Source: Halobellus clavatus (lineage in GTDB: Archaea; Halobacteriota; Halobacteria; Halobacteriales; Haloferacaceae). From it: DNA of 64,000 bases. This document shows, piece by piece, positions 1 through 64,000 of this stretch. How positions within the stretch are numbered: the stretch's first letter is position 1; the number at the start of each line of letters is the position of its first letter. The stretch spans positions 248,001-312,000 of the forward strand of contig NZ_FNPB01000001.1 in assembly GCF_900107195.1 (NCBI RefSeq). The letters run 5' to 3'. The translations under genes and the position numbers were made by a program. The notes beneath the pieces are model-generated. The model had not been told where the DNA came from. It saw only the letters and a program-made list of their open reading frames with translations, and did no database searches.

Positions 1-808
1 CGTCGGGATCCATTCCGGCGTCGACCGCCGCGGCGGCGAACTCGCCGGGCGTGCTCGAAGCCGGCCGCTCGACGTCGAGGTGGGCGGTCATCTCCACCCA
101 CGCGCGGTACACCTCGTTGCCGACGTCGGCGTCGCCCTCGAGGCGGTCGGCTGCCGCCCCCGCGGCCCGCCCCACTTCGCGAACGTCCGCCGGCGGTGTC
201 GACTCTGACTCCTCGGTCTCGTCGTCCTGCGTGATGGCGTCCCCGGTCGACGCCACTAAGAGGACGACGGCAGCGACGAGCGCGACGAACAGAGCGAGGC
301 CGAAGACCGCCGTCGGCGTGGCGACCGTGCCACCGTCGCTCCCCCCGAGACCGAAGGCACCGCCACCGGATGGGAACAGAGCCCCACCGTCGGAACCGAA
401 GAAGCCGAACCGGAAGATCGGCCCGGACTCGAGCTGGCAGGCCACGAGCAGCCCCCACAACAGCGCCAACGGGAGGCCGACACCCACAGCAGTGGCGGCG
501 ACGGCACCGAGCGACTCCGTCTCGCGGTAGACGAGATAGTGGCCGACGAGGGCGACGGCCACGAGTCCGGCGACGACGGGCGGCCGGGCGAGAAACGGGA
601 CGCAGATCACGACGGCGCGGAAGGCGCTCTGGCTCACCGGGACGCCGATCACGGGTTCGGGGCTGTCACCGACGCTACCGCTCGAGCCGAACCCGAAGCC
701 CCCACCGGCCCCGCCCGTTACGGTCGTCTCGATCGTCGCAGCCGCCGCTGCGAGTGCGACGACGGCCAGGAGGGCGACGGCGACCCGACGGGCGGTCGTT
801 CTGTCCAC
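1..808 (-). CDS. DUF4129-type multi-pass membrane protein (C-terminus cut by window edge)
   Basis: This reading frame runs off the left edge, so the C-terminus is missing. The GTG start at 808 is the first possible one, because an in-frame TGA lies four codons upstream. I see about four hydrophobic segments: one near residues 8-25, a second beginning with the stretch AVVICVPF, a third in the 110s-130s, and a fourth just before an acidic linker. The soluble part then starts, with a VYRAWVEM helix and a nearby RPASSTPGEFAAA motif, as in DUF4129 domains. In haloarchaea such proteins usually sit beside transglutaminase-like and MoxR/DUF58 genes, which would lie outside this window. The exact role is unknown. 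Confidence 0.7.
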   Translation of the reverse strand, partial: MDRTTARRVAVALLAVVALAAAAATIETTVTGGAGGGFGFGSSGSVGDSPEPVIGVPVSQSAFRAVVICVPFLARPPVVAGLVAVALVGHYLVYRETESLGAVAATAVGVGLPLALLWGLLVACQLESGPIFRFGFFGSDGGALFPSGGGAFGLGGSDGGTVATPTAVFGLALFVALVAAVVLLVASTGDAITQDDETEESESTPPADVREVGRAAGAAADRLEGDADVGNEVYRAWVEMTAHLDVERPASSTPGEFAAAAVDAGMDPD

Positions 809-869
809 TGGTTGCTGTCACATCGGGCGCACCGTGCTAAAACTGTTCGCCGCAGGGCCGAGGCCGGGG

Positions 870-2612
870 TCACTCCGTCGCCGATCCCGGGAGCTGGATG
901 ACGGCCACGGTACGCAACGACCGCGGGGTGTCGAGCGATCGACCATCGTCGCCCGCGCCACTCGCCGGTGAGATATCGTCGTCGCTGGACACCTCCTCGT
1001 CGTCGAAGCGGAGCGAGCCGCCGTTCTCGATCACGCACCAGTACGCGAGCCAGAGCCCGAGCCCCTCAGCGTGCTGGAGCGGCGTCTCCGATCCGGCGTC
1101 GAGCGCCTCCCGGTCGACGGCGGGGATGTCCGGGCCGTTGGATTCGATCCGAACGGTGACCGTCCCCGTCGGACTGTCACTGGTGACGCTGATCGACAAC
1201 GCGAGATCTTCACGGGCCACCTCGGCTTCCGCGACGAGCAGGTCGGTCAGTTCCTCGATCGCCGTTGTGATCGCCGTCGCGTCCGTGAGTTCGGCTCTCG
1301 CGTGCTCCTGGCCCCGACACGTGAAGCCGACAGCCGGGTACGCACGGCGGGCGCTGCGGACGGTGCTCGCGACGATCTCACTCACGTCGTGCGTGGCGGG
1401 ACTCTGCGTGTGGGTGTCGTTGAGCTGTGATACTTTCCGGGCCTTGTCGCTGACCGTGAGGAGGTCGTCGGTCCGATCGAGGATCGACGCTGCGGCCTGC
1501 TCGACGTCGTCGGCAGAGCCACCCGCTACGACGTCGGCGTACCCCCGGACCACGTTCATATCGTTCCGGAGGTTGTGCCGGAGGATCCGGTTGGCGACTT
1601 CGAGCCGCTGTTCGTAGCGGTGCCGGCCCGTGACGTCGCGGAGCGCCAGCGCGTATCCGACCTCGTCGCCGCGGGTGTCGGTCAGATCCGAGACACGGAC
1701 GTCGTACGCGAGGTTGTTGGCATCGGTGACAGTGGTCTCGTGTAACTGTTCGAATCCCTGTTCCGGGAAGAGTTCGCTGACGGGGGTCCCCGCCTCGGGT
1801 GGCGGATCGAGAACTCGGCTGGCCGTCTCGTCGGCGTCGACGACGACGCGGTCGGAATCCAACACGATCAGTCCGTCGCCCATCGCCTCGAAGGCACGGC
1901 GGCGAGCGACCGGCATCCGTTCGAGCAGGTCGTAGTGATAGAGCCCGGCCACCAGGAGCGCCCCGGTGATCGTGAACGCGAACACGGTCAGGTTGACGCC
2001 CGGAACGGGACTCACGCCGAGGAGGAATGCCATATGCGAGACGAACGGCGGGAGCGGGGCGATCGCCAGCACCGCGACCTGCTTCCAGTAGAGCAGCGAC
2101 ATCCGGATACCGACGAGGATGATGAGTCCCATCCCGACGACGACGGCAGTGTAGGCGACCACGATGTGCGCGTAGTAGAGCGGGCCGAACGACACAGGGA
2201 GCGCCCCGTTAGCCGCGACCGATTCGGCCGGAACGCGCCAGACGAGGTGGGTGAAGCCGTTCGTCAACGTCGCGAGGATGACCACGACGGGTTCCAGCGC
2301 CAGGAGCGCCGCGCGGGTCCGCGTCAGCCACTGCGAGCGGCTCACGTACTGGACCACGAGAAGCAGCCACAGCATCGGCACCGCGCTGGACAGCGCGAAC
2401 GTGAGTTGCCACCACTGCCGCTGGGCCGCGACCGAATCGAACCCTAAGAGCACCGAGTACGAGAGGGCCGACAGCCCCACCACGAAGTGCAGTGCGGCGA
2501 TTTCGATACCGCACCGCGAGTCACGGTACCGCCAGCCGACGACGACGAGTACCGCGTGGACGCCGGCAGCGACAAATCCCAGCGCAGAGAGGGTAGTGAG
2601 TTCCCACGGCAT
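870..2612 (-). CDS. Membrane histidine kinase: 7TM sensor, PAS, HisKA-like and degenerate HATPase
   Basis: This 580-residue protein has a seven-helix N-terminal membrane sensor (about residues 1-225), a PAS domain (about 235-330) and a phosphoacceptor helix with the haloarchaeal RHNLRNDM motif (His346). A C-terminal ATPase-like region ends in a GLGLWLAYW box. It probably senses a membrane or small-molecule signal and phosphorylates a response regulator encoded elsewhere. The ATP site is unusual: where relatives have an N-box Asn the sequence reads AIEELTDLL, and the G1 motif DxGxG reads SNGPD. Kinase activity is therefore uncertain. It lies 166 bases downstream of the pilus operon on the same strand, with no clear link to it. 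Confidence 0.85.
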   Translation of the reverse strand: MPWELTTLSALGFVAAGVHAVLVVVGWRYRDSRCGIEIAALHFVVGLSALSYSVLLGFDSVAAQRQWWQLTFALSSAVPMLWLLLVVQYVSRSQWLTRTRAALLALEPVVVILATLTNGFTHLVWRVPAESVAANGALPVSFGPLYYAHIVVAYTAVVVGMGLIILVGIRMSLLYWKQVAVLAIAPLPPFVSHMAFLLGVSPVPGVNLTVFAFTITGALLVAGLYHYDLLERMPVARRRAFEAMGDGLIVLDSDRVVVDADETASRVLDPPPEAGTPVSELFPEQGFEQLHETTVTDANNLAYDVRVSDLTDTRGDEVGYALALRDVTGRHRYEQRLEVANRILRHNLRNDMNVVRGYADVVAGGSADDVEQAAASILDRTDDLLTVSDKARKVSQLNDTHTQSPATHDVSEIVASTVRSARRAYPAVGFTCRGQEHARAELTDATAITTAIEELTDLLVAEAEVAREDLALSISVTSDSPTGTVTVRIESNGPDIPAVDREALDAGSETPLQHAEGLGLWLAYWCVIENGGSLRFDDEEVSSDDDISPASGAGDDGRSLDTPRSLRTVAVIQLPGSATE

Positions 2613-2778
2613 ACGAGGTGAGGGTCACATAAGCCCCAGGAGACCCTGCTACATCAAACCACCAGTCGTTCGAGAGGTCCCGAATCGAGGTACTTCCCGG
2701 GGGGAAGTTCCAGTGTACCGACATTCTTATTGGAAATTTGACTCTATCTCTGCCGGTCACGATCGGAGCGCGTGCAGA

Positions 2779-3321
2779 TCAGGAGACGACGCGCACGACG
2801 AACACAGCCGTCGAGGACTCGGTCGGCGAGACGATGCGAACGCGGACGACTGCGGCGATTGGTGTCGTCCGACCGGCCCGCTCCTGGACGACGAGACCGT
2901 CGATCGCGCGGCACGGCCCGAACGTGCGACCGGGGCCAGCGGGACAGTCGGCCCGCGCAAACCGGATCGCTCCGGCACCGTCGAATGCGACCGACAGCGA
3001 CCGCCCGCGCTCGGCGTGGACGCGTTCGATTCGTTCGACATCGGCGGACAGAGACGCACGGATCCGGGTCACGACCGCACGTCGGTCCCGCCACGCGATG
3101 GTGTCGGTTCCCGCAGTCGCGTCCTGCGCGGCGGCGCGGACCGCGGCGGTCAGGCTGCGGTCGATCGTCGAGAGCGAGGCGACGTCGACGTCGCTCGCAC
3201 TCGCGCGATCGCCGTCGTAGCCGAGTTGGGCGAACGCGACCGTCATCGCGAGGAGCGCGACAGCGACGACCGCGGCGGCGACGAGGACGATCTGCCCGCG
3301 GTCGTCGGGGCGTCGAATCAC
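2779..3321 (-). CDS. Pseudopilin-like protein (DUF7261-like), last gene of the pilus operon
   Basis: This protein of about 180 residues opens with a short charged stretch ending in DDRGQ. A roughly 20-residue hydrophobic helix (IVLVAAAVVAVALLAMTVAF) follows, then a soluble domain of about 150 residues. That layout is typical of archaeal type IV pilin-like proteins processed by a class III signal peptidase. The GTG start at 3321 forms a GTGA overlap with the TGA of the gene before it, which fixes the start. The family number is from memory. It is probably a minor pilin or tip component of the structure powered by the ATPase at 7785-10136. Confidence 0.72.
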   Translation of the reverse strand: MIRRPDDRGQIVLVAAAVVAVALLAMTVAFAQLGYDGDRASASDVDVASLSTIDRSLTAAVRAAAQDATAGTDTIAWRDRRAVVTRIRASLSADVERIERVHAERGRSLSVAFDGAGAIRFARADCPAGPGRTFGPCRAIDGLVVQERAGRTTPIAAVVRVRIVSPTESSTAVFVVRVVS

Positions 3322-3731
3322 GGGACCCACACCCGGAGCGAGAGGACGCACCGCCCGGTCGAACGCGTCGCCGTCCCGGCGGACACGGCGGCCGGTGGGG
3401 CTGGACCGACGGCCCCGTACGGCGTCTCGAGCCGTCCGAACGCCGCAGCCGGCAGCACCGCATCGAGGCGGGCGGCGAGTTCGGTCCGCTCCGTCGCGAA
3501 CGCGGCGGGAGACCGACACGCTGCGGACAGCCGGCTGCGACCGGTCCCCGCCGGCGGTTCCGCGTCGAGCACGGCGAGCGCGTCCGCCGCGTGCCGGTCG
3601 AGCCTCGCGTCGGGAGCGTCTCCGACGGGCACCCACAGGAACCCGGCCACGACCGAGAGGAGCAGGAGTGCGCCCACCGTCGCCTCGACGAGCGACGTCG
3701 CGAGCTGGCCGCGATCGGTCCGCTCAGCCAC
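3318..3731 (-). CDS. Pseudopilin-like protein (DUF7262-like)
   Basis: This 137-residue protein begins MAERTDRGQLATS, followed by a hydrophobic helix at about residues 14-33 (LVEATVGALLLLSVVAGFLW) and a small soluble domain with paired cysteines. The charged N-tip, the RGQ motif and the helix match the other four small proteins of this operon. Its start lies within the end of the upstream gene, and its stop overlaps the next start by 4 bases, so translation is probably coupled. It is likely a minor pilin-like subunit. No prepilin peptidase gene is present in the window, so processing would rely on one encoded elsewhere. Confidence 0.7.
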   Translation of the reverse strand: MAERTDRGQLATSLVEATVGALLLLSVVAGFLWVPVGDAPDARLDRHAADALAVLDAEPPAGTGRSRLSAACRSPAAFATERTELAARLDAVLPAAAFGRLETPYGAVGPAPPAAVSAGTATRSTGRCVLSLRVWVP

Positions 3732-4461
3732 CGACGACCACCACCAGCGACGCGGTCCGCGCGGTCGGTTCCGTCCAGGTGACAGTCGCAGTCGCCCCGA
3801 CGACGACGGGCCGTCCGCGGGTGACGAACACGAGGTCGAGCGGGCGCGTCTGCGGGACCGACACGACGTACCGGCCCGCCAGGCCGTCGGGATCGTGGAG
3901 GACGATGCGGTCGCCCGCCCGAAGCGTCGCGATCGACTGCCCCGGAGCGGGGTCGACCACTACCACCACGGGACCGGCGTGGTCTCGGAGTGTGACCGCG
4001 CGTCGGTCGGCGAGATCGATCCGTGTCGACCGTTCGACGGCCCGTTCGATCCGGACGCGTCGGGTGACCCGAGCGCCCCGTCGATCGGCGGAGCCACCGG
4101 CGACGGCTGCGGAGGGGTGGCCCCGTACGACGACCGTCTCGGTGCCGAGCGAGACGCGGAACGAGCGGTTCCGGAGCGGCGGGACCGCCGCGTCGAGCGC
4201 GGCGGGTGTGAGGTTTGCCGTGGCTCTCGATCGGAGGACGTTGGGGCCACGGGTGTGGGCGGCGTCCGCGGCGACGAGGTGGTCCGCCAGGCGTTCGGCC
4301 GCGTGCGTCGCGAGCGGCCGCCGGTCGGCGTCGGCGACGGCGTCGTTCGCGAGTGCGACCCCGACGACGGCGACCGTGGTGACGACGATCACCGCCACGG
4401 CGAAACCGATCAGGTTCGCCTGTGCGCGGTCCGTTGGAGCGCGCAGTTGCGAGGCGCTCAC
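3724..4461 (-). CDS. Pseudopilin-like protein (DUF7263-like)
   Basis: The protein is 245 residues long if translation begins at the GTG at 4461, which makes a GTGA overlap with the preceding stop. Residues 1-13 carry the charged leader ending TDRAQ. Next come a hydrophobic helix (about 15-35, NLIGFAVAVIVVTTVAVVGVA) and a large extracellular-type domain rich in beta-prone Val and Thr. The leader-helix pattern is shared with its four operon partners. Its C-terminus overlaps the next gene by 8 bases. An in-frame extension upstream exists but is only out-of-frame shadow of the neighbouring gene. Confidence 0.72.
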   Translation of the reverse strand: MSASQLRAPTDRAQANLIGFAVAVIVVTTVAVVGVALANDAVADADRRPLATHAAERLADHLVAADAAHTRGPNVLRSRATANLTPAALDAAVPPLRNRSFRVSLGTETVVVRGHPSAAVAGGSADRRGARVTRRVRIERAVERSTRIDLADRRAVTLRDHAGPVVVVVDPAPGQSIATLRAGDRIVLHDPDGLAGRYVVSVPQTRPLDLVFVTRGRPVVVGATATVTWTEPTARTASLVVVVGG

Positions 4462-5024
4462 GGTGAGCCTCCCGGACTTGGCGTCGGTACCGGTGTCGCC
4501 GTGGAAGCGTCGGTGCCGAGGCCGCCGCCATCGACGAGCCGAACGGCGAACGACTCCTCGGTCACGGAGACCGTCGCCCACGACGGCGACGAACTCGTCC
4601 ACGAGCCGCTGATCGACGCCCGCCGCGGGATCGCGAGGCGGAGCCGACCCCCGATCGACGGATGCGGGTGGACGAGTCGGAGGGTCGGATCGCCCGCGTC
4701 GTCTGCGGCGACGATTCGGTACGCGTCGCCCCGAATCGTCTCCGGGAGGGGGACGGTCACGCGACGATCGATGCGATCGAATCGCTCGCTCGGGGCGGCC
4801 GTCTCCAGTCGGTCCCCGGCGGCGACGAGCGCTCGGTCGCCGAGTTCCGCGCCGACAGTGGCGCGGTAGTCCGGGACGAGGCCGCCGAAGAACGTCGCTG
4901 TCAGAAGGGCGACGAACAGGACGCCGATCCCGAGTTCGAGCGTCTTGCCCACGACCGGGGAGAGCCCTCGATCGGTGCCGGAGTCGCCGGTGAGAGCCCG
5001 ACAGACGCGGGTGAGCAGGGTCAC
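4458..5024 (-). CDS. Pseudopilin-like protein (DUF7266-like)
   Basis: The predicted protein has 188 residues from the GTG at 5024, which again overlaps the upstream stop as GTGA. The leader ends in TDRGLSPVVG, a form very close to the LSPVVG start of archaeal pilin/DUF1628 proteins. It is followed by a hydrophobic helix (GIGVLFVALLTATFFGGLV) and a soluble domain ending in a Pro/Thr/Ser tail. Of the five small proteins it looks most like a canonical archaeal pilin at the N-terminus. Membrane insertion followed by assembly on the PilC platform is the expected route. Confidence 0.72.
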   Translation of the reverse strand: MTLLTRVCRALTGDSGTDRGLSPVVGKTLELGIGVLFVALLTATFFGGLVPDYRATVGAELGDRALVAAGDRLETAAPSERFDRIDRRVTVPLPETIRGDAYRIVAADDAGDPTLRLVHPHPSIGGRLRLAIPRRASISGSWTSSSPSWATVSVTEESFAVRLVDGGGLGTDASTATPVPTPSPGGSP

Positions 5025-5767
5025 CGTCCCACCTCGACAGCGAGACGGACGTCGCGGACGACAAGATGTGCCGTCCGCCGACCGGGGAACGACGCGACGA
5101 CAGCGGTGGTGCCGTCGCCGTCGATGTCGCGTCGGGTCGTCGTCGCGCCGCGCTCGCGCAGGTGGCGTTCCCACGCCGCCGGCGTTTCGGTCTCGACCGC
5201 GACGCGGTACGTCGATCGCGGGAGATCAATTCGTTCGGTTCGTGCGACGGTGTGAAGCGTCACACTGAGCCGGTGTCCGCCGGTCGCAACGCCGTCAGCG
5301 CCGCTGGCGTTCAGCACCGGAACGCCGAGATAGAGCGTCCCGTTCGCCGGGGCGATCCGGCTCGGCGCGACGACGCGGTCCCCGCGGTCGTCGGTTCGGA
5401 CGACGGCACCGGCGAACCCCGTGACGCGGTGGCCGTCGTCGTCGTAGACGATCGCGCCCGCGTGCCCGGCCCAGACGACGCCGTCGGCGTCGAGCACCCA
5501 CACCGATCGGTTGACGACGCGGACGGACCCCGACGCCAGGTCGATGGTCGTGGCTCGCGGTCCCGGGTTCGGTCCGAGTGCGGTCTCGAAATCGGTGGCC
5601 ACGCGGGTCGCCGCCGCGGTGGCTGCGCCGTCCTCGACGACGGATCCGGTCGTGGCGGTCAGCCCGCCGACCGCGAGGACGGTGAGCCCGAGCAGGATCG
5701 CGACGCCGACGACGGCGGTCTGTGCGCGCTCACCGGAAGCAGCCCCCGGGCTCGACGCGCCCGTCAC
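5021..5767 (-). CDS. Pseudopilin-like protein (DUF7289-like)
   Basis: This is the first small protein after the platform gene: 248 residues from the GTG at 5767, overlapping the PilC stop as GTGA. The leader reads SGERAQTAVVGV and runs into a hydrophobic helix (AILLGLTVLAVGGLTATTGS). The soluble part is long and beta-rich, with WVLDADGVVWAGHAGAIVY-type repeats of hydrophobic strands. Being largest and first, it may be the major or core member of the pseudopilin set, but the sequence alone does not show which subunit is major. The family number is from memory. Confidence 0.74.
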   Translation of the reverse strand: MTGASSPGAASGERAQTAVVGVAILLGLTVLAVGGLTATTGSVVEDGAATAAATRVATDFETALGPNPGPRATTIDLASGSVRVVNRSVWVLDADGVVWAGHAGAIVYDDDGHRVTGFAGAVVRTDDRGDRVVAPSRIAPANGTLYLGVPVLNASGADGVATGGHRLSVTLHTVARTERIDLPRSTYRVAVETETPAAWERHLRERGATTTRRDIDGDGTTAVVASFPGRRTAHLVVRDVRLAVEVGR

Positions 5768-7788
5768 ACCAACCCCATCCCGGTGAAGACGACGTGACAG
5801 AGCGCGACCAGACAGCCCGAGTGGAGCAGCGCTTCGTAGCGCCCCCGGCTGGCGACGCCCGCGAACCAGCCGGCGGCGATCATCGTCGCTTGCGTGGTCA
5901 CGTAGAGGCGGAACTGATCGCGAGCGAGGTCGACCGCGGCGGGGTCGACCGCGAGCCCGGAGAGCGCTGACATCGTCGACAACCGATCGAAGCCCGTGAA
6001 GACGGTGACGCCCGTGGCGACGCTGATCCCCACGATCAGGAGCGCGGTCGTCCAGCCGACGGCCACGTACACGAGCATCGCGGCGCGGAGGGCACGCTTC
6101 TCGTGATAGAGCCGGCCGACTTCGCCCTGTAGGGTCTCGAAGACGACGCCCGTGTCGCTGCCGGCGTCGAGTGCGCCGATCACCAGGCCGACCGTCTGCT
6201 CGGCCATCGGCGTGCCGACCCGGTCGACGAACCGGTCGAGCGCGGCTGTCCGCAGGTCCGTCTCGGCAGCGTCGAGCGGCGTCGTGAGTCGGAGGTTCAT
6301 CGCGAGATCGGCGACGTCGCCGTTCAGCGGCCCGAGGTCGACGTCGCGGGCGACGTGTTCGACCGCCTCCGAGAACGGGCGGCCGAGCGACACGTGCCCC
6401 GAGACGGCGTGCACGAAGTCCTTGAGTTCGTGGTCCTTGCCGTCGTCGAGCCGCGATCGCCGGACAGCGACGAGTCCGACCGGGATGGCGAAGCCGACGT
6501 ATCCGACCAGTAGCGAGACGATGACGCCGACGCCGAGCAACAGCGAGGCGACGCACGCCGCGATCCCGATCGGTGCGAAGGCGACAGTCGCACTCGCTGG
6601 ATTCCTCGTCGCCGAGCGAAGCGCCTCGATCGCCCCCGCTGGCTGTGGATAGTCGACGCTCTGGTCAGGTGGCCTGAGCCGCGTGACGAGCACGGCGGTT
6701 CCGGCGCCGACGAGTAACACGAACGCGGCGCTCCCGTAGACCGCCAGGGCCCGAAGCGAGACCGCTCCGAGCGGCGTCTCGACGGTCGCCGCGAGGGCTG
6801 GCGAGACGATGCTCATCACGGTGAGTACGATCACGAGGAGCGCCGGGAGAACGAGGAGGACGACGAACAGTTCCGCGAGGAGTTCCAGAAACCCCTGCGC
6901 TTGACTGCGGTCCCGATCCTGCTGGTGGCGGAGCATCCGACTCTCCATCGCCAGGTACTCTGCGAGTGCGTCGGGGCCTTGATCGGCGTGCTCGCGGAAC
7001 TTCAGGAGAAACGGCGCGAGCGTGTCCTGAGCCGGGGTGTCCCGGGCGATTCGCCGGAGCCCCTCGTCGACGTTGCCCGTCATCGCCGCGGTGTTGAGCG
7101 CCTGCCGAAGCGCGACGGCCGTTTCGCCGTACGCGTCGGTGGCGGCGACCCGTCCGAGCATCGCCCGCCGGCCGTCGCTGCCCGAGGCGAGAACGTTCAG
7201 ATATCGAACCGCGCTGGGGAGCGTCCGCGTGATGTCGGCGCGGCGGGCGGCCGCGAGCCACCGGAGGTACCGGCCGCCGGTGTAGACGACGGCGAGATGG
7301 ACGCCCCCGGCGGTGAGGAGTCCGGCGGCGCCCGCAAGCACCAGCGGCGTCCGGCTCGTGGCCTGAATCGCCCCGGGGAGCGCGGTCGCCAGTCCGCCGT
7401 TGCCGATGCGGCTCAGACGGGTCAGTAGTGCGGTGCCGGTCGATTCGATCGCGGCCGGCGAGAGCGCGAGCACGGTCGCGGCGGCGGCTCCAGCGAGTCC
7501 AATCCCGAGGAGCCACGAGAGGGCGTAGACGCGTGCGAGGTACACGTCGAACGCCACGGTCAGGTTGGTCCCGCGATACGCGCGTCGGTCGCGCTCGTGG
7601 CGTCGCGTGTCGGCCCGGCCAGCGAAGAGCGCGTACGCCGCGCGGTCGAACGCGCCGAGAGACGCGTCGCGGGCGACGCCCGCACCGCGCGGACGGTCGT
7701 CGTCGCTCGTGGTCGCCGCGGTCTGCAGGCCGGTGTCGTCGTCCGCACCGGTCCCGTCTGACCGGGCGTCTGCGACCCGTCCGATCAC
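5764..7788 (-). CDS. pilC: PilC/TadC-type membrane platform protein of an archaeal type IV pilus system
   Basis: This 674-residue protein has the GspF/TadC layout in duplicate. Two long hydrophobic helices are followed by a cytoplasmic T2SF domain (about residues 170-280, containing GNVDEGLRRIARDTP) and more helices. A second T2SF domain (about 450-560, FVHAVSGHVSLGRPFSEA) and final helices complete it. It would anchor pilins in the membrane and couple them to the ATPase encoded just upstream. The GTG start at 7788 overlaps the ATPase stop by 4 bases. Haloarchaeal genomes carry several pilB-pilC pairs, so the number of this paralogue cannot be given. Confidence 0.92.
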   Translation of the reverse strand: MIGRVADARSDGTGADDDTGLQTAATTSDDDRPRGAGVARDASLGAFDRAAYALFAGRADTRRHERDRRAYRGTNLTVAFDVYLARVYALSWLLGIGLAGAAAATVLALSPAAIESTGTALLTRLSRIGNGGLATALPGAIQATSRTPLVLAGAAGLLTAGGVHLAVVYTGGRYLRWLAAARRADITRTLPSAVRYLNVLASGSDGRRAMLGRVAATDAYGETAVALRQALNTAAMTGNVDEGLRRIARDTPAQDTLAPFLLKFREHADQGPDALAEYLAMESRMLRHQQDRDRSQAQGFLELLAELFVVLLVLPALLVIVLTVMSIVSPALAATVETPLGAVSLRALAVYGSAAFVLLVGAGTAVLVTRLRPPDQSVDYPQPAGAIEALRSATRNPASATVAFAPIGIAACVASLLLGVGVIVSLLVGYVGFAIPVGLVAVRRSRLDDGKDHELKDFVHAVSGHVSLGRPFSEAVEHVARDVDLGPLNGDVADLAMNLRLTTPLDAAETDLRTAALDRFVDRVGTPMAEQTVGLVIGALDAGSDTGVVFETLQGEVGRLYHEKRALRAAMLVYVAVGWTTALLIVGISVATGVTVFTGFDRLSTMSALSGLAVDPAAVDLARDQFRLYVTTQATMIAAGWFAGVASRGRYEALLHSGCLVALCHVVFTGMGLV

Positions 7789-10136
7789 GGCCCGTCCCCG
7801 CGGCGGTCGGCGGCGGCGTCCACCGTACGAGCGGGGTCGGCGTCGCCGTCAGTCCTGGATCCGCTCACGCCGTCTGATTCGTGCGCCCGCTGTCGCCGGA
7901 CGCGCTCGACGGTCGCGGCCTCGTCGGTCCGCAGGTCCGAGAGGAAGCCGAACAGGTCGTCGACGTCGGTCACGCGCTCTCGCCGGAGGTACTCGACGTA
8001 CCCCTGTTTGCGCCGGAACTCGCGTTCGACGTCCGCGACGTCGCGGTCGGTCGCGGCGGCGAGTCGGTGAAAGAGCCTGAGGGCGCGACGGTGGGTCTCC
8101 CCGTCGGTCGCGGCATCGTCGCCGCCGAGCGTGGGGTGGTCGTAGGCCATCCCGAACGAGCCGTCGGTCTCGCGCCACAGCAGCGTGTTGTAGTGCAGCG
8201 TGATCCCGTCCTTCTCGACGACCCCCGTCCGCGCTGACGCCGGCAGCGATTCGGCCGCGTCGGCGGAGAGCAGTTCGACCACCGAGCCGACGTAGCGCTC
8301 GCCGTCGACCCGCCGGGGGAAGACGACGACGTCGAGTTCGCGGAGGAGATAGCCCGGGAGCCCCTGTTCGATCACCCGGTTGACGAGCGTCTCGATGTCT
8401 TCGGCGTGAGTCGTACCGACGACGCCGTGCCCCGTGTTCAACACTTCAGCGAACGTCTCGAACGATTCCGGGGTGTTGACTTCGGCGATGACCTCGACGT
8501 CGGGGTTGAGGTAGTTGGCTTCGGTCATCAGGTCGGCCATCGAGACGCGTTTGTACGCGTTCTCGTGGTCGCGCGTGGTCAGCGAGACGCCGGTCTCGTG
8601 CGGGAGATACACCTCGCGGGAGCCTTCGTCGATGCTGATCGGACGGTGATCGTACGGGATAAAGGGCATATGGGCGTTCATCAGAGTAGTCTTGCCCGCG
8701 CCCGTCGGCCCCGAGAAGAGCACGACCCGGTGGTGCTCATAGCAGAGCCACAGGAGCGTCACCAGTTCGGTCGGAATCGAGCCGAAGCCGACGAGTTCGA
8801 TCGGCGTTAGCGGCGACGCCGCCTGCTTCCGGATCGAGACGTGGGGGCCGTCCTCGGAGATGACCGGGAGCGCGACGGCACAGCGGATCGTCTCGCCGTG
8901 CCCCGTCGCGTCGGGCGCGACGCCGGCGGGGCGGAGGTTCACCTTCGCCGATGGCTGACTCGCGCTGAGTTCGACCCCGTCGGCGGCGGCCAACTGGGTG
9001 ACTACGTTGACGAACGTGTTCTCGTCCTCGAACGAGAGGTTGGTGGGCACGCGCTCGCCGGCGCGGACGACGTCCGCGCGCGGGACGACCTTCACCCGCT
9101 CGCCGACGCGGTTGGCCTCGACGTCCTCGAGGTGCGGATCGCGGATCGGGATGGTGAGGACGCCCTCGCCGACGTAGTCGCGTAGGACGTAGTAGACCAG
9201 GTCGTCGAGGCGGTCCTGAGCGTACCGGCGGTCGACGGGCGGGACCCCGAACCCATACGCGGCGAGGGCGCTCCGGGCGCGGTAACGCGTCGCTGCGAGC
9301 CACGCGCGGGTGTTGCGAGCGGTGAGCCGCCGCGAGAGGAACTGCCGGGCGCGCTCGCGGATGAACGCCGTGCGCTCCTCGACGATTTCCTCGACGTTGG
9401 CCTCCCAGATTCGCTCTTTGCACTCGGCGATCAGTGCCTCGTCGCCCGGAAGTAAATCGGGTTCGAGGACGGCGTACTTCGCCTCGAAGCGATCGTCGCC
9501 GAGGAGCCGGTCGCGGTGGACCACGACCTCGACGTCGAAGCCGGCGAAGGAGACGGTGTAGCGGCGGAGCCGCTGGCCGGCGACGCGGCTGGCGAAGGGC
9601 GCGTCCGCGCGGAAGTCGGTCGCGGCGGGCGCGTAGTCCTCGGTGTGGACGACGAGCGCCCCGTCGGTCTCGCCGTCGAGGTCGACGACGTCGACGCGGT
9701 CGTCGAGCGCGATGGGCGTGAGTGCCCCGAGCAACCGGAGTTCGCAGATTGCGTGGTAGTCGATTCGACGGCGCGCGGCCGGCGACACGTCGAGCAGTCG
9801 GTCCAGCACCCGGCGGTACTTCGGCGGAAGCCCCGCGGCCGCGCGCTCGGCGGTTCCCTGTCGAGTGAGCGGCCGGCGACCCTCCACGCCGGAGAAGTAC
9901 TCGCGGATCTCCTCGAGCGCGCGTTCGGACTCCGCGCGCAGTGACGGTTCCCGGAGGTGGTACGTGAAACCGACGCCGTCGGGGGCGTCACGGATGGTCG
10001 TGACGACGCCGGGGGCGACCTCGTACTGCGATCGGACGTCGCGCGCGTACCACGCGGCGCGACTGCCCGGCGGCTCGGGGGCCGGGACCGTCGGTCTCTC
10101 GGTGCCGGAGGCGACCGAGCTGTCTGCCGGAGTCAT
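7785..10136 (-). CDS. pilB: PilB/GspE-family secretion ATPase, first gene of the pilus operon
   Basis: This 783-residue type II/IV secretion ATPase has a long N-terminal adaptor region and a RecA-like motor. The Walker A motif GPTGAGKTT is near residues 476-484, followed by the Asp-box region ISIDEGSREVYLP, a Walker B-like segment around EVIAEVNTPESF and the His-box segment GHGVVGTTHAED. The enzyme would hydrolyse ATP at the inner membrane face to extrude pilin subunits through PilC. The ATG at 10136 follows a TATA-like element near 10190 and an inverted repeat at 10151-10169. The six downstream genes are all translationally coupled to it. Confidence 0.95.
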   Translation of the reverse strand: MTPADSSVASGTERPTVPAPEPPGSRAAWYARDVRSQYEVAPGVVTTIRDAPDGVGFTYHLREPSLRAESERALEEIREYFSGVEGRRPLTRQGTAERAAAGLPPKYRRVLDRLLDVSPAARRRIDYHAICELRLLGALTPIALDDRVDVVDLDGETDGALVVHTEDYAPAATDFRADAPFASRVAGQRLRRYTVSFAGFDVEVVVHRDRLLGDDRFEAKYAVLEPDLLPGDEALIAECKERIWEANVEEIVEERTAFIRERARQFLSRRLTARNTRAWLAATRYRARSALAAYGFGVPPVDRRYAQDRLDDLVYYVLRDYVGEGVLTIPIRDPHLEDVEANRVGERVKVVPRADVVRAGERVPTNLSFEDENTFVNVVTQLAAADGVELSASQPSAKVNLRPAGVAPDATGHGETIRCAVALPVISEDGPHVSIRKQAASPLTPIELVGFGSIPTELVTLLWLCYEHHRVVLFSGPTGAGKTTLMNAHMPFIPYDHRPISIDEGSREVYLPHETGVSLTTRDHENAYKRVSMADLMTEANYLNPDVEVIAEVNTPESFETFAEVLNTGHGVVGTTHAEDIETLVNRVIEQGLPGYLLRELDVVVFPRRVDGERYVGSVVELLSADAAESLPASARTGVVEKDGITLHYNTLLWRETDGSFGMAYDHPTLGGDDAATDGETHRRALRLFHRLAAATDRDVADVEREFRRKQGYVEYLRRERVTDVDDLFGFLSDLRTDEAATVERVRRQRAHESDGVSGSRTDGDADPARTVDAAADRRGDGP

Positions 10137-10150
10137 TCCCTCACCGCGGC

Positions 10151-10169
10151 AGTATGCCTACAATGCATA
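10151..10169. promoter_or_regulatory. Inverted repeat upstream of the pilus operon
   Basis: The sequence gtatgc-N7-gcatac forms a 6+6 base inverted repeat 15 bases before the pilB start. A TATA-like stretch, tttatata on the minus strand, lies about 30 bases further upstream. The position fits an operator or a 5' leader hairpin. The short arms make it only a suggestion. Confidence 0.3.
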
Positions 10170-10314
10170 CGGCGGATCTTTCGGCATCGTATATAAATTC
10201 ACGCGACACTCATCGGAAGAAAACCGGGCCGGCGTGTGCGGACGAACCGATTGGACCTGTCGGCAACCGTGACTGTCGGTCTGGGGCGCCCGTCGACGTC
10301 GACGGTTCACACGG

Positions 10315-10323
10315 GCTTTATTT
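10315..10323 (+). promoter_or_regulatory. TATA box for the oxidoreductase at 10346
   Basis: The element gctttattt is centred about 27 bases before the ATG at 10346, the spacing of a haloarchaeal leaderless promoter. It selects this ATG over in-frame upstream codons. Confidence 0.6.
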
Positions 10324-10345
10324 CGGTGACTCGAAACTGGGACGT

Positions 10346-11323
10346 ATGCGCTTCGGCATCATCGGAACCGCAGACATCGCGCGAACGGCACTCCTCCCGG
10401 CCCTCCGGGAGACCGAGCACTCCGCGGCTGCCATCGCCTCCAGGGACGAGTCCCGGGCCGTCCAGGTGGCCGAGGAGTTCGGCATCCCGCGGACGTACGG
10501 CTCCTACGAGGAACTGCTGTCTGACCCGGAGATCGACGCGGTCTACAACCCGCTGCCCAACGGACTCCACGCCGAGTGGACGAAGCGCGCGGCCGACGAG
10601 GGCCTCGACGTCCTCTGTGAGAAACCGCTCGCGGCCGACGCGCAGGAGGCAGAATCGGTAGTTCAGTACTGCCGGGACGCGGGCGTGACCCTGATGGAGG
10701 CGTTTATGTACCGGTACCACCCGCGGACCGAGCGCGCCGTCGAACTGGTGCGCGAAGAACTGGACAACGTGCACTCGCTGAACGCCTCGTTCAAATTCCG
10801 GCTCGAAGGCACCCCCGACGACGTCCGCCTCGATCCCGACCTCGCCGGCGGGGCGCTGATGGACGTCGGGTGTTACGCCGTCTCGGCCGCGCGGTTGTTC
10901 CTGGGTGAGCCGGACCGCGTCTACGCGTACCAGAACGACACCCGCGACGCCGGCGTCGACACCACGCTGATGGGGATCCTGGAGTACGAGGACGGACGGA
11001 TGGCGCACGTCGACGGCGCGTTCGACGCACCCGAGGTCCAGCGATGCCGCGTCGAGGGCGAGAACGGCTGGCTGGAGCTTGACCCGGCGTTCAACGTCTC
11101 TACCGACGAACCGGCGGCGCTGGAGTACGAGATCGACGGCCGACACGGTCACGAGCGGTTCGAGCCGCTCGATCAGTACCGTGCCGAGGTCGAGGCGTTC
11201 ATCGACGCTGTCGAGTCGGGGGCGGAACCACGGACCGGCGGTGCGGAGGCGATCGCGAATATGCGCGTCATCGACGCGCTGTACGAGAGCGCGAGCCGCG
11301 GTGAACCAGTCGACGTCGAGTGA
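10346..11323 (+). CDS. Gfo/Idh/MocA-family NAD(P)-dependent oxidoreductase
   Basis: This 325-residue dehydrogenase has an N-terminal Rossmann fold (MRFGIIGTADIA), the family signature LCEKPLAAD near residue 95, a YRYHPRT motif and the C-terminal GGALMDVGCYA segment. Members oxidise or reduce sugars and cyclitols using NAD(P). The substrate is not readable from the sequence, but a sugar is likely because an aldo/keto reductase follows and a sugar ABC importer lies 2 kb away. Start choice rests on the TATA box 27 bases upstream. It differs from the second Gfo/Idh protein in this window (54683-55699), which resembles haloarchaeal xylose dehydrogenase. Confidence 0.9.
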   Translation: MRFGIIGTADIARTALLPALRETEHSAAAIASRDESRAVQVAEEFGIPRTYGSYEELLSDPEIDAVYNPLPNGLHAEWTKRAADEGLDVLCEKPLAADAQEAESVVQYCRDAGVTLMEAFMYRYHPRTERAVELVREELDNVHSLNASFKFRLEGTPDDVRLDPDLAGGALMDVGCYAVSAARLFLGEPDRVYAYQNDTRDAGVDTTLMGILEYEDGRMAHVDGAFDAPEVQRCRVEGENGWLELDPAFNVSTDEPAALEYEIDGRHGHERFEPLDQYRAEVEAFIDAVESGAEPRTGGAEAIANMRVIDALYESASRGEPVDVE

Positions 11324-11401
11324 GCATCGAGTGGCGCGGGTGGGTCGATCGGCGGTGACGCTTTCCGAAGTGTTAGGCAACTGCGATCGCGATATCTGAC
11401 T

Positions 11402-12385
11402 ATGGAGACGCGACCACTCGGCGGGACGGGCGCTGAGGTCACCGAAATCGGACTGGGCACGTGGGAACTGGGCGGCGACTGGGGCGACGTCGCGGAGGCG
11501 GAGGCACGCGAGGCGATCAACGCCGCGCTCGACGCCGGCGTCAACTTCCTCGACACGGCCGACGTGTACGGCAGCGGCCGCAGCGAACGCCTCATCCGAG
11601 ACGTGCTGGCGGAGCGCGACGAGGACCCGTTCGTCGCGACGAAAGCCGGACGGATGCTCGACCCGCACACCGCCGACGGGTACGACGAGGCCCACCTTCG
11701 GGAGTTCGTCGACGACTCCCGCGAGCGACTCGGCGTCGAATCGCTCGACCTCGTCCAACTGCACTGTCCACCGACGGACGTCTACTATCAGCCGTCGACC
11801 TTCGAGGCGCTCGAAACGCTCCGTGAGGAGGGGCGGATCGACGACTACGGCGTCAGTGTCGAGCGCGTCGAACAGGGGCTGAAGGCCATCGAGTACCCCG
11901 GCGTCGAGACGGTACAGATCATCTTCAACCCCTTCCGCCAGCGCCCGCGAGAGTTGTTCCTCCGAGAGGCCGCGAACAGGAACGTCGGCGTCATCGTCCG
12001 CGTGCCGCTGGCCTCCGGGCTCCTGACCGGCGCGCTCTCGCCGGAGACGGAGTTCCCGGACAACGACCACCGGAACTTCAACCGCGAGGGCGACGCCTTC
12101 GACGTCGGCGAGACGTTCGCCGGCGTCCCGTTCGAGCGGGGGCTGGAGGCCGTCGACGCGATCGAGCCCGTCGTCCCCGAGGGGCAGTCGATGGCGCAGT
12201 TCGCGCTCCGCTGGATCCTCGATCACGACGCCGTGACCACTGTCATTCCCGGCTCCTCGAGCCCGGCACACATCCGTGACAACGTCGCCGCCGCGGACCT
12301 GCCTCGGCTGTCGGCGGAGCGCCACGCGGCCGTTCGCAGCGTCTACGACGAGTACATCCGCGAGCACGTCCACCAGCGCTGGTGA
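11402..12385 (+). CDS. Aldo/keto reductase
   Basis: This 327-residue (alpha/beta)8 oxidoreductase shows the full catalytic tetrad: Asp51 and Tyr56 in DTADVYGSG, Lys81 in ATKAG and His121 in VQLHCPP. The nucleotide-binding C-terminal part contains the VIPGSSSPAHIRDN loop. It would reduce aldehydes or sugar-derived carbonyls with NADPH. It lies 78 bases downstream of the Gfo/Idh gene on the same strand, and the two may be co-transcribed and act on related sugar intermediates. The specific substrate is unknown. Confidence 0.92.
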   Translation: METRPLGGTGAEVTEIGLGTWELGGDWGDVAEAEAREAINAALDAGVNFLDTADVYGSGRSERLIRDVLAERDEDPFVATKAGRMLDPHTADGYDEAHLREFVDDSRERLGVESLDLVQLHCPPTDVYYQPSTFEALETLREEGRIDDYGVSVERVEQGLKAIEYPGVETVQIIFNPFRQRPRELFLREAANRNVGVIVRVPLASGLLTGALSPETEFPDNDHRNFNREGDAFDVGETFAGVPFERGLEAVDAIEPVVPEGQSMAQFALRWILDHDAVTTVIPGSSSPAHIRDNVAAADLPRLSAERHAAVRSVYDEYIREHVHQRW

Positions 12386-12524
12386 CCGAGTCCCCGGGCG
12401 ACGCCGGGAACGGCGAGCGGGACCGACACCGTTTTGCGGACCGACCTGGGTAACTGAGACGTGTCCCGAACGACCGACAGCCGCCCGAATACCCTTGTTT
12501 CCGGCCGACGCCGGGTGAACTGAG

Positions 12525-13211
12525 GTGTTTCTCGAGGCACTCCGCTACCCGGTTGCGGACCGGTCGCGGCTGGACGGCACCGCCAAGTGCCTGCTGGCTC
12601 TCCTGCTGGCCGCGGCACTGCTCCGGGCCGCCGCGCGATTGTGGCCCGACTGGGCCGCGTTGGCGCCGCTCGCACTCGTCATCATACCGGTCTTCGGGTT
12701 TCTCGGGTTCATCAGCGGCGTGCTCTCCGGCGAGGGGTTCCCCCACCTGCCGACAGGCGAGACGGTTCGACGCGCGGCCCGGCTGTTCGGCGTCGCCGTC
12801 GGCTACCTGTTCGTGCCCGCGCTGACGATCGTCGCCGTCGGGTACGTCACCGGCAGCGGTGCCATCCCGGCAGTCATCGGGGGCATAACGACGGCGACGC
12901 TGGCGACGGTGGCGCTGCTCATCACCGTCGTTTGCGCGTACCTGCTCCCGGCAGCGGCCGTCAGGGGCGTCGAAGACGGACTCCGTGCCGGCCTGCAGCG
13001 CGAGGCGCTCCGCGGGACGGCCTCCAGCGCGTACTTCCTTTCGTGGGTCGGAGCGACGGTCCTCGTCGTGCTCTCCTGGAGCGTCCTGGCGACGACGGCG
13101 ACGCGGAGCCTCGCGGCGCTCGCGGCGCTCGTCTGGTTCGCGTACGCACACGTCGCCGCCGCCGCACTCGTCGCTGAGGGCGTCGAGCGGGGGCGCTACT
13201 GGGAGCGGTAA
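12525..13211 (+). CDS. DUF4013-type multi-pass membrane protein
   Basis: The 228-residue protein starts at a GTG and contains about five hydrophobic segments separated by short loops. It has the FLGFISGVLSGEG and GETVRRAARLFGVAVGYLF motifs that I associate with haloarchaeal DUF4013 proteins. No enzymatic residues are evident. It is convergent with the sugar-transport operon, whose last gene ends only 18 bases away. Function is unknown; membrane location is clear. Confidence 0.78.
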   Translation: MFLEALRYPVADRSRLDGTAKCLLALLLAAALLRAAARLWPDWAALAPLALVIIPVFGFLGFISGVLSGEGFPHLPTGETVRRAARLFGVAVGYLFVPALTIVAVGYVTGSGAIPAVIGGITTATLATVALLITVVCAYLLPAAAVRGVEDGLRAGLQREALRGTASSAYFLSWVGATVLVVLSWSVLATTATRSLAALAALVWFAYAHVAAAALVAEGVERGRYWER

Positions 13212-13229
13212 TAAAAAGCGCGCGGCGAG

Positions 13230-14378
13230 TCAGTCGAGTTCGACCGCTTCGATGTCGTCCTCCAGCGAGCGGTTGTGGAGGGCCTCGCCCGTCGCTCGAT
13301 CGAAGAGGTGGATCGCCTCTTCGGGGATTCGGGCGACGACCGTATCGTCCTCGGTGACGCGAGTGAAGCCGTCTGTCGTCGCGACGAGCGTGTCGTCGTC
13401 CTCGCCCGCGGCAGCGGCGAACTGGAGGTAGACCGTGTTCTCGTCGCCCATCGGTTCGACGACGTCGACGACCGTCTCGAAGTCGTGCGCATCGTTCGCG
13501 CGCTCGGTGAGTTCGATGTCTTCGGGACGGATCCCGAAGACGAGATCGGTCGTGCCGCCGAGGTCCGCCTCCGTCTCGGCGTCGATGGGGTACTCGAAGG
13601 CCTCACCGCGCAGGACGCCGTTCTCCAGCGTCACGTCGAAGAAGTTCATCGACGGTTCGCCGAGGAAATCGGCGACGAACTGATTCGCCGGTTCGTGATA
13701 GCACTCCAGCGGCGTGCTGATCTGTTGCAACTTGCCGTCGTTGAGGATGACGATACGGTCGCCCATCGTCATCGCCTCCGTCTGGTCGTGCGTCACGTAG
13801 ACCGTCGTCACGCCCAGATCGTCCTGGAGCCGCTGGAGTTCGGTCCGCATCTGTGCGCGGAGCTTCGCGTCGAGGTTCGACAGCGGCTCGTCCATCAGGA
13901 ACACCTCGGGGTCGCGCACGATGGCGCGGCCGAGCGCGACGCGCTGTTGCTGGCCGCCGGAGAGTTCAGTCGGTTTCCGGTCGAGCAGGTTCGAGATCCC
14001 GAGCAACTCTCCCGTCTCTGAGACCATCTCTTGGATCTGGTCGTCCGGGAGGTCGGTCGACTCCTCCAGCCCGAACGACATATTCTCGCGGACGCTCATA
14101 TGCGGGTACAGCGCGTAGGACTGGAACACCATCGCGATGTCTCTGTCCTGTGATTTCACGTCGTTGATGACGCGGTCGGCCAGCGAGATAGTCCCCGAGG
14201 TGATCGTCTCGAGTCCCGCGATCATCCGTAGCATCGTCGACTTCCCGCAGCCCGAGGGGCCGACGACGACGATGAACTCCCCGTCGTCGATCGACGCCGA
14301 GACGCCGTCGACGGCGCGGATTTCGTCGTTGCCGTCCTGGAAGACCTTCGTTACCGAATCGAGTTCAAGCGTTGCCAT
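13230..14378 (-). CDS. Sugar ABC importer ATPase (MalK/UgpC-type)
   Basis: This 382-residue ATPase carries Walker A GPSGCGKST (residues 40-48), a Q-loop in MVFQSYALYPHM, the signature LSGGQQQR, Walker B FLMDEPLSNLDA and the switch His in VTHDQTEA. A C-terminal TOBE-type regulatory domain contains FGIRPEDIEL, the mark of carbohydrate-type (CUT1) ATPases. It would energise the permease pair encoded upstream. A 93-base gap with an AT-rich patch separates it from the MalG-like gene, so it may also have its own promoter. The order receptor, permease, permease, ATPase is that of haloarchaeal sugar importers such as the Haloferax glucose system. Confidence 0.95.
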   Translation of the reverse strand: MATLELDSVTKVFQDGNDEIRAVDGVSASIDDGEFIVVVGPSGCGKSTMLRMIAGLETITSGTISLADRVINDVKSQDRDIAMVFQSYALYPHMSVRENMSFGLEESTDLPDDQIQEMVSETGELLGISNLLDRKPTELSGGQQQRVALGRAIVRDPEVFLMDEPLSNLDAKLRAQMRTELQRLQDDLGVTTVYVTHDQTEAMTMGDRIVILNDGKLQQISTPLECYHEPANQFVADFLGEPSMNFFDVTLENGVLRGEAFEYPIDAETEADLGGTTDLVFGIRPEDIELTERANDAHDFETVVDVVEPMGDENTVYLQFAAAAGEDDDTLVATTDGFTRVTEDDTVVARIPEEAIHLFDRATGEALHNRSLEDDIEAVELD

Positions 14379-14471
14379 ATCTGTGAGTTGTGATGGGGTA
14401 GTCGTTCAGGTGCCACGCAACTATCTCTTTCGCGGGGGGAATCGCGCCGCGGCCGGGTCGCAGGGGACGGC

Positions 14472-15416
14472 TCACGCCGCCACCCCCTCGGCGAACTCGT
14501 CGCCGAAGAAGATGTAGACCGCCAGCGTCGGGAGCGCCGCGAAGAACGCTCCGGCCATCCGGAGCGCGAAGTCTTGGCCCTCCATCGACGTTCCGAGGCC
14601 GGCGAGGATCAACACGACCGGCGCGGCCGGACTCGATTCCGTCGAGACCAGCACCAGCGTGAAGAGGAGGTCGTTCCAGATCTGCGTGAACTGATAGATG
14701 AGAACGACCGCGAACATCGGTCCCGACAGCGGGAGGACGATGCGCTGATAGACCCGACGGAGCGACGCCCCGTCGAGGCGTGCCGATTCGATCATCTCCT
14801 CGCTCAGGTTCTTGTAGTACGTCCGGAAGAGGAGCGTACAGATGGGGATCCCGTAGGCCACGTGGGTGATGACCAGTTCGATGATGCCGGCGTAGTCGTC
14901 GGGGACGCCGAGCGCCCACACGAACGAGAGGTGCTGGACGAGTTGGACCCACTGCGACCAGAACTGTGTCAGCGGCACCAACACGGCCTGATAGGGGATG
15001 AAGATCCCCGAGATGATGATCGCGAGCAGCGGTGCTTTGTACGAGACCTTCCAGTCTGGGATGGTCAGCCCGTACGCCGTCAGGCTGCCGACGGCCGCGG
15101 AGATGACCGTGGCGGGCACCGCGTACAGCAGGCTGTTACCCATCCCGCGCACGAGTGCATCGATAGCCGTCTGCCACTTCTCCAGCGTGAATCCCGCCGA
15201 TCCCGGCGGTGCGAATGGCGCTGTCTCGAGGATCGCGGTGCCGGTCTTGATCGACGTGACCAGCCCCGACTCGATGGGGACGAGATAGAACCCCGCCATC
15301 AGGAGCAACGCGACGTACAGGCCGACATCTTCGAGCGTCAGCCCTTCGACGTTCCGTCGCAGCCGTCCAGTCACCGTCGCGCCGCTGCCGTCAGTTCGTA
15401 TCTTGCGATCGCTCAT
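14472..15416 (-). CDS. Sugar ABC transporter permease (MalG-type)
   Basis: This 314-residue integral membrane protein has about six transmembrane helices and the EAA coupling loop ESARLDGASLRRVYQ, which contacts the ATPase. The long N-terminal cytoplasmic stretch is acidic and precedes helix 1 (about residues 32-50). Its ATG overlaps the stop of the upstream permease by 4 bases, so the two are translationally coupled and probably form the heterodimeric channel. Confidence 0.94.
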   Translation of the reverse strand: MSDRKIRTDGSGATVTGRLRRNVEGLTLEDVGLYVALLLMAGFYLVPIESGLVTSIKTGTAILETAPFAPPGSAGFTLEKWQTAIDALVRGMGNSLLYAVPATVISAAVGSLTAYGLTIPDWKVSYKAPLLAIIISGIFIPYQAVLVPLTQFWSQWVQLVQHLSFVWALGVPDDYAGIIELVITHVAYGIPICTLLFRTYYKNLSEEMIESARLDGASLRRVYQRIVLPLSGPMFAVVLIYQFTQIWNDLLFTLVLVSTESSPAAPVVLILAGLGTSMEGQDFALRMAGAFFAALPTLAVYIFFGDEFAEGVAA

Positions 15417-16453
15417 AGGTTGTTCCTCCGGTACTCGTAGACGAGATACGGGCCGATGACCGAGAGTGCCATCGCGAAGAGGACGATGGCGATGGCCGCC
15501 CCGTAAGCCCAGTTGAGATTCGCGTACGCTTCACGCACCATCTTCGTGGCCAGGATGTCCGCCCCGTTCGGCGGTCGGTAGCCACCGACCAGCGAGTAGA
15601 GGAAGTCGAAGGCCTTCATCGCGAACACCATCAGGACGACTGCGGCACTGATCGTCGCGCCCTTCAACTGGGGGATGATGACCCGCCAGTACATCTTCAG
15701 GGTCGACGCACCGTCGACCTGCGCCGCCTCGTAGTGCTCAGTCGGAATCGCGCGGAGGCCGGCGAGGTACACGACCATCGCGTACCCCGAAAACTGCCAC
15801 ATCAGCGCGAAGATGATGGCCCAGAGGACGATCCCCTGATTGCCCAGCCAGCTGACTGGACCCACACCGAACACCCCGATGATTCGGTTGACGATGCCGT
15901 TGTTGAAGTTGTACATCCACAGCCAGAACTGGGCAGTGACCACGAACGAGAGGCTCATCGGCAGGAGGTAGATCGTCCGGAACGTGTTCTCGAACCGGAT
16001 CCCCCTGTCGACGAGGATGGCCAGCACGAGCCCGACTGCGAGCGTCGCCACGGTGAACGCGATGAGCAGGATGAACGTGTTGACCGCAGCGTCGATGAAT
16101 CCCGGATCCGCGAGCGCGCGGGCGTAGTTGTCGAGGTCGAGATTCGAGTAGTCGGGGGCGTTGGCGAAGCCCTGATAGTCGGTCAGCGAGATCAGGAGGT
16201 TCCAGATGATCGCCCCGTAGACGAACAGCGCCATCAGCAGGAACGGCGGGAGCCAGAACGGCGTCGACTCGATGAAGTCGCTCCCGAACCGCCGGTCCGC
16301 CGCCGAGCTGAGCCGTTCGATGGGCCCCGGTTCAGACGCCGACGAGTCCGTGACCGAGCCGTCGCTCACGACGCCGCCGTCGGGGCGTGCCGTCTCTTCG
16401 TCCCGCGACGACCGGCTGAGCGCGTGGTACAACCGACGATAAAAATCCAGCAT
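15413..16453 (-). CDS. Sugar ABC transporter permease (MalF-type)
   Basis: The 346-residue permease has an acidic cytoplasmic N-terminus of about 70 residues, six or so transmembrane helices and the EAA loop EAAQVDGASTLKMYWR. It pairs with the MalG-like protein. It lies 10 bases after the substrate-binding protein gene, so the order is binding protein, MalF, MalG, ATPase. The presence of all four parts makes this a complete importer. Confidence 0.94.
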   Translation of the reverse strand: MLDFYRRLYHALSRSSRDEETARPDGGVVSDGSVTDSSASEPGPIERLSSAADRRFGSDFIESTPFWLPPFLLMALFVYGAIIWNLLISLTDYQGFANAPDYSNLDLDNYARALADPGFIDAAVNTFILLIAFTVATLAVGLVLAILVDRGIRFENTFRTIYLLPMSLSFVVTAQFWLWMYNFNNGIVNRIIGVFGVGPVSWLGNQGIVLWAIIFALMWQFSGYAMVVYLAGLRAIPTEHYEAAQVDGASTLKMYWRVIIPQLKGATISAAVVLMVFAMKAFDFLYSLVGGYRPPNGADILATKMVREAYANLNWAYGAAIAIVLFAMALSVIGPYLVYEYRRNNL

Positions 16454-16463
16454 ACGGCGGGGT

Positions 16464-17813
16464 TCAGTTCGAGACGGCGTCCAGGAAGCCCTGCGTCGCT
16501 GCGTCGACGTTGTAGGGCCCGGTGAACTCCGAGGAGATGACCTCGTTGAGCTGGGTCATCTTCTGGGAGGAGACGCCGAGTCCGTGCTGGAGGTTCGGCG
16601 GCCGGAACTCCGCGTCCGCGAAGTCCTCGGCGGTCTCCTGCAGGTACGGCCCGAAGGCGTCCATACTCACGTCGGTTCGCGTCGGGATCGAGCCCTTGTA
16701 CTGATTGAACGCGATCTGCGCTTCGGGGCTTCCGACGAACGCTTCCCAGGTCTTCGAGGCCTCGGGGGTCGGGTTGTTCGCCGGGTAGAGGAACGAGTCG
16801 AAGTGGAGGGTGTACATCCCTTCCGTGCCGGGGAACGTCTTGAAGCCCCAGTCCTCGTCGTACGCGAAGTCCTCGGTGTTACGGTAGGCACCCGCCGCCC
16901 AGTTACCCTGGTGGATGAACGCCGCGTTCCCGTTGATGATGTTCTGGTTCGACGCCGTCAGGTTCAGCGACGCCGCGTCGTCAGAGATGTAGTTTTCGAG
17001 CATCTCCGCGGTCGTCTCGAACGCCGCGCGGACGTCGCTCTCGGAGCCGTCGCCCGCGAGGAAGTCCATATAGGACTCATAGCCGTTGACGCCGAGCATC
17101 ACGGCGGCCCACAGCTGCGTCGTCGTCCACGTCCCGCCCATCGCGTGGGTCATCGGGACCGCGTCGGTCTCGCTGGCGACCGTCTCGAAGGCGTCGATGA
17201 GTGCGGAGGGACTGTTCAGCGACTCGACGTCGATGCCCGCATCCTCGACGACCGAGACGTTGTAGAACAGGCAGTTCAGGCGGTGCGATCCGAGCGGGAC
17301 GGCGCGGTAGCTCCCGTTCTGCTGGTGGAGCTCGATGGCCTCATCGACCATCACCTCCTCGAAGTTGTTCTCCTCCCAGACGTCGTCGACGCTGCCGAGG
17401 ACGCCCTCGTAGCGGAGGAGGTTCGGGCCGGGCCAGTTAGCGAACGCACCGGGCGGATCGTTGCTCTGCAGTCGGTTCGCGACGACCGCGTCGAGGTTCT
17501 GGTTCCCGCCACCGCCGATGGGGTTCATATCGAGGCCGACGTCGGGGTGTGCTTCCTCGAACGCGGCGGTGAGCGCCTCGGCCGCACGGGCACCGTCGCC
17601 GCCGGTCCATCCGTGGAGAACTTCGACGGGACCGCTGCTCCCGCCTCCGCCACCGCTCTCTGTTTCGGTTGCAGTGCTCTCGGCGGTGTCGTCGCCGCCA
17701 CCGCTGCCACCATTGCCGCTACAACCCGCGATACCTGCAAGCGCTGCGATCCCGGTTGCGTGAATAAACCGTCGCCGTGACCGCGAACGACCGTTGTCAC
17801 TGTTCGAAGACAT
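16464..17813 (-). CDS. Tat-exported lipoprotein, sugar-binding protein of the ABC importer
   Basis: This protein of about 449 residues begins with a twin-arginine signal (SRSRRRFIHATG), a hydrophobic core and a lipobox LAGIAGC, so it is exported folded and lipid-anchored, as usual in haloarchaea. A Gly/Ser/Thr-rich acidic linker precedes the extracellular solute-binding domain, which includes VEVLHGWTGGDGARAAEAL, typical of family 1 carbohydrate binders. The ATG at 17813 is preferred over an adjoining GTG at 17816 because a strong TATA-like stretch is centred 28 bases upstream. The bound sugar cannot be told from sequence. Confidence 0.93.
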   Translation of the reverse strand: MSSNSDNGRSRSRRRFIHATGIAALAGIAGCSGNGGSGGGDDTAESTATETESGGGGGSSGPVEVLHGWTGGDGARAAEALTAAFEEAHPDVGLDMNPIGGGGNQNLDAVVANRLQSNDPPGAFANWPGPNLLRYEGVLGSVDDVWEENNFEEVMVDEAIELHQQNGSYRAVPLGSHRLNCLFYNVSVVEDAGIDVESLNSPSALIDAFETVASETDAVPMTHAMGGTWTTTQLWAAVMLGVNGYESYMDFLAGDGSESDVRAAFETTAEMLENYISDDAASLNLTASNQNIINGNAAFIHQGNWAAGAYRNTEDFAYDEDWGFKTFPGTEGMYTLHFDSFLYPANNPTPEASKTWEAFVGSPEAQIAFNQYKGSIPTRTDVSMDAFGPYLQETAEDFADAEFRPPNLQHGLGVSSQKMTQLNEVISSEFTGPYNVDAATQGFLDAVSN

Positions 17814-17834
17814 CACTCATAATTTTTTACGACC

Positions 17835-17851
17835 CATATAATAAATTTTTA
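17835..17851 (-). promoter_or_regulatory. AT-rich core promoter of the sugar importer operon
   Basis: An unusually AT-rich run (17821-17860) contains a tttattatat element on the minus strand centred near 17841, 28 bases before the ATG at 17813. It drives the four-gene importer operon as a leaderless transcript. Confidence 0.6.
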
Positions 17852-18015
17852 TGTTGTCTTACCACACAGGAGTAATCCCGGCTAATACGGACGGATACCC
17901 GGACCTCCATAGTTTTCACCCCGAGAGTAACGCGGCGTCCCGGGGAGCCGGTCGTCGGTTCTTTATTGTCGATACCCCACCGCTTAGGTAGGACGACTGT
18001 GAGAGCGGACGTACG

Positions 18016-19071
18016 GTGGCGCTGAGAGAACCCGCGGCGAGCGTGGTCGAGTCCGTCGACGACGACCGGGCCGTCACGCTACTGGAATCGATCTACGAGC
18101 ACGACCTCCCTCCGGCAGTGCAGGATCTGGTCTCGGAGTATCAGAACTTCGAAGAAGCGCGATCGACGTTCCTGTGGAAGTGGATACACCACCTCGCGCC
18201 GAAGAACGTGATGCCGTTCGTCGACGAGTCCTACCGCGAGGCCATCGCGGTCGACAACACGATCCTCGTCATCTTCGTGACGGTCCTGGACGATCTGATC
18301 GAGAAGCACCGTGATTTCAGGACGTTCGACGCCATAACGGGCCTCATCCGCCTCAACGGCTGGAACGACAGTGCGGCCCTCGGTCGGTCGCTCGAACTGG
18401 CCGACGGCAGCGGGCGAGGGCCGCCCCGCGTCGACGAACCGTACGCCGCATTCGCCGTGCGTGTCTGGGAGACGCTCCTCGATAGACTGGAGCGCGCCCC
18501 AAAGTTCGACGAGTACGCCCCGCTCTTCCGGTTCGACGTCGGGCAAGTCGTCACGTCGATCGAGTACAGTAGACTGGCCATCGATCGACCGGAGCTGGCG
18601 ACCGTCGACGACCTCGGCCGGTATGAGTCCCACAATATGGGGATGCACAGTTTCCTCGATATCGATCTCATGCACACCGCTCCCGAGTACCGGAATCATC
18701 TCTCAGTCTTGCGGGAGGCTGTCGAAATCGCCCAACAGATGGCCCGGATCGGCAACTGGCTCAGCACCTGGGAACGGGAGGTCTACGAGGGCGACGTGAG
18801 CTCGGGCGTCGTCGTCTCGGCGGTCGAGCGTGACATCGTCGGCGTCGAGGAGCTCCCCGACCCGGCGGACCCGGACCCCGAGACGGCGAGCGAGGTGATC
18901 GAGCGGATCAACGAGCACGACCTCGAAACCGAGTTCCTCTCGCGATGGAACGACAAGTACCGCCGGCTCGTCGCACTCGACCGTACCGTCGACGAGATCG
19001 ACATCGGCCCGTTCATCGACGGCACCGAGGAAGTCCTCCGATACCACCTCGCGAGTCAGTGGTTCAATTAG
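18016..19071 (+). CDS. Putative class I terpene synthase-like protein
   Basis: This 351-residue, largely helical protein has no obvious name but carries the landmarks of class I terpene cyclases at the right spacing. It has an aspartate-rich DDLIE (Asp92-Asp93-x-x-Glu96), a candidate diphosphate-sensor Arg202, an NSE-type triad in NWLSTWERE (Asn247, Thr251, Glu255) and a C-terminal Arg342-Tyr343 pair. Arg202 precedes Asn247 by 45 residues; known bacterial cyclases have about 46. If correct, it would bind a prenyl diphosphate through Mg2+. The GTG start at 18016 is the only sensible one. It diverges from the sugar importer, and its 3' end overlaps the convergent gene by 8 bases. Function remains inference. 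Confidence 0.6.
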   Translation: MALREPAASVVESVDDDRAVTLLESIYEHDLPPAVQDLVSEYQNFEEARSTFLWKWIHHLAPKNVMPFVDESYREAIAVDNTILVIFVTVLDDLIEKHRDFRTFDAITGLIRLNGWNDSAALGRSLELADGSGRGPPRVDEPYAAFAVRVWETLLDRLERAPKFDEYAPLFRFDVGQVVTSIEYSRLAIDRPELATVDDLGRYESHNMGMHSFLDIDLMHTAPEYRNHLSVLREAVEIAQQMARIGNWLSTWEREVYEGDVSSGVVVSAVERDIVGVEELPDPADPDPETASEVIERINEHDLETEFLSRWNDKYRRLVALDRTVDEIDIGPFIDGTEEVLRYHLASQWFN

Positions 19072-19819
19072 CGCTCGACGGACGATCGCCGCCGAAGCGC
19101 TCGCGCTCGCGGCGGCATACGCGCACCCAGAGCGCGAGCAGGGAACTGTCGAGTCCGTACCGCGCGTCGGTGTCTCGCACCCACTCGTCGTCGGTGAAGA
19201 GCAGGTACTGAAACCGCCTGACCGTCGGGTCGAGATCCTCCAGCGCGAGGTCGCCGACGTAGTAGCCGACCGTCTGAGAGCGGGTCTCGGCGATCAACTC
19301 CGGCGGGACGCCGATGCCGCACTCGCCGGCGACGTAGTCGAACCACTCCAGGTGGAGGATCGCGTCCGCGAAGGCGAACCGATCGGCGAAGCCGGACACC
19401 GACTCGATGGCGGGACGACCGTGGGAGATGACGTCCTTCGGCCGACTGAACCGCGGGACTGAGAGGTGATCGATCGTTCGCGCGTACTGGTCAGCGACGC
19501 GCCTGAGCCGCCAGTCAGCGTAGGCGACCGGGGCGGTCAGCGGGAGTTCGTACCAGACGGGCGTCCACTCCAAAAACGGCAGGCCGAAGGCGGCGTCGGC
19601 ATAGAGGTCTGCGGCGACGAGTCGGTTCACCGCCGGCGCGACGTCTTCGCCGGTCCGACCGGCGCGCATCGCGGTCTCGGCCTCGTCGATGAACCCGGCG
19701 AGATCGCCGGTGTGGAACCCCATCCCGTCGGCGACCCGCAGGAGGTACTCGCCCCCGGGTCGGAACCAGTCGGCGAAATCCGCAGGCGTCCGCGCACGTA
19801 GTAATGAGAAGACGCTCAC
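19064..19819 (-). CDS. Conserved haloarchaeal protein of unknown function
   Basis: The protein has about 251 residues from the GTG at 19819. That start is chosen because a TATA box (19843-19850) lies 27 bases upstream; an ATG at 19906 would lie upstream of that TATA box. The sequence is rich in aromatic residues and Arg/Asp, has no signal peptide or membrane helix and shows no motif that I recognise. A cluster LEWTPVWYELPLTAPVAYADW and two short acidic runs stand out. It converges on the terpene-synthase-like gene with an 8-base overlap. A short direct-repeat array precedes its promoter. Function unknown. Confidence 0.65.
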   Translation of the reverse strand: MSVFSLLRARTPADFADWFRPGGEYLLRVADGMGFHTGDLAGFIDEAETAMRAGRTGEDVAPAVNRLVAADLYADAAFGLPFLEWTPVWYELPLTAPVAYADWRLRRVADQYARTIDHLSVPRFSRPKDVISHGRPAIESVSGFADRFAFADAILHLEWFDYVAGECGIGVPPELIAETRSQTVGYYVGDLALEDLDPTVRRFQYLLFTDDEWVRDTDARYGLDSSLLALWVRVCRRERERFGGDRPSSAN

Positions 19820-19842
19820 GGAAGACAGTACGGCGTCCGAAC

Positions 19843-19850
19843 CTATATAC
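19843..19850 (-). promoter_or_regulatory. TATA box of the unknown gene ending at 19064
   Basis: The element gtatatag on the minus strand is centred 27 bases before the GTG at 19819, giving a leaderless start. Three 22-bp direct repeats lie 20 bases further upstream. Confidence 0.6.
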
Positions 19851-19870
19851 CGTCGGTTCCGGGTTGATCC

Positions 19871-19936
19871 GCCGTCGATTCTGTGCCTGTCTGCCGTCGA
19901 TTCCAAGCCGCCCTGCCGTCGATTCTATGCCGACCG
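19871..19936. repeat. Three 22-bp tandem direct repeats upstream of a promoter
   Basis: Three back-to-back 22-base units each begin gccgtcgatt (19871, 19893, 19915); the last 12 bases are less conserved. The 22-base period is close to two helical turns, so a protein could contact all three on one face. They sit just upstream of the TATA box for the gene at 19064-19819. Confidence 0.7.
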
Positions 19937-19955
19937 ATCGCCGGCAGGGGGCCGA

Positions 19956-20525
19956 TCAGTGACCTTCTTCGGAGTCGTCGAGTTGCCCCGTCAGTCCCCA
20001 CTCGGCAGCACGCGAGCGGGCCTCAGCACGAGCCTCCTCGCGGATGGCTTCGATGCCCTCCGTATCGGCCAGAAAGGCTTCGACCGCGCTCGGCGCGTCC
20101 TCCTCAGAGACTCGTTCGTCCGGGGCAGCGGCGCGCGTGCGCTCGACGAGGGCGTCGTCCCCGGCGAGTCGTCGCGCCGGCGCGGTCGGGGCGACCCGGA
20201 ACTCGTCGACGCGGTGGGCCGCCGCCAGCGCCGAGGCGGGGAGTTCGTACAGTTCGGCGTGGAACAGTTCGCCCGTGAGCGCGTCGAGCGCGGCCGCGCC
20301 GCCGGCGTCGCTCCCGGGGTGGTACGCCAAGACCGGCACGCCCGCCTCGAAGGTGACGACGGCCCGTTCGTCGTCGCCGAGGAGGATCGATCCCTGCGGC
20401 TCGAAGACGACGTAGCCAGTGAGTTCGCGCGCCAGCACGTCGGCGAGGGTCGCGCCGACGTCCGCGTCGGTCCGGGACCGGCAGAGGTCGCCCTCGGGGA
20501 TGTGGCCGTCGGCGAGCATCCTCAC
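19956..20525 (-). CDS. Acidic PATAN/DUF4388-like protein partnered with a MinD-like ATPase
   Basis: The protein has 189 residues from a GTG at 20525 that overlaps the MinD-like stop; an ATG two codons later is the alternative. The central part (about residues 35-100) reads GYVVFEPQGSILLGDDERA, then VTFEAGVPVLAYHPG and a helix AAALDALTGEL. This resembles the strand-strand-helix pattern of PATAN/DUF4388 domains found in signalling proteins. The C-terminal third is a charged helical region. It is the last gene of the corrinoid-MinD operon. A role as adaptor for the ATPase is inference only. Confidence 0.6.
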   Translation of the reverse strand: MRMLADGHIPEGDLCRSRTDADVGATLADVLARELTGYVVFEPQGSILLGDDERAVVTFEAGVPVLAYHPGSDAGGAAALDALTGELFHAELYELPASALAAAHRVDEFRVAPTAPARRLAGDDALVERTRAAAPDERVSEEDAPSAVEAFLADTEGIEAIREEARAEARSRAAEWGLTGQLDDSEEGH

Positions 20526-21295
20526 GGACGGTCCGGCACGACGGCGCTCCGGAACCGATCGGCGACGCCCGCGGCATCACCGGCGCGCACGTCGAGCGCC
20601 GCCGCCGCCTCGTGGAATGCATCGGCGGCGGGGTCGCCCGGTGCGTGCGCGAGCAGCGGTTCCCCGGCGCGACGGGCCGCGCGCACGGCGTCGCTCTCGG
20701 GGACGCTCGCCAGCGTCGTGCCGCCGAAGTAGCGGGCGGCCTGGTCGGCGACGGCGTCGACGTCCTCGTCGGGGCGCGCGCGGTTGAACAGCACGCCGGC
20801 CGTCTCGGTGCCGTACGAACGGGCGTACTCCTGCACCTTCAGGCCGTCCGACAGCGAGGGCACCGTCGGCTGGAGCACGACGACGATCCGATCGGCCAGG
20901 ACGATCGGAAGCACGGCGCTCTTCGAGCCGAGTGCTGCCGGCGAGTCCAGGAGGAGGACGTCGGTGTCGGCCGCCAGTTCGGCGACCACGTCGCGGAGGA
21001 GCCCCGGATCCGCCGATTCGAACGCCGTGAGGCTCGTCCCGCAGGGCACCACAGACATCCCGAAGCGATCGTACACGGCCGCGGAGACCGGGACGTCGCG
21101 CTCGGCGAGCAGCAGGTCGTGCAGTGTGACGTCGGCGTCGTCGAGGCCGGTGTGAAAGAGGAGGTTCGCCATCCCGGTGTCGGCGTCGATGACCGTCACG
21201 TCGTATCGCTCTGCGAGCGCCATCCCGAGCGCCAGCGTGCTCGTCGTCTTTCCGGTGCCGCCCTTGCCGCTGGCGACCGCGAACGCTTCGACCAT
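20522..21295 (-). CDS. MinD/ParA-family ATPase
   Basis: This 257-residue P-loop ATPase begins directly with a deviant Walker A, SGKGGTGKTTS (signature Lys near residue 11). It continues with VIDADTGMANL and the Walker B-like LLLDSPAALGSKSA. Such proteins dimerise on ATP and position partners on membranes or DNA, or pattern cell structures. The ATG at 21295 is preferred over longer in-frame starts because homology begins there. It lies 64 bases after cobyric acid synthase and overlaps the PATAN-like gene. I see no clear C-terminal amphipathic membrane-targeting helix, so the true role is open. Confidence 0.88.
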   Translation of the reverse strand: MVEAFAVASGKGGTGKTTSTLALGMALAERYDVTVIDADTGMANLLFHTGLDDADVTLHDLLLAERDVPVSAAVYDRFGMSVVPCGTSLTAFESADPGLLRDVVAELAADTDVLLLDSPAALGSKSAVLPIVLADRIVVVLQPTVPSLSDGLKVQEYARSYGTETAGVLFNRARPDEDVDAVADQAARYFGGTTLASVPESDAVRAARRAGEPLLAHAPGDPAADAFHEAAAALDVRAGDAAGVADRFRSAVVPDRP

Positions 21296-21359
21296 ACCTG
21301 ACGCACGCGACACCCCCTCAAAAGTCTTCGAGTCCGAGGCGCAACGGCGGTGTTCGGCG

Positions 21360-22994
21360 CTACTCCCCCGGAACCGACGCGAGCAGGGCCGCAAGTGAAA
21401 CAGCGCCGACGAGGTCGGCAGCGCGCTCGAACGGGTCGGCACCGCGCGTTTCCCCGTGCAGTCGCTCGGGCGGGCGCTGGGGGCCCGCGTGCGCGAAGAC
21501 GCTGTTCACGAACGCCGCGCGCGCCGCCTCGTTCTCGAAGAGTCCGTGGAGGTAGGTCCCGAGCGTCTCGCCCGCGGCCGCGCCGAGCGTGAGCGGGTCC
21601 CGCCCCGCGGCCGTGAACGGGGTCGCGACCGGTCCCGCGCTGTCCGCCGCGTCGGCGGGCCGGGTCTCCCCGGCGTGGATCTCGTAGCCGGCGACGGTGC
21701 CGGACGCGCCGGCCAGCGGCCCGGTCCCCTCGAGCTCCCACTCGACGGGCGCGACACGCTTTCGGGCGGAGAACTCGGTCTCGACGGGGAGCAGGCCGAT
21801 CCCCTCGCGCGTCGCGTCCGCACCGACGCCTTCGACATCGGCGGCGACGAGGCGCTCGCCCAGGAGTTGATAGCCGCCGCAGAGGCCGACGATCGGGCCC
21901 TCGAAAGCCTGCAGTCGCTCGGAGAACCCGGCCTCGCGGAGCGCCTGCAGGTCGTCGGCGGTGTTCTTCGTCCCGGTGATGACGACGGCGTCGGCGCCGT
22001 CCAGCGAGGCATCGAGCGGAACGAACGCGACTCGGACGCCCGGTTCGGACGCGAGCGGGTCCAGATCGGCCGTGTTCGACGCGCGGGGAAGTCGCGGGAC
22101 TGCGACGGTGACGCTCCGGGCATCGGAGACGCCGTCGTCGTCGCCGCGGGTCTCGCGCTCGTCGGGGGCCGGCAGCGAGACGCTGTCCTCCTCGGGAAGC
22201 CCGGGGTCGTCGTACGGGAGCACAGCCAAGACCGGCACGCCCGTGCGGGCCTCGATTTCGTCGATGCCCGGTTCCAGGAGGGAGCGGTCGCCCCGAAATT
22301 TCGTGATCGCGACGCCGGCGACCCGCTCGCGGACGTCGTCGGGGAGGAGTTCGAGCGTCCCGAGGATCGACGCGAACACGCCACCGCGCTCGATGTCTGC
22401 GACGAGCAGGATCGACGCGTCCGAGAAGCGGGCGGTCTCGACGTTGGCGAGGTCGCGGTCGTGGAAGTTTATCTCGGCGATGGAGCCCGCGCCCTCGGCG
22501 ACGACGACGTCGTGCTCGGCCGCGAGCCGAGCGTGTGCCGCTTCGGCCGCCGCTCGGGCCCGCTCCCAGTGCGCGTCGTAGTACTCGCCGGCCGCATAGT
22601 GGCCGACGGCGACGCCGTCGACGACGACCTGTGACTCGCCCTCGCCGCGCGGCTTCAGGAGGACGGGATTGTGGTCGGTCGTCGGCTGGACCCTCGCCGC
22701 GCGCGCCTGGACGAACTGTGAGACGCCGATTTCGCCGAACGCCGGATCGTCGCGTTCGGCGGTGGCCGCCCCCTTGCTCGCTCGGACCGCGCCCGGGCGC
22801 ACGACTGCGCGGGCTTCGTTACTCATATTCTGTGCCTTGAACGGCGCGACGTCGACGCCGGCGTCGGCGAGGCGGCGACAGAGGCCGGCGGCGACCGTGC
22901 TCTTACCCACGTGGCTCGCCGTGCCCGCGACGAGGATCGTCTCTGCCGCGTCCGCGGTCGGCGCAGCGGCGTCGCCGTCGACCCCCGCGGGCAT
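21360..22994 (-). CDS. cbiP: Cobyric acid synthase (adenosylcobyric acid synthase, glutamine-hydrolysing)
   Basis: This 544-residue enzyme amidates adenosylcobyrinic acid a,c-diamide at four positions during cobamide synthesis. It has an N-terminal dethiobiotin-synthetase-like ATPase domain ([20 protein letters not shown], then [12 protein letters not shown]) and a C-terminal CobB/CobQ-type glutamine amidotransferase. The catalytic Cys is in [12 protein letters not shown] and the His in GTYLHGLFE. An acidic insert between the domains is typical of haloarchaea. Its start overlaps the stop of the adenosyltransferase gene by one base, so the two steps of corrinoid maturation are coupled. Confidence 0.95.
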
Positions 22995-23707
22995 CAGTAC
23001 TCCGTGCCCTTCCGCGCCCGAATCCCCGCGTCGAAGGGGTGCTTCAGCTTCCGCACCTCAGTCACCAAATCGGCGTCGTCGAGGAGGTAGGTCGGCTCCG
23101 TGTGGCTCCCGGTCAGGACGAGTTCTAGGTTCTCGGGCGTGGCGTCGAGGAGGTCGAGCACGTCCGACTCGTCGAGGAGCCCCTGCTCGACGGCGTAGAG
23201 GATCTCGTCGAGGACGAGCAGGTGAACGCCGTCTTCGGGGTCGGCGTCGGGGGCGAGCGGTTCGGTCAAGTCGGCGTCGGCTGCGCCGGCGACGATCTCT
23301 TCGGCCCGAGCGAGCGCGCCGCGAGCCTTCGCGTGGTGCTCGTCGTCGTCGGAGCCGTCGAGCAGGCCGTGCCACCCGTAGTGGCCGGTGTTCTCATAGG
23401 AGATGCCCGGAACCGACGCGATGGCGTTGTACTCGCCGCGGACGCCCTCGACCGAATCAGCGCCGCCCTTCAGGAACTGGAGGACGTGCACGCGGTAGCC
23501 GTGCCCGGCGGCGCGGAACGCCATCCCGAGCGACGCCGTGGTCTTGCCCTTGCCGTCGCCCCACCACGCCTGCACGAGACCGAACTCCGCAGGGGCCGCG
23601 GGCTCGATCTCGTCCGCTGTCGGTCGAACGCCGCCGCCGGGCGTCTCGCGGCGCGTCGATTCGGGCGTGGGATCCTCGGGCGTCGATGACGAGTCTGCGT
23701 CTGTCAT
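22994..23707 (-). CDS. cobA: Cob(I)yrinic acid a,c-diamide adenosyltransferase (CobA/BtuR type)
   Basis: The 237-residue enzyme transfers the adenosyl group of ATP to reduced cobalt in corrinoids. After an acidic, low-complexity N-terminus of about 45 residues comes the P-loop [17 protein letters not shown] and then HVLQFLKGG, the hallmarks of the CobA/BtuR family. The [15 protein letters not shown] motif follows. The ATG at 23707 is preferred to an upstream TTG. It is the first gene of a four-gene operon (adenosyltransferase, cobyric acid synthase, MinD-like ATPase, PATAN-like protein). Confidence 0.94.
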
Positions 23708-23848
23708 ACCGTTCGGGACGGGCGGCGTGGTCAAGAAAGCGACGCGTTGTGCAGATGTCGCGCCGCGGCCAGCAGAGGCGATCGATGCTCGAACCGCGGC
23801 GATGCGACAGGCAGCAGAACCGACCGACGCGTCGGGCGAACGGCCCGT

Positions 23849-24844
23849 TCAGTCGTCGGCGAGCGCTGCGTCGCCGCTGAGTTCCGCGGGCAGGTCGGCC
23901 GGCAGTCGGTCGCGGTTGTGCGGCGCGGAGAAGTCGATGGTGGGACCGGTCGGTACGATCCGCTTGGGGTTCAGATCCTCGTGACTCGAGTAGTAGTGTC
24001 GGGTGATGTGATCGATGTTCACCGTCTCGGCGATCTCGCCCAGCTGGTAGACTTCCTTCGTGTAGTTCCAGAGATTGGGGTACTCGTGGATCGCCTGTTG
24101 GTTGCACTTGAAGTGCGTGTGATAGACGTGGTCGAAGCGGACCAGGGTCGCGAACATCGCGACGTCGGCCTCGGTGAAGGTTTCGCCCGCGACGAAGCGC
24201 TGGTCTTCGAGGACCTCCTCCCAGTGGTCGAGTGCGTCGAAGAGGTCTTCGACCGCCGCGTCGTACGCTTCTTGGGTGTCGGCGAAGCCGGCACGGTAGA
24301 CGCCGTTGTTGATCGACTCGTAGACGTCGTCGATGATGGTGTCGATCTCGTCTTCACGGCCCTCGGGAAGGAGTTCGACGCCGTTCTCGTCGCCGAACGC
24401 GGTGACGAGCATCCGCATAATCTCGCGGGACTCATTGTTCACGATGGTCTCTTGCGCTGTGTCCCACAGGACGGGAACGGTCACGCGTCCGGTGAACTCG
24501 TGATCGGCGCGGGTGTAGATGTCCCGGAGGTATTCCTCACCGTAGAGCGGGTCGGGGTACTCCTCGGAGAACTCCCACCCGTCGTCGTAGCGCTCGGGTT
24601 CGACGATCGACAACGAGATGTCGTCGGTGAGACCGAGGAGTCGGCGGGTCATCGCCACGCGGTGTGCCCACGGGCAGGCCCGTGAGATGTAGACGTGGTA
24701 GCGACCGGACTCGGCCGGGTACTCGGCGTCGGGATCGTCCTGGATCCAGTCGCGGAACGTGGTCTCCTGCCGGTCGAATTCGCCGTCCTCGTTGGTCGTC
24801 TCGTATGCGTCTGTCCGCCACTCGCCGTCGACGAGCATGTTCAT
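23849..24844 (-). CDS. Glutathionyl-hydroquinone reductase-like (ECM4/YqjG) GST-family protein
   Basis: The 331-residue protein has a thioredoxin-fold N-terminal domain with the active Cys57 in SRACPWAHR and a helical GST C-terminal domain (FVAGETFTEADVAMFATL). Near the C-terminus the NPKRIVPTGP motif is typical of the ECM4/YqjG family. Family members remove glutathione from glutathionyl-hydroquinones. Haloarchaea use gamma-glutamylcysteine instead of glutathione, so that thiol is the likely cofactor here. A gshA-type gene lies 14 kb away at 37777. Start: ATG 24844, with a second in-frame ATG two codons later. Confidence 0.92.
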   Translation of the reverse strand: MNMLVDGEWRTDAYETTNEDGEFDRQETTFRDWIQDDPDAEYPAESGRYHVYISRACPWAHRVAMTRRLLGLTDDISLSIVEPERYDDGWEFSEEYPDPLYGEEYLRDIYTRADHEFTGRVTVPVLWDTAQETIVNNESREIMRMLVTAFGDENGVELLPEGREDEIDTIIDDVYESINNGVYRAGFADTQEAYDAAVEDLFDALDHWEEVLEDQRFVAGETFTEADVAMFATLVRFDHVYHTHFKCNQQAIHEYPNLWNYTKEVYQLGEIAETVNIDHITRHYYSSHEDLNPKRIVPTGPTIDFSAPHNRDRLPADLPAELSGDAALADD

Positions 24845-25189
24845 CGAACGACCCCTCCGGCGGCCACTCGATCGGTTGCCGTCGATCTGGCGATGGATAT
24901 CGCTTCGGAATTCATCACTTGGATAATGGACTTCTGTGTGTGTAAGTCGTTTGGCTGTTGGTGCGCGCTGTACACGACCGTTCGGTGGCTGCTGTGTGAC
25001 GTCGTCGAGGTGGTGCCTCTCACCCAACGTTGTCGGGGGAGTGCCTCCCACACGATGTCGTCGCCGCGATGCCTCCCGCGCGGTGTCGTCGGTGCGCTGG
25101 CTTCGACTCACTGGGTACGGACGCCGAGGGCGACGTGGCGGCGAGCGGGCGGCACGGGGACGATAGTACCGACGGCACGGCGAGACCCG
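24845..25189. other. Gene-free interval with 28-bp tandem repeats
   Basis: This 345-base gap lies between the GST-type gene and the ThiR-like gene. It holds an AT-richer stretch (24890-24960) that may contain the GST gene promoter, and an array of degenerate 28-base units. No convincing open frame is present on either strand. Confidence 0.7.
25001..25112. repeat. Degenerate 28-bp tandem repeat, about four units
   Basis: Units start at 25001, 25029, 25057 and 25085, each opening gtcgtcg or gttgtcg; the first three share a gtgcctc/atgcctc core about 13 bases later. The fourth unit is the most diverged. Units are contiguous, without spacers, so this is a minisatellite and not a CRISPR. Confidence 0.65.
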
Positions 25190-26098
25190 TCAGTCGCCGA
25201 GCAGCGTCTTGACCGCAGTCACGACCGCTTCAGCGTCGGGCCCCAGCACGTAGGTGATCGGTTCGATGCCGTAACCGCCGGTCTGATAGCACACGAACGT
25301 CGAGGAGAGGTCCTCGCGGTCCGCGAGCGCCTCGCGGATGGGATCCGTCGGGGCGTCGGCGTCGAACTCGACGGCGTCGTAGCCCGCGGCCTCGAGGCCG
25401 GCGACGACCTCCGGGTCGTAGCGGACGTTGATCGCGGCGTGGACGTCGCGGCCGGCGTCGCGAGCCGACAGCAGCACGCTTGCGACGTGCTCGCTGACAC
25501 CGAATTCGGGGTCGCCGGGGATCGTCGCGCGGCCCTTGACGTCGAAGATGCGTCCGGGGACGCCGGCCACGTCGTCGACGGTCGCGGCCTCCGGAAGGCT
25601 CTCGACGAGGTTCGAGCCGACGTTCGGAATCAGCCCGGCGAAGCCGCTCGCGTTCGTGAGTCGGCGGAGGGCCCGCCGGACCGACGACCGGACCTGTTCG
25701 CTCGTCCGCAGGCCGCTGTCGGGGTCGTGGATGCGCTCGTAGCCCTCGTGGTCGGCGAGTTCGGGCATCGCCTCCTCGTGGAGTCGCGCGAGGAGGTCAC
25801 CCGCCTCCAGCCGGCGGACGAGCACCTCGGCCTCGACGAGCGCCTGGACGCGGCTCATATCGCCGGTCGCGAGCCCCTCGCCGACGCGTTCGACGAGGTC
25901 TGCGACGCGCTCGTCTTCGAGCACTTCCTCGCGCCGGTTCACATCCCCGTGAGCGTACTTCGAGACGGCGCTCTGGCTGATGCCGAGCGCCTCGGCCACC
26001 TCGTGCTGTGTGAGGCCTCGGTCGCGGAGGTCCTCGGCGAGCATCGAGCGGAACGTCGGGAGAAACTCGTCGACGACGACTTCCTCGATGAACTTCAT
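25190..26098 (-). CDS. thiR: ThiR-like regulator: HTH domain fused to a ThiN (thiamine-phosphate synthase) domain
   Basis: The 302-residue protein starts with an XRE-type helix-turn-helix (about residues 20-55, RGLTQHEVAEALGISQSAVS). Its last about 170 residues form a ThiN domain (SGFAGLIPNVGSNLVE, then GRIFDVKGRATIPGDPEFG). This fusion is the known archaeal ThiR architecture, in which ThiN senses thiamine phosphates and the HTH represses thiamine genes. No thiamine gene is nearby. The gene starts one base after the stop of dcd on the same strand, so the two are probably co-transcribed. Confidence 0.88.
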   Translation of the reverse strand: MKFIEEVVVDEFLPTFRSMLAEDLRDRGLTQHEVAEALGISQSAVSKYAHGDVNRREEVLEDERVADLVERVGEGLATGDMSRVQALVEAEVLVRRLEAGDLLARLHEEAMPELADHEGYERIHDPDSGLRTSEQVRSSVRRALRRLTNASGFAGLIPNVGSNLVESLPEAATVDDVAGVPGRIFDVKGRATIPGDPEFGVSEHVASVLLSARDAGRDVHAAINVRYDPEVVAGLEAAGYDAVEFDADAPTDPIREALADREDLSSTFVCYQTGGYGIEPITYVLGPDAEAVVTAVKTLLGD

Positions 26099-26099
26099 C

Positions 26100-26714
26100 T
26101 TACGTCGACTCGGCGCCCCCGTCGGTCCCGCGCGTCTCCTCGAACTCGGGGTCGGCGCCGATTCGGGAGGCCTGGGGGCCCTCCTGCCCCTGGTACTTCG
26201 AGCCGCGGTCCGCGCCGTACGGGCGCGCGGCGGGCTGTGTGAGCTCCGTGAAGACGAGCTGGGAGACGCGCATCCCCGGCGTGAGTGCGACCGGAGCCGT
26301 GCCGAGATTCGACAGTTCGAGCGTGATCTGGCCCTCGTATCCGGGGTCGACGATGCCGGCCGTCGCGTGGATGACGACCGCCAGCCGACCCAGCGAGGAG
26401 CGCCCCTCGACCGTCGCCAGGAGGTCGGGCGGGATCTCGACGCGCTCTTTGGTCGTGCCGAGGACGAAGTCGCCGGGGTGGAGGATGAACTCCTCGCCCT
26501 CGGGGACCCGCGTCTCGGTCACGTAGTCGGAGACCTCCGACTCGCGGTTCGGGTGGATACAGGAGATGTTCGTCCGCTGGAACTCCAAGAACTCCTCGCC
26601 GAGGCGCAGATCGAGGCTCGCCGGCTGGACCTGCATATCGAGGTCGTCGATCGGTTCGACGACGAGGTCGCCGGCCTCTAGTCGCGCGAGGATGTCGTCG
26701 TCCGAGAGTATCAT
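26100..26714 (-). CDS. dcd: dCTP deaminase
   Basis: The 204-residue enzyme converts dCTP to dUTP and ammonia, feeding dTMP synthesis. Conserved elements are [21 protein letters not shown] (phosphate-binding Arg/Ser) and [20 protein letters not shown] with the catalytic Glu. The C-terminal [16 protein letters not shown] motif closes over the nucleotide. The ATG at 26714 is chosen because family homology begins there ([17 protein letters not shown]), although the frame is open further upstream. An acidic tail of about 20 residues is a halophilic addition. Confidence 0.96.
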
Positions 26715-26808
26715 CGTGCGAGACACCGGGAGCGAGCGACGTAAAGGCACACGCTTTCCCGCGACCCGCGTGACAGGCAACGCCGGGGCGCGACCCCCAA
26801 AGCGAGGA

Positions 26809-26816
26809 CATATACC
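26809..26816 (+). promoter_or_regulatory. TATA box for pth2
   Basis: The element catatacc is centred 27 bases before the ATG at 26839, giving a leaderless transcript and fixing the start. Confidence 0.6.
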
Positions 26817-26838
26817 GGCTCGCGGGCCATTCGCGCCT

Positions 26839-27177
26839 ATGAAGCAGGCAATCGTCGCCCGGACCGACCTCGGAATGGGTCGCGGCAAGCTCGCTGCGCA
26901 GGTGGCCCACGCGTCGCTGTCGGCCTACGAGGACACGGGCCGGCGGACGAGAACGGAGTGGAAAGGTGGCGGGCAGAAGAAGGTCGTCCTCAAGGCCGAC
27001 GGCGAAGACGCGCTGTTCCGCCTCGCCGACGAGGCCGAGCGGCTGGGTCTCCCGAACGCTATCGTCCGGGACGCGGGACACACACAGGTCGATCCGGGAA
27101 CGGTGACGTGTCTGGCCGTCGGCCCCGGCTCCGACGAGGAAGTCGATCGGGTGACTGGCGACCTCTCGTTGTACTGA
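26839..27177 (+). CDS. pth2: Peptidyl-tRNA hydrolase, archaeal/eukaryal type (Pth2)
   Basis: This compact 112-residue protein recycles peptidyl-tRNA that has dropped off ribosomes. It has the Pth2 signatures [25 protein letters not shown], with the catalytic Lys and nearby residues, and the central [12 protein letters not shown] strand. The C-terminal [19 protein letters not shown] motif is also conserved. Length and motifs match the family throughout. It is divergently transcribed from dcd. Confidence 0.96.
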
Positions 27178-27252
27178 GCGACCGTATCGGTCCGCGGCCG
27201 CGAAACCCAACGGCCAAACGACTTACCACCCCTCGCGACGCAGAACAGATAG

Positions 27253-28320
27253 ATGAACGAATTCGCGGGGGTTGATCCGGACGACGCGTTCGCCCGGATC
27301 GCGGAGGACCTCGGCGACGCGGTACTCGTACACGACGCGGCGAGCGGCGATCTCGTCGCCGTCGCCGGCGGGATCGAGGCGGTGTTCGGATACGATCGCG
27401 AGTCGTTTCGGACCCTCGACCCGGGCGCGTACGTCGTCGACACGGATGCGGAGTCCGAGGTCCGATCCGAGGCAGTAGAGGAAGCGGAACGCGGCGAGCA
27501 CGGAACGTACCGCTGGCGGGCGCGCCGCGCCGACGGAACGACGTTTCGGGCGGAGTCGACCGTCTCGAAGACGACCCTCGACGGGCGAGAGTGCCTCGTG
27601 AGCGTCGTCAGAGACGTGACGAAGCGGAGCGAGCGCGAACTCGAACGGTTCGCGGAGACGCTGACACACGATCTCCGGAACCCACTCAACGCGGCCCAGG
27701 CGCAGGTCACCATCCTGCGCGAGGAAGCCGAAGGCGGCGAGGAGTTCCTCGATCGGCTGGACCGCGTCCACGGTCGGATGGCCGACATCGTCGACGACGT
27801 CCGCGCGCTGGTCAGCGACGGACACCGCATCGACGACGGCGAGCGGGTCGACCTCGCGGAGGTCGTCACCGACGCGTGGGACGCGATCTGTGAGTACCGA
27901 GGAGAGAACGACAGCGGACCGTGCGAGCCGTCGAGTGAGGAGGGGGCGACCTGCATCATCGAGGGCGACCTGGGAACGGTCGTCGGAGACGAGCGGCGCA
28001 TCGGCCGCCTGTTCGAGAACCTCTTCGAGAACGCGCTCCGGCACGCGGACGACGGCGAGGTCACCGTTCGGGTCTCGCCGCTGCCCGAGGCCGGGGGCGT
28101 CGCCGTCTCGGACGACGGTCCGGGGATCCCGCCAGCCGAGCGCGAACGGATCTTCGAGTACGGCTACACCACCGCCGACAGCGGGACGGGATTCGGGCTG
28201 AACATCGTCGTCTCCGCAGCGGCCGCCCACGGGTGGGACGTCACGGTCCGCGAGTCGGCCGCGGGCGGCGCGCGGTTCGAGATCACTGGGATGGACGACG
28301 GACCCGGCAGTCCCGAGTAG
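27253..28320 (+). CDS. Soluble PAS-domain histidine kinase
   Basis: The 355-residue kinase has no membrane segment. A PAS domain covers about residues 10-125 (with DVTKRSERELERF at its end). The dimerisation helix contains His139 in LTHDLRNPLNA. The ATPase domain has an intact N-box (FENLFENALRHA, Asn260), G1 DDGPGIP and a GTGFGLNIV G2 box. It should autophosphorylate and signal to a response regulator encoded elsewhere. In contrast to the kinase at 870-2612, its ATP site is complete. Confidence 0.93.
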   Translation: MNEFAGVDPDDAFARIAEDLGDAVLVHDAASGDLVAVAGGIEAVFGYDRESFRTLDPGAYVVDTDAESEVRSEAVEEAERGEHGTYRWRARRADGTTFRAESTVSKTTLDGRECLVSVVRDVTKRSERELERFAETLTHDLRNPLNAAQAQVTILREEAEGGEEFLDRLDRVHGRMADIVDDVRALVSDGHRIDDGERVDLAEVVTDAWDAICEYRGENDSGPCEPSSEEGATCIIEGDLGTVVGDERRIGRLFENLFENALRHADDGEVTVRVSPLPEAGGVAVSDDGPGIPPAERERIFEYGYTTADSGTGFGLNIVVSAAAAHGWDVTVRESAAGGARFEITGMDDGPGSPE

Positions 28321-28344
28321 CCGCGACCGACGGGAACCGGAGCG

Positions 28345-28353
28345 ACCTTACTT
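28345..28353 (+). promoter_or_regulatory. TATA-like box for truD
   Basis: The element accttactt is centred about 28 bases before the truD ATG at 28378, in the usual leaderless position. Confidence 0.45.
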
Positions 28354-28377
28354 GTCGAGCGGCATTCGAAGAACCGA

Positions 28378-29760
28378 ATGCGCGAGGCCCACCCGCTGGA
28401 ACGTCGCGTCGGGATCGAATATTACTGCAGCGACGCCGACGGGACCGGCGGTCGGCTGCGCGACCGGCCCGAGGACTTCCGGGTCCGCGAGATCGAGGCG
28501 GTCGAGCCCGAACCCCTCGACGCAGATCCGGGCGATTTCCCGCACCTTCTCGTCCGGGCGACGCTCCGCGAGTGGGACACGAACGACTTCGCCAACCGGC
28601 TCTCGAACGCGCTCGGAATCAGCCGTGAACGGGTCTCCTGGGCGGGGACGAAAGACAAACACGCCGTCACGACGCAGCTGTTCACGCTCGCAGACGTCGA
28701 TGCCGAGCGGCTCCCGGAGATCGCGGGGGCCGACGTCGACGCTCTCGGACGGGTGGGCCGGGCGCTCCACTTCGGCGACCTGGCGGGCAACGCCTTCGAG
28801 GTCCGCGTCCGCGACGCCGACACCGACCCCGTGCAGTCGATCACCGAGGCGTTGCACGGCGTCCGTTCGGGCGGCGAGGACGCTGCAGTCGCTGCGTCCG
28901 GAGCTCCCGTCGAGGTGGCCGTCCCGAACTACTTCGGCCACCAGCGGTTCGGCAGCCGCCGGCCCGTCACCCACGAGGTTGGCCTGGCGATCGCCCGCGG
29001 GGCGTGGCGCGAAGCGGTGTTGACGTACGTCGGCAACCCCTACGAGGCGGAGCCCAGCGCGACCCGCGCGGCCCGCGAATTCGTCGACGAGCAGGCCGCG
29101 ACAGCCGAGCCAGACTGGGCGGCCGCGCTCGAACGGATGCCCGGCGCGCTCCGGTTCGAGCGGTCGATGCTCCACCGGCTTCGCGAGGACGGGAGCGAGA
29201 ACCCCGCGGACTGGCGGCACGCGCTGGAAGCAGTGCCCTCGAACCTCCAGCGGCTGTTCGTCAACGCCGCGCAGTCGTACGCGTTCAACCGCATCATCAG
29301 CGAGCGGCTGAGTCGTGGGCTGCCGTTGACCCACCCCGTCGAGGGCGACGTGGTGTGCTTCGCCGATAGCGACGCGCCAGCGGAGTTGTCCCGTCCGGAT
29401 ACCGACCGCACGAACGTCGCCACCGACGGCCGGGTCGACGTGATGCGTCGCCACTGCGAGCGGGGGCGCGCCTTCGTGACCGCACCGCTCGTCGGCACCG
29501 AGACCGACCTCGCGGCGGGCGAACCGGGCGATGTCGAGCGAGCGGTACTGTCCGATCTCGACCTCGCACCCGAGGACTTCGACCGGCCGGGCGAGTTCCA
29601 CTCGACGGGAACGCGCCGGGCGGTCCTGCTACGGACGGCCGTCGAGACCGACGTCGATCCCGACGCCGATTCATACGAACTCTCGTTTTCGCTCCCGTCG
29701 GGGTCCTACGCGACGGTCCTGTTCAGAGAGTACCTGAAGACGAGCCCCCGAGACCTCTGA
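28378..29760 (+). CDS. truD: tRNA pseudouridine(13) synthase TruD
   Basis: The 460-residue enzyme converts U13 of certain tRNAs to pseudouridine. The TruD hallmark [13 protein letters not shown] contains the catalytic Asp93. [21 protein letters not shown] and the insertion-domain motif [16 protein letters not shown] follow, as in archaeal TruD. It is longer than the bacterial enzyme, as usual for archaea. It follows the kinase gene by 57 bases on the same strand, with its own promoter. Confidence 0.96.
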
Positions 29761-29975
29761 CGGCGACCGTCGGAGTCGATCGTCCCACGGGGCCCGAGAC
29801 AGGTGACACGGAGGGCTCGGGAACGGACAGCACGGGAAAACCACAGATGGATGGCGCAGGGAACTCACAGGTGGATGGCACACCGGGCTCCGAGATCGGT
29901 GGCACCGAACAGTTCGCTCTCGGGGCAGTCAGAGCGGTGCAGAATCCGGACTGGGCGCAGCCACCGATAGCCGTG

Positions 29976-29986
29976 CTTTTATTTTT
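29976..29986 (+). promoter_or_regulatory. TATA box for the DUF2103 gene
   Basis: The AT-rich element cttttattttt is centred about 25 bases before the ATG at 30005. Confidence 0.55.
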
Positions 29987-30004
29987 CCGTCGTCTCCGTT
30001 CGGT

Positions 30005-30730
30005 ATGGACTGCCGGCGGTGCGGCACGCCGCTCGAACGCCCGGGCGATTACTGCCTGGTCTGTAACACGGCCAACTGCGACGCCGTGGTCGTCGTCTTC
30101 GAGCGCGACCGCGCGGAACTGACGATGCTCGACGACGAGGAGATCGTCGGCCGGACCGCGCTGACGACGATGCCGGAGGACGATCCCGAGGCGGCGGTCG
30201 TCGAACTCCGGAACTTCGCGGGCCGCGTCGCCGACGACATCCGCCGGAAGCGCCCCGAGACGGTCTTCGCGTCCGGCGATCGCGACGTCTTGCGCGAGGC
30301 GCGGGCACAACTGCACCACGAATTCTATCGGATCGCCGCCGACGACCCCGTCGAGCGCGTCCTCGAACGCCGCGGCGAGCGCTCGCTGGAAGTCGTCGAG
30401 ACGGCGCCGAAAGAGAAACTCGGCGGCTCGCACTCGACGCTCATCGGCGGGCGCAAAGGCCGGCGCGCGATCGGCGTCGTGGCCGACCACCCGCACGTGA
30501 AGAAGATCGTCCCCGGGCCGATCGACGCCGGCGGTACGGGATCGAGGACTGGCCTCCGCGCGAAGGTGACCCGCGCCGACGACAACGGCAACGTCCGGCT
30601 GCTGCTGCGCGACGGATCGAGCGTGCAGGAGAACCGGATCGTCACGACCGCAATGGACCGCGAGACCGGAGAGTTCGTGCGCGGCGATCTCAACGAGGCG
30701 CTCGTCGAAGCCGAGTTGCAGGAGACGTGA
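30005..30730 (+). CDS. DUF2103-type protein with an N-terminal zinc ribbon
   Basis: The 241-residue protein begins with a two-pair cysteine knuckle (MDCRRCGTPL, then YCLVCNTANC), which should bind zinc. The C-terminal half has the DUF2103 pattern: KEKLGGSHSTLIGGRKGRR, DHPHVKKIVPG, then strands ending in a QENRIVTTAMD segment. The family is conserved in archaea. The Cys knuckle and the basic SHSTLIGGRKGRR loop suggest nucleic-acid binding, but no activity is established that I know of. It is a stand-alone gene in a gene-dense area. Confidence 0.88.
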   Translation: MDCRRCGTPLERPGDYCLVCNTANCDAVVVVFERDRAELTMLDDEEIVGRTALTTMPEDDPEAAVVELRNFAGRVADDIRRKRPETVFASGDRDVLREARAQLHHEFYRIAADDPVERVLERRGERSLEVVETAPKEKLGGSHSTLIGGRKGRRAIGVVADHPHVKKIVPGPIDAGGTGSRTGLRAKVTRADDNGNVRLLLRDGSSVQENRIVTTAMDRETGEFVRGDLNEALVEAELQET

Positions 30731-30783
30731 AAGGCCACCTCGCGGCCGACTGAGACCCGTCGAGCCGGGCGCTCGGGGTCCCG

Positions 30784-31545
30784 TTATTCCAGGTCGCCAG
30801 AGCGGATGGTCCCCTCGGCGGCGTCGAGGGCCGCTTCCGGGTCGAACGATCGAACGATCGCCTCCAGGTCATCGGTGGCGGCGGACTCCAGTTCCTGTGC
30901 GTGCTCGGTGATGTTCGGGACGGCTCGGAGGATGTTGTCGACGATCGGAACGGCGGCGGTTTTGGCCGACCGCGAGAGGGGATTCAGGTCGATCACGATC
31001 TCGCTCTTGCCCATCACCGAGAGCGCCTCCGCGCGGTCGCCGTCCTCGAGCGGTACGAGCACCACGTCCGCCGACCCGATACCGCCGGCGTCGACCTTCG
31101 AGCGCTCGTGGTCGAGACCGGGGAGCCGCGCGTCGGCGGTCAGTCCCTTGATCGGGACCCCGGCTTCCTCAGCGCCGTGGTCACGGAGGTGCGCGGCGAT
31201 CGTGCGCATCCGCTCGTCGGTCCGGTTGAACAGGTTCACCTCGATAGCGGCGTCCACGGCCGCCGCGAGGTCGATCATCTCCCCCGGGACGAGTGCGGCC
31301 ACGTTGCCGTTGACCGAGAGGACCGGGCGCTCGGCGAGGTGCAGGAGTGCGGCGGCGGCGCGAGCGGCCTCGTCGGCGGACGGGAGCGTCTCCTCGCCGA
31401 GGAGGTAATCGAACGCCTCGCCGCGACCCTCGGCGATGAGGCCCTGACGGCTGGTGATTCCCTTGTCGACTCCTTCCTCGATCCGGTGTCGCGTGAGCAG
31501 CGACTGGTACCGCGGGTGGCTCTCCGGCACGTCGATCTCGCTCAT
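30784..31545 (-). CDS. 4-phosphopantoate--beta-alanine ligase
   Basis: The 253-residue enzyme makes 4'-phosphopantothenate from 4-phosphopantoate and beta-alanine with ATP, in the archaeal route to coenzyme A. Recognisable blocks are HPRYQSLLTRHRIEEGVDKGI near the N-terminus, VLSVNGNVAALVPGEM, and DLNPLSRSAKTAAVPIVDN near the C-terminus. It lies 75 bases downstream of pantoate kinase, which supplies its substrate, so the pair forms one pathway operon. It is named from its strong match to archaeal phosphopantothenate synthetases. Confidence 0.95.
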   Translation of the reverse strand: MSEIDVPESHPRYQSLLTRHRIEEGVDKGITSRQGLIAEGRGEAFDYLLGEETLPSADEAARAAAALLHLAERPVLSVNGNVAALVPGEMIDLAAAVDAAIEVNLFNRTDERMRTIAAHLRDHGAEEAGVPIKGLTADARLPGLDHERSKVDAGGIGSADVVLVPLEDGDRAEALSVMGKSEIVIDLNPLSRSAKTAAVPIVDNILRAVPNITEHAQELESAATDDLEAIVRSFDPEAALDAAEGTIRSGDLE

Positions 31546-31620
31546 ACGACAGGGATCGGGCGGCCGAGAGAAAAGCGGGCCGATTCCGGGAGCGTCAGTC
31601 GACGGGAGCGCCTCGGGAAC

Positions 31621-32460
31621 TCACTCCGCCGATCGGAGCGTCGCGCCCGCGGCGTGGACCGAGCAGACCGCGGGATCGTAGCCGGCCGCGGAGAGACTGT
31701 CACCGAACGCGAAGACGGTATCGCCGAGCATCGCCATCGCGGCATCGCCGCCGGCGTCTCGGACGTCGGTGATGGCGTCGCCGACGCGCTCGGTGAGGAG
31801 ATCGGCCTCGCGAGCGAATCGCCGCGAGAGGGCGAGGAATCGCGACGGCGTCGGCTCCGCCCGGAGGTCCGAGAGCGCTCGCTCGCCAGCGGCGGTCAGC
31901 GCGCGCGTGTCGCCCGAGAGAATCTGCTCCGTCGAAACCGAGCCGAACGTAACGTACTCGACGCGGGGGCTGGCGGGGATACCATCGAGGCGGCCGTGAG
32001 CCGGGCCGCCGGGGTCCAGGCGGATCGGAAGGCCGCCACGGGCCTGCGCCACGACGTCGCCGAGGCCCGTTCCCGCGTCGACTTCCGCGCGGTGTGCGAT
32101 CCCGACGAGGTCGTTCTCGGTCCGCCGGGTGTCGGCGATCGCGTTGATGGCGTAGGCCGTCCCGAGCGCGAGCGCCCCGGAGACGCCGAAGCCGGCCCCG
32201 AGCGGGAGTGGCGTCTCCGCGGTCACGACGACGTCGCCCGCGTCCAGGGCCTCGAGCACGGCGTCGACGGCATCGACGTCGATCGGATCGCCGTTGAGTC
32301 TGAGCGAGGGGCCGCTCTCGCGGTGGACGCGGACGTCGACGCCGTGCGACAGCGTGATCCCGGCACCCCGAGAACCCGCCGCCGACGGGTCGTCGTCGGG
32401 GTGGGCGCTGAAGAAGCCCGTGATGTGGCCGGGGACGAACGCCGTCGCCTCGTCTGTCAT
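31621..32460 (-). CDS. Pantoate kinase (GHMP family)
   Basis: The 279-residue kinase phosphorylates pantoate, the first step of the archaeal variant of CoA synthesis. It starts AFVPGHITGFFSAH, has the GHMP glycine-rich ATP loop PLPLGAGFGVSGALALG (about residues 100-116) and ends with the GHMP C-terminal segment DAAMAMLGDTVFAFGD. A TATA box 27 bases upstream supports the ATG at 32460. The next gene on the strand encodes the following enzyme in the pathway. Confidence 0.95.
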   Translation of the reverse strand: MTDEATAFVPGHITGFFSAHPDDDPSAAGSRGAGITLSHGVDVRVHRESGPSLRLNGDPIDVDAVDAVLEALDAGDVVVTAETPLPLGAGFGVSGALALGTAYAINAIADTRRTENDLVGIAHRAEVDAGTGLGDVVAQARGGLPIRLDPGGPAHGRLDGIPASPRVEYVTFGSVSTEQILSGDTRALTAAGERALSDLRAEPTPSRFLALSRRFAREADLLTERVGDAITDVRDAGGDAAMAMLGDTVFAFGDSLSAAGYDPAVCSVHAAGATLRSAE

Positions 32461-32483
32461 CGCGTGTCGGTTGCAGGGGCCGC

Positions 32484-32492
32484 GTTAAATCG
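32484..32492 (-). promoter_or_regulatory. TATA box for the CoA-pathway operon
   Basis: The element cgatttaac on the minus strand is centred 27 bases before the pantoate kinase ATG at 32460. Confidence 0.6.
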
Positions 32493-32557
32493 GACGCGGT
32501 TTGGTGAGGCGCTGCGCTTGGTCCGGCGGGCTCAGGTGCTCGCAGTCGCGTCGTCGC

Positions 32558-33862
32558 CTACGGCGACAGACGCTGGCGGTCGCGCGGGAACAACACGGCC
32601 TCCCGAATGTTCTCCAGTCCGAGCATCGTCATCACGAGGCGCTCGCCGCCGAGTCCCCAGCCGGCGTGTGGCGGCATCCCGTATTTGAACATCTTCGTGT
32701 AGTACTCGAACTGGTCGGGGTCGAGTCCCTGCTGCTCGAAGCCGGCCACGAGGTGCTCATAGCGGTGTTCACGCTGGCCGCCGGAGACGAGTTCCATCCG
32801 CGGGTGCATCATATCGAAGCCCGTCGAGAGTTGCTCGTCGTCGTCGTGGTCCTTGATGTAGAACGGCTTGATCTCCGAGGGCCAGTCGGTGATGAAGTAG
32901 TGCGAGCCGACGTCGTCGCCGAGCGCGCGCTCGCCCTCGGTGGGGAGGTCGTCGCCCCAGACGAGTTGCTCGTCGAGTTCGCCCGTCGCGTTGATCCGCT
33001 CGATGGCCTCCTCGTAGGTGAGACGCGGGAGCTCGCCGTCGGGAACCTCGAACTCCTCGGTGAGACCCAGCGTCTCCAGTGCGGACTCGCAGTTCGCCGC
33101 GACGCCCTCGTAGGCGCTCTTGACGACGTGCTCGCAGGCGTCCATCGCCTCGGTGTGGTCGACGAAGGCCGACTCGAAGTCGATCGACGTCGCCTCGTTG
33201 AGGTGCCGCGGCGTGTTGTGCTCCTCAGCGCGGAAGATCGGACCGATCTCGAAGACGCGTTCGAGGCCGGAGCCGACCATCAGCTGCTTGAACAGCTGCG
33301 GCGATTGGTTCATAAACGCCTCCTCGCCGAAGTACGTGATCGGGAACAGCTCGGTGCCGCCCTCGGTCCCGGTGGCGACGATCTTCGGGGTGTTGATCTC
33401 CGTGCAGCCGAGGTCGCGGAAGGCCGCGCGGACGGAGCGGAGGATCTCCGAGCGGATCTCGAAGACCGCCTTCACCTCCCCCTTTCGGAGGTCGAGCGTC
33501 CGGTTGTCGAGCCGCGTCGACAGTTCGGCGTCGACTTTCCCGGAGGGATCGAGCGGGAGTTCGGTGTCGGACTCGGCCAGCACCTCGATCGATTCGGGGA
33601 GGATCTCGACGTCGGTCGGCGCACGCGGCTCCTCTTTCACCGAGCCGCTGACGCTGATGACGCTCTCGCGGGCCACGTCGAGGCCGGTCTCGACGAGTTC
33701 GTCGTCCATCGAATCCTCCTCGAGTTTGATCTGAATCTTCCCCGATTTGTCCCGAACAATGAGGAAAGCGATCCCGCCGAGGTCACGGACCTCGTGGACC
33801 CAGCCGGCGACGGTAACCTCGTCGCCGGGCGCGGCGTCAGCCGTGAAAGTTCTGTTCTGCAT
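32558..33862 (-). CDS. aspS: Aspartyl-tRNA synthetase, probably non-discriminating (Asp/Asn)
   Basis: The 434-residue class II synthetase has an N-terminal OB-fold anticodon domain ([17 protein letters not shown]), motif 2 ([16 protein letters not shown]) and motif 3 ([12 protein letters not shown]). Two specificity positions can be read. His23 replaces the Trp found in discriminating archaeal enzymes, and Pro82 lies in the anticodon-contact loop. Both fit a synthetase that also charges tRNA-Asn, for later amidation by GatCAB. The ATG at 33862 is set by family homology and a TATA box 29 bases upstream. Confidence 0.96.
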
Positions 33863-33886
33863 AGTCGGATGTACCGGCCCGCCGGT

Positions 33887-33895
33887 CTTAAAAAC
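33887..33895 (-). promoter_or_regulatory. TATA box for aspS
   Basis: The element gtttttaag on the minus strand is centred about 29 bases before the aspS ATG at 33862. The 220 bases beyond it, up to 34116, hold a second TATA-like run (atatatat near 34049) but no gene. Confidence 0.6.
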
Positions 33896-34116
33896 GGGCG
33901 ATTCACATCCACCTTTTTCCACGGAGGGGTCCTGTAGACCGTGGACCCCTCCGCGCAAAAACCTGGAGGGAAAAATGCCGCCGGACTCGCGGCCTGCGCC
34001 CGCTCGTCGGCGTGAACCGCTCGCTTCGCTCGCGGATGCTCAGTACGGGATATATATCTCTCGGTAGGGGTCATAGTAATCACTTTCTGCGCACGAATGA
34101 GATCATCGGCCAGAGC

Positions 34117-34583
34117 GTGAAACTCGGATTCGTTTTTGTCCAAACGCGGGGAGAAGCCAAACGTCCGCCGAGTTCGCCCGGCAAGAGCGGAAGCGGCGGG
34201 GACTTGGAAACTGGGGGTGGAATTCTCACAGGAGGACCAATCCCGCAGACGAAATCTACCCTGAGGTTGTCGAGGTAATGCGGGAGATCGGTGTTGAGCG
34301 TTCTGAACAAGAGTTCCAAGAAGTCTCGACGGCGGAGTTGGACGAATGCGGTGTTGTGGCCACAGTGGGCTGCTCAACGTTTGAATCAGAGGCCGACGTA
34401 GAAATCCGTGGTTGGGTCTTGAAAGACCCCCATACACAGGAGAGCAAGAAGGTCTGTGAGATCCGTGACGAACGTGAGCAACTCGTTACAAATCCCTTCG
34501 ACGAGTATATCGGCAAGAGGCGAGCGGAAGATTCGCAGGCAATGCGACCGGCTGGTTCAGAGGATGGAACGTCAACAGGCTGA
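34117..34583 (+). pseudogene. arsC: Broken arsenate reductase/LMW phosphatase (ArsC-type) gene
   Basis: Family homology can be followed across three frames: VKLGFVFVQ from the GTG at 34117, then AEFARQERKRRGLGNW, then ILTGG, then PADEIYPEVVEVMREIGV. It finishes in one frame through VVATVGCSTFES and DPHTQESKKVCEIRDE. Four single-base losses, each in a run of A or G (near 34142, 34214, 34221 and 34236), are enough to restore one frame. The catalytic Cys of the CVQNAGRSQ P-loop reads Phe (TTT for TGT) at 34135. The gene cannot make an active enzyme. Its tail overlaps the MFS transporter start by 20 bases, suggesting a former arsenic operon. Confidence 0.82.
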
Positions 34584-35895
34584 GGCGGCAGGACCGCTTG
34601 ACGCATTCCGGCAGTTCTTCGCTTTGCAGCGGGACGTACTGGTGCTCTCGCTGGCGATGTTCGCATTCAGCCTTGGCTTCCAGATGACTAGCCGGTACCT
34701 GCCCGAGTATATTGTCGCACTCGGTGCATCCGGCTTCGTTGTCGGACTATTCGGGACAGTTGGAAACATCATTTCAGCGGTCTACCCGTACCCTGGCGGC
34801 GCGGTGTCCGACCGTCTCGGCTCGCGCTACGCGCTCACTGTCTTCGGCTTGCTCTCGACTGTGGGCTTCGGGGTCTGGCTGGTCGCACCCGCTATCGGGA
34901 CAGTAGAACTCGCAAGTGTTGCTATTCAGCCCTGGATCTGGATCTTCGTTGGATTGTTTCTGGCACAGGCGTGGAAGTCATTCGGCCTGGGTGCGACGTT
35001 CGCGGTCGTCAAACAAGCGACCGACCCCTCGCGGCTGGCGGCGGGCTTCGCCAGCACTGAAACGTTCCGCCGGACCGCGTTCCTGATCGGTCCGGTGCTG
35101 GCGGCTGTTCTCATCGGCTTTCACCCTGAGTTCACCGTCAGTTTCCAGTACGTTCTTGCGACCGCGGTCGTCTTTGGGGCCGTCGGCACCATCGTCCAGC
35201 ACTTCCGCTACGACGCCAGTTCGGATACCATTGGGGACTCCTTCGAGGGGCTTGAGCAAGTCCGACGGGATTTCCGGGATATGCCCGAAGAACTCCGGCC
35301 GTTGCTGGTCGGCGACACGCTCGTCCGCTTCGCCAACGGTATGGTCTACGTGTTCTTTGTCCTCGTTGTCACGCGTTTCCTCAGCGTTGGTCTAGAAACG
35401 ACGATCGCTGCTGGCGGGTTTTCGTATGCCCTTGACCTGTCGCCGGAGGCCTTCTTCGGATATCTGCTCGGGGTCGAGATGCTGATCGCACTGCTCGTAA
35501 TGGCCCCCGCTGCCAAGGCCGCCGAGCACGTCGGACTCAAACCTGTCGTTGCACTCGGGTTCGCCGTCTATGCCACGTTTCCGATCGTGCTCATCAACAC
35601 TCCAGAGAGTACACTTGCGTTGATCCTCGTGTTCGCGTTCTCGGGGCTGCGTTTCGCGGGCCTGCCTTCCCATAAGGCACTGATTGTCGGGCCTGCCGAG
35701 CAGGACACTGGTGGCCGCGTCACGGGCACGTACTACCTGCTCCGGAACACGGTGGTCATCCCGAGCGCGGCGGTCGGCGGCTACCTATGGGACTCCGTCA
35801 GTCCCGAGATCGCCTTCACAGTCGCCTCTGTCGTCGGTCTCGTCGGTACTGGTTACTTCCTGCTCTTTGGCAGGGAATTCGACGCGTACCGCTGA
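34564..35895 (+). CDS. MFS transporter with atypical base use
   Basis: The 443-residue protein has about 12 transmembrane helices and the major-facilitator loop between helices 2 and 3 (YPGGAVSDRLGSRYALTV). An amphipathic stretch in the middle (residues about 205-235) links the two halves. Its third codon positions are less GC-rich than those of its neighbours, which suggests recent acquisition together with the upstream arsC-type pseudogene. Their overlap suggests it once served an arsenic-related operon, but the substrate cannot be read from sequence. The ATG at 34564 is chosen because helix 1 starts about 20 residues later. Confidence 0.87.
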   Translation: MERQQAEAAGPLDAFRQFFALQRDVLVLSLAMFAFSLGFQMTSRYLPEYIVALGASGFVVGLFGTVGNIISAVYPYPGGAVSDRLGSRYALTVFGLLSTVGFGVWLVAPAIGTVELASVAIQPWIWIFVGLFLAQAWKSFGLGATFAVVKQATDPSRLAAGFASTETFRRTAFLIGPVLAAVLIGFHPEFTVSFQYVLATAVVFGAVGTIVQHFRYDASSDTIGDSFEGLEQVRRDFRDMPEELRPLLVGDTLVRFANGMVYVFFVLVVTRFLSVGLETTIAAGGFSYALDLSPEAFFGYLLGVEMLIALLVMAPAAKAAEHVGLKPVVALGFAVYATFPIVLINTPESTLALILVFAFSGLRFAGLPSHKALIVGPAEQDTGGRVTGTYYLLRNTVVIPSAAVGGYLWDSVSPEIAFTVASVVGLVGTGYFLLFGREFDAYR

Positions 35896-35965
35896 CCCAT
35901 TCTGAACCGGGGTGCAAGATACGCAGTCAGGACCTGAGCGCTGATTCGTCCGAATCGACCTGAAT

Positions 35966-36049
35966 TATAGTAGCGTTTGCAAGTCTTCACTCACACGATC
36001 GCACGATGGCGTGCGATCGGCTGAGCAATCAGTTGCAAACGCTACTATA
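35966..36049. mobile_element. 84-bp MITE-like element with perfect 17-bp terminal inverted repeats
   Basis: The ends tatagtagcgtttgcaa (35966-35982) and its exact complement (36033-36049) bracket 50 bases. The centre is a second hairpin, cgatcgcac...gtgcgatcg (35996-36004 with 36011-36019). There is no open frame. The structure is that of a non-autonomous transposon mobilised by a transposase in trans. A target duplication is not obvious; the flanks are only loosely similar. Confidence 0.7.
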
Positions 36050-36090
36050 GATACCGCACACGCTGTCCGATTTCGATCGGAGAGGGAACC

Positions 36091-36225
36091 GGACTGGACC
36101 GAACGCGACTGGACTGGATCGAACGCGACTGGACTGAACCGAACGCGACTGGACTGAACCGAACGTGACTGGACCGAACGCGACTGGACTGAACCGAACG
36201 CGACTGGACTGGACCGAACGCGACC
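36091..36225. repeat. 20-bp minisatellite, seven units
   Basis: Units with consensus ggactgaaccgaacgcgact start at 36091, 36111, 36131, 36151, 36171 (shortened to 15 bases), 36186 and 36206. Substitutions are few and fall at the same positions, mainly gaacc/gatcc/ggacc. The high identity suggests recent expansion by slippage. Confidence 0.85.
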
Positions 36226-36239
36226 GATCGGATCGTGTG

Positions 36240-36962
36240 CTACTCGAGGACCGCTTCGGCGTGGGCGTCGGTCACGCCTTCAACAGTCTCGCGGATGGCG
36301 TCGACACCCTCGTCGTGCAGCAGGTCACCGACGACGATCGTGTCGGCGTGCTGTCCCATCTCGTAGGCGCTGTCGTAATCGCCGATCCCGCCGCCGTAGA
36401 ACAGCGTCGACTCCTCGAGAGCGTCGCGAGCGGCGGCGACCTTCTCGGGGTCGCCGAACGTGCCCGAGTACTCGATGTAGACGATCTCCTGTCCGAACAT
36501 CTTCTCTGCGACGGCCGCGAAGGACGCGACGTCGGCGGCGGTCTGGTCGGTGTCGGCGTCGGTAAGTTCGGCGACCGAGGCGTCGGGGTTGAGAACGATG
36601 TACGCCTCCGTCGTCGTACGGTCCCAATCGAGCGGGCCGTCGATGCGGACCCACTCTTTGTGCGCGCCGGTCACCCAGAACGAGGAGTCGGCGTTGAATA
36701 CGGTCGGGACGAGATACCCGTCGAGAGCGTCGGATTCGATGACGACGCCCGGATTCGAGGGCTCCTGATAGAGCGGCACGTCGTAGCGCGCGCAGGCGTC
36801 GACAACGTTCTGCATCTTCTCGGTCGTGATGTCGAGTGTCCCCCCGATCTCGATGGCGTCGGTGCCGGTCCGGCAGACGTCCTCGAACGTCTCTCCGTCC
36901 ACGAGGTCTTTATCCGGGTCCACTTTCAGCACGTGGTCCCAGTCGGTCCAAGGCCCGGTCAT
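36240..36962 (-). CDS. Geranylgeranylglyceryl phosphate synthase
   Basis: The 240-residue TIM-barrel enzyme joins geranylgeranyl diphosphate to sn-glycerol-1-phosphate, the first committed step of archaeal ether-lipid synthesis. Family blocks are [29 protein letters not shown], a [14 protein letters not shown] phosphate loop, and [27 protein letters not shown] at the C-terminal barrel end. A TATA box 27 bases upstream supports the ATG at 36962. It is the haloarchaeal group I type of this enzyme. Confidence 0.96.
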
Positions 36963-36984
36963 TGGCGGTACGTCGCCGTGAGGC

Positions 36985-36994
36985 GTTAAAAATG
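36985..36994 (-). promoter_or_regulatory. TATA box for GGGP synthase
   Basis: The element catttttaac on the minus strand is centred 27 bases before the ATG at 36962. Confidence 0.6.
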
Positions 36995-37043
36995 ACGCGA
37001 AAACACCGGTCGGACGAAACGGTCTGGGCGCTCGGCGGCCGCG

Positions 37044-37715
37044 TCAGGCCGACTCGTCGGAGTCGGTCGGGTCGGTGTCCGTCGACGTGTGGTCGTCGTC
37101 CTCGTCGCTCGGGTCCTCGTCGACGGTGATGCTGACGGGACCGCCGTCGCTCTCTTCGGTCGCTCCCCCGAGCCGGCTGTCGAGGTTGAAGACGGTGTTC
37201 AGTTCGGATTGGACCTGTTCGGCGACCCCCCGGACCAGATCGCTCGGGGCGATCGCGGTGTACTCGTAGGGATTGTTCCCCGCCCCCGCGTTCTCGCGCT
37301 TGCGGCGCGAGACGGTCTCTTCCTCGTGGAGGTCCGCGAGCGCCTCCCGGACGGTACTGGGGTAGAGGCCGGTTCCGTCCGCGACTTCCTCGCTGGTGGA
37401 GTGGGGGTTCTTTCGGAGGTAGACGTAGATGCGAGCGCGCGTCTCCGTGTCGAGGAGCCACGCGAGCAGGTCGACGATCCCCTCGTCGAACTCCGAGACC
37501 GCGCGATCGGCTTCGGCTTCGAGGCGAGCGCGGGCACTCGCGCCTCCTTCGTCCTCCTCGTAGGTGTCGTCCGCGGCCGCTTCGACCGTGCCGTCTGCGT
37601 CCGCGACGTCGATTTCGATCCCGTCCTGCTCGTGGGTGTCGTCTCCACCCGCTGGTGATTCATCGCTCCCCGCTTCGTGCTCGTCGTGCTCGTCGTGTGG
37701 ATCCTCGGAGGACAT
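37044..37715 (-). CDS. Winged-helix transcriptional regulator with acidic flanks
   Basis: The 223-residue protein has a very acidic, disordered N-terminus of about 65 residues. A winged helix-turn-helix follows (about 85-150, DTETRARIYVYLRKNPHSTSEEVADGTGLYPSTVREALADL) with a basic wing, RRKRENAGAGNNPYEY. A second acidic tail follows. The HTH is of the ArsR/TrmB-like haloarchaeal kind. It is 330 bases from the GshA gene ends on the same strand and 80 bases before the GGGP synthase promoter. Its targets are unknown. Confidence 0.85.
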   Translation of the reverse strand: MSSEDPHDEHDEHEAGSDESPAGGDDTHEQDGIEIDVADADGTVEAAADDTYEEDEGGASARARLEAEADRAVSEFDEGIVDLLAWLLDTETRARIYVYLRKNPHSTSEEVADGTGLYPSTVREALADLHEEETVSRRKRENAGAGNNPYEYTAIAPSDLVRGVAEQVQSELNTVFNLDSRLGGATEESDGGPVSITVDEDPSDEDDDHTSTDTDPTDSDESA

Positions 37716-37776
37716 CGTGTTCTATCAAGAAGGTCAGATCTCGCCGGCTAAAAGCTTTTCTCGCCGCGGGCGTCCC

Positions 37777-38853
37777 TCAATCGAGGCAGATCGCCTCGCA
37801 CAGCGCGTCCATTCCCGCCTCGTCGCGGAGGCGACGCTGCCACGCCGCCCCGCTCTCGGTGTCGAAGCGCCGGCGGAGCGCGTCCGTCGGCAGTCGGTCG
37901 GATTCGGCGGCGACGAACTCCGCGAGCGTCACAGTGTCTTCGGCATCGCGAGTGATGAACTCGGCGTCGTAGCCGTACCGCATCGCGTGCCACTTGTTCG
38001 CGTCGAGGAGTTCGCGGCGGATCTCGTGCCCTGACTCGCCGGCCTCATAGCGGTCCGCGAGGTCGCGGACCAGCGCGTAGACGTACTCCACGAAGTCGAC
38101 CGTCGCGGCCGGGTTGCTCTGGGCGTCCGGCGTGCGTACTTCGACGGTGCCGTGACCGGTGTGCGGGCGGACGTCGTACCAGAGTTCGCCGCGGTCCTCG
38201 ATCGAGCCGAGTTCGACCATCCGCCGCTCGAACTCGAGATACGACTCGAAGTCCTCGAACCGGGTCGGCATCCCCGTGTTCGGCAGCGCCTCGAAGATCT
38301 TCGCGCGGGCCGACGAGAGTCCCGTATCCAGTCCGCACCAGAACGGTGAGTTGACCGACAGCGCGAGTACCGGCGGCAGATACCACCGGAGTTCGTTCGC
38401 GATCCAGGTAGCCTTCTCGGCGTCGTCGACGCCGACGTGGATGTGCAGTCCCGCAGTGGTGTTGCGATGCTGTGGATACTGGATGCGGTCGAGTTGGGAC
38501 TGATACCGCGGCTTCGTCGCGTGATCGAGTTCGCGCCAGTCCGCGGCCGGGTGGAGCCCCGCGGCCGCGATGCGGTAGCCGTGATCCGCCGCGTGCTCGA
38601 TGAGCGCCTCGCGGACTTCGCGGACGACCGAGCCGACCGAGTCGATGTCCTCGATCAGCGGCGTCTGCGTTTCGATCGTGAACTGGAACAACTCGTGATC
38701 GATGCGGTCTTCGAGAATCCCCGTCGGGGGGTGGTCGTAGACGAGATCAGAGATACCTGACGTCGGACGGCCGCGCTCGTCGACGATGTAGAACTCCTCT
38801 TCGACGCCGAGCGTGCCCATCCGGTCGAAGGCGTCAGCCGACCCTAGGTCCAT
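37777..38853 (-). CDS. gshA: Glutamate--cysteine ligase (gamma-glutamylcysteine synthesis)
   Basis: The 358-residue GCS2-family ligase joins Glu and Cys with ATP. In haloarchaea the product gamma-glutamylcysteine is itself the main small thiol. Signatures are [12 protein letters not shown] near residue 17, [18 protein letters not shown] and [17 protein letters not shown]. Of two possible starts, the ATG at 38853 lies 27 bases from a TATA box, whereas the GTG at 38859 is closer than usual. The thiol could serve the GST-family protein at 23849-24844 and disulphide-reducing enzymes. Confidence 0.95.
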
Positions 38854-38875
38854 CAGCACGTGGTTTGCGGGGCCT

Positions 38876-38885
38876 GATTAAATAG
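38876..38885 (-). promoter_or_regulatory. TATA box for gshA
   Basis: The element ctatttaatc on the minus strand is centred 27 bases before the ATG at 38853. This spacing favours that ATG over the GTG at 38859. Confidence 0.6.
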
Positions 38886-38965
38886 GTCGCGGGCCGCGGC
38901 GAAGCCTTCGCCAAACCGTGCTCCCCGGGGCGGTCCCCGTACGTCTCGCGCAGCGGGCGGGTCGC

Positions 38966-39604
38966 TCACTTCGGCGTGGCGACCACCGCGAGGTGGTCGT
39001 CGTGATACCGATCGAGCCGCTGCGTGTCGAGGATCTCGTACTCGGTTCGAAGATCCGCGAGGACGTCCGGGAAGACGTCCGCTGGATCCGAGAGCACGTC
39101 TTCGCTCCGCGCTTTGATCGCCGCCAACAGCCGGCCGTCGGGGGCCAGGAATCGGTTGTTCCGCAGCGCGACGGTCCCCTGCCCGCGCGTCGCGACGTCC
39201 TGCACGATGCAGTCGAGGCCGGATTCGACGACGTGCGCGTACGTTTCGGGCTTGCGGGCGTCCTTCAGGAGCGGGAAGAGGTTCTCGCGGGACGCGGCGA
39301 CGTCGAGGAGGTCCCGGGCGGGGCGCGGGGCGAACTCGACGGCGTAGGTCGGGCCGGCGAAGTCGGCGACGTGGGAGACGGTCGTCCCCGCGGCCGCACC
39401 GAGATAGAGGACGCGCTCGCCGCCGTCGAGACCGAGGTCCAGACCGAGTTCGAGCATCGCGCCGAGTTTCGAGCGGCCGGCGTCCCACGGCCGCCAGCCG
39501 TCGTCGTCCTGCGGTTCGCCGTACACCGGCTCCCCTCGCGTCGCGAGTCGCTCGCGGCCGTCGAACGACCGTCGCTCGACGCCGTCCGGCAGCGAGGGGC
39601 TCAC
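38966..39604 (-). CDS. flpA: Fibrillarin-like rRNA/tRNA 2'-O-methyltransferase
   Basis: The 212-residue SAM-dependent methyltransferase is the catalytic subunit of box C/D sRNPs. It has the fibrillarin order: GEPVYGEPQDDDGWRPWDAGRSKLGAML, the SAM loop VLYLGAAAGTTVSHVAD, DCIVQDVATRGQG and a C-terminal LDRYHDDHLAVVA. The GTG start at 39604 overlaps the nop5 stop as GTGA, so catalytic subunit and scaffold are co-translated. The long in-frame extension upstream is only nop5 in another frame. Confidence 0.96.
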   Translation of the reverse strand: MSPSLPDGVERRSFDGRERLATRGEPVYGEPQDDDGWRPWDAGRSKLGAMLELGLDLGLDGGERVLYLGAAAGTTVSHVADFAGPTYAVEFAPRPARDLLDVAASRENLFPLLKDARKPETYAHVVESGLDCIVQDVATRGQGTVALRNNRFLAPDGRLLAAIKARSEDVLSDPADVFPDVLADLRTEYEILDTQRLDRYHDDHLAVVATPK

Positions 39605-40452
39605 TCGCCCGCCTCCCGCGACCGAATGGTCGCCATCCGGTCGTCGAGGTCGTCGTGGACCGACTGCTTGTACGCGCCAGAGTAGTGATCGATCCGGGCC
39701 GCGATCGCGAGTTTCCCTGCGAAGGCTCGTGCGGCCGACCCGCGGTTTTCGGTGGGCGTCCCGCGGACGTACTCGTGCGTGAAGATGACGCCGTGTTTCG
39801 GCGACGAGGCGTGCCCACGGAGGTGTGCGAAGAGCGCGTCCTCCGCGCCCAACACCTGTACCGTCCCCGCGGGTTTCTTCGCCAGCGACTCCAGCCCGCC
39901 GGCGAGGGCGATCAGCCGCGCCGCGAGCACGGGGCCAGCCATCGCCGCGAGGTTCGGCGCCACTTCGGGGGCGTGTGACTCCACGAACGAGCGGAGGTCG
40001 GCCCGTTCGGCATCGAGGTCGACGACACGTTCTGCCAGCGAGACGACGCGCTCCTGCACGGGCGTCTCCGGCGACCACGACGCCACCGCGCGGGCCCCCT
40101 CGATCCCCGTCGGAACGTCGCGTTCGAGCGAACCCGCCCACTCCGCGAGGCGTTCTGCGAGTTCGTTCGCGGTGCGCTCGGCGTCGTCCATCGCGCTAAC
40201 TGCGTGTGTCAACTGCTGGTCGTCGGCGCGCTCGCGCTCGGTGACGGCCTCGCGGGTCGCACGGCGCGTTGCCTCGTGAAGCACGCTGTAGTACTCGTCC
40301 TCGTCGCCGGCGAACCCCGACTGGACGGCTTGCTCCGGCCAGTTTTGCGGCTCGCCGGTTTCCCCTTCGGAGATTGCAGTCGCTGCTGCTTCGACATCCC
40401 CCGGATCGAGGCCTGTGAACCATCCCGCGTGCTCGGGATTTGAACCGCTCAT
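39601..40452 (-). CDS. nop5: Nop5/Nop56-type box C/D RNP scaffold protein
   Basis: The 283-residue protein bridges fibrillarin, L7Ae and the guide RNA. The N-terminal domain is short, as in other haloarchaea. A coiled-coil region (about 75-140) leads to the Nop domain with MAGPVLAARLIALAGGLESLAKKPAGTVQVLGAEDALF. After this comes the RNP-binding segment HASSPKHGVIFTHEYVRG. A TATA box 27 bases before the ATG at 40452 supports the start. It overlaps flpA by 4 bases. Confidence 0.95.
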   Translation of the reverse strand: MSGSNPEHAGWFTGLDPGDVEAAATAISEGETGEPQNWPEQAVQSGFAGDEDEYYSVLHEATRRATREAVTERERADDQQLTHAVSAMDDAERTANELAERLAEWAGSLERDVPTGIEGARAVASWSPETPVQERVVSLAERVVDLDAERADLRSFVESHAPEVAPNLAAMAGPVLAARLIALAGGLESLAKKPAGTVQVLGAEDALFAHLRGHASSPKHGVIFTHEYVRGTPTENRGSAARAFAGKLAIAARIDHYSGAYKQSVHDDLDDRMATIRSREAGE

Positions 40453-40474
40453 AGGCTACGTTGAATGTGGACTC

Positions 40475-40483
40475 GTATATGTA
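40475..40483 (-). promoter_or_regulatory. TATA box for the nop5-flpA operon
   Basis: The element tacatatac on the minus strand is centred 27 bases before the ATG at 40452. The rest of the 250-base gap to 40703 holds nothing else that I can support. Confidence 0.6.
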
Positions 40484-40702
40484 TTCGCGAAGTCGGGCTG
40501 TGAGGTCCAGAACCCATCTCCGGTTCGCTCGGCGCAGACGAGTATGGTCCGAGCGGAGTTGCATCTCGCCGTCGGTCCATCTGGCGGAGTGCCGAACTGT
40601 CGTTTCCATCGGTGACGTGGACGGCAACTTCGATACAGATGTCGCGTCGATCGTCACTTACCAGTCGCTACGGTTTTGTGACTCGGTCGTGTTGGCGAAC
40701 GT

Positions 40703-41341
40703 ATGTCCGATACGGCCCTCCAGGACACGCCGTCGAGTGGTTCGGCTGATTCGACCGACCTCGACCTCGGGTGGCTCACACTCGAGGACGACGAGTCGGT
40801 GCTGTGGGCGAGTACGCCCCACAAGTACAGCATCGTCCCCGCGTTCGTCGTTGGGATCCCGCTCTCGTTGGTCCTCGTCGGGATTCCCATCGTCGTCGGT
40901 TCGTACCTCCAGTACACGAACACGAACTACGTCGTCACGGACCGCGGACTCTACAGCAAGCGCGGGATCCTCTCGCGGGACGTCCAGCAGATCGGATTCG
41001 ACAAGGTGCAGAACATCTCCTACTCGCAGTCGGCCCTCGGTTCGTCGTTCGGATATGGCTCCGTCGAGGTCAGTACGGCCGGCGGATCCGGCGTCGAACT
41101 CGAGTTCCGGAGCATCCCGGATCCGGCGTCGGTGCAGGAACTGATTGCGAAGGAGGTCGACGACCGGCAACAGAACACGTCGGAGGCGGGAGCCGACGCC
41201 GACGACGTGCTGGAGGAAATCCTCACCGAACTGCGGGAAATCCGCCACGCAGTGACTGATGACGAGGCCGACGACCACGCTGGCGGGGCGCACCACACCG
41301 ACAACACGGCAGCCGAGCAGCCCTCGGTCGACGAGCGATGA
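40703..41341 (+). CDS. PH-domain (bPH2/DUF304) membrane protein, first of a pair
   Basis: The 212-residue protein has an acidic N-terminus and one hydrophobic hairpin (about residues 48-72). The bacterial PH-like domain that follows carries the motifs NYVVTDRGLYSKRGILSRDVQQIGFDKVQNI and GSSFGYGSVEV. The C-terminal 60 residues are an acidic helical tail ending in a His/Asp-rich stretch. It is translationally coupled to a shorter paralogue by an ATGA overlap. Such pairs are widespread and membrane-anchored; no molecular role is established. Confidence 0.85.
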   Translation: MSDTALQDTPSSGSADSTDLDLGWLTLEDDESVLWASTPHKYSIVPAFVVGIPLSLVLVGIPIVVGSYLQYTNTNYVVTDRGLYSKRGILSRDVQQIGFDKVQNISYSQSALGSSFGYGSVEVSTAGGSGVELEFRSIPDPASVQELIAKEVDDRQQNTSEAGADADDVLEEILTELREIRHAVTDDEADDHAGGAHHTDNTAAEQPSVDER

Positions 41342-41868
41342 GCGACGGCTGGTGGTTCCAACAGGGCGACGAGCGCGTCGTCTGGCAGGGGCGACCGCGG
41401 CTTTCGGCGGCCCTGGGGAGCGTCAGTATCGGGGTCGTGATCTGTGGTCTTGCGGTCGCCGCGGCGGCGATCGTCGACCCGAGACTGGTCGCGGGGAGCG
41501 TCCTCGGCGTCGGGATCGCAGCCTGGGCCGTCCTCCGGGTTCGACGGACTGAGTACCTGCTCACGACGCGGGCGCTCTGGCTCAAACGCGGCGTGGCCGG
41601 ACGGACGGTCCGACGGGTCGGCCTCCAGAAGGTACAGAACACGGCTTACAATCAGTCGATCACCGGTTCGGCGTTCGGGTACGGAACGGTCACCATCGAA
41701 GTCGCGGGCGGTCGCGACCTGCGGTTTCGGCGGATCGACGACCCCGAAACCGTCCAGACGGCGATCGTCGACCGTGTCGGCAGCGGCGACGAGGAGATCC
41801 CGGGATCGACGGCCCAGTGGCGGTCAGTGCTCCGGCTGGTCCGTGAGATCCGGACCGCAGTCGAGTAG
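41338..41868 (+). CDS. PH-domain (bPH2/DUF304) membrane protein, second of a pair
   Basis: The 176-residue paralogue of the preceding protein keeps the hydrophobic hairpin (about residues 30-65) and the PH-like core: EYLLTTRALWLKRGVAGRTVRRVGLQKVQNTAYNQSI then GSAFGYGTVTIEV. It lacks the long acidic tail. Its ATG overlaps the stop of the partner, which suggests that a hetero-complex is made in fixed ratio. Confidence 0.85.
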   Translation: MSDGWWFQQGDERVVWQGRPRLSAALGSVSIGVVICGLAVAAAAIVDPRLVAGSVLGVGIAAWAVLRVRRTEYLLTTRALWLKRGVAGRTVRRVGLQKVQNTAYNQSITGSAFGYGTVTIEVAGGRDLRFRRIDDPETVQTAIVDRVGSGDEEIPGSTAQWRSVLRLVREIRTAVE

Positions 41869-41968
41869 CGGTCTCGGGCAAGAGCAGCAAGAGTATCTGG
41901 AGCGTCTCAGGTGTGGAATGGACTCCCCGTCCGCGTGTACATCGCCGCTCGACGGGTGACACGGTCCG

Positions 41969-41984
41969 CCGGGTTCAAACCCGG
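41969..41984. terminator. Palindrome overlapping the stop codon of the gene at 41975-42661
   Basis: The sequence ccgggttcaaacccgg forms a 7-base-pair perfect stem with a 2-base loop. The TGA of the minus-strand gene (41977-41975) lies at its centre. It sits between two convergent genes, where a transcript end would be expected. It resembles a T-loop by chance (gggttcaaaccc) but no tRNA surrounds it. Confidence 0.4.
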
Positions 41985-42661
41985 TTCCACAGTCGACGGA
42001 TCGTTCCGACGGGGTCGGTCCCGAATGCACGCATCCCGGGGACGATGTCGTCTCTGATGCTCCTGAGCAGGAGAATGCCTAACCCAAAGGCCAGCAGCGG
42101 TCCCGCGAAAAACAGCGCGACGAACGTGAGCGCTCCATCGATGCCGAGGGGGATGGCTCCGTACGGGATCGGAATCAGCGACACCCCGGGGAGAGCCAAC
42201 AGGGCCCCGGCTTTGAGCGCCAGTTCCGACCGACGCTTCCAGTCGTCCGGCTCGTACTCGGCTTCGAGTTCGGCGGTGACCGCTCGCCGGATTTCGTCCT
42301 CCGTCCGAAACGCGAGTTCGGAGACGGAGCGATCGCGACACTCCGCCGTCTGCGCACGGGTTCGGGCCCGGCGCAGTACCTCGTCGTGCTCGACGCCGTG
42401 CAACAGGCGGATTCGCTCGGAAGCGACTCGCATATCGGCGAGCGCTCGCACGAGGTGTTCGTCGTCGGAGGACTCGAACGCGGCTTCGAGCTGTTCGTCC
42501 GGGTACTCGACCAAGTGGGCGAAATCGTCGACGCCAGCGGCGACTCGTCTGCGGATCCGCTGCTGGTCGCGACGGCGCTTGGCACCGTCGACCGACTGGA
42601 AATCGTTGTCCACCCGGTCCCGCTGCGTCTTCGTGAGCAGCGCTGCCGGCTTGTCGGACAT
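41975..42661 (-). CDS. Haloarchaeal protein with charged helical domain and two membrane segments, unknown function
   Basis: The 228-residue protein has an Arg/Asp-rich helical N-terminal part (about residues 1-140). It starts LLTKTQRDRVDNDFQSVDGA and includes FAHLVEYPDEQLEAAFESSDDEHLVRALADM. The style is that of N-terminal domains seen in many haloarchaeal proteins. The C-terminal 80 residues contain hydrophobic segments LALKAGALLALPGVSLIPIPYGAIPLG and ALTFVALFFAGPLLAFGLGILLL. The ATG at 42661 is the sensible start. I do not recognise a function. Confidence 0.7.
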   Translation of the reverse strand: MSDKPAALLTKTQRDRVDNDFQSVDGAKRRRDQQRIRRRVAAGVDDFAHLVEYPDEQLEAAFESSDDEHLVRALADMRVASERIRLLHGVEHDEVLRRARTRAQTAECRDRSVSELAFRTEDEIRRAVTAELEAEYEPDDWKRRSELALKAGALLALPGVSLIPIPYGAIPLGIDGALTFVALFFAGPLLAFGLGILLLRSIRDDIVPGMRAFGTDPVGTIRRLWNRV

Positions 42662-43107
42662 ATGTGGAATACGTGACAACACGCAATTAAACGTATCACA
42701 CAGTCGATCGTCGTGCGGAGCCGTGACTCCCCCGTGACTGGCGGTCCGCAGCAGCGTGGGCCTTCTCAACTGTTTGTCCGCAGCAGCGTGGGCCTCCGCA
42801 ACTGTTTGTCCGCAGCAGCGTGGGACCGGTGGGTGGCCTCGGGGTCGTGCCACGTGTACGGGCGTACACAACTCTCGAATCGTTCGTGTACGGGCGTATC
42901 AGGCCCTAAAACCGATCAAAACGTCACAGCGATTCAAGATGACACGGGCCGATCGATCGGGTGAATGGTTTCGAACACGCCCCGCTACGCGCCCTCGCTT
43001 TCGGCGAGTCGCGCGAGCCCTGATCGGTGTATCGAGACACGACAACAGCTCCCGCGTGATACCGTTCGTGCGGACGCTCGTTCCGGAGAGGGCGGTGTTG
43101 GATCCGT
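42662..43107. other. Gene-free 446-base interval with direct repeats
   Basis: The gap contains a 32-bp tandem repeat (42744-42827) and two copies of cgtgtacgggcgta about 35 bases apart (near 42853 and 42888). No gene is convincing on either strand; the short frames here are Arg-rich and lack acidic bias. Confidence 0.7.
42744..42827. repeat. 32-bp tandem repeat, two full units and a partial third
   Basis: Units start at 42744, 42776 and 42808 with gtccgcagcagcgtggg. The first two are near-identical over 32 bases; the third stops after about 20. It is a minisatellite-like slippage array. Confidence 0.8.
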
Positions 43108-43857
43108 ATGAGCGTCTTCGCCGAGCGCAGCCCGGTCGTTCCGGGGATGGCGACGTCGAGAGCGGTGGCAACGGCGCTCGCACTGGCGGTCGGCGGTGGG
43201 CTGGTATCGTTCGCAGGCGTCATACTCTTTCGACTAGCCGGCGGCGCACTGGGGATTGCAGACACCGACGCATACGCGGTGGCTGACATCGGCGTCCAGC
43301 TCGGGTTCGCCGTGGTCGCCGTGGGCTATCTGCTCACCGCAGACGACCGGTCGCGGTACGTGAAATTCAGCCGGCCGACCGTCGAGGACGTCGCCTGGAT
43401 CGTCGCGCTGCCGGGGGTTGCTGTTGCGATGACGCCCGTTCTCACGACGATCCTCCCGGTACTCGGGGTCGCGGTCCCGAGCCACAGCCACAGCAGCGTC
43501 GGAACCGCCGAGTTACTGCTCCAGCAGCCAGTGCTCTGGGCGGTCGCCGTCCCCGCGCTGTACGTGTTTGCGGCACCGGCCGAGGAACTGCTGTACCGTG
43601 GCATCGTCCAGGGGCGGCTCCGGCCCCATCTCGGGACCGCGGGAATCGTCCTCGTGAGTGGCGTCGCGTTCGGGCTGATGCACGCCCTGACGTACCTGTT
43701 CGCGTCCGGTCCCCTCGTCTACACGGCGATTTCGACAGGGGCGTTCGGCCTCGTCTGGGCGTTCGTCTACGAGCGGACCGAGAACCTGGCGGTGACCGCG
43801 GTCAGTCACGCGTTGTTCTGGACCGTGCCGTTCTCGACGCTCCTTCCGATTCACTGA
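43108..43857 (+). CDS. CPBP-family intramembrane metalloprotease (CAAX/Abi type)
   Basis: The 249-residue protein has about seven transmembrane helices. The family's metal-site motifs are complete: the glutamate pair and arginine in PAEELLYRGIVQGRL, the FGLMHALTY His and the SHALFWTVP His. These residues form the intramembrane protease site of Rce1-like enzymes. Substrates in archaea are largely unknown; members are linked to prenyl-protein processing and to peptide self-immunity in bacteria. It stands alone, convergent with the TauE-like gene. Confidence 0.9.
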   Translation: MSVFAERSPVVPGMATSRAVATALALAVGGGLVSFAGVILFRLAGGALGIADTDAYAVADIGVQLGFAVVAVGYLLTADDRSRYVKFSRPTVEDVAWIVALPGVAVAMTPVLTTILPVLGVAVPSHSHSSVGTAELLLQQPVLWAVAVPALYVFAAPAEELLYRGIVQGRLRPHLGTAGIVLVSGVAFGLMHALTYLFASGPLVYTAISTGAFGLVWAFVYERTENLAVTAVSHALFWTVPFSTLLPIH

Positions 43858-44039
43858 TCCGCTCACGGCCGCCCGACAGCACCCGCGGCGACTCGGCCGA
43901 GCGAGCCGAGGAATCCGGCATCGATCGCCACTCGACTCCAAGAGACGGGGACCGGTACTTCCCGAATTCCGTCAATCGAGGCGAAACAGCGGTGTGTTCA
44001 CGTGAATTGGCCGGTGGGAACCGTCCTGCAGCTCCCTCG

Positions 44040-44825
44040 TCAAACGATGCCGAGTCCGCCACCCACCAGACGAAATCCGACGGCAGTGAGGAGCGAGAGG
44101 ACGACAAGTCTGCGGGAACGCTCGCTGGCGGCGGCCCGAAGGCGCTTCCCGACGGCGACCCCGACGATTGCCGGAAGCGCAGCACCGACGGACGCCAGCA
44201 GGAGTATGCGGGTCGGATACAGTCCGAGTAGCCCCGCCACGGCGACGCGGATGCCGTTGAGCCCCAGGAACACGAGAGCGACGACGCCGACGAACAATCC
44301 GTGAGAGAGGTCGAAGCTCCGGAGATACGCGATGAGCTGTACCCCGACGTTCGTCCCGCCGAACAACAGTCCCGAGATGCCGCCGACACCGAGCATCCCG
44401 ATTCGCGTCTGACTGGCCGCCCCGGCCCGACCCGCAGACCAGTCCGGGAGAGGAATCCGTTCCTGAGCGGTCGCGACGAAGCCGAGAGTCAACAGTCCGA
44501 GTCCGACACGCAGGGGCGCAGTCGGGAGACTGCTGAGGACGGCCATCCCGACGACCGTTCCGATCAGGGCTGCACCGATGAGCGGTCCGAACCGCCGACT
44601 GCAGGTCCGAAGCTCGTCGAGCGAAAGGTCGCGTACCAGCGAGAGGTTCACCGCGAGAATCGGGACGATCATAAAGACGACCGCCGTTGCCGGATCGATC
44701 ACCGTGGCGAGCGCCATCGTTCCGACGAGCGCGAACCCGAAGCCGGCAAGTCCGTTCGTCGTTCCAGCGAGCAGGATGACGAGCGTCAGCAGTGCGACTG
44801 TCGTCCACCCAATTGCCGAGATCAT
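44040..44825 (-). CDS. TauE/SafE-family anion exporter
   Basis: The 261-residue membrane protein has about eight transmembrane helices and the TauE/SafE-type repeats: LLAGTTNGLAGFGFALVG in the first half and GISGLLFGGTNVGVQLIAYL in the second. The family exports sulphite and organosulphonates. Its ATG at 44825 overlaps the stop of a fragment of an M20 peptidase gene, so it is translated from that message. The substrate is not known. Confidence 0.9.
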   Translation of the reverse strand: MISAIGWTTVALLTLVILLAGTTNGLAGFGFALVGTMALATVIDPATAVVFMIVPILAVNLSLVRDLSLDELRTCSRRFGPLIGAALIGTVVGMAVLSSLPTAPLRVGLGLLTLGFVATAQERIPLPDWSAGRAGAASQTRIGMLGVGGISGLLFGGTNVGVQLIAYLRSFDLSHGLFVGVVALVFLGLNGIRVAVAGLLGLYPTRILLLASVGAALPAIVGVAVGKRLRAAASERSRRLVVLSLLTAVGFRLVGGGLGIV

Positions 44826-45061
44826 CCCGCAGCGCTCGTGGGTTGTGCGTAGAGGCCCGGGAGCGCTCCGTAGCTGATGGCGTTCCGAATCAGGGCCTCG
44901 GTCGTGGTGTACTCGTCAGTGCCGCGTGCCGTCTGGGTGCCGAAGCCGAACTCGACTGGGGGGATTCCGTCGTGTCGAAGGACCTTGGCGTCGCCGCCAC
45001 CGGCCGCACTCCGCCGGTAGACCGGGTCGTCGACGACGTGGGGAAGGGTGTCGGTGTTCAT
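44822..45061 (-). pseudogene. C-terminal remnant of an M20-family peptidase
   Basis: The 79 residues match only the last quarter of M20 metallopeptidases (ArgE/DapE type): GGGDAKVLRHDGIPPVEFGFG followed by RGTDEYTTTEALIRNAISYG. The metal-binding residues and the lid domain encoded further upstream in intact genes are missing. The 100 bases before the ATG hold no recognisable M20 sequence. The remnant still runs in frame into the TauE-like gene with a 4-base overlap, so it may survive only as a translated leader. Confidence 0.72.
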
Positions 45062-45161
45062 ACTCGGCCCGGGTTCACTGCCTCCACAGCCACGCTTCGA
45101 GCGTGAACCGGCCGTCCGCCGCGGCGCTTACCAGTTCGACCATCGCCCGTCCACGTGGTCG

Positions 45162-45434
45162 CTACTCACAGTCCAGTTCACAGTTGTACGTCCGGCTGTA
45201 GATCCAGTAGCCATCCGCGGTGGGTGGCATCGGTGCGGCGTGATCAAGCGACAGTTTGGGGTCGTTGTCGCGGTCCAGCGTCTCGACGAAGTACCAGGCT
45301 CCCTCGGGTTCGGAGACGTTGACACGGTACTGCCACACGTGGACCCGCGCGTCGGTCACGTACACCGCGTACGACTCCGGGATGACGCCGGTCCGGTCGG
45401 GAGTCTGCTCGGGGTGACTGGTGTCGGTCGCCAT
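45162..45434 (-). CDS. Small acidic protein of unknown function
   Basis: The 90-residue soluble protein begins at an ATG. Its beta-rich pattern (YAVYVTDARVHVWQYRVNVSE, then AWYFVETLDRDNDPKLSLDHA) ends in YNCELDCE with two cysteines. Composition is halophile-like, and it fits the same-strand series between the GltS fusion and the TauE-like gene. I do not recognise a family. Confidence 0.6.
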   Translation of the reverse strand: MATDTSHPEQTPDRTGVIPESYAVYVTDARVHVWQYRVNVSEPEGAWYFVETLDRDNDPKLSLDHAAPMPPTADGYWIYSRTYNCELDCE

Positions 45435-45505
45435 ATGAGGAGATTGCCACCCACGACATAGATCCTATCGCTGATCGCGGGTGGCTACGCACGCCGGCGG
45501 AAGTT

Positions 45506-47212
45506 TTATGTCCGACTTCCGTCGCCGACACCCGCGTACGCGACGCCGGTCAGTTCGGCGACGTCCTTCTTCCAGGTCGTCAGATCGCGACGCTCGAATT
45601 CCGAGAGGCTGTCGTGGCCGCACGCCCGGGCCATCACTTTCATCAGTTTCACCGTCGCCGCGAAGTAGTTCTGCAGCCCGTCGGCGGCGGCGTCGACGAC
45701 GATCCGGCTCCGGAGATCCTCGCGCTGCGTCGCGATCCCCACGGGGCAGTTGTTGGAATCGCAGGCCCGCATTCCCAGACACCCGATGGCCTGCATCGCG
45801 GCGTTCGCGACCGCGACGCCGTCGGCCCCGAGCGCCAGCGCCTTGATGAAATCCGACTCCGTCCGGAGCCCGCCGGTCGCGATGAGGGTCACGTCCGACC
45901 GCCCACGGGCGTCGAGGTGGCGGCGGGCACGGGCGAGCGCCGCCATCGTGGGCACGGAAATGTTGTCCTTGAATACGTCGGGCGCGGCGCCCGTCCCGCC
46001 GCCGCGACCGTCGAGGATGACGTAGTCCGCGCCGGCTTCGAGCGCGAAGTCGATGTCGTCCTCAACGTGCTGGGCTGAGAGTTTGAATCCGACGGGGATG
46101 CCGCCGCCGACCTCACGGACCCGGTCGGCGAGAGCGGCGAAGTCCTCGGGACGCTCCAGGTCCTCGAACCGGGCGGGACTTACCGCGTCGGTTCCGGGTT
46201 CGAGGTCGCGGACCTCCGCGATCCGGCCCTGGACCTTCTCGCCGGGGAGGTGGCCACCGGTCCCGGTTTTCGCACCCTGACCGGCCTTGAAGTGAAACGC
46301 CTGGACTTGTCGGACCTTCTCGATGTCCCATCCGAACTTCCCGGTGGCGTACTCGTAGAAGTACCGGGAGTTCGCTTCCTGCTCTTCGGGGAGCATCCCA
46401 CCCTCGCCGGAGCAGATCCCCGTGCCGGCCAGCTCTGCCCCCTTCGAGATCGCGACCTTCGCCTCCTCGCTCAGAGCGCCGAAGCTCATATCGCTCACGA
46501 AGATCGGGATGTCGAGGGTGAGCGGGTTCTCGGCACTGGGGCCGATCACGAGTTCGGTGTCCACCGGCGCCTCGTCGTCGAGTGGGCGACGGGCGAGCTG
46601 TGCGGTCAGGATCTGGAGGTCGTCCCAGCTCGGAAGTTCGGAGCGTGGGACGCCCATCGCCGACACGCTCCCGTGCTCGCCGATCCCCGCTGGTCCCTGC
46701 TGGGCGAGGTGCTGGATGTAGTCGGAGTGTGGCTCCGCTTCGTCGTCGTACTCGCCGTAGAACTCGGGGGAGACCGCGCCGCCCTCGACGCCATCGGTGG
46801 CGGCCTGCATCGCCCCGTCGGTTGCCCCGGCGTCGTCGGGGTCCGCGTAGAGCTGGGGGTTGTCCGCGGCCCACGCTTTCACCTCCGCGGCGTCGACGTA
46901 GACGGCGTCGTCGGCCTCCTCGACCCACGCGGTGAACGTCTCGAGGACTTCGGAGTTGTCGTACTCGCTGATCCCGGTGTCGACCTGGTAGTCCCACCCG
47001 TGGACGCCGCAGATGAGGTTGTGGCCGTCGACGTGGCCGTCACCCAGAAGCACGCCGCGGTGGAGACACCGCCCGTACAGCACTGACACCTCGCCGTCGT
47101 ATCTGACGACCACCAGGTCGACGCCCTCGATCCGGGTGTGCTGCGGCTCGCGGTCCGGGAGGTCGCTCCAGGTCGCGACCCGTTCGGGAGCCTCGGCGTC
47201 AGTCCGACTCAT
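45506..47212 (-). CDS. Rieske ferredoxin domain fused to a GltS-type FMN/3Fe-4S synthase domain
   Basis: The 568-residue protein joins an N-terminal Rieske [2Fe-2S] domain (Cys49-x-His51 and Cys68-x2-His71, in GRCLHRG and ICGVHGWDY) to a GltS alpha-subunit-like FMN-binding barrel. The barrel contains FVSDMSFGALSEEAKVAIS, the flavin loop DGRGGGTGAAPDVF and cysteines CLGMRACDSNNC for a 3Fe-4S cluster. No glutaminase domain is present. The Rieske domain could pass electrons to the FMN in place of the usual NADPH subunit. The ATG at 47212 is preferred to a GTG four codons upstream. The enzyme's true substrate is unknown. Confidence 0.92.
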   Translation of the reverse strand: MSRTDAEAPERVATWSDLPDREPQHTRIEGVDLVVVRYDGEVSVLYGRCLHRGVLLGDGHVDGHNLICGVHGWDYQVDTGISEYDNSEVLETFTAWVEEADDAVYVDAAEVKAWAADNPQLYADPDDAGATDGAMQAATDGVEGGAVSPEFYGEYDDEAEPHSDYIQHLAQQGPAGIGEHGSVSAMGVPRSELPSWDDLQILTAQLARRPLDDEAPVDTELVIGPSAENPLTLDIPIFVSDMSFGALSEEAKVAISKGAELAGTGICSGEGGMLPEEQEANSRYFYEYATGKFGWDIEKVRQVQAFHFKAGQGAKTGTGGHLPGEKVQGRIAEVRDLEPGTDAVSPARFEDLERPEDFAALADRVREVGGGIPVGFKLSAQHVEDDIDFALEAGADYVILDGRGGGTGAAPDVFKDNISVPTMAALARARRHLDARGRSDVTLIATGGLRTESDFIKALALGADGVAVANAAMQAIGCLGMRACDSNNCPVGIATQREDLRSRIVVDAAADGLQNYFAATVKLMKVMARACGHDSLSEFERRDLTTWKKDVAELTGVAYAGVGDGSRT

Positions 47213-47520
47213 CGATACCTCCACGCGTGTGTGCGATCTGAGCCCGGATGCTGCGCTCGGTTCGTCAGTCGCGTCCGATACCGCCGTCCGCAGATCGTGT
47301 CGTCGTGCATAGATACTCGTCGCATTGTTTGGGTCGGGGCGTAGCCGGTCTGTTCACCGGACTGAGGTGTCGCCAGGAGTCGAACGAGGGTCCCCGCGTG
47401 CCCCTCGACGCCCGTCTGTACGGACATCCAGCACCTGGGGATATAGAACGACCACGCGACCGTGTAATCCGCTCCCACGCCCGGTGTGGTACCTTATATC
47501 AGCCTCCCGTCAGTAGAGGT
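47213..47520. other. Gene-free interval between divergent genes
   Basis: This 308-base gap separates the minus-strand Rieske-GltS start from the plus-strand gene at 47521. Apart from the TATA-like element at 47493-47500 I see nothing definite in it. Confidence 0.6.
47493..47500 (+). promoter_or_regulatory. TATA box for the membrane protein at 47521
   Basis: The element cttatatc is centred 25 bases before the ATG at 47521. Confidence 0.55.
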
Positions 47521-47925
47521 ATGGCAACGGAATACCCGAGTCGTCTGCCCCTCGAGGAGATCGAGTCGACCGTCGGATCGATCAAGAAGATGCTGATGGT
47601 GGGTGCGATCTTCGCCGCCGTCGGCTACCTGTTGATCGGTGCGGCGCTCGTTTTCGAACTCACCCAGTTCCACCCGCTGTTGGAGAACTACTTCACGCAG
47701 TTCCCCGACACCAGTCTGGCCGGCGGAAGCGGCGGGACGCGTGGTGCGGCGGTCAACGGCGCCCTGGCAGCGATCCACCAGTGGCCCTCGACGCTGCTGT
47801 GGCTCAAGCTCGGTGGCGTCGGCCACATCTTGGTGGGGATCTTCTTCGCGCTGGCGGGGATCGTCCGTGCGCTGAGCATTATGCCCCACCGGCTGGGCTA
47901 CGAGATGGAGCGAGCACAGGAGTAA
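47521..47925 (+). CDS. Small membrane protein, unknown function
   Basis: The 134-residue protein has two or three transmembrane helices: one at about residues 24-45 (MLMVGAIFAAVGYLLIGAALVF) and others near the C-terminus (LGGVGHILVGIFFALAGIVRAL). A Gly/Ser-rich loop lies between them. The ATG is chosen for its TATA box. It is followed after 46 bases by another small membrane protein, which may share the transcript. I do not recognise the family. Confidence 0.7.
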   Translation: MATEYPSRLPLEEIESTVGSIKKMLMVGAIFAAVGYLLIGAALVFELTQFHPLLENYFTQFPDTSLAGGSGGTRGAAVNGALAAIHQWPSTLLWLKLGGVGHILVGIFFALAGIVRALSIMPHRLGYEMERAQE

Positions 47926-47971
47926 TCAGGCACCGACGGACCGAGCGAGAGCGATCCGCGATACTTCCCAG

Positions 47972-48397
47972 GTGTTGTTCGAACACACGACGGAAATCGA
48001 TCGTCGTGACGCCAGCGGCGCCGCGCTCGTCGGCGGCTTCCCGGTCGTGATCGGCGCGCTATACGCGCCGAACCCAACAGTGGCGGTCGACGCCGCCACT
48101 GCAGGGCCCAGAGCGGCAGCCTCCCTCGTCGTCCTTCCGGTACTGGGCGTGGCTACCGGGATCTACGCGGCCGCCAGCGGCCCCTACAGCGGCGTGCCCG
48201 TGTTCTGCCTCGGGAGCTACCTCGGGGTGTTCGGGATCAGCCTGGCGTTCGGGGCGCTGGCGGCCGGGGCGGTGCCGCCCGCGCTGCTGGCCGCCGGGGT
48301 CGTGCTCGTCGGCCTCGCAGTGGTCGCAATCACGTCGAGCCTCCTCCGGCTCGTCGAGTCGGCGACGGTCTACCTCCCCGAGCGCCCCCGGGGGTGA
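47972..48397 (+). CDS. Small multi-pass membrane protein, unknown function
   Basis: The 141-residue protein starts at a GTG and has four strongly hydrophobic segments with few charged residues between them; the last is LLAAGVVLVGLAVVAITSSLLRL. It lacks recognisable catalytic residues. It may be in an operon with the membrane protein at 47521-47925. Confidence 0.62.
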   Translation: MLFEHTTEIDRRDASGAALVGGFPVVIGALYAPNPTVAVDAATAGPRAAASLVVLPVLGVATGIYAAASGPYSGVPVFCLGSYLGVFGISLAFGALAAGAVPPALLAAGVVLVGLAVVAITSSLLRLVESATVYLPERPRG

Positions 48398-48716
48398 CAC
48401 CGCCAGCGGCGACCCGCCGACCCTCACGGAGACTCAGACTATGGGTGGTCCGCCCGTAATCGCTCCCGGTAAACGGCGCGGCGGACGCGGCGAGGCGGCT
48501 GACGGTGGTGACCGGGGACGCGCCGCTGCGAGGCGGCGGGCGACGGGTGGAGGTATCTCCGGCCCGATGTCGGCGATCACGAGAAGGGCGTTTCCCACCG
48601 CCGCCGCGACGTCGACCCCCCGAACTCTTACCAGCGTGCTGCTCTGATCACCGGCCGTTACGGCTCGCCCCGCGGGGAGCCGACGTGGGTGCCCACGAGG
48701 AGAGTCTCGTGGCGAG
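48398..48716. other. Gene-free interval between convergent genes
   Basis: I see no supported feature in these 319 bases. A 68-codon frame on the plus strand (48441-48647) is Gly/Arg-rich and lacks acidic bias, so it is unlikely to be a gene. Confidence 0.6.
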
Positions 48717-49736
48717 TCACTCCCCGTAAGTGTGGAAGTCGACCGCCTGTTCGAGGAGCGCGTCGGGGATGCCGGGAACCGCCGCCGAACGCACCGGGCC
48801 CTGCTCCTCGATCGCGTCGAGGTCTCGCGGGAAGTCCCGGAGCTGGAAGTGGACGTCGATGCCGGCCTTCGCTCCCTGGCCGAGCGCAACCGGAACCTGG
48901 TTGTGACCGGGCGTACAGTCGCCGACTGCGTAGACGTCGTCGACTGAAGTCCGGCCGTGATCGTCGACGTCGATCGACCCGTCCTCGTTGATGTCGCAGC
49001 CGAGTTCGCGGGCGAGCCCGTTGTTGTACGCCGCACCGTACATCGCGAAGCCGCCTTTGTACTCTCTGACTGTGTCGTCCTCGAACTCCAAGGCCTTGAG
49101 CCACCCGTCCTCGCCGTTCTGGACGCCAGTGACGTCCTCGCTGATCACGTCGATAGGATGATTCTCGAGCATCCGGTCGGTTTCCTCGCTCCACTCGGGG
49201 TCGGCCCCACGGGTGAGCAGGTCGACCTCGTCGGTGAAGTTCAGCATCAGCGCCGCGACGTGCGCGGCGCTCTCGGCGTGACCCATCACGTACACCGACT
49301 CGTCGACGAACATATACGCGTCACAGTGGAGGCAGTAGTGAAGTCCCCGACCCGTGCGGGGCAGCGGCGGGTCTGGGCGGATGTCGTTGAACCCCGTCGC
49401 CAGCACGGCCCGCTCGGCGGCGTACCTCCCGGAGTTGCCCGAGAGGTGGATCCGATCGTCAGCCCGCGAGCAGGTGGTGACCATATCACGGTGGATGTCA
49501 CACCCGTACGCTTCGAGCTGTTCCTTGCCGAATTTGAGAAACTCTCCGCCGCTGGTCTCCTCACTCACCCCCAGGAGGTTGTGTACCTCCTGCATCATCG
49601 CTGCCCGGCCGCCGCCGCGGTTGACGACCGCGGTGTCGTGGCCGAGTCGGGTGCTGTACAGCGCCGCAGTCATCCCGGCGGGACCCCCGCCGACGACGAC
49701 AACTTCGTACTCGTGACGCTCCGCGTCGTCGCTCAT
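48717..49736 (-). CDS. Thioredoxin-reductase-like FAD oxidoreductase with a CLHC motif
   Basis: The 339-residue flavoprotein has an N-terminal FAD-binding Rossmann motif (VVVVGGGPAGMTAALYS, residues 13-29), a central NAD(P)-like domain and a C-terminal FAD motif VDDVYAVGDCTPGHNQVPVALGQG. The redox pair sits at Cys135-Leu-His-Cys138, where bacterial thioredoxin reductase has CATC. It probably reduces a thioredoxin-like partner or another disulphide. The ATG at 49736 is chosen; the upstream in-frame part is shadow. No thioredoxin gene lies beside it. Confidence 0.88.
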   Translation of the reverse strand: MSDDAERHEYEVVVVGGGPAGMTAALYSTRLGHDTAVVNRGGGRAAMMQEVHNLLGVSEETSGGEFLKFGKEQLEAYGCDIHRDMVTTCSRADDRIHLSGNSGRYAAERAVLATGFNDIRPDPPLPRTGRGLHYCLHCDAYMFVDESVYVMGHAESAAHVAALMLNFTDEVDLLTRGADPEWSEETDRMLENHPIDVISEDVTGVQNGEDGWLKALEFEDDTVREYKGGFAMYGAAYNNGLARELGCDINEDGSIDVDDHGRTSVDDVYAVGDCTPGHNQVPVALGQGAKAGIDVHFQLRDFPRDLDAIEEQGPVRSAAVPGIPDALLEQAVDFHTYGE

Positions 49737-49844
49737 ACTCCCAGCCGACGGCGCGCGATGATAAATCCGTTTGCCGGCTGTGCAGTTCGATTCACCGGCC
49801 GCGCCGTCGCTTACTACTGCTCTCCCGTCGCTTCGAACGGAACA

Positions 49845-50270
49845 ATGGCAGCAGTTACCGCCGGTCTGGCAGGAGGGCTCGTGGCGACGATCGTGATGAC
49901 GGCTGTGATGATGGTGATGGGCGACGGCGGCCCGCCCCCGACGGCGGGGCTCGTCGCGAAATTCGCCGGCGGCGACCCCGCGAACCACGCGATCCCCGGA
50001 ATGGTGCTCCACCTCCTCTATGGCGTGGGGGCGGGTGCGGTCTTCGCGGTCGGCGTCCCGCTCCTGGGCCTCTCACTCGGCTCTTTCGGGGTCGCGATCG
50101 GGCTCGGCTTCGTGTACGGGATCGTGCTGATGATCGGCGGGATGGCCTTCTGGATGCGGGTCGTCATCGGGATGGAGCCCGACAGAGAGATGATGGTGAC
50201 GTTCGGGACGGTCCACCTCGTCTACGGCGTCGTGTTAGGAGCGTTCCTCGGCGCGGGGCTGCTTGCCTGA
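49845..50270 (+). CDS. Four-helix membrane protein (DUF6789-like), unknown function
   Basis: The 141-residue protein consists almost entirely of about four hydrophobic helices rich in Gly, Val and Met; the first reads LAGGLVATIVMTAVMMVMG. The pattern resembles haloarchaeal DUF6789 proteins, though that family name is from memory. It is divergent from the thioredoxin-reductase-like gene, 108 bases away. No function is evident. Confidence 0.68.
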   Translation: MAAVTAGLAGGLVATIVMTAVMMVMGDGGPPPTAGLVAKFAGGDPANHAIPGMVLHLLYGVGAGAVFAVGVPLLGLSLGSFGVAIGLGFVYGIVLMIGGMAFWMRVVIGMEPDREMMVTFGTVHLVYGVVLGAFLGAGLLA

Positions 50271-50638
50271 GCACGCGTGAACGGAGTCGGTCTCGCCGTC
50301 TCAATAGCGGCGGTCCCGGGGACGATCGCCGCCGTATCCGGCGTGTTGCAGTCGCTCCCGCTGTCCGCGGGGGTGCCTGTCCGGAGTTCCTCGCCCACTG
50401 GTGGGTGTTCCCCGCGTCGGTCCTCTGCTCGCTGGTGGCATTGGCTGCCCGAACAGGTTCTCCAGAGAACGTAGCGAGGGGCGCGCGACGACGGCCGCGG
50501 CGTCGACCGCTCGCGTCCGTCCGACATCACAGCCCCGTGGCAGTAGTCGCTATTGGGAGGGAGAGACGAGCGGATGGTATCGGTCCGGCCGCAGTCGCAG
50601 AGACCGGGTGGAAGGCGAGAGCGGAAGCCGACGCGCGA
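50271..50638. other. Gene-free interval
   Basis: These 368 bases lie between two convergent genes. The only open frames are Arg-rich and lack acidic bias. I see no terminator or repeat. Confidence 0.55.
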
Positions 50639-51262
50639 TCAGTCGTCGTCCGGGAACGAGTCCCAGAATATCTCCGGGAGTTCCCGGTCGGGATTCTCGT
50701 CGAGATACTCCTGTTTGGTGATGTTGGCCTCCTCGATGAGCGAGGCGGCTTCGCCGGCCCAGACGTAGAAACCGACCAGCGTCTCCCGGCGCATCCGTTC
50801 GAGGTCGACCGAGTGATAGACGTTGACGACGCCGCCGCCCTCCCGGTTGAGTTCCGACTGGCGGAGGAGGCCGAGATCGACCAGGGTGTTGAGGTACCGA
50901 GTGACCGTACTCCGGTCGTATCCGAGGGCGTCCGCCACCTCGTTTGCCGACAGCGGACCCTCGCCGATGACACACAGACAGATGTCCAATCCCGCCTTCG
51001 GGAGTCCAAACGCTTCGAGGAGTACCTGCTTGACGTCCGGCGGATTGACCGACATCTCGACGTCTCGGACCCGCTGCATCGGCTGATCGTGACAGGACAT
51101 CGGGGGGTCATCACTGCCGACCGCGAGCACGACGTTGTTACAGTCCGGACACTCGAAGACGGCATACCGGCCCGAGTCGGGATCGTACTGTACCTCATCG
51201 GGCGCTTCGGACGTCGCATTACTTGCGTCGACCACCAGCGTTCCCTCCCATATGACACGCAC
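50639..51262 (-). CDS. HTH regulator with an N-terminal zinc-knuckle segment
   Basis: The 207-residue protein has a Cys-rich segment near residue 38 (ECPDCNNVVLAVG...PMSCHDQPM), able to bind a metal. A winged helix-turn-helix follows (about 95-160, SANEVADALGYDRSTVTRYLNTLVDLGLL). The C-terminal 50 residues are charged. The GTG at 51262 is used; a TATA-like ttatatcc lies near 51279, somewhat closer than usual, so the start may be slightly internal. A redox or metal-responsive role is plausible but unproven. Confidence 0.72.
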   Translation of the reverse strand: MRVIWEGTLVVDASNATSEAPDEVQYDPDSGRYAVFECPDCNNVVLAVGSDDPPMSCHDQPMQRVRDVEMSVNPPDVKQVLLEAFGLPKAGLDICLCVIGEGPLSANEVADALGYDRSTVTRYLNTLVDLGLLRQSELNREGGGVVNVYHSVDLERMRRETLVGFYVWAGEAASLIEEANITKQEYLDENPDRELPEIFWDSFPDDD

Positions 51263-51292
51263 TCACGCTGACAGGATATAAATCCGATCCGG

Positions 51293-51571
51293 TCAAGCGT
51301 CCGCATCGCCATCACGGCCCGTGAGATCGACGATTACCACCTCGCCGGCTTCAAGCGCGAGGAGTTCCTCCGCAGTGATGGTGGCTCTAACGCTGCCGTC
51401 AGCTTCGACGTGCGCGAGTTCACACGCCACCAGTGCGTCGATGTGATCCTCCAGCGACCGCTCGTCAACCCCGAGCGTCGATGCGAGCGCGTCGACGGTC
51501 GTCGTCTCCCGGCGCTCGGCGTCGGTTGCTTCGGCGAGCTGCCGCAGGACGGTTCGTCTCGTCACGCACAT
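51293..51571 (-). CDS. Small winged-helix DNA-binding protein
   Basis: The 92-residue protein starts at ATG 51571. The HTH lies at about residues 20-55 (TTTVDALASTLGVDERSLEDHIDALVACEL) and is followed by a short strand and an acidic tail. Composition and length match small haloarchaeal HTH proteins. It is upstream of the zinc-knuckle regulator on the same strand, and the pair may be co-expressed. Confidence 0.65.
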   Translation of the reverse strand: MCVTRRTVLRQLAEATDAERRETTTVDALASTLGVDERSLEDHIDALVACELAHVEADGSVRATITAEELLALEAGEVVIVDLTGRDGDADA

Positions 51572-52246
51572 CGTCGGTGTGTTGGTGGGTATCGACGGGA
51601 TGGAGGCCCGTGTTCAGAATTTCGGTGCGACGGTGGCGACAGACGTGTCTCTGCGTCGATCGCTGGTGGTCCGATGGCCCTCGGTGCCGTGGGGTCTGTG
51701 GCAGGGGCCGCCGGTGTCCGGGACCGCTCCGTGTCAATCCGGCCGATGTCGAGCGTGTTCGGTTCGGTCACTCCCCGTCCCGCATCACAGCGCAGAACTG
51801 GGTGTGGTGCCCCCGACCGATCGGGCCTGCTGTCGGTGCCGGCGCACGGAGTTACCCGCTCCGCCGTGTTATTGTGTCGGCGCGAGAGAGCGACGTGGCG
51901 GAGCGGCTCCGCTTGGCCCGGATCGACAGCCGGGGATCCGTCCCGTCTGGCAGCGTCGGTACGGGGACGCGGGGGGACGGTGGAAATCATTGCGCTACCC
52001 GTACTCGACACCATCAGGTATTACCAGTTCGGCGGCCGTGCAAGACGGTTACACCTTTCTGGAGCGGTTTGGTGCGATCCCGAACGGAGAGGCGGAGAAG
52101 CCGATGAGAGTGAAGCATACACCTTCGACGGTGTCGCTCTTCGAGGTGGGTTGATTCTGTACGGGACGACATATGATGCAAACTGAACGAGACTGAGCGG
52201 TAGTTGGCAGAGTCTTAGTGGACTCGTTGGTAATCAGCAGATACGA
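51572..52246. other. Gene-free 675-base interval
   Basis: Frames of 150-200 codons exist here, but they are rich in Arg, Cys, Ser and Pro and poor in Asp/Glu, so they look like chance frames in GC-rich DNA. I see no repeat, tRNA or mobile-element end. The region may be decayed coding sequence. Confidence 0.55.
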
Positions 52247-52402
52247 ATGGCCAATCAGCAGGATACCTCTCTTCGCATTATGATTCTCGGGACGAATATC
52301 GCTCTACTGGGCCTTGGGCTCGCGCAGTTCGGTACGTTTGAATTTGGAGCTGCGACGCTGTTGCTTGGGTTTCTCATTACGGTGGCTGGATTCGTTCGGT
52401 GA
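52247..52402 (+). CDS. 51-residue membrane protein, unknown function
   Basis: A short frame, ATG to TGA, encodes 51 residues. A polar, 10-residue N-terminus is followed by two hydrophobic stretches, IMILGTNIALLGLGLAQFG and GAATLLLGFLITVAGFV. The A+T content rises here compared with the flanks. Small two-helix proteins of this form are common in haloarchaea. It is followed after 216 bases by the sulfatase-like gene. Confidence 0.55.
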   Translation: MANQQDTSLRIMILGTNIALLGLGLAQFGTFEFGAATLLLGFLITVAGFVR

Positions 52403-52618
52403 AGTGACGAGACTACACGATCCCCGTAGCCTGCGATGTCTCCGCCGACATCCACTCCGACAGAATGCGAACTTCGTAGACATGCTTTCTCGTACATCGC
52501 TCTGACCGTCAGTTCCAGTCGCTGCGTCTGGACGCCAGCGGCCGGACAGTACCACCGACTCGACCGCGAGAGGCGGACAATCAGAGGCGTTTTGGTACTC
52601 CGAGCAGTACAGACTGGC

Positions 52619-53989
52619 GTGTCAGACGCCAACGTTCTACTCGTGGTGTTGGACTGTGTTCGGGCCCGCAACACCTCACTCCACGGGTATCGTCGCAAGA
52701 CGACGCCGGTGCTCGAGGAGTTCGCCGAGAGCGCGACGACGTACACCCAGGCACGCTCGCCGGCCGGTTGGTCGCTGCCGTCCCACGCGAGTATCCTGAC
52801 CGGCGTCTCGCCGGCGGAGCACCAGATGCAGATCACCGACCGGCTGGAGGCCGGGCACACCGTCTTCGAGGACCTGTCCGAGCAGGGGTACGAGACGGCG
52901 GTCTTCTCGGAGAACCCCTACCTGACCGTCCACGAGAGCAACCTCAGGACGGCGTTCGACGAGGTCGTGACCGAGACCGACAACGAGACACGGGGGGCGG
53001 ACGGGGACGACGAATCCGTCACCGTGGACGGGTTCTGGTACGCCGACCGGTTCGCGGAGTGGCTCGGCGACCGGGAGGACTCCTGGGCGGCCTGTATCAA
53101 CCTGATGGACGCCCACACGCCCTACGAGACGCGTGCGGAGTACGACGACTGGCGCGACGAGTTCGCCACGGCCATCCACGAACAGCTTCCGTTCAAGTGG
53201 CGCTGGGGCGTGTACGGTGGCTCGGTGCCTCCGACGGTGGTGTACCCGCTGCGCCGACTCTACGACGGCGCCGTCAAGCAGGCGGACGCGGCGTTCGGCC
53301 GCGTTCTGGAGGCGCTGGAGGCGGACGGCGCGCTCGACGAGACGCTCGTCGTGGTGACGGCGGACCACGGCGACGGCTTCGCCGAACCGACAGCAGTCGA
53401 GGGGGATCCGATCCCGCTGATGCACGGGATGGGGACGCACGAGGTGGTGTACCACGTGCCGCTCCTCGTCAAGGCACCGGGACAGACTGAGTCGATCAGG
53501 ATCACGTCGCTCTCCGATCTGTCGAGGTTCCCGGCCGTCGTGGAGACCGCACAGTCGAGCGACGAGTCGGCCGATCCGGGCTGGTTCACCGCGGAGGACG
53601 GGCGCGTCGTCACCTACCAGGCCCCGCCGAACGCACAGGAGGCCGAGAAGGCACGGCGGTTCACCGACGACCCCGACCGGTTCTTACAGGAGATGAGCAT
53701 CGTCTACACCGACGGCCCAGGCAACAGCGTCTACAAGCACGCGTCGTGGGGCGGCGCATCGTACGCCGCACAGGTGTCCGGGACCACAGCCGAGGCGGTC
53801 AGTCCCGACGCCGACGGCGTCTGCAGCACGCCGCCCCTCGAGGTGGCGCGGGGGGTCGCTGCGGCGGGAACCGCACAGATATCTGTCCCGCTGGAAGAAG
53901 GCGAAGACGAACTGGACAAATACGACAACGACGACGAGCTCGAAGACATCGACGTCACCCAGCGGCTCGAGGACCTCGGGTACCTGTGA
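52619..53989 (+). CDS. Sulfatase-like hydrolase of the alkaline phosphatase superfamily
   Basis: The 456-residue protein starts at a GTG that follows a TATA-like gttttggta by about 27 bases. The metal site is visible at Asp12 in VVLDCVRARN and in VTADHGDGF. At the nucleophile position it reads WSLPSHASILTG, with Ser52 and His56 where formylglycine sulfatases have Cys/Ser-x-Pro-Ser-Arg. This is the usual haloarchaeal form, which may act as a phosphodiesterase or transferase instead of a sulfatase. The last 25 residues are very acidic. Confidence 0.86.
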   Translation: MSDANVLLVVLDCVRARNTSLHGYRRKTTPVLEEFAESATTYTQARSPAGWSLPSHASILTGVSPAEHQMQITDRLEAGHTVFEDLSEQGYETAVFSENPYLTVHESNLRTAFDEVVTETDNETRGADGDDESVTVDGFWYADRFAEWLGDREDSWAACINLMDAHTPYETRAEYDDWRDEFATAIHEQLPFKWRWGVYGGSVPPTVVYPLRRLYDGAVKQADAAFGRVLEALEADGALDETLVVVTADHGDGFAEPTAVEGDPIPLMHGMGTHEVVYHVPLLVKAPGQTESIRITSLSDLSRFPAVVETAQSSDESADPGWFTAEDGRVVTYQAPPNAQEAEKARRFTDDPDRFLQEMSIVYTDGPGNSVYKHASWGGASYAAQVSGTTAEAVSPDADGVCSTPPLEVARGVAAAGTAQISVPLEEGEDELDKYDNDDELEDIDVTQRLEDLGYL

Positions 53990-54025
53990 CGCCCTCGGTA
54001 GCCGGTCACTGAGAGGGCCGGGCGA

Positions 54026-54526
54026 TCAGTGCGAGTCCGCAGACTCCCAGAAGTCGATCCTGAACCCGTCGTAGGAGTCGTCCACTGACACCTTGCGCCA
54101 CGCAGCATCGTCCCACTCCGGGAAGCGGACGAGCCGGCGACACGATTCGTGGTCGATCGGATATTCGACGACGCTGATCACCATCCGGTCGTACTCGGGC
54201 AGGAAGGCCTCGTAGATCTCCCCGCCACCGAGCACGTACACCGTCTCGGCATCCATCTCCGCGGCCGTCGCCAGCGCGTCAGCAGGTGACCTGGCGATCG
54301 TCGCGGTCTCCGAATCGACGCTCTCGAACGAGCGGCTCAGAACGATGTGTCTGCGGCCCGGTGGCTCGGGCAGCATCGACTCGTAGGTCGTCCGTCCGAG
54401 AATGACGGGGTGCTCGGCGACTCGATTCTTGTACTGCGCGACATCGGCCGGATAGTCCCACGGAACGTCATCTTCGGTCGCGATGATCCGATCTTCTGTC
54501 ATAGCGACAACCGCTACCAGTTCCAT
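54026..54526 (-). CDS. Dihydrofolate reductase
   Basis: The 166-residue enzyme reduces dihydrofolate with NADPH. It has the DHFR blocks LVAVVAMTEDRIIATEDDVPWDYPADVAQYK, VILGRTTYESM (NADPH loop) and VYVLGGGEIYEAFLP. Length and order match bacterial-type DHFRs, and haloarchaea are known to carry such genes, some as multiple paralogues. It is the only folate gene in this window. Its start at 54526 follows a TATA-like element. Confidence 0.94.
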   Translation of the reverse strand: MELVAVVAMTEDRIIATEDDVPWDYPADVAQYKNRVAEHPVILGRTTYESMLPEPPGRRHIVLSRSFESVDSETATIARSPADALATAAEMDAETVYVLGGGEIYEAFLPEYDRMVISVVEYPIDHESCRRLVRFPEWDDAAWRKVSVDDSYDGFRIDFWESADSH

Positions 54527-54682
54527 CGAACCACGATACGTCCCGGAGACAGATAGCCTCGTCTGTGTGTCAACGCGGCACGAACGGGGTCGACGCGTCG
54601 GGGACGGTCGAGCCCGCTGTGCGAGCGGTGCGCCGACCGACCGCGGCAGACCTAAAGCCGCGGGGACACCCAGTATGGACGA

Positions 54683-55699
54683 ATGAACGAGCCGATCGAA
54701 CCGCGGCCGTGGGAACGGCCGGTGACTGGGGGGCCGCTCAGGCTAGCGATCGTCGGCGTGGGAGCGTTCGCCAGAGAATACGTGCTCCCGGCGATCGACG
54801 CGTCGAATCACTGTGAGACGACGGTCCTCGTCTCCCCGGAGGTCGAATCGATCGAGACCGCGACGGGCGTCGAGCGACTCACCCCCGAGTCGTTTCACGA
54901 TGGGGCCGCCGCAGCGGCGTACGACGCCGTCTACGTCGCCACCCCGAACCACCTCCACAGGCGGGTCGTCCAGACCGCGGCGTCGATGGGAAAGCCCATC
55001 CTCTGTGAGAAGCCGATCGCTCCGACGGCGGCCGGCGCGCGAGCGATTCGTGACATAGTCGAGGAAGCCGGAGTGCCGTGTCTGGTCGGCTACCGGGTGC
55101 AGTTCAAGCCCGTGATGCGATCACTCCGGACGGCGATTCGATCGGGGCTGATCGGAATCCCCGTGTCCGCACACTCCGACGTGGCATTCCGCGTCGACAC
55201 GCAGGAGACCGGCGGGTGGCGACTCAATCCCGACCGGGGCGGTGGCGCGCTCCGGGACATCGGCATCTATCCGATAAACACGCTTCAGTTCCTGCTCGAC
55301 CGGCCGCTCGAGGTGTCGTGGGGCGACCTCCGCCGGGAGCCCACCCTGGGAGACGTCGACGCACACGCTGCGTTCGCGCTCGCTGGTGAGGACGACTTCC
55401 GCGCGCTGTGTTCGGCGAGTTTCGCCGCGGAACCGACGAGTCACCTCCGCATCAACGGAACCGAGGGGCTGGTGCGGGTCGACGAGCCGTATCACCCGTC
55501 CGCACAGCCGACGGTGACGGTCGTCGAGCACGGAACCCAGCGGACGATCGCTCCCGACCCGTTCGACGAGTACGCCGCCCAGGTCGATTACTTCGCGCAG
55601 TGCGTGCTCCGTGACGAACCGCCGACGCCCGGGGCGGCGGAAGGGGTGAGAGACCTCGAACGCATCGAAGCGATCGAGGAAGCGAGCGCGGACCAGTAA
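54683..55699 (+). CDS. Gfo/Idh/MocA dehydrogenase resembling haloarchaeal D-xylose 1-dehydrogenase
   Basis: The 338-residue oxidoreductase has a Rossmann fold (LRLAIVGVGAFARE), the motif PILCEKPIAPTA and C-terminal WRLNPDRGGGALRDIGIYPINT. These and the segment ETTVLVSPEVES with TPESFHDGAAAAAYDAVYV match, from memory, the Haloarcula/Haloferax xylose dehydrogenase. That enzyme oxidises D-xylose to xylonolactone with NADP. It converges on the GH31 gene whose predicted product would release xylose, with 86 bases between the stops. Exact substrate needs an assay. Confidence 0.82.
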   Translation: MNEPIEPRPWERPVTGGPLRLAIVGVGAFAREYVLPAIDASNHCETTVLVSPEVESIETATGVERLTPESFHDGAAAAAYDAVYVATPNHLHRRVVQTAASMGKPILCEKPIAPTAAGARAIRDIVEEAGVPCLVGYRVQFKPVMRSLRTAIRSGLIGIPVSAHSDVAFRVDTQETGGWRLNPDRGGGALRDIGIYPINTLQFLLDRPLEVSWGDLRREPTLGDVDAHAAFALAGEDDFRALCSASFAAEPTSHLRINGTEGLVRVDEPYHPSAQPTVTVVEHGTQRTIAPDPFDEYAAQVDYFAQCVLRDEPPTPGAAEGVRDLERIEAIEEASADQ

Positions 55700-55785
55700 C
55701 GGGACGAGTCGGACAGAAGCGGTGGCTGGACGCGTGGTAGCGAGGGCTGGCTCCTCGGCTGATCAGACGGACACCGGTGCGAGAC

Positions 55786-58119
55786 TCAGCGCTCGATCTC
55801 GAACCGGAGGGTCCCCGCGTCAGCGCCGTACTCTACGCCGGAGTCCTCGAGGACTGTCCCGTCGACGGTGACACGATCCGGCGGTGCGGGGACGTGCTCG
55901 ACGATGACCGTACCGTCCGGGAGGGGGCCGGCCGTCGTGACCGCCACCGTGTCCCACGAGTCGTCGATCGTCACCTCGATTCGACCAGCGTCCGGGACCT
56001 GGGGGTGTCGAACGGTGAACTGCGCGTCGGTCGCCGTCTCGTGGGTCGGATACACCCGGTACCGGAGTTCCGATGGGACCTCCTCCGGCGGGGACGGCGA
56101 CGGGCGCTCGGGGATGACGCTTCCCGCCCGGACGAACAGAGGGAGTTCGTCGATGTCGGCGGTGATCGTGCGGCGCGCCGGTCCGGTGTGATACTCGCCG
56201 CTCCAGTAGTCGATCCACTCGCCGGGCGGGAGGGTGACGGTCACCGTCCCGTCGTCGGACAGGACCGGGGCGACGAGGAACTCCTCGCCCACCATATGCT
56301 GGGTCGCAGCCGTCGACGTCGGGTGCGCTTCGAATTCGAGCAGCATCGGACGCGTCACTGGCACGCCGGTGGCGGCCGCCTCGCAGCCGTAACTGAGGTA
56401 GTACGGGAGCAAGCGGTAGCGGAGGCGAGCGAACGCACCGACGACCGCTGCGGCCCTGTCGCCGAACGCCCACGGCTCGCGGGGCGATTTGCCGTGGAAC
56501 CGCGGGTGCGACAGCGCGAGCAGTCCCCACTGGGCCCACCGGATGTAGAGCGTCTCCGAGGGGGTGGGCTTGTACCCACCGAGGTCGCAGCTCCAGAACT
56601 GGAAGCCCGAGGCGAGCAGGCTCAGACCGCCGCGGACGCTCGCCCGGAATCCGTCGAACGTCGACTTCGTGTCGCCGCCCCAGTGGACCGGGTACTGCTG
56701 CGCGCCGGCCCACGCCGAGCGTGACCAGAGTACGGGCGGTTTGTCGGTGCCCGCGAACGCGCCCGCGACGGCGCGCTGGTACTCGAGCGGGTACGCGTTC
56801 TTCGCGGCCCGCCCGGTCCGCCGGTCGGCAGTCGTGGTCTGCGGGGGCAGGTACTCGCCGAAGTCGGTTTTGAACACGTCGGCACCGACGTCGATGAGGT
56901 CCCGGTGGATCTCCTGCCACCACTCGACCGCCTCGGGGTTCGAGAAGTCGACGATGCCGGCGCGGGCGGTGGGGTAACTGGGCCGTCTGAAGATGTACGT
57001 CCGGCCCTCGTGGTCGTGCACCAGATAGCCGTTTGCTGCGGCCGTTCGGAACAGGTCCGTCCCCGTTTGGACGTAGGGGTACTCCCACAGCGAGAGTTTG
57101 AATCCGTCTTCGTCGAGACGCGAAGCCATCGCTTCGGGGTCCGGGAACGAATCGGCGTCGAAGACCATCTCGGGGGCCTCCATCTCCATCCACTGCGGGT
57201 CGACGTGGATGACGTCACACGGCATCGAGCGGTCCCGGATCTCGTCGGCGACGTCGAGCACTTCCTCCTGGGATTCGTACGAGTTTCGGGACATCCAGAC
57301 GCCGTAGGTCCACGCGGGAAGTTCGGGTGCGCGGCCCGTCAGGCCGGTGTACGCGGAGATGACCTCCTTCAGTGAGTCGCCGGCGAAGACGACGACCGAG
57401 AGGACCGGCGCGTCCACGTCGATCGCAGTCACGTCCGGCGTCTCGTGGCCGAAGTCGAACGTGACGTCCGCCGTCGTTTCGACGAGGACGCCGTATCCCC
57501 GGTCGGACAGGAAGAACGGCACCGGGGCGTAGGTGTCACTGGTGTTCGTGCCGTGGGCCTGGGCGACCGAGGTTTCCACGCGCTGGCCGCTCTTCTCGAA
57601 CGTGGTGAACTGTTCACCCAGGCCGAAGATGGACTCGGACGGGTCCGACCGAGTCGAGAATCCCGTCCGGGTCACCTCAAGCGGATAGTTGTCGACGACG
57701 GTCTCCTCGTATCCCATCGGGGGGACGCCCACCTCGCCCCGGTTGTTCGCGACGTCGACGCCGGTGTCGAGCAGTCGGTCGCCGTCGTGGGAGACGGTGA
57801 ACGCGGCCGTGTCGCGGTCGATCTCGAAGGAGAGGCTGTCAGTCGCGAGTGCGACAGTGTCGGGGCCCGAATCGACGTCGACGGACGGGTCCGCTGCGTA
57901 CTCGTCGTATGGGAGATCGAGCGGAGAGCAGTCCGTCGAAGATGCTTCCGGGTTCGGACGGAAGAGCAGTCTGACCGCCCCGTCGGTGAGAAACTGGACA
58001 GTGAGCGGGAATCCGCGGTCGGGAGCCGGATGCGCCGCAGAGACGGGCGAGACGCCACAGTCGAAGGTGAACGTCTCGTCGAAATCCGTCGCCAGGACCT
58101 CCGAGAGTGCCAGCCACAT
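55786..58119 (-). CDS. Glycoside hydrolase family 31, probably alpha-xylosidase
   Basis: The protein of about 777 residues has the GH31 beta-sandwich and (beta/alpha)8 barrel. The catalytic nucleophile is Asp419 in FKTDFGEYLP and the acid/base is Asp483 in VHWGGDTKST (numbered from the ATG at 58119). KTDFGE is the form seen in YicI-type alpha-xylosidases, whereas alpha-glucosidases have WxDMNE. No signal peptide is present, so it acts in the cytoplasm on imported oligosaccharides. A TATA-like atatttac centred near 58148 fits either the ATG or a GTG at 58128. The convergent xylose-dehydrogenase-like gene supports the xyloside role. Confidence 0.9.
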   Translation of the reverse strand: MWLALSEVLATDFDETFTFDCGVSPVSAAHPAPDRGFPLTVQFLTDGAVRLLFRPNPEASSTDCSPLDLPYDEYAADPSVDVDSGPDTVALATDSLSFEIDRDTAAFTVSHDGDRLLDTGVDVANNRGEVGVPPMGYEETVVDNYPLEVTRTGFSTRSDPSESIFGLGEQFTTFEKSGQRVETSVAQAHGTNTSDTYAPVPFFLSDRGYGVLVETTADVTFDFGHETPDVTAIDVDAPVLSVVVFAGDSLKEVISAYTGLTGRAPELPAWTYGVWMSRNSYESQEEVLDVADEIRDRSMPCDVIHVDPQWMEMEAPEMVFDADSFPDPEAMASRLDEDGFKLSLWEYPYVQTGTDLFRTAAANGYLVHDHEGRTYIFRRPSYPTARAGIVDFSNPEAVEWWQEIHRDLIDVGADVFKTDFGEYLPPQTTTADRRTGRAAKNAYPLEYQRAVAGAFAGTDKPPVLWSRSAWAGAQQYPVHWGGDTKSTFDGFRASVRGGLSLLASGFQFWSCDLGGYKPTPSETLYIRWAQWGLLALSHPRFHGKSPREPWAFGDRAAAVVGAFARLRYRLLPYYLSYGCEAAATGVPVTRPMLLEFEAHPTSTAATQHMVGEEFLVAPVLSDDGTVTVTLPPGEWIDYWSGEYHTGPARRTITADIDELPLFVRAGSVIPERPSPSPPEEVPSELRYRVYPTHETATDAQFTVRHPQVPDAGRIEVTIDDSWDTVAVTTAGPLPDGTVIVEHVPAPPDRVTVDGTVLEDSGVEYGADAGTLRFEIER

Positions 58120-58185
58120 TACCAGCACACACTCGCATAGCGAGTAAATATGTACTGGTGTCCACGAACGCCCTCGTGGGAGGCG

Positions 58186-60243
58186 TCACCGGTGGACCTG
58201 GCGGGTCAGGACGAACACGAACAACCCGACGATGAACGCCCCGACGAACCCCTCGAACGCGCTCAGCAGCCGGATGATCAGGGCGTCTGTCCCGGACGGT
58301 GAGCCCACGACGAAGGCGATGAAACTCTGGAAACTGAACAGGAAGTACGCGAGAATCGAGGGGTTCTCGACGCCCGCTAACGACTCGCCGCTACCGGCGT
58401 ACGCGAGCGTGAAGAGGAGCACCATTCCGATCGAGAAGCCGAACACCCGGAGCGGTCGTTCACCGTATCCGGCACTCACCGCGAACAGCCAGTTTCTGAC
58501 CCACTGAGTCCCTCGATAGAACTTCGCCGTCAGCGACTCGGCCCGGATCATATTGTCCCAGTGGCGTTTCCGGCGAAACGTCCGCTCCTTCTCGAAGAAC
58601 CGTCCTGCGGTCACGCTGTCGCCGACGTTCGAGGCCCCGTTCTTGGCCCTGAGGTACGTGGTTTCCAGCGCGCTCAGGTTCGTCGGCAGTGCCGTCTCGT
58701 CTCCACCTGCGGAATCGACTTGCGCTTCAGCACGCTCCAGCGCCCGCTGTCGAGTGTGCCGTTCGATCCCGCGTTCCTCGATAAACGCGAAATCGACGGT
58801 GTTGTACTTGCCGCTCGAACCGAGCGGGTCGGCGTCGCCGAATACCGGATGCAGGTCCAGGGCGATGTCGTTCAACCGGGTGGCGAGTTGAATGTCCCGC
58901 GTGTATTCGTCCATCACCGTGTGGATGGTGTACTTCAGATCGTCGAAACTGACCTCGGCCAGTTTGCCGAATTTGAACCCGTCGAACTCCGTCCGGTAGA
59001 ATCTGATGTAGGTGAGGAGGCTCTCCTCGAAGTCGCCGTGCAGGTCGACGTCGCCGACGACAGCGTCGGTGAAGTCGTAGATCACGTCTCCCTCCTGCGG
59101 CTGGATGTACTCGCCCGACGCGATCGTCGCGTCCCGATGCGACAGGTATCCGACACCGACGTCGTCGGCGGGTTCGACGACCGCCTCCTCCCGAACGACC
59201 GTGTCGGCCAGATCGACGATGTAGTGGAACGAGACGTCGCGCAACACGAACGAGCCGAATTCCGCACCCACGAAGGAGGCGATGCCGAGATCCGACTCCG
59301 AGACGTGCAGCGTGTCGATCTCGGCCTCGTCGAAGACGCTCCAGTCGAACGCCGCGCCCTCGGAGTCACGCTTGATCGTGAGTTTGTCGACGGTCACTCC
59401 CTCGAACGTCGCCGCGTCGGCGGAGACGCCCGCGAAGTGTGCGACCCGACCGTCGACGCCCCTGAATGCCAGATACGAGAAGGAGGCGTCGTTGAAGTAG
59501 CCGCCTTCGATGTCCGCGTTGATGAACGTGGCGACGTGGAACTCGGAGTTGAAGAATCCGGACTCGCCCAACTGCGCGTACAGGAAATTCGCCCACTTGA
59601 TATCACATCGATGGTAGTTGACGTAGTCGATGTCGGTCCAATAGAATCGAATGCGTCTGATCTCGGTGTCCTGGAAGTACGCACGCTGAAGGTTCGCCTG
59701 GTCGAATTCGACCAGGTCCGCGGTGAGTTCTTGGGCGTAGAGTTGGTGCCAGTCCGATTCAGTCGCATTGAGACGGGTGATGTTGCTCCCTCTGATGTCG
59801 ACGGGGTTCGTGAACTCGACTGATTCGAGGTGCAGCGCCGCCGCATCACAGCACCGGAGGTCGAGTATCAGATTGTCCGACGTGTTCAGATGCTCGAAGT
59901 TCAGGTCCATCTCGCCGAACTCCGCGCCGATGAACTGCTTTAGTTTCCGCCGCCGGTCGCGATCGGCCCCGGAGAGGTCCATCGTGACCAGCGAGGCGAA
60001 GTACTCACCGAGGTCGAGATCCGCAGGCCGCTCGTCGGGGTCGGTGTGGAAGACGCAGGTGTCGTGGTCGGCGTACTGGGCGTGTGGGCAGTGCCAGTAT
60101 TCCTCCTCGTCGGGGACGATCCCGCCGACCTGTTCGGACATCGTCTCTTCACGCTGGCCGGTCGGAATCTCCGCCACGTGCTTGGTGTACGTACACCCGG
60201 GCCCTCGTTCGAAGTACGCCGCGACGTCCTCCGGGGGTCGCAT
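58186..60243 (-). CDS. Pentapeptide-repeat protein with C-terminal ion-channel-like domain
   Basis: The 685-residue protein begins with a probable metal knuckle (HCPHAQYADHDTCVFH). A long region (about residues 75-420) follows, rich in A(D/N)LxX-type pentapeptides such as FDQANLQRAYFQDTEI and FINADIEGGYFNDASF, which fold as a right-handed beta helix. After a charged helical linker come two transmembrane helices and, between them, a pore-loop-like stretch (AYFLFSFQSFIAFVVGSPSG, then FVGAFIVGLFVFVLTR), as in ion-channel-2 domains. The ATG at 60243 is set by a TATA box 27 bases upstream. The ligand is unknown. Confidence 0.83.
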   Translation of the reverse strand: MRPPEDVAAYFERGPGCTYTKHVAEIPTGQREETMSEQVGGIVPDEEEYWHCPHAQYADHDTCVFHTDPDERPADLDLGEYFASLVTMDLSGADRDRRRKLKQFIGAEFGEMDLNFEHLNTSDNLILDLRCCDAAALHLESVEFTNPVDIRGSNITRLNATESDWHQLYAQELTADLVEFDQANLQRAYFQDTEIRRIRFYWTDIDYVNYHRCDIKWANFLYAQLGESGFFNSEFHVATFINADIEGGYFNDASFSYLAFRGVDGRVAHFAGVSADAATFEGVTVDKLTIKRDSEGAAFDWSVFDEAEIDTLHVSESDLGIASFVGAEFGSFVLRDVSFHYIVDLADTVVREEAVVEPADDVGVGYLSHRDATIASGEYIQPQEGDVIYDFTDAVVGDVDLHGDFEESLLTYIRFYRTEFDGFKFGKLAEVSFDDLKYTIHTVMDEYTRDIQLATRLNDIALDLHPVFGDADPLGSSGKYNTVDFAFIEERGIERHTRQRALERAEAQVDSAGGDETALPTNLSALETTYLRAKNGASNVGDSVTAGRFFEKERTFRRKRHWDNMIRAESLTAKFYRGTQWVRNWLFAVSAGYGERPLRVFGFSIGMVLLFTLAYAGSGESLAGVENPSILAYFLFSFQSFIAFVVGSPSGTDALIIRLLSAFEGFVGAFIVGLFVFVLTRQVHR

Positions 60244-60265
60244 ACAGACCTCATACGACGAGACC

Positions 60266-60275
60266 ACTATAGTAA
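60266..60275 (-). promoter_or_regulatory. TATA box for the pentapeptide channel gene
   Basis: The element attactatag on the minus strand is centred 27 bases before the ATG at 60243. This removes a spurious 22-residue extension. Confidence 0.6.
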
Positions 60276-60649
60276 TTGTCCAACAGACAGGTTTCGCGAG
60301 GTCGACCACGACGCGCCGGACGGCGGCCTCACTCCCGAGGAACCGCAGCGGTACCCGCGCGATACGGAACGGTCGGGAGGACAGTGACGAAGCGGAGTGT
60401 GAGCGCTGCGGCCTTCGCTGTCGCTCTCTGGCTCAAATCGTCCTCATCACTACGGTGCCGAACTCACGGAGTACTCGGCGATAGAACGCCTCGAAGTGTG
60501 AGTTCGGCAAAACAGTAGCGGGAGATAGATTTGAACTACACGAACCGCGCTCCCGCTCGGTTCTCTCGTTCAAATCTACTGTGGCTATGAAACCGAACTC
60601 ACGGAGTACTCGGCGATAGAACGCCTCGAAGTGTGAGTTCGGAAAATCA
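60276..60649. other. Gene-free interval containing a tRNA-derived duplication
   Basis: The 374 bases between the channel promoter and tRNA-iMet hold no gene. The half nearer the tRNA consists of an 82-base direct repeat (60458-60539 and 60593-60673) plus an inverted copy of part of the tRNA T-arm (60570-60580). Confidence 0.75.
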
Positions 60650-60673
60650 TAGCGGGAGGTAGATTTGAACTAC
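60458..60673. repeat. 82-bp direct repeat containing the 3' end of tRNA-iMet
   Basis: Copy 1 spans 60458-60539 and copy 2 spans 60593-60673, 135 bases apart and nearly identical. Each starts with an inverted repeat, ccgaactcac...gtgagttcgg (50 bases). Each ends with the acceptor and T-arm of the tRNA (tagcgggag-tagatttgaactac). Copy 2 runs into the real tRNA; copy 1 stops after the T-loop. Between them a palindromic segment has gaaccg...cggttc and a reversed gttcaaatcta. This arrangement fits a past integration, or repeated duplication, at the tRNA 3' end. Confidence 0.8.
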
Positions 60674-60724
60674 CGATCTCCGGGTTATGAGCCCGGCGGA
60701 ATCTCCTGGCTATCCCATCCCGCT
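60650..60724 (-). tRNA. Initiator tRNA-Met (CAU)
   Basis: On the minus strand the 75-base sequence folds as a tRNA: a 7-bp acceptor stem AGCGGGA/TCCCGCT, a D-arm, an anticodon arm and a T-arm with GGTAGTTCAAATCTACC. The anticodon is CAU (60689-60687), and the three G-C pairs GGG/CCC of the anticodon stem mark the initiator. The A1-U72 pair also fits archaeal initiators. There is no intron. The 3' CCA is not encoded. Its downstream side carries a duplicated 82-base segment that includes its own 3' end. Confidence 0.95.
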
Positions 60725-60804
60725 ACTGGAACGAAGCCGTGGGCTACGGTTAAGGGTTGTGTTTCGCCCGCAGTGTGGCAATTTCCCTCGCAGTCACACG
60801 CCCC

Positions 60805-61254
60805 TCACGCACTGGTCACACGCCACGTGAGCAGGCTTTCGGCGACGTAGTTCAGGAGCACCGAAGCCCCGATCGCGATGGGGATCGGGATCAACTGCCA
60901 GAGGTCGACGCCGAACAGCGGCAGGGCGAGGTCGATCTGTCTGAACGCCCGGACGATCAGGAACTGCACGGCGAGGCCACCGCTCCGGACGACGTTCGAG
61001 CGGACGAACCGGCCCAGGGTCGGCACCGCGCCCGAATCGCCGAGTTCCGAGAAGGTCCAGCGCTCGTTGATCGCGAACATCACGATGATGGCGACTTCCG
61101 CACCGACGAGTTTGGCGTACTCGCCGAGGATACCGAAGCCGACGATGAGCGCCGTCGTCGTGGTGACGTCGAAGACCGCGCCGACCGCGCCGACGGAGAC
61201 GAACTTCCCGAAGCGAACGCCCGACAGGAGGGCGTCGACGGACTCCCGGAGCAT
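60805..61254 (-). CDS. GtrA-family membrane protein
   Basis: The 149-residue protein has four hydrophobic segments with the GtrA pattern FGKFVSVGAVGAVFDV near the N-terminus and a final IGASVLLNYVAESLLTWRV. GtrA proteins are thought to flip lipid-linked sugars or assist their glycosyltransferases. Its ATG directly follows the stop of the glycosyltransferase gene, so the two are co-translated and probably act on the same polyprenyl-phosphate sugar. Confidence 0.92.
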   Translation of the reverse strand: MLRESVDALLSGVRFGKFVSVGAVGAVFDVTTTTALIVGFGILGEYAKLVGAEVAIIVMFAINERWTFSELGDSGAVPTLGRFVRSNVVRSGGLAVQFLIVRAFRQIDLALPLFGVDLWQLIPIPIAIGASVLLNYVAESLLTWRVTSA

Positions 61255-62061
61255 TCAGTCGGCCTCGACGGCCTCTGTGTCGGCCGCCGCGAGCCGATCG
61301 AGCAGCGACCGTTCGTTGCGGCCGGCGGCGAGCAGTTCGTGGAGACGGTCCTCGCGCAACAGTCGCGCCCGGTGTCGGGCGGTCACGAGCGCCCGACCCA
61401 GGCGGAGCGTCGTGCCGACCGTCTCGACGGTCGAGCCGGGCTGGTCCTCCCAGCGGACGGGAACCTCGACGATCCGGTGATCCAGTGCGCCCGTGACAGC
61501 GACGAGTTCGATGTCCCAGGCGAACCCCGGTTCGTAGAGGTGTTCGCGGACGTCGCGCCACGCCTCGGCAGTGAGGGCTTTTGCGCCGCACTGGTAGTCG
61601 TAGAGGCTCTCGTCGAGCATCCGCCGCGCGAGCCACGCGAATCCGTCGCCGAGCCGCCGCCGGGCCAGGGTCTGATGCGTTGCCACGTCGGCGTCGGGAT
61701 GGCGCCGAGAGCCGACCGCGAGGTCGGCATCGCCGTCGGTGACCGTCGTGACGACGGTGGCGAAGGAGTCCGACGGTGTACTGCCGTCGGCGTCAGCGAA
61801 CGCCACCACGTCGACGTCGTCGACGAGCGCTTCGAATCCCGCGGTGATCGCTGTGCCCTTTCCACGCCGACGGTCGGCGGTCGCGAGCTGGACGCAGTCG
61901 GGGAGAGACCCGAGTCGGTCACGGATGTCGGGACGGGGGGCGTCGAGTTCGACCCGGAGGACCGTCGGGTCGAGCCGAGCCGCGAGCGCGTCGAGATACG
62001 CGCTGAGACGCTCGGGATCCGGGCAGTAGGCGGGGACCACGATCCCGACGGAGCGAGTCAT
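61255..62061 (-). CDS. Glycosyltransferase family 2, dolichyl-phosphate sugar synthase-like
   Basis: The 268-residue enzyme has a GT-A fold: VGIVVPAYCPDPERLSAYL, RRGKGTAITAGFEA, the metal-binding DADGSTPSDSF and DYQCGAKALTAEAW, then the conserved EVPVRWEDQPGS loop. It would transfer a sugar from a nucleotide donor to a polyprenyl phosphate at the membrane. The ATG at 62061 is chosen because homology starts there. Its partner is the GtrA-like protein, and a DUF2298 gene diverges from it, a neighbourhood typical of haloarchaeal surface glycosylation. Confidence 0.93.
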   Translation of the reverse strand: MTRSVGIVVPAYCPDPERLSAYLDALAARLDPTVLRVELDAPRPDIRDRLGSLPDCVQLATADRRRGKGTAITAGFEALVDDVDVVAFADADGSTPSDSFATVVTTVTDGDADLAVGSRRHPDADVATHQTLARRRLGDGFAWLARRMLDESLYDYQCGAKALTAEAWRDVREHLYEPGFAWDIELVAVTGALDHRIVEVPVRWEDQPGSTVETVGTTLRLGRALVTARHRARLLREDRLHELLAAGRNERSLLDRLAAADTEAVEAD

Positions 62062-62177
62062 TACTCGCCGATACCGGCTTCTGCGTGAAAAGCGAACCGC
62101 TACGCGTCGCAGGGTGGTATTCACGAGCGCCATCACAAAGCGTATGTTCCGCCGTCTCGCTCCCTGAGACACGAAGA

Positions 62178-64000
62178 ATGGAGTACGCGCTCGTCCTCCT
62201 GTGGGTCGCCCTCTACGCGGTGCTCTTCGCACTCGGCCTGCCGCTCGCTGCCAGGTTGCTCCCGGGCGCACAGGGCCGCGGCGCGGGGTTCGCCGTTCCC
62301 ATCGCGCTCGTCGTCCTCAGCGTCCCCGCCTACTGGCTCGGCCACGTGTCGTGGGGCCCGCTCGCGCTCGCTGGCGGCGTCCTCGCCCTCCTCGTCGCGA
62401 GCGCGCTCGCAGGCCTCGATATCGACGGCCTCCGGAGCGGGACGCTCAGGCTCGCGGTCGACATCGATCGCGACGCCGCGACCGACGCGGCCGCCGTCTT
62501 CCTCCTCGGGTTCGCGCTCGTCGTCGCGATCCGGGCCCTCGATCCGGCGGTTCACCCCGGCGGAGGCGAGAAGTTCCTCGACTTCGGGCTCCTGAAGACG
62601 CTCGCCCAGTCGCCGACGCTCCCTCCCGAGGACTTCTGGTTCGCCAACGAGCCGGTCCAGTACTACTACGGCGGCCACCTGACGGCGACGCTGCTGTCGT
62701 GGCTCACCGGCACCCCGCCGCGGTTCGCGTACAACCTCGCCCTCGCGGGGTTCTACGCGGCGCTCGCGAGCGCCGCCTTCGAACTGGCGGGGGCGATCGG
62801 CGCCGACCGACTGCCCGGCGTCCCGGACTCGCTGTCGCCCCGGCGCGCGCGACGGCTGGCGGGAGGCATTGCCGTCTTCTTCGTCGGCATCGCGAGCAAT
62901 CTCGTCACTGCCGGCCGGTTCGCGCTCCTCGCGCTCCCGGAACCGGTGCAGCGGCCCGTGGTGGCAGCCGTCGCGGCACAGAGCCGATACGCCGTCGAGG
63001 ACATCCTCGCGGGCGCGGACTCGTTCAGTTACTGGAGCGCCTCTCGGGTCATTCCGGGCACGATCAACGAGTTCCCGCTGTTCGCGTGGGTGAACGGCGA
63101 CCTCCACGCGCATATGATCGGAACACCGACGCTGCTGCTCGCCGCGGCCGTCGGGTACGCCTCTTACCGGACCCCCCAGTCGAACCGTCGCCGGAGGCGG
63201 GCGCTCGTCTTCGGCGTCCTGCCGGTCCTCGCGGCCTGGCAGGCGGTGCAGAACACCTGGAGCTTCCCCAGCGTGCTCGCGCTCGGGTGGTTGGCGGCGA
63301 CGTTCGCGCCGGCCGACCCGGCGACGCTGCTCCCGGGCCCCATCGCAGTGCGGCTCCGCTCGGCCGTCAGGGGAGACGGCGCAGCGGCGTCGACGCCGTC
63401 ACGGCTTCTCGACGAGTGCCGACGCCTCGGTGGAGCGACGCTCGCGGTGTCGATGGCCGCGGCGGTCGCCGTCCTCCTGGCGCTCCCGTTTCTGCTCGGG
63501 GCGGCGACGGGGGGCGGGGGCCGGTCGGTCGAGTTCGTAGAGCGGTCGATGCGGAGCGGCGTCGGCGGCCTGCTCTTGGTCCACGGAGCGTTCGTCGTCG
63601 GGTTCGCGGCGTATCTCCTCTCGCGAGTCCACCTCGAACGCCGCTGGGCGCTCGTCCTCGCAGTGCTGTGGGCCGGATACGTCGGCCAGCAGATCGGGTT
63701 CGCGGCGCTCGGCGTGTCGGTGCCGCTGCTCGTGCTCGCGTGGGTCGGGCTCCGGACCTCGCGATCGCTCGGCTACGAGACGGTCCTGATCGTCGCAGGC
63801 GCGGGCCTCGTCACGCTCGTCGAACTCCTCTACGTGAACGAGCAGGCGGGCCCCGGGCGGATGAACACCGTGTTCAAGACGTATATGCAGGTGTGGGTGT
63901 TCTGGGGGACCGCGATGGGCGTCGCAGTGCCCGGATTCGTCCTCGCGGTCGTAGAGCGTGACGCGACCGGGGCGGCGCGGCGCTCCATCGGCGGTCTCCC
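62178..64000 (+). CDS. DUF2298-type integral membrane protein (cut by window edge)
   Basis: The frame runs off the right edge after about 607 residues. It has many transmembrane helices and the DUF2298 blocks FANEPVQYYYGGHLTATLL, ASRVIPGTINEFPLFAWVNGDLHAHMIG and NEQAGPGRMNTVFKTYMQVWVFWG. The acidic and aromatic loop residues of these blocks resemble the active loops of membrane glycosyltransferases, so it may transfer lipid-linked sugars. No function is proven. The ATG at 62178 starts at helix 1. It is divergent from the glycosyltransferase/GtrA pair. Confidence 0.92.
   Translation, partial: MEYALVLLWVALYAVLFALGLPLAARLLPGAQGRGAGFAVPIALVVLSVPAYWLGHVSWGPLALAGGVLALLVASALAGLDIDGLRSGTLRLAVDIDRDAATDAAAVFLLGFALVVAIRALDPAVHPGGGEKFLDFGLLKTLAQSPTLPPEDFWFANEPVQYYYGGHLTATLLSWLTGTPPRFAYNLALAGFYAALASAAFELAGAIGADRLPGVPDSLSPRRARRLAGGIAVFFVGIASNLVTAGRFALLALPEPVQRPVVAAVAAQSRYAVEDILAGADSFSYWSASRVIPGTINEFPLFAWVNGDLHAHMIGTPTLLLAAAVGYASYRTPQSNRRRRRALVFGVLPVLAAWQAVQNTWSFPSVLALGWLAATFAPADPATLLPGPIAVRLRSAVRGDGAAASTPSRLLDECRRLGGATLAVSMAAAVAVLLALPFLLGAATGGGGRSVEFVERSMRSGVGGLLLVHGAFVVGFAAYLLSRVHLERRWALVLAVLWAGYVGQQIGFAALGVSVPLLVLAWVGLRTSRSLGYETVLIVAGAGLVTLVELLYVNEQAGPGRMNTVFKTYMQVWVFWGTAMGVAVPGFVLAVVERDATGAARRSIGGL

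Follow-up and report, generated by a model that had tools for sequence, protein, structure and literature searches.

The question raised by this locus is whether a gene in a haloarchaeal genome encodes a class I terpene synthase and, if so, how widely such genes are shared among archaea and what they might be for. Plants, fungi, and bacteria are well-known sources of class I terpene synthases, and archaeal membranes are built from isoprenoids; to our knowledge, archaea have long been thought to have hardly any enzymes of this class. The gene lies on the forward strand of a 64,000-nucleotide stretch of the Halobellus clavatus genome, and this whole stretch is referred to here as the window. An earlier note on this DNA had read the product as a class I terpene synthase, a reading that is largely supported by an all-alpha structural model, fold matches to terpene cyclases, and conserved metal-binding residues. 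We consider it likely that the product is a class I terpene synthase belonging to a family widespread in archaea.

The gene and its landmarks

The open reading frame at 18016..19071 (+) encodes a class I terpene synthase-like protein of 351 aa from a GTG start, and its translation contains no internal stop. Comparison of the window gene with its orthologues in the same genus gave dN/dS values of 0.26-0.46; this open reading frame is a real gene on which purifying selection acts. When the sequences upstream of nine genes from the same genus were aligned, most shared a promoter-like element, TACCCCACCGCTTAGGTA (TACC-N10-GGTA; 17973..17990, +), whose 3' end lies 25 nt upstream of the GTG. Its location is as expected for the basal promoter of a leaderless transcript and supports the GTG as the start. 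We infer a promoter role from the position of the element, which could be either a promoter or a regulator site.

The protein carries four landmarks, all of which are found where the earlier note had placed them: the putative metal-binding Asp-rich motif DDLIE (codons 92-96; 18289..18303, +), an Arg at the diphosphate-sensor position (codon 202; 18619..18621, +), the putative metal-binding NSE-type motif NWLSTWERE (codons 247-255; 18754..18780, +), and an Arg-Tyr (RY) pair near the C-terminus (codons 342-343; 19039..19044, +). The spacing of 45 residues between the sensor Arg and the NSE motif is likewise confirmed. In the bacterial type of enzyme, this Arg precedes the NSE motif by about 46 residues and the RY pair follows it by about 80-90. 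The NSE consensus, (N,D)D(L,I,V)x(S,T)xx(K,R)(E,D), is matched throughout except at position 2, which is Trp rather than Asp. When the protein's own residues were shuffled 20,000 times, all four landmarks arose together in 0.05% of the shuffles, and the DDxx[DE] and [ND]x3[ST]x3[ED] pair arose at similar spacing in 3.7%, so that the Asp-rich and NSE motifs alone are not strong evidence. The landmark pattern is more prone to arise by chance than it appears, and the case therefore rests on the relatives of the protein and on its structure.

Predicted fold and profile matches

The AlphaFold2 model, built from a 42-sequence alignment of the family, is all-alpha, with a pLDDT of 90.9 and a pTM of 0.90. 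Helix 71-96 has DDLIE at its C-terminal end, R202 closes a short helix, 197-202, after which the helix breaks, and the NSE motif lies on helix 223-257; class I terpene synthases carry their Asp-rich, sensor Arg, and NSE motifs at such helix positions. A Foldseek search with this model returned 26 PDB matches at E<=0.001, all of them class I isoprenoid synthases. Terpene cyclases from bacteria or fungi account for nearly all of these, the exceptions being two chains of an archaeal isoprenoid synthase. The matches have a probability of 1.00 and TM scores of up to 0.64 normalized by target and a moderate 0.37-0.59 normalized by query. The prenyl synthase fold that the earlier note had expected is not contradicted by these results. 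A model of the Methanosarcina member, which has 17% identity to the window protein, is also all-helical (pLDDT 90.3); it has no PDB match at E<=0.001, the best being at 1.7e-3, and terpene cyclases are mixed with isoprenoid synthases among its matches.

Among sequence profiles, Pfam PF19086 (Terpene_syn_C_2) matches residues 85-273 of the window protein weakly, at E 0.0028, with 17.9 bits falling below the gathering score of 23.7, and 36 of the 42 family members match it at E<0.1 (best E 9.4e-7). Scanned over the window's own genome and 14 control genomes, the same profile matched nothing anywhere; since it is silent even in the genome that carries the gene, this search cannot show absence elsewhere. 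The sole PDB match in phmmer was the terpene synthase Sat1646, at E 0.041 and via the NSE region, and the family profile matched no PDB chain at E<0.5, which leaves the fold search as the basis of the structural evidence. Two other identities were tried and rejected: isoprenyl diphosphate synthase, as PF00348 (polyprenyl_synt) has no match to the window protein even at E<10 and an NSE motif stands in place of the second DDxxD, and squalene/phytoene synthase, as PF00494 (SQS_PSY) has no match at the same threshold.

Residue conservation

Conservation was assessed in the 42-sequence alignment and in a wider set of 87 relatives. D92, D93, N247, T251, and E255 are invariant columns in the former, where few stretches are as well conserved as the NSE helix. 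Among the 87 relatives, position 92 is Asp in 81 and Asn in 4, D93 is kept in 86, position 96 is Glu or Asp in 84, and N247, T251, and E255 are kept in 86 each, while R254 is found in 83, with Lys in another 3. Further residues are also constant, as D217 (18664..18666, +) and W252 are present in 87/87 and the N-terminal R49 and W56 (codons 49-56; 18160..18183, +) in 85/85 of the relatives covering those positions. One divergent, long-branch clade (L093, L095, L096, and L098) has NDLSD in place of DDxxE and an intact NSE motif.

The remaining landmarks behave differently. Position 202 is Arg in 30/87 relatives and in 11/12 of the window's own clade, a set of 12 sequences made up of nine from the window's genus and L059-L061; ten tree representatives of this clade group with support of 100/99. 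For the C-terminal pair, R342 is Arg in 22/87 relatives and Y343 is Tyr in 49/87, with RY in 12/12 of the clade. The earlier note had named D92, D93, R202, N247, and E255 as the positions that homologues should conserve: D92, D93, N247, and E255 proved near-universal, but R202, like the RY pair, is conserved only in the window's clade. Judged from these alignments, the four landmarks are real for the window's clade, and only two, the Asp-rich and NSE motifs, define the family. The loss of the sensor Arg and RY in most members raises the question of how these enzymes close and fire. Judged by conservation, H206/N207 and R49 are candidates for taking the place of the sensor Arg where R202 is missing.

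Distribution of the family

Relatives at E<=0.001 were found in 120 of 391 Halobacteria genomes, representing 39 of 86 genera, and a scan of the phylum with the family alignment added members in families f13, f29, and f15, of which we take the distant f13 relatives to include Methanosarcina. Named records with relatives include Halobellus, Halorubrum, Geoglobus, and Thermoplasmatota, and in the phylum of the Thermoplasmatota metagenome-assembled genome (MAG), 5/293 genomes have one. Plasmid-borne members occur in Halorussus, Halobaculum, Halobellus, Natrinema, and Salinigranum, and an identical protein is shared by Halobellus inordinatus (L031) and G095, a genome of the window's genus. Viral contigs yielded 16 pattern matches, none of them a relative. 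By these sequence searches, the family of the window protein is broad and archaeal and is not a rarity. It is unannotated in the records examined, with "hypothetical protein" given in 6/6 plasmid records.

In a tree of archaeal members rooted on Methanosarcina by choice, the haloarchaeal sequences form one group (100/99), followed by a methanogen group and then Thermoplasmatota, and Methanosarcina lies on a long branch far from the other members. Several genomes have two or three paralogues. The haloarchaeon G263 carries tandem synthase genes with the metal-binding motifs intact in both (L107, about 8300-10700), and in G831, which came from the Thermoplasmatota search, two synthase genes are separated by about 5 kb, with a radical SAM-like gene in the interval (L165, 5851-8138 and 12378-13337). 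In the Geoglobus-type genome G593, the synthase genes (L155 and L156) are split into several frames, reflecting either decay or assembly errors. The presence of the family in about a third of the sampled haloarchaeal genomes, as well as in methanogens, would make archaeal terpenoid chemistry open to direct test.

The window locus

In the window, the gene is transcribed away from an ABC sugar transporter operon on one side and towards the gene for a 251-aa protein on the other, beyond which come MinD-like and cobyric acid synthase genes. The 251-aa protein (19064-19819, -) has no Pfam match. Its gene adjoins the synthase gene in all nine synthase-carrying genomes of the genus and is present in one of the four genomes of the genus that lack the synthase. 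The place upstream of the synthase gene is taken in seven further genomes of the genus by a TadA-like ATPase gene, a name taken from sequence reading, and in G048, of the same genus, the ATPase and 251-aa protein genes are about 190 bp apart with no synthase between them. This empty site indicates that the synthase is an accessory gene, present or absent at one site. The empty site is recorded at L170 (about 5898-6090), where the TadA-like ATPase gene adjoins the 251-aa protein gene in a genome of the window's genus.

The window copy has neither a co-transcribed isoprenoid gene nor an isoprenoid-linked operon partner at its locus, and no sensor, regulator, or P450/FAD monooxygenase gene at its side. 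The claim that it does not lie beside carotenoid or squalene genes also holds, as none was identified among the five genes on each side. The genome's two polyprenyl synthase genes and its four P450 genes all map to other contigs.

Sensor genes adjoining the relatives

Across the wider family, genes directly adjoining the synthase encode PAS domains at 19 of 87 loci compared with 3 of 68 one gene further out (Fisher p 0.002). Five genomes that were checked contain 30-93 PAS_9 matches each, several often falling in one gene; set against a background of 2% of genes, 19/87 has a binomial probability near 1e-14, with the loci not being independent of one another. After clustering at <45% identity, a sensor, in the form of a PAS kinase, a PAS-GAF-BAT-HTH_10 regulator, or a FIST protein, is a direct neighbour in 9/22 clusters. 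In the Methanosarcina-type loci, a PAS histidine kinase gene lies directly upstream on the same strand in 6/6 of those reaching that far, the Pfam domains having been confirmed for two of these kinases. At L141, taken to be from Methanosarcina acetivorans, the synthase gene starts with a GTG at 8887 on the minus strand and has a PAS kinase gene upstream. The next gene downstream of the synthase is a PAS kinase gene in L148/L149 and also in L046, the Thermoplasmatota MAG; four haloarchaea have a PAS kinase gene downstream, and a BAT-HTH_10 regulator gene is divergent from the synthase in Halorubrum and others. A FIST-domain gene overlaps the synthase gene or lies 8 bp upstream of it in L044 and L165, the 8-bp gap being that between the FIST-domain gene and the first synthase gene of L165. 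P450 genes are found two genes away at three loci, and an FAD monooxygenase gene at two.

No title or abstract found in the literature describes this family or its sensor neighbours, and the sensor-gene adjacency of the family is new here. Its repeated occurrence suggests a link to signalling or to regulated stress metabolism, and the family may thus point to a little-known archaeal chemistry and perhaps to chemical signalling. One doubtful, although conceivable, extension is that terpenoids made by the family act as signals or cues for the PAS, GAF-BAT, or FIST proteins encoded next to it, that Methanosarcina, Thermoplasmatota, and haloarchaea share this module, and that the sensor for the window copy would be encoded elsewhere in its genome. 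If true, a terpene-based sensing module would be common to very different archaea.

Alternative explanations and proposed reaction

Several other explanations could account for parts of these data. A chance resemblance, whether in a long GC-rich open reading frame or in an unrelated helical protein, might be entertained on the grounds that high-GC DNA contains many long spurious reading frames and that the shuffles reproduce the Asp-rich/NSE pair as often as they do, but we give it practically no credence: orthologues in dozens of genera, the dN/dS values, and residue conservation rule out a chance open reading frame, and together with the confident all-alpha model that matches terpene cyclases and the invariance of precisely the metal-binding residues, they refute a chance resemblance of either kind. 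It is also improbable that the protein uses a class I fold to ionise or hydrolyse prenyl diphosphates with no cyclisation step, or to pass the prenyl group on to an acceptor, as in a linear terpene alcohol synthase or a head-to-middle prenyltransferase. The metal-binding site is intact while most relatives lack the sensor Arg and RY, and isoprenoid diphosphate synthases are also among the Foldseek matches, both of which such an activity would accommodate; however, the second motif is of the NSE type (NxxxTxxxE, with Arg or Lys before the Glu) rather than a chain-elongating second DDxxD, neither polyprenyl_synt nor SQS_PSY matches, and cyclases are the best fold matches.

A third idea, that a terpene synthase-derived protein has given up catalysis and serves as a sensor or regulator responding to prenyl diphosphates, would explain the frequent sensor and regulator neighbours, among which are PAS, BAT-HTH_10, FIST, and FilR1-type genes. 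It predicts drift at the metal ligands, whereas these are kept in 81-86 of the 87 relatives and the NSE helix is highly conserved, and we regard it as a very remote prospect.

A catalytically active class I terpene synthase is thus the favoured explanation. From the gene, its fold, and its conserved metal ligands, all supported computationally, we infer metal binding, ionisation, substrate, cyclisation, and product as follows. DDLIE and N247/T251/E255 would bind a Mg2+ cluster, the ions of which would grip the diphosphate of a linear prenyl diphosphate. As the common building block in archaea, geranylgeranyl diphosphate (GGPP) is the likeliest substrate, with farnesyl diphosphate (FPP) being possible. 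In the window's clade, the C-terminal RY pair probably assists, together with R202 and R254. The diphosphate would be ionised off and the resulting carbocation folded, usually cyclised, and quenched, and the predicted product is a hydrophobic terpene hydrocarbon or alcohol. Given the adjacency of sensor or regulator genes in many relatives and of P450/FAD monooxygenase genes nearby in a few, this product is probably not a core lipid but a specialised metabolite under regulation.

Comparison with known systems

The earlier note's remark that such cyclases are hardly known in archaea needs correction in light of the broad family found here and of PMC12797696 and PMC13235557, by which archaeal terpene synthases are not altogether unknown. 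Samusevich et al. address terpenoid biosynthesis in archaea in a 2024-25 preprint (bioRxiv 10.1101/2024.01.29.577750), which both papers cite and which reportedly claims working archaeal enzymes of this kind, and PMC13235557 mentions previously characterised archaeal terpene synthases. By title and citation alone, the likeness of the enzymes of Samusevich et al. to the present family lies in archaeal terpenoid biosynthesis.

The closest likeness of known structure is to the bacterial class I terpene synthases (PF19086), with which the archaeal family shares the all-alpha fold, DDxxE, and an NSE motif with its Thr and Arg-Glu, and the window's clade shares the sensor-position Arg and C-terminal RY as well. 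Solved relatives of this bacterial type include Sat1646 (7e4n), 1-epi-cubenol synthase (9hqa), T-muurolol synthase (9hqd), and LrdC (6oh6). The differences are substantial: identity in the structural matches is about 12-19%, the window protein falls below the Pfam cutoff, Trp occupies NSE position 2, which is usually Asp in the bacterial enzymes, most archaeal members lack the sensor Arg and RY, and the archaeal family has near-invariant residues of its own (R49, W56, D217, W252, and D260). The trans-isoprenyl diphosphate synthases (PF00348), some of which appear in the Foldseek lists, have the same overall fold; they have two DDxxD-type motifs, whereas the archaeal family has one Asp-rich motif and an NSE motif, and the window protein lacks a PF00348 match.

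A further likeness concerns regulation. In Halobacterium, bop, brp, and a gene for phytoene synthase are induced by the bacterio-opsin activator Bat. Although the window's own copy has no Bat-type regulator adjoining it, Bat-like PAS-GAF-BAT-HTH_10 regulators, putative paralogues of Halobacterium Bat, adjoin the family genes in several haloarchaea.
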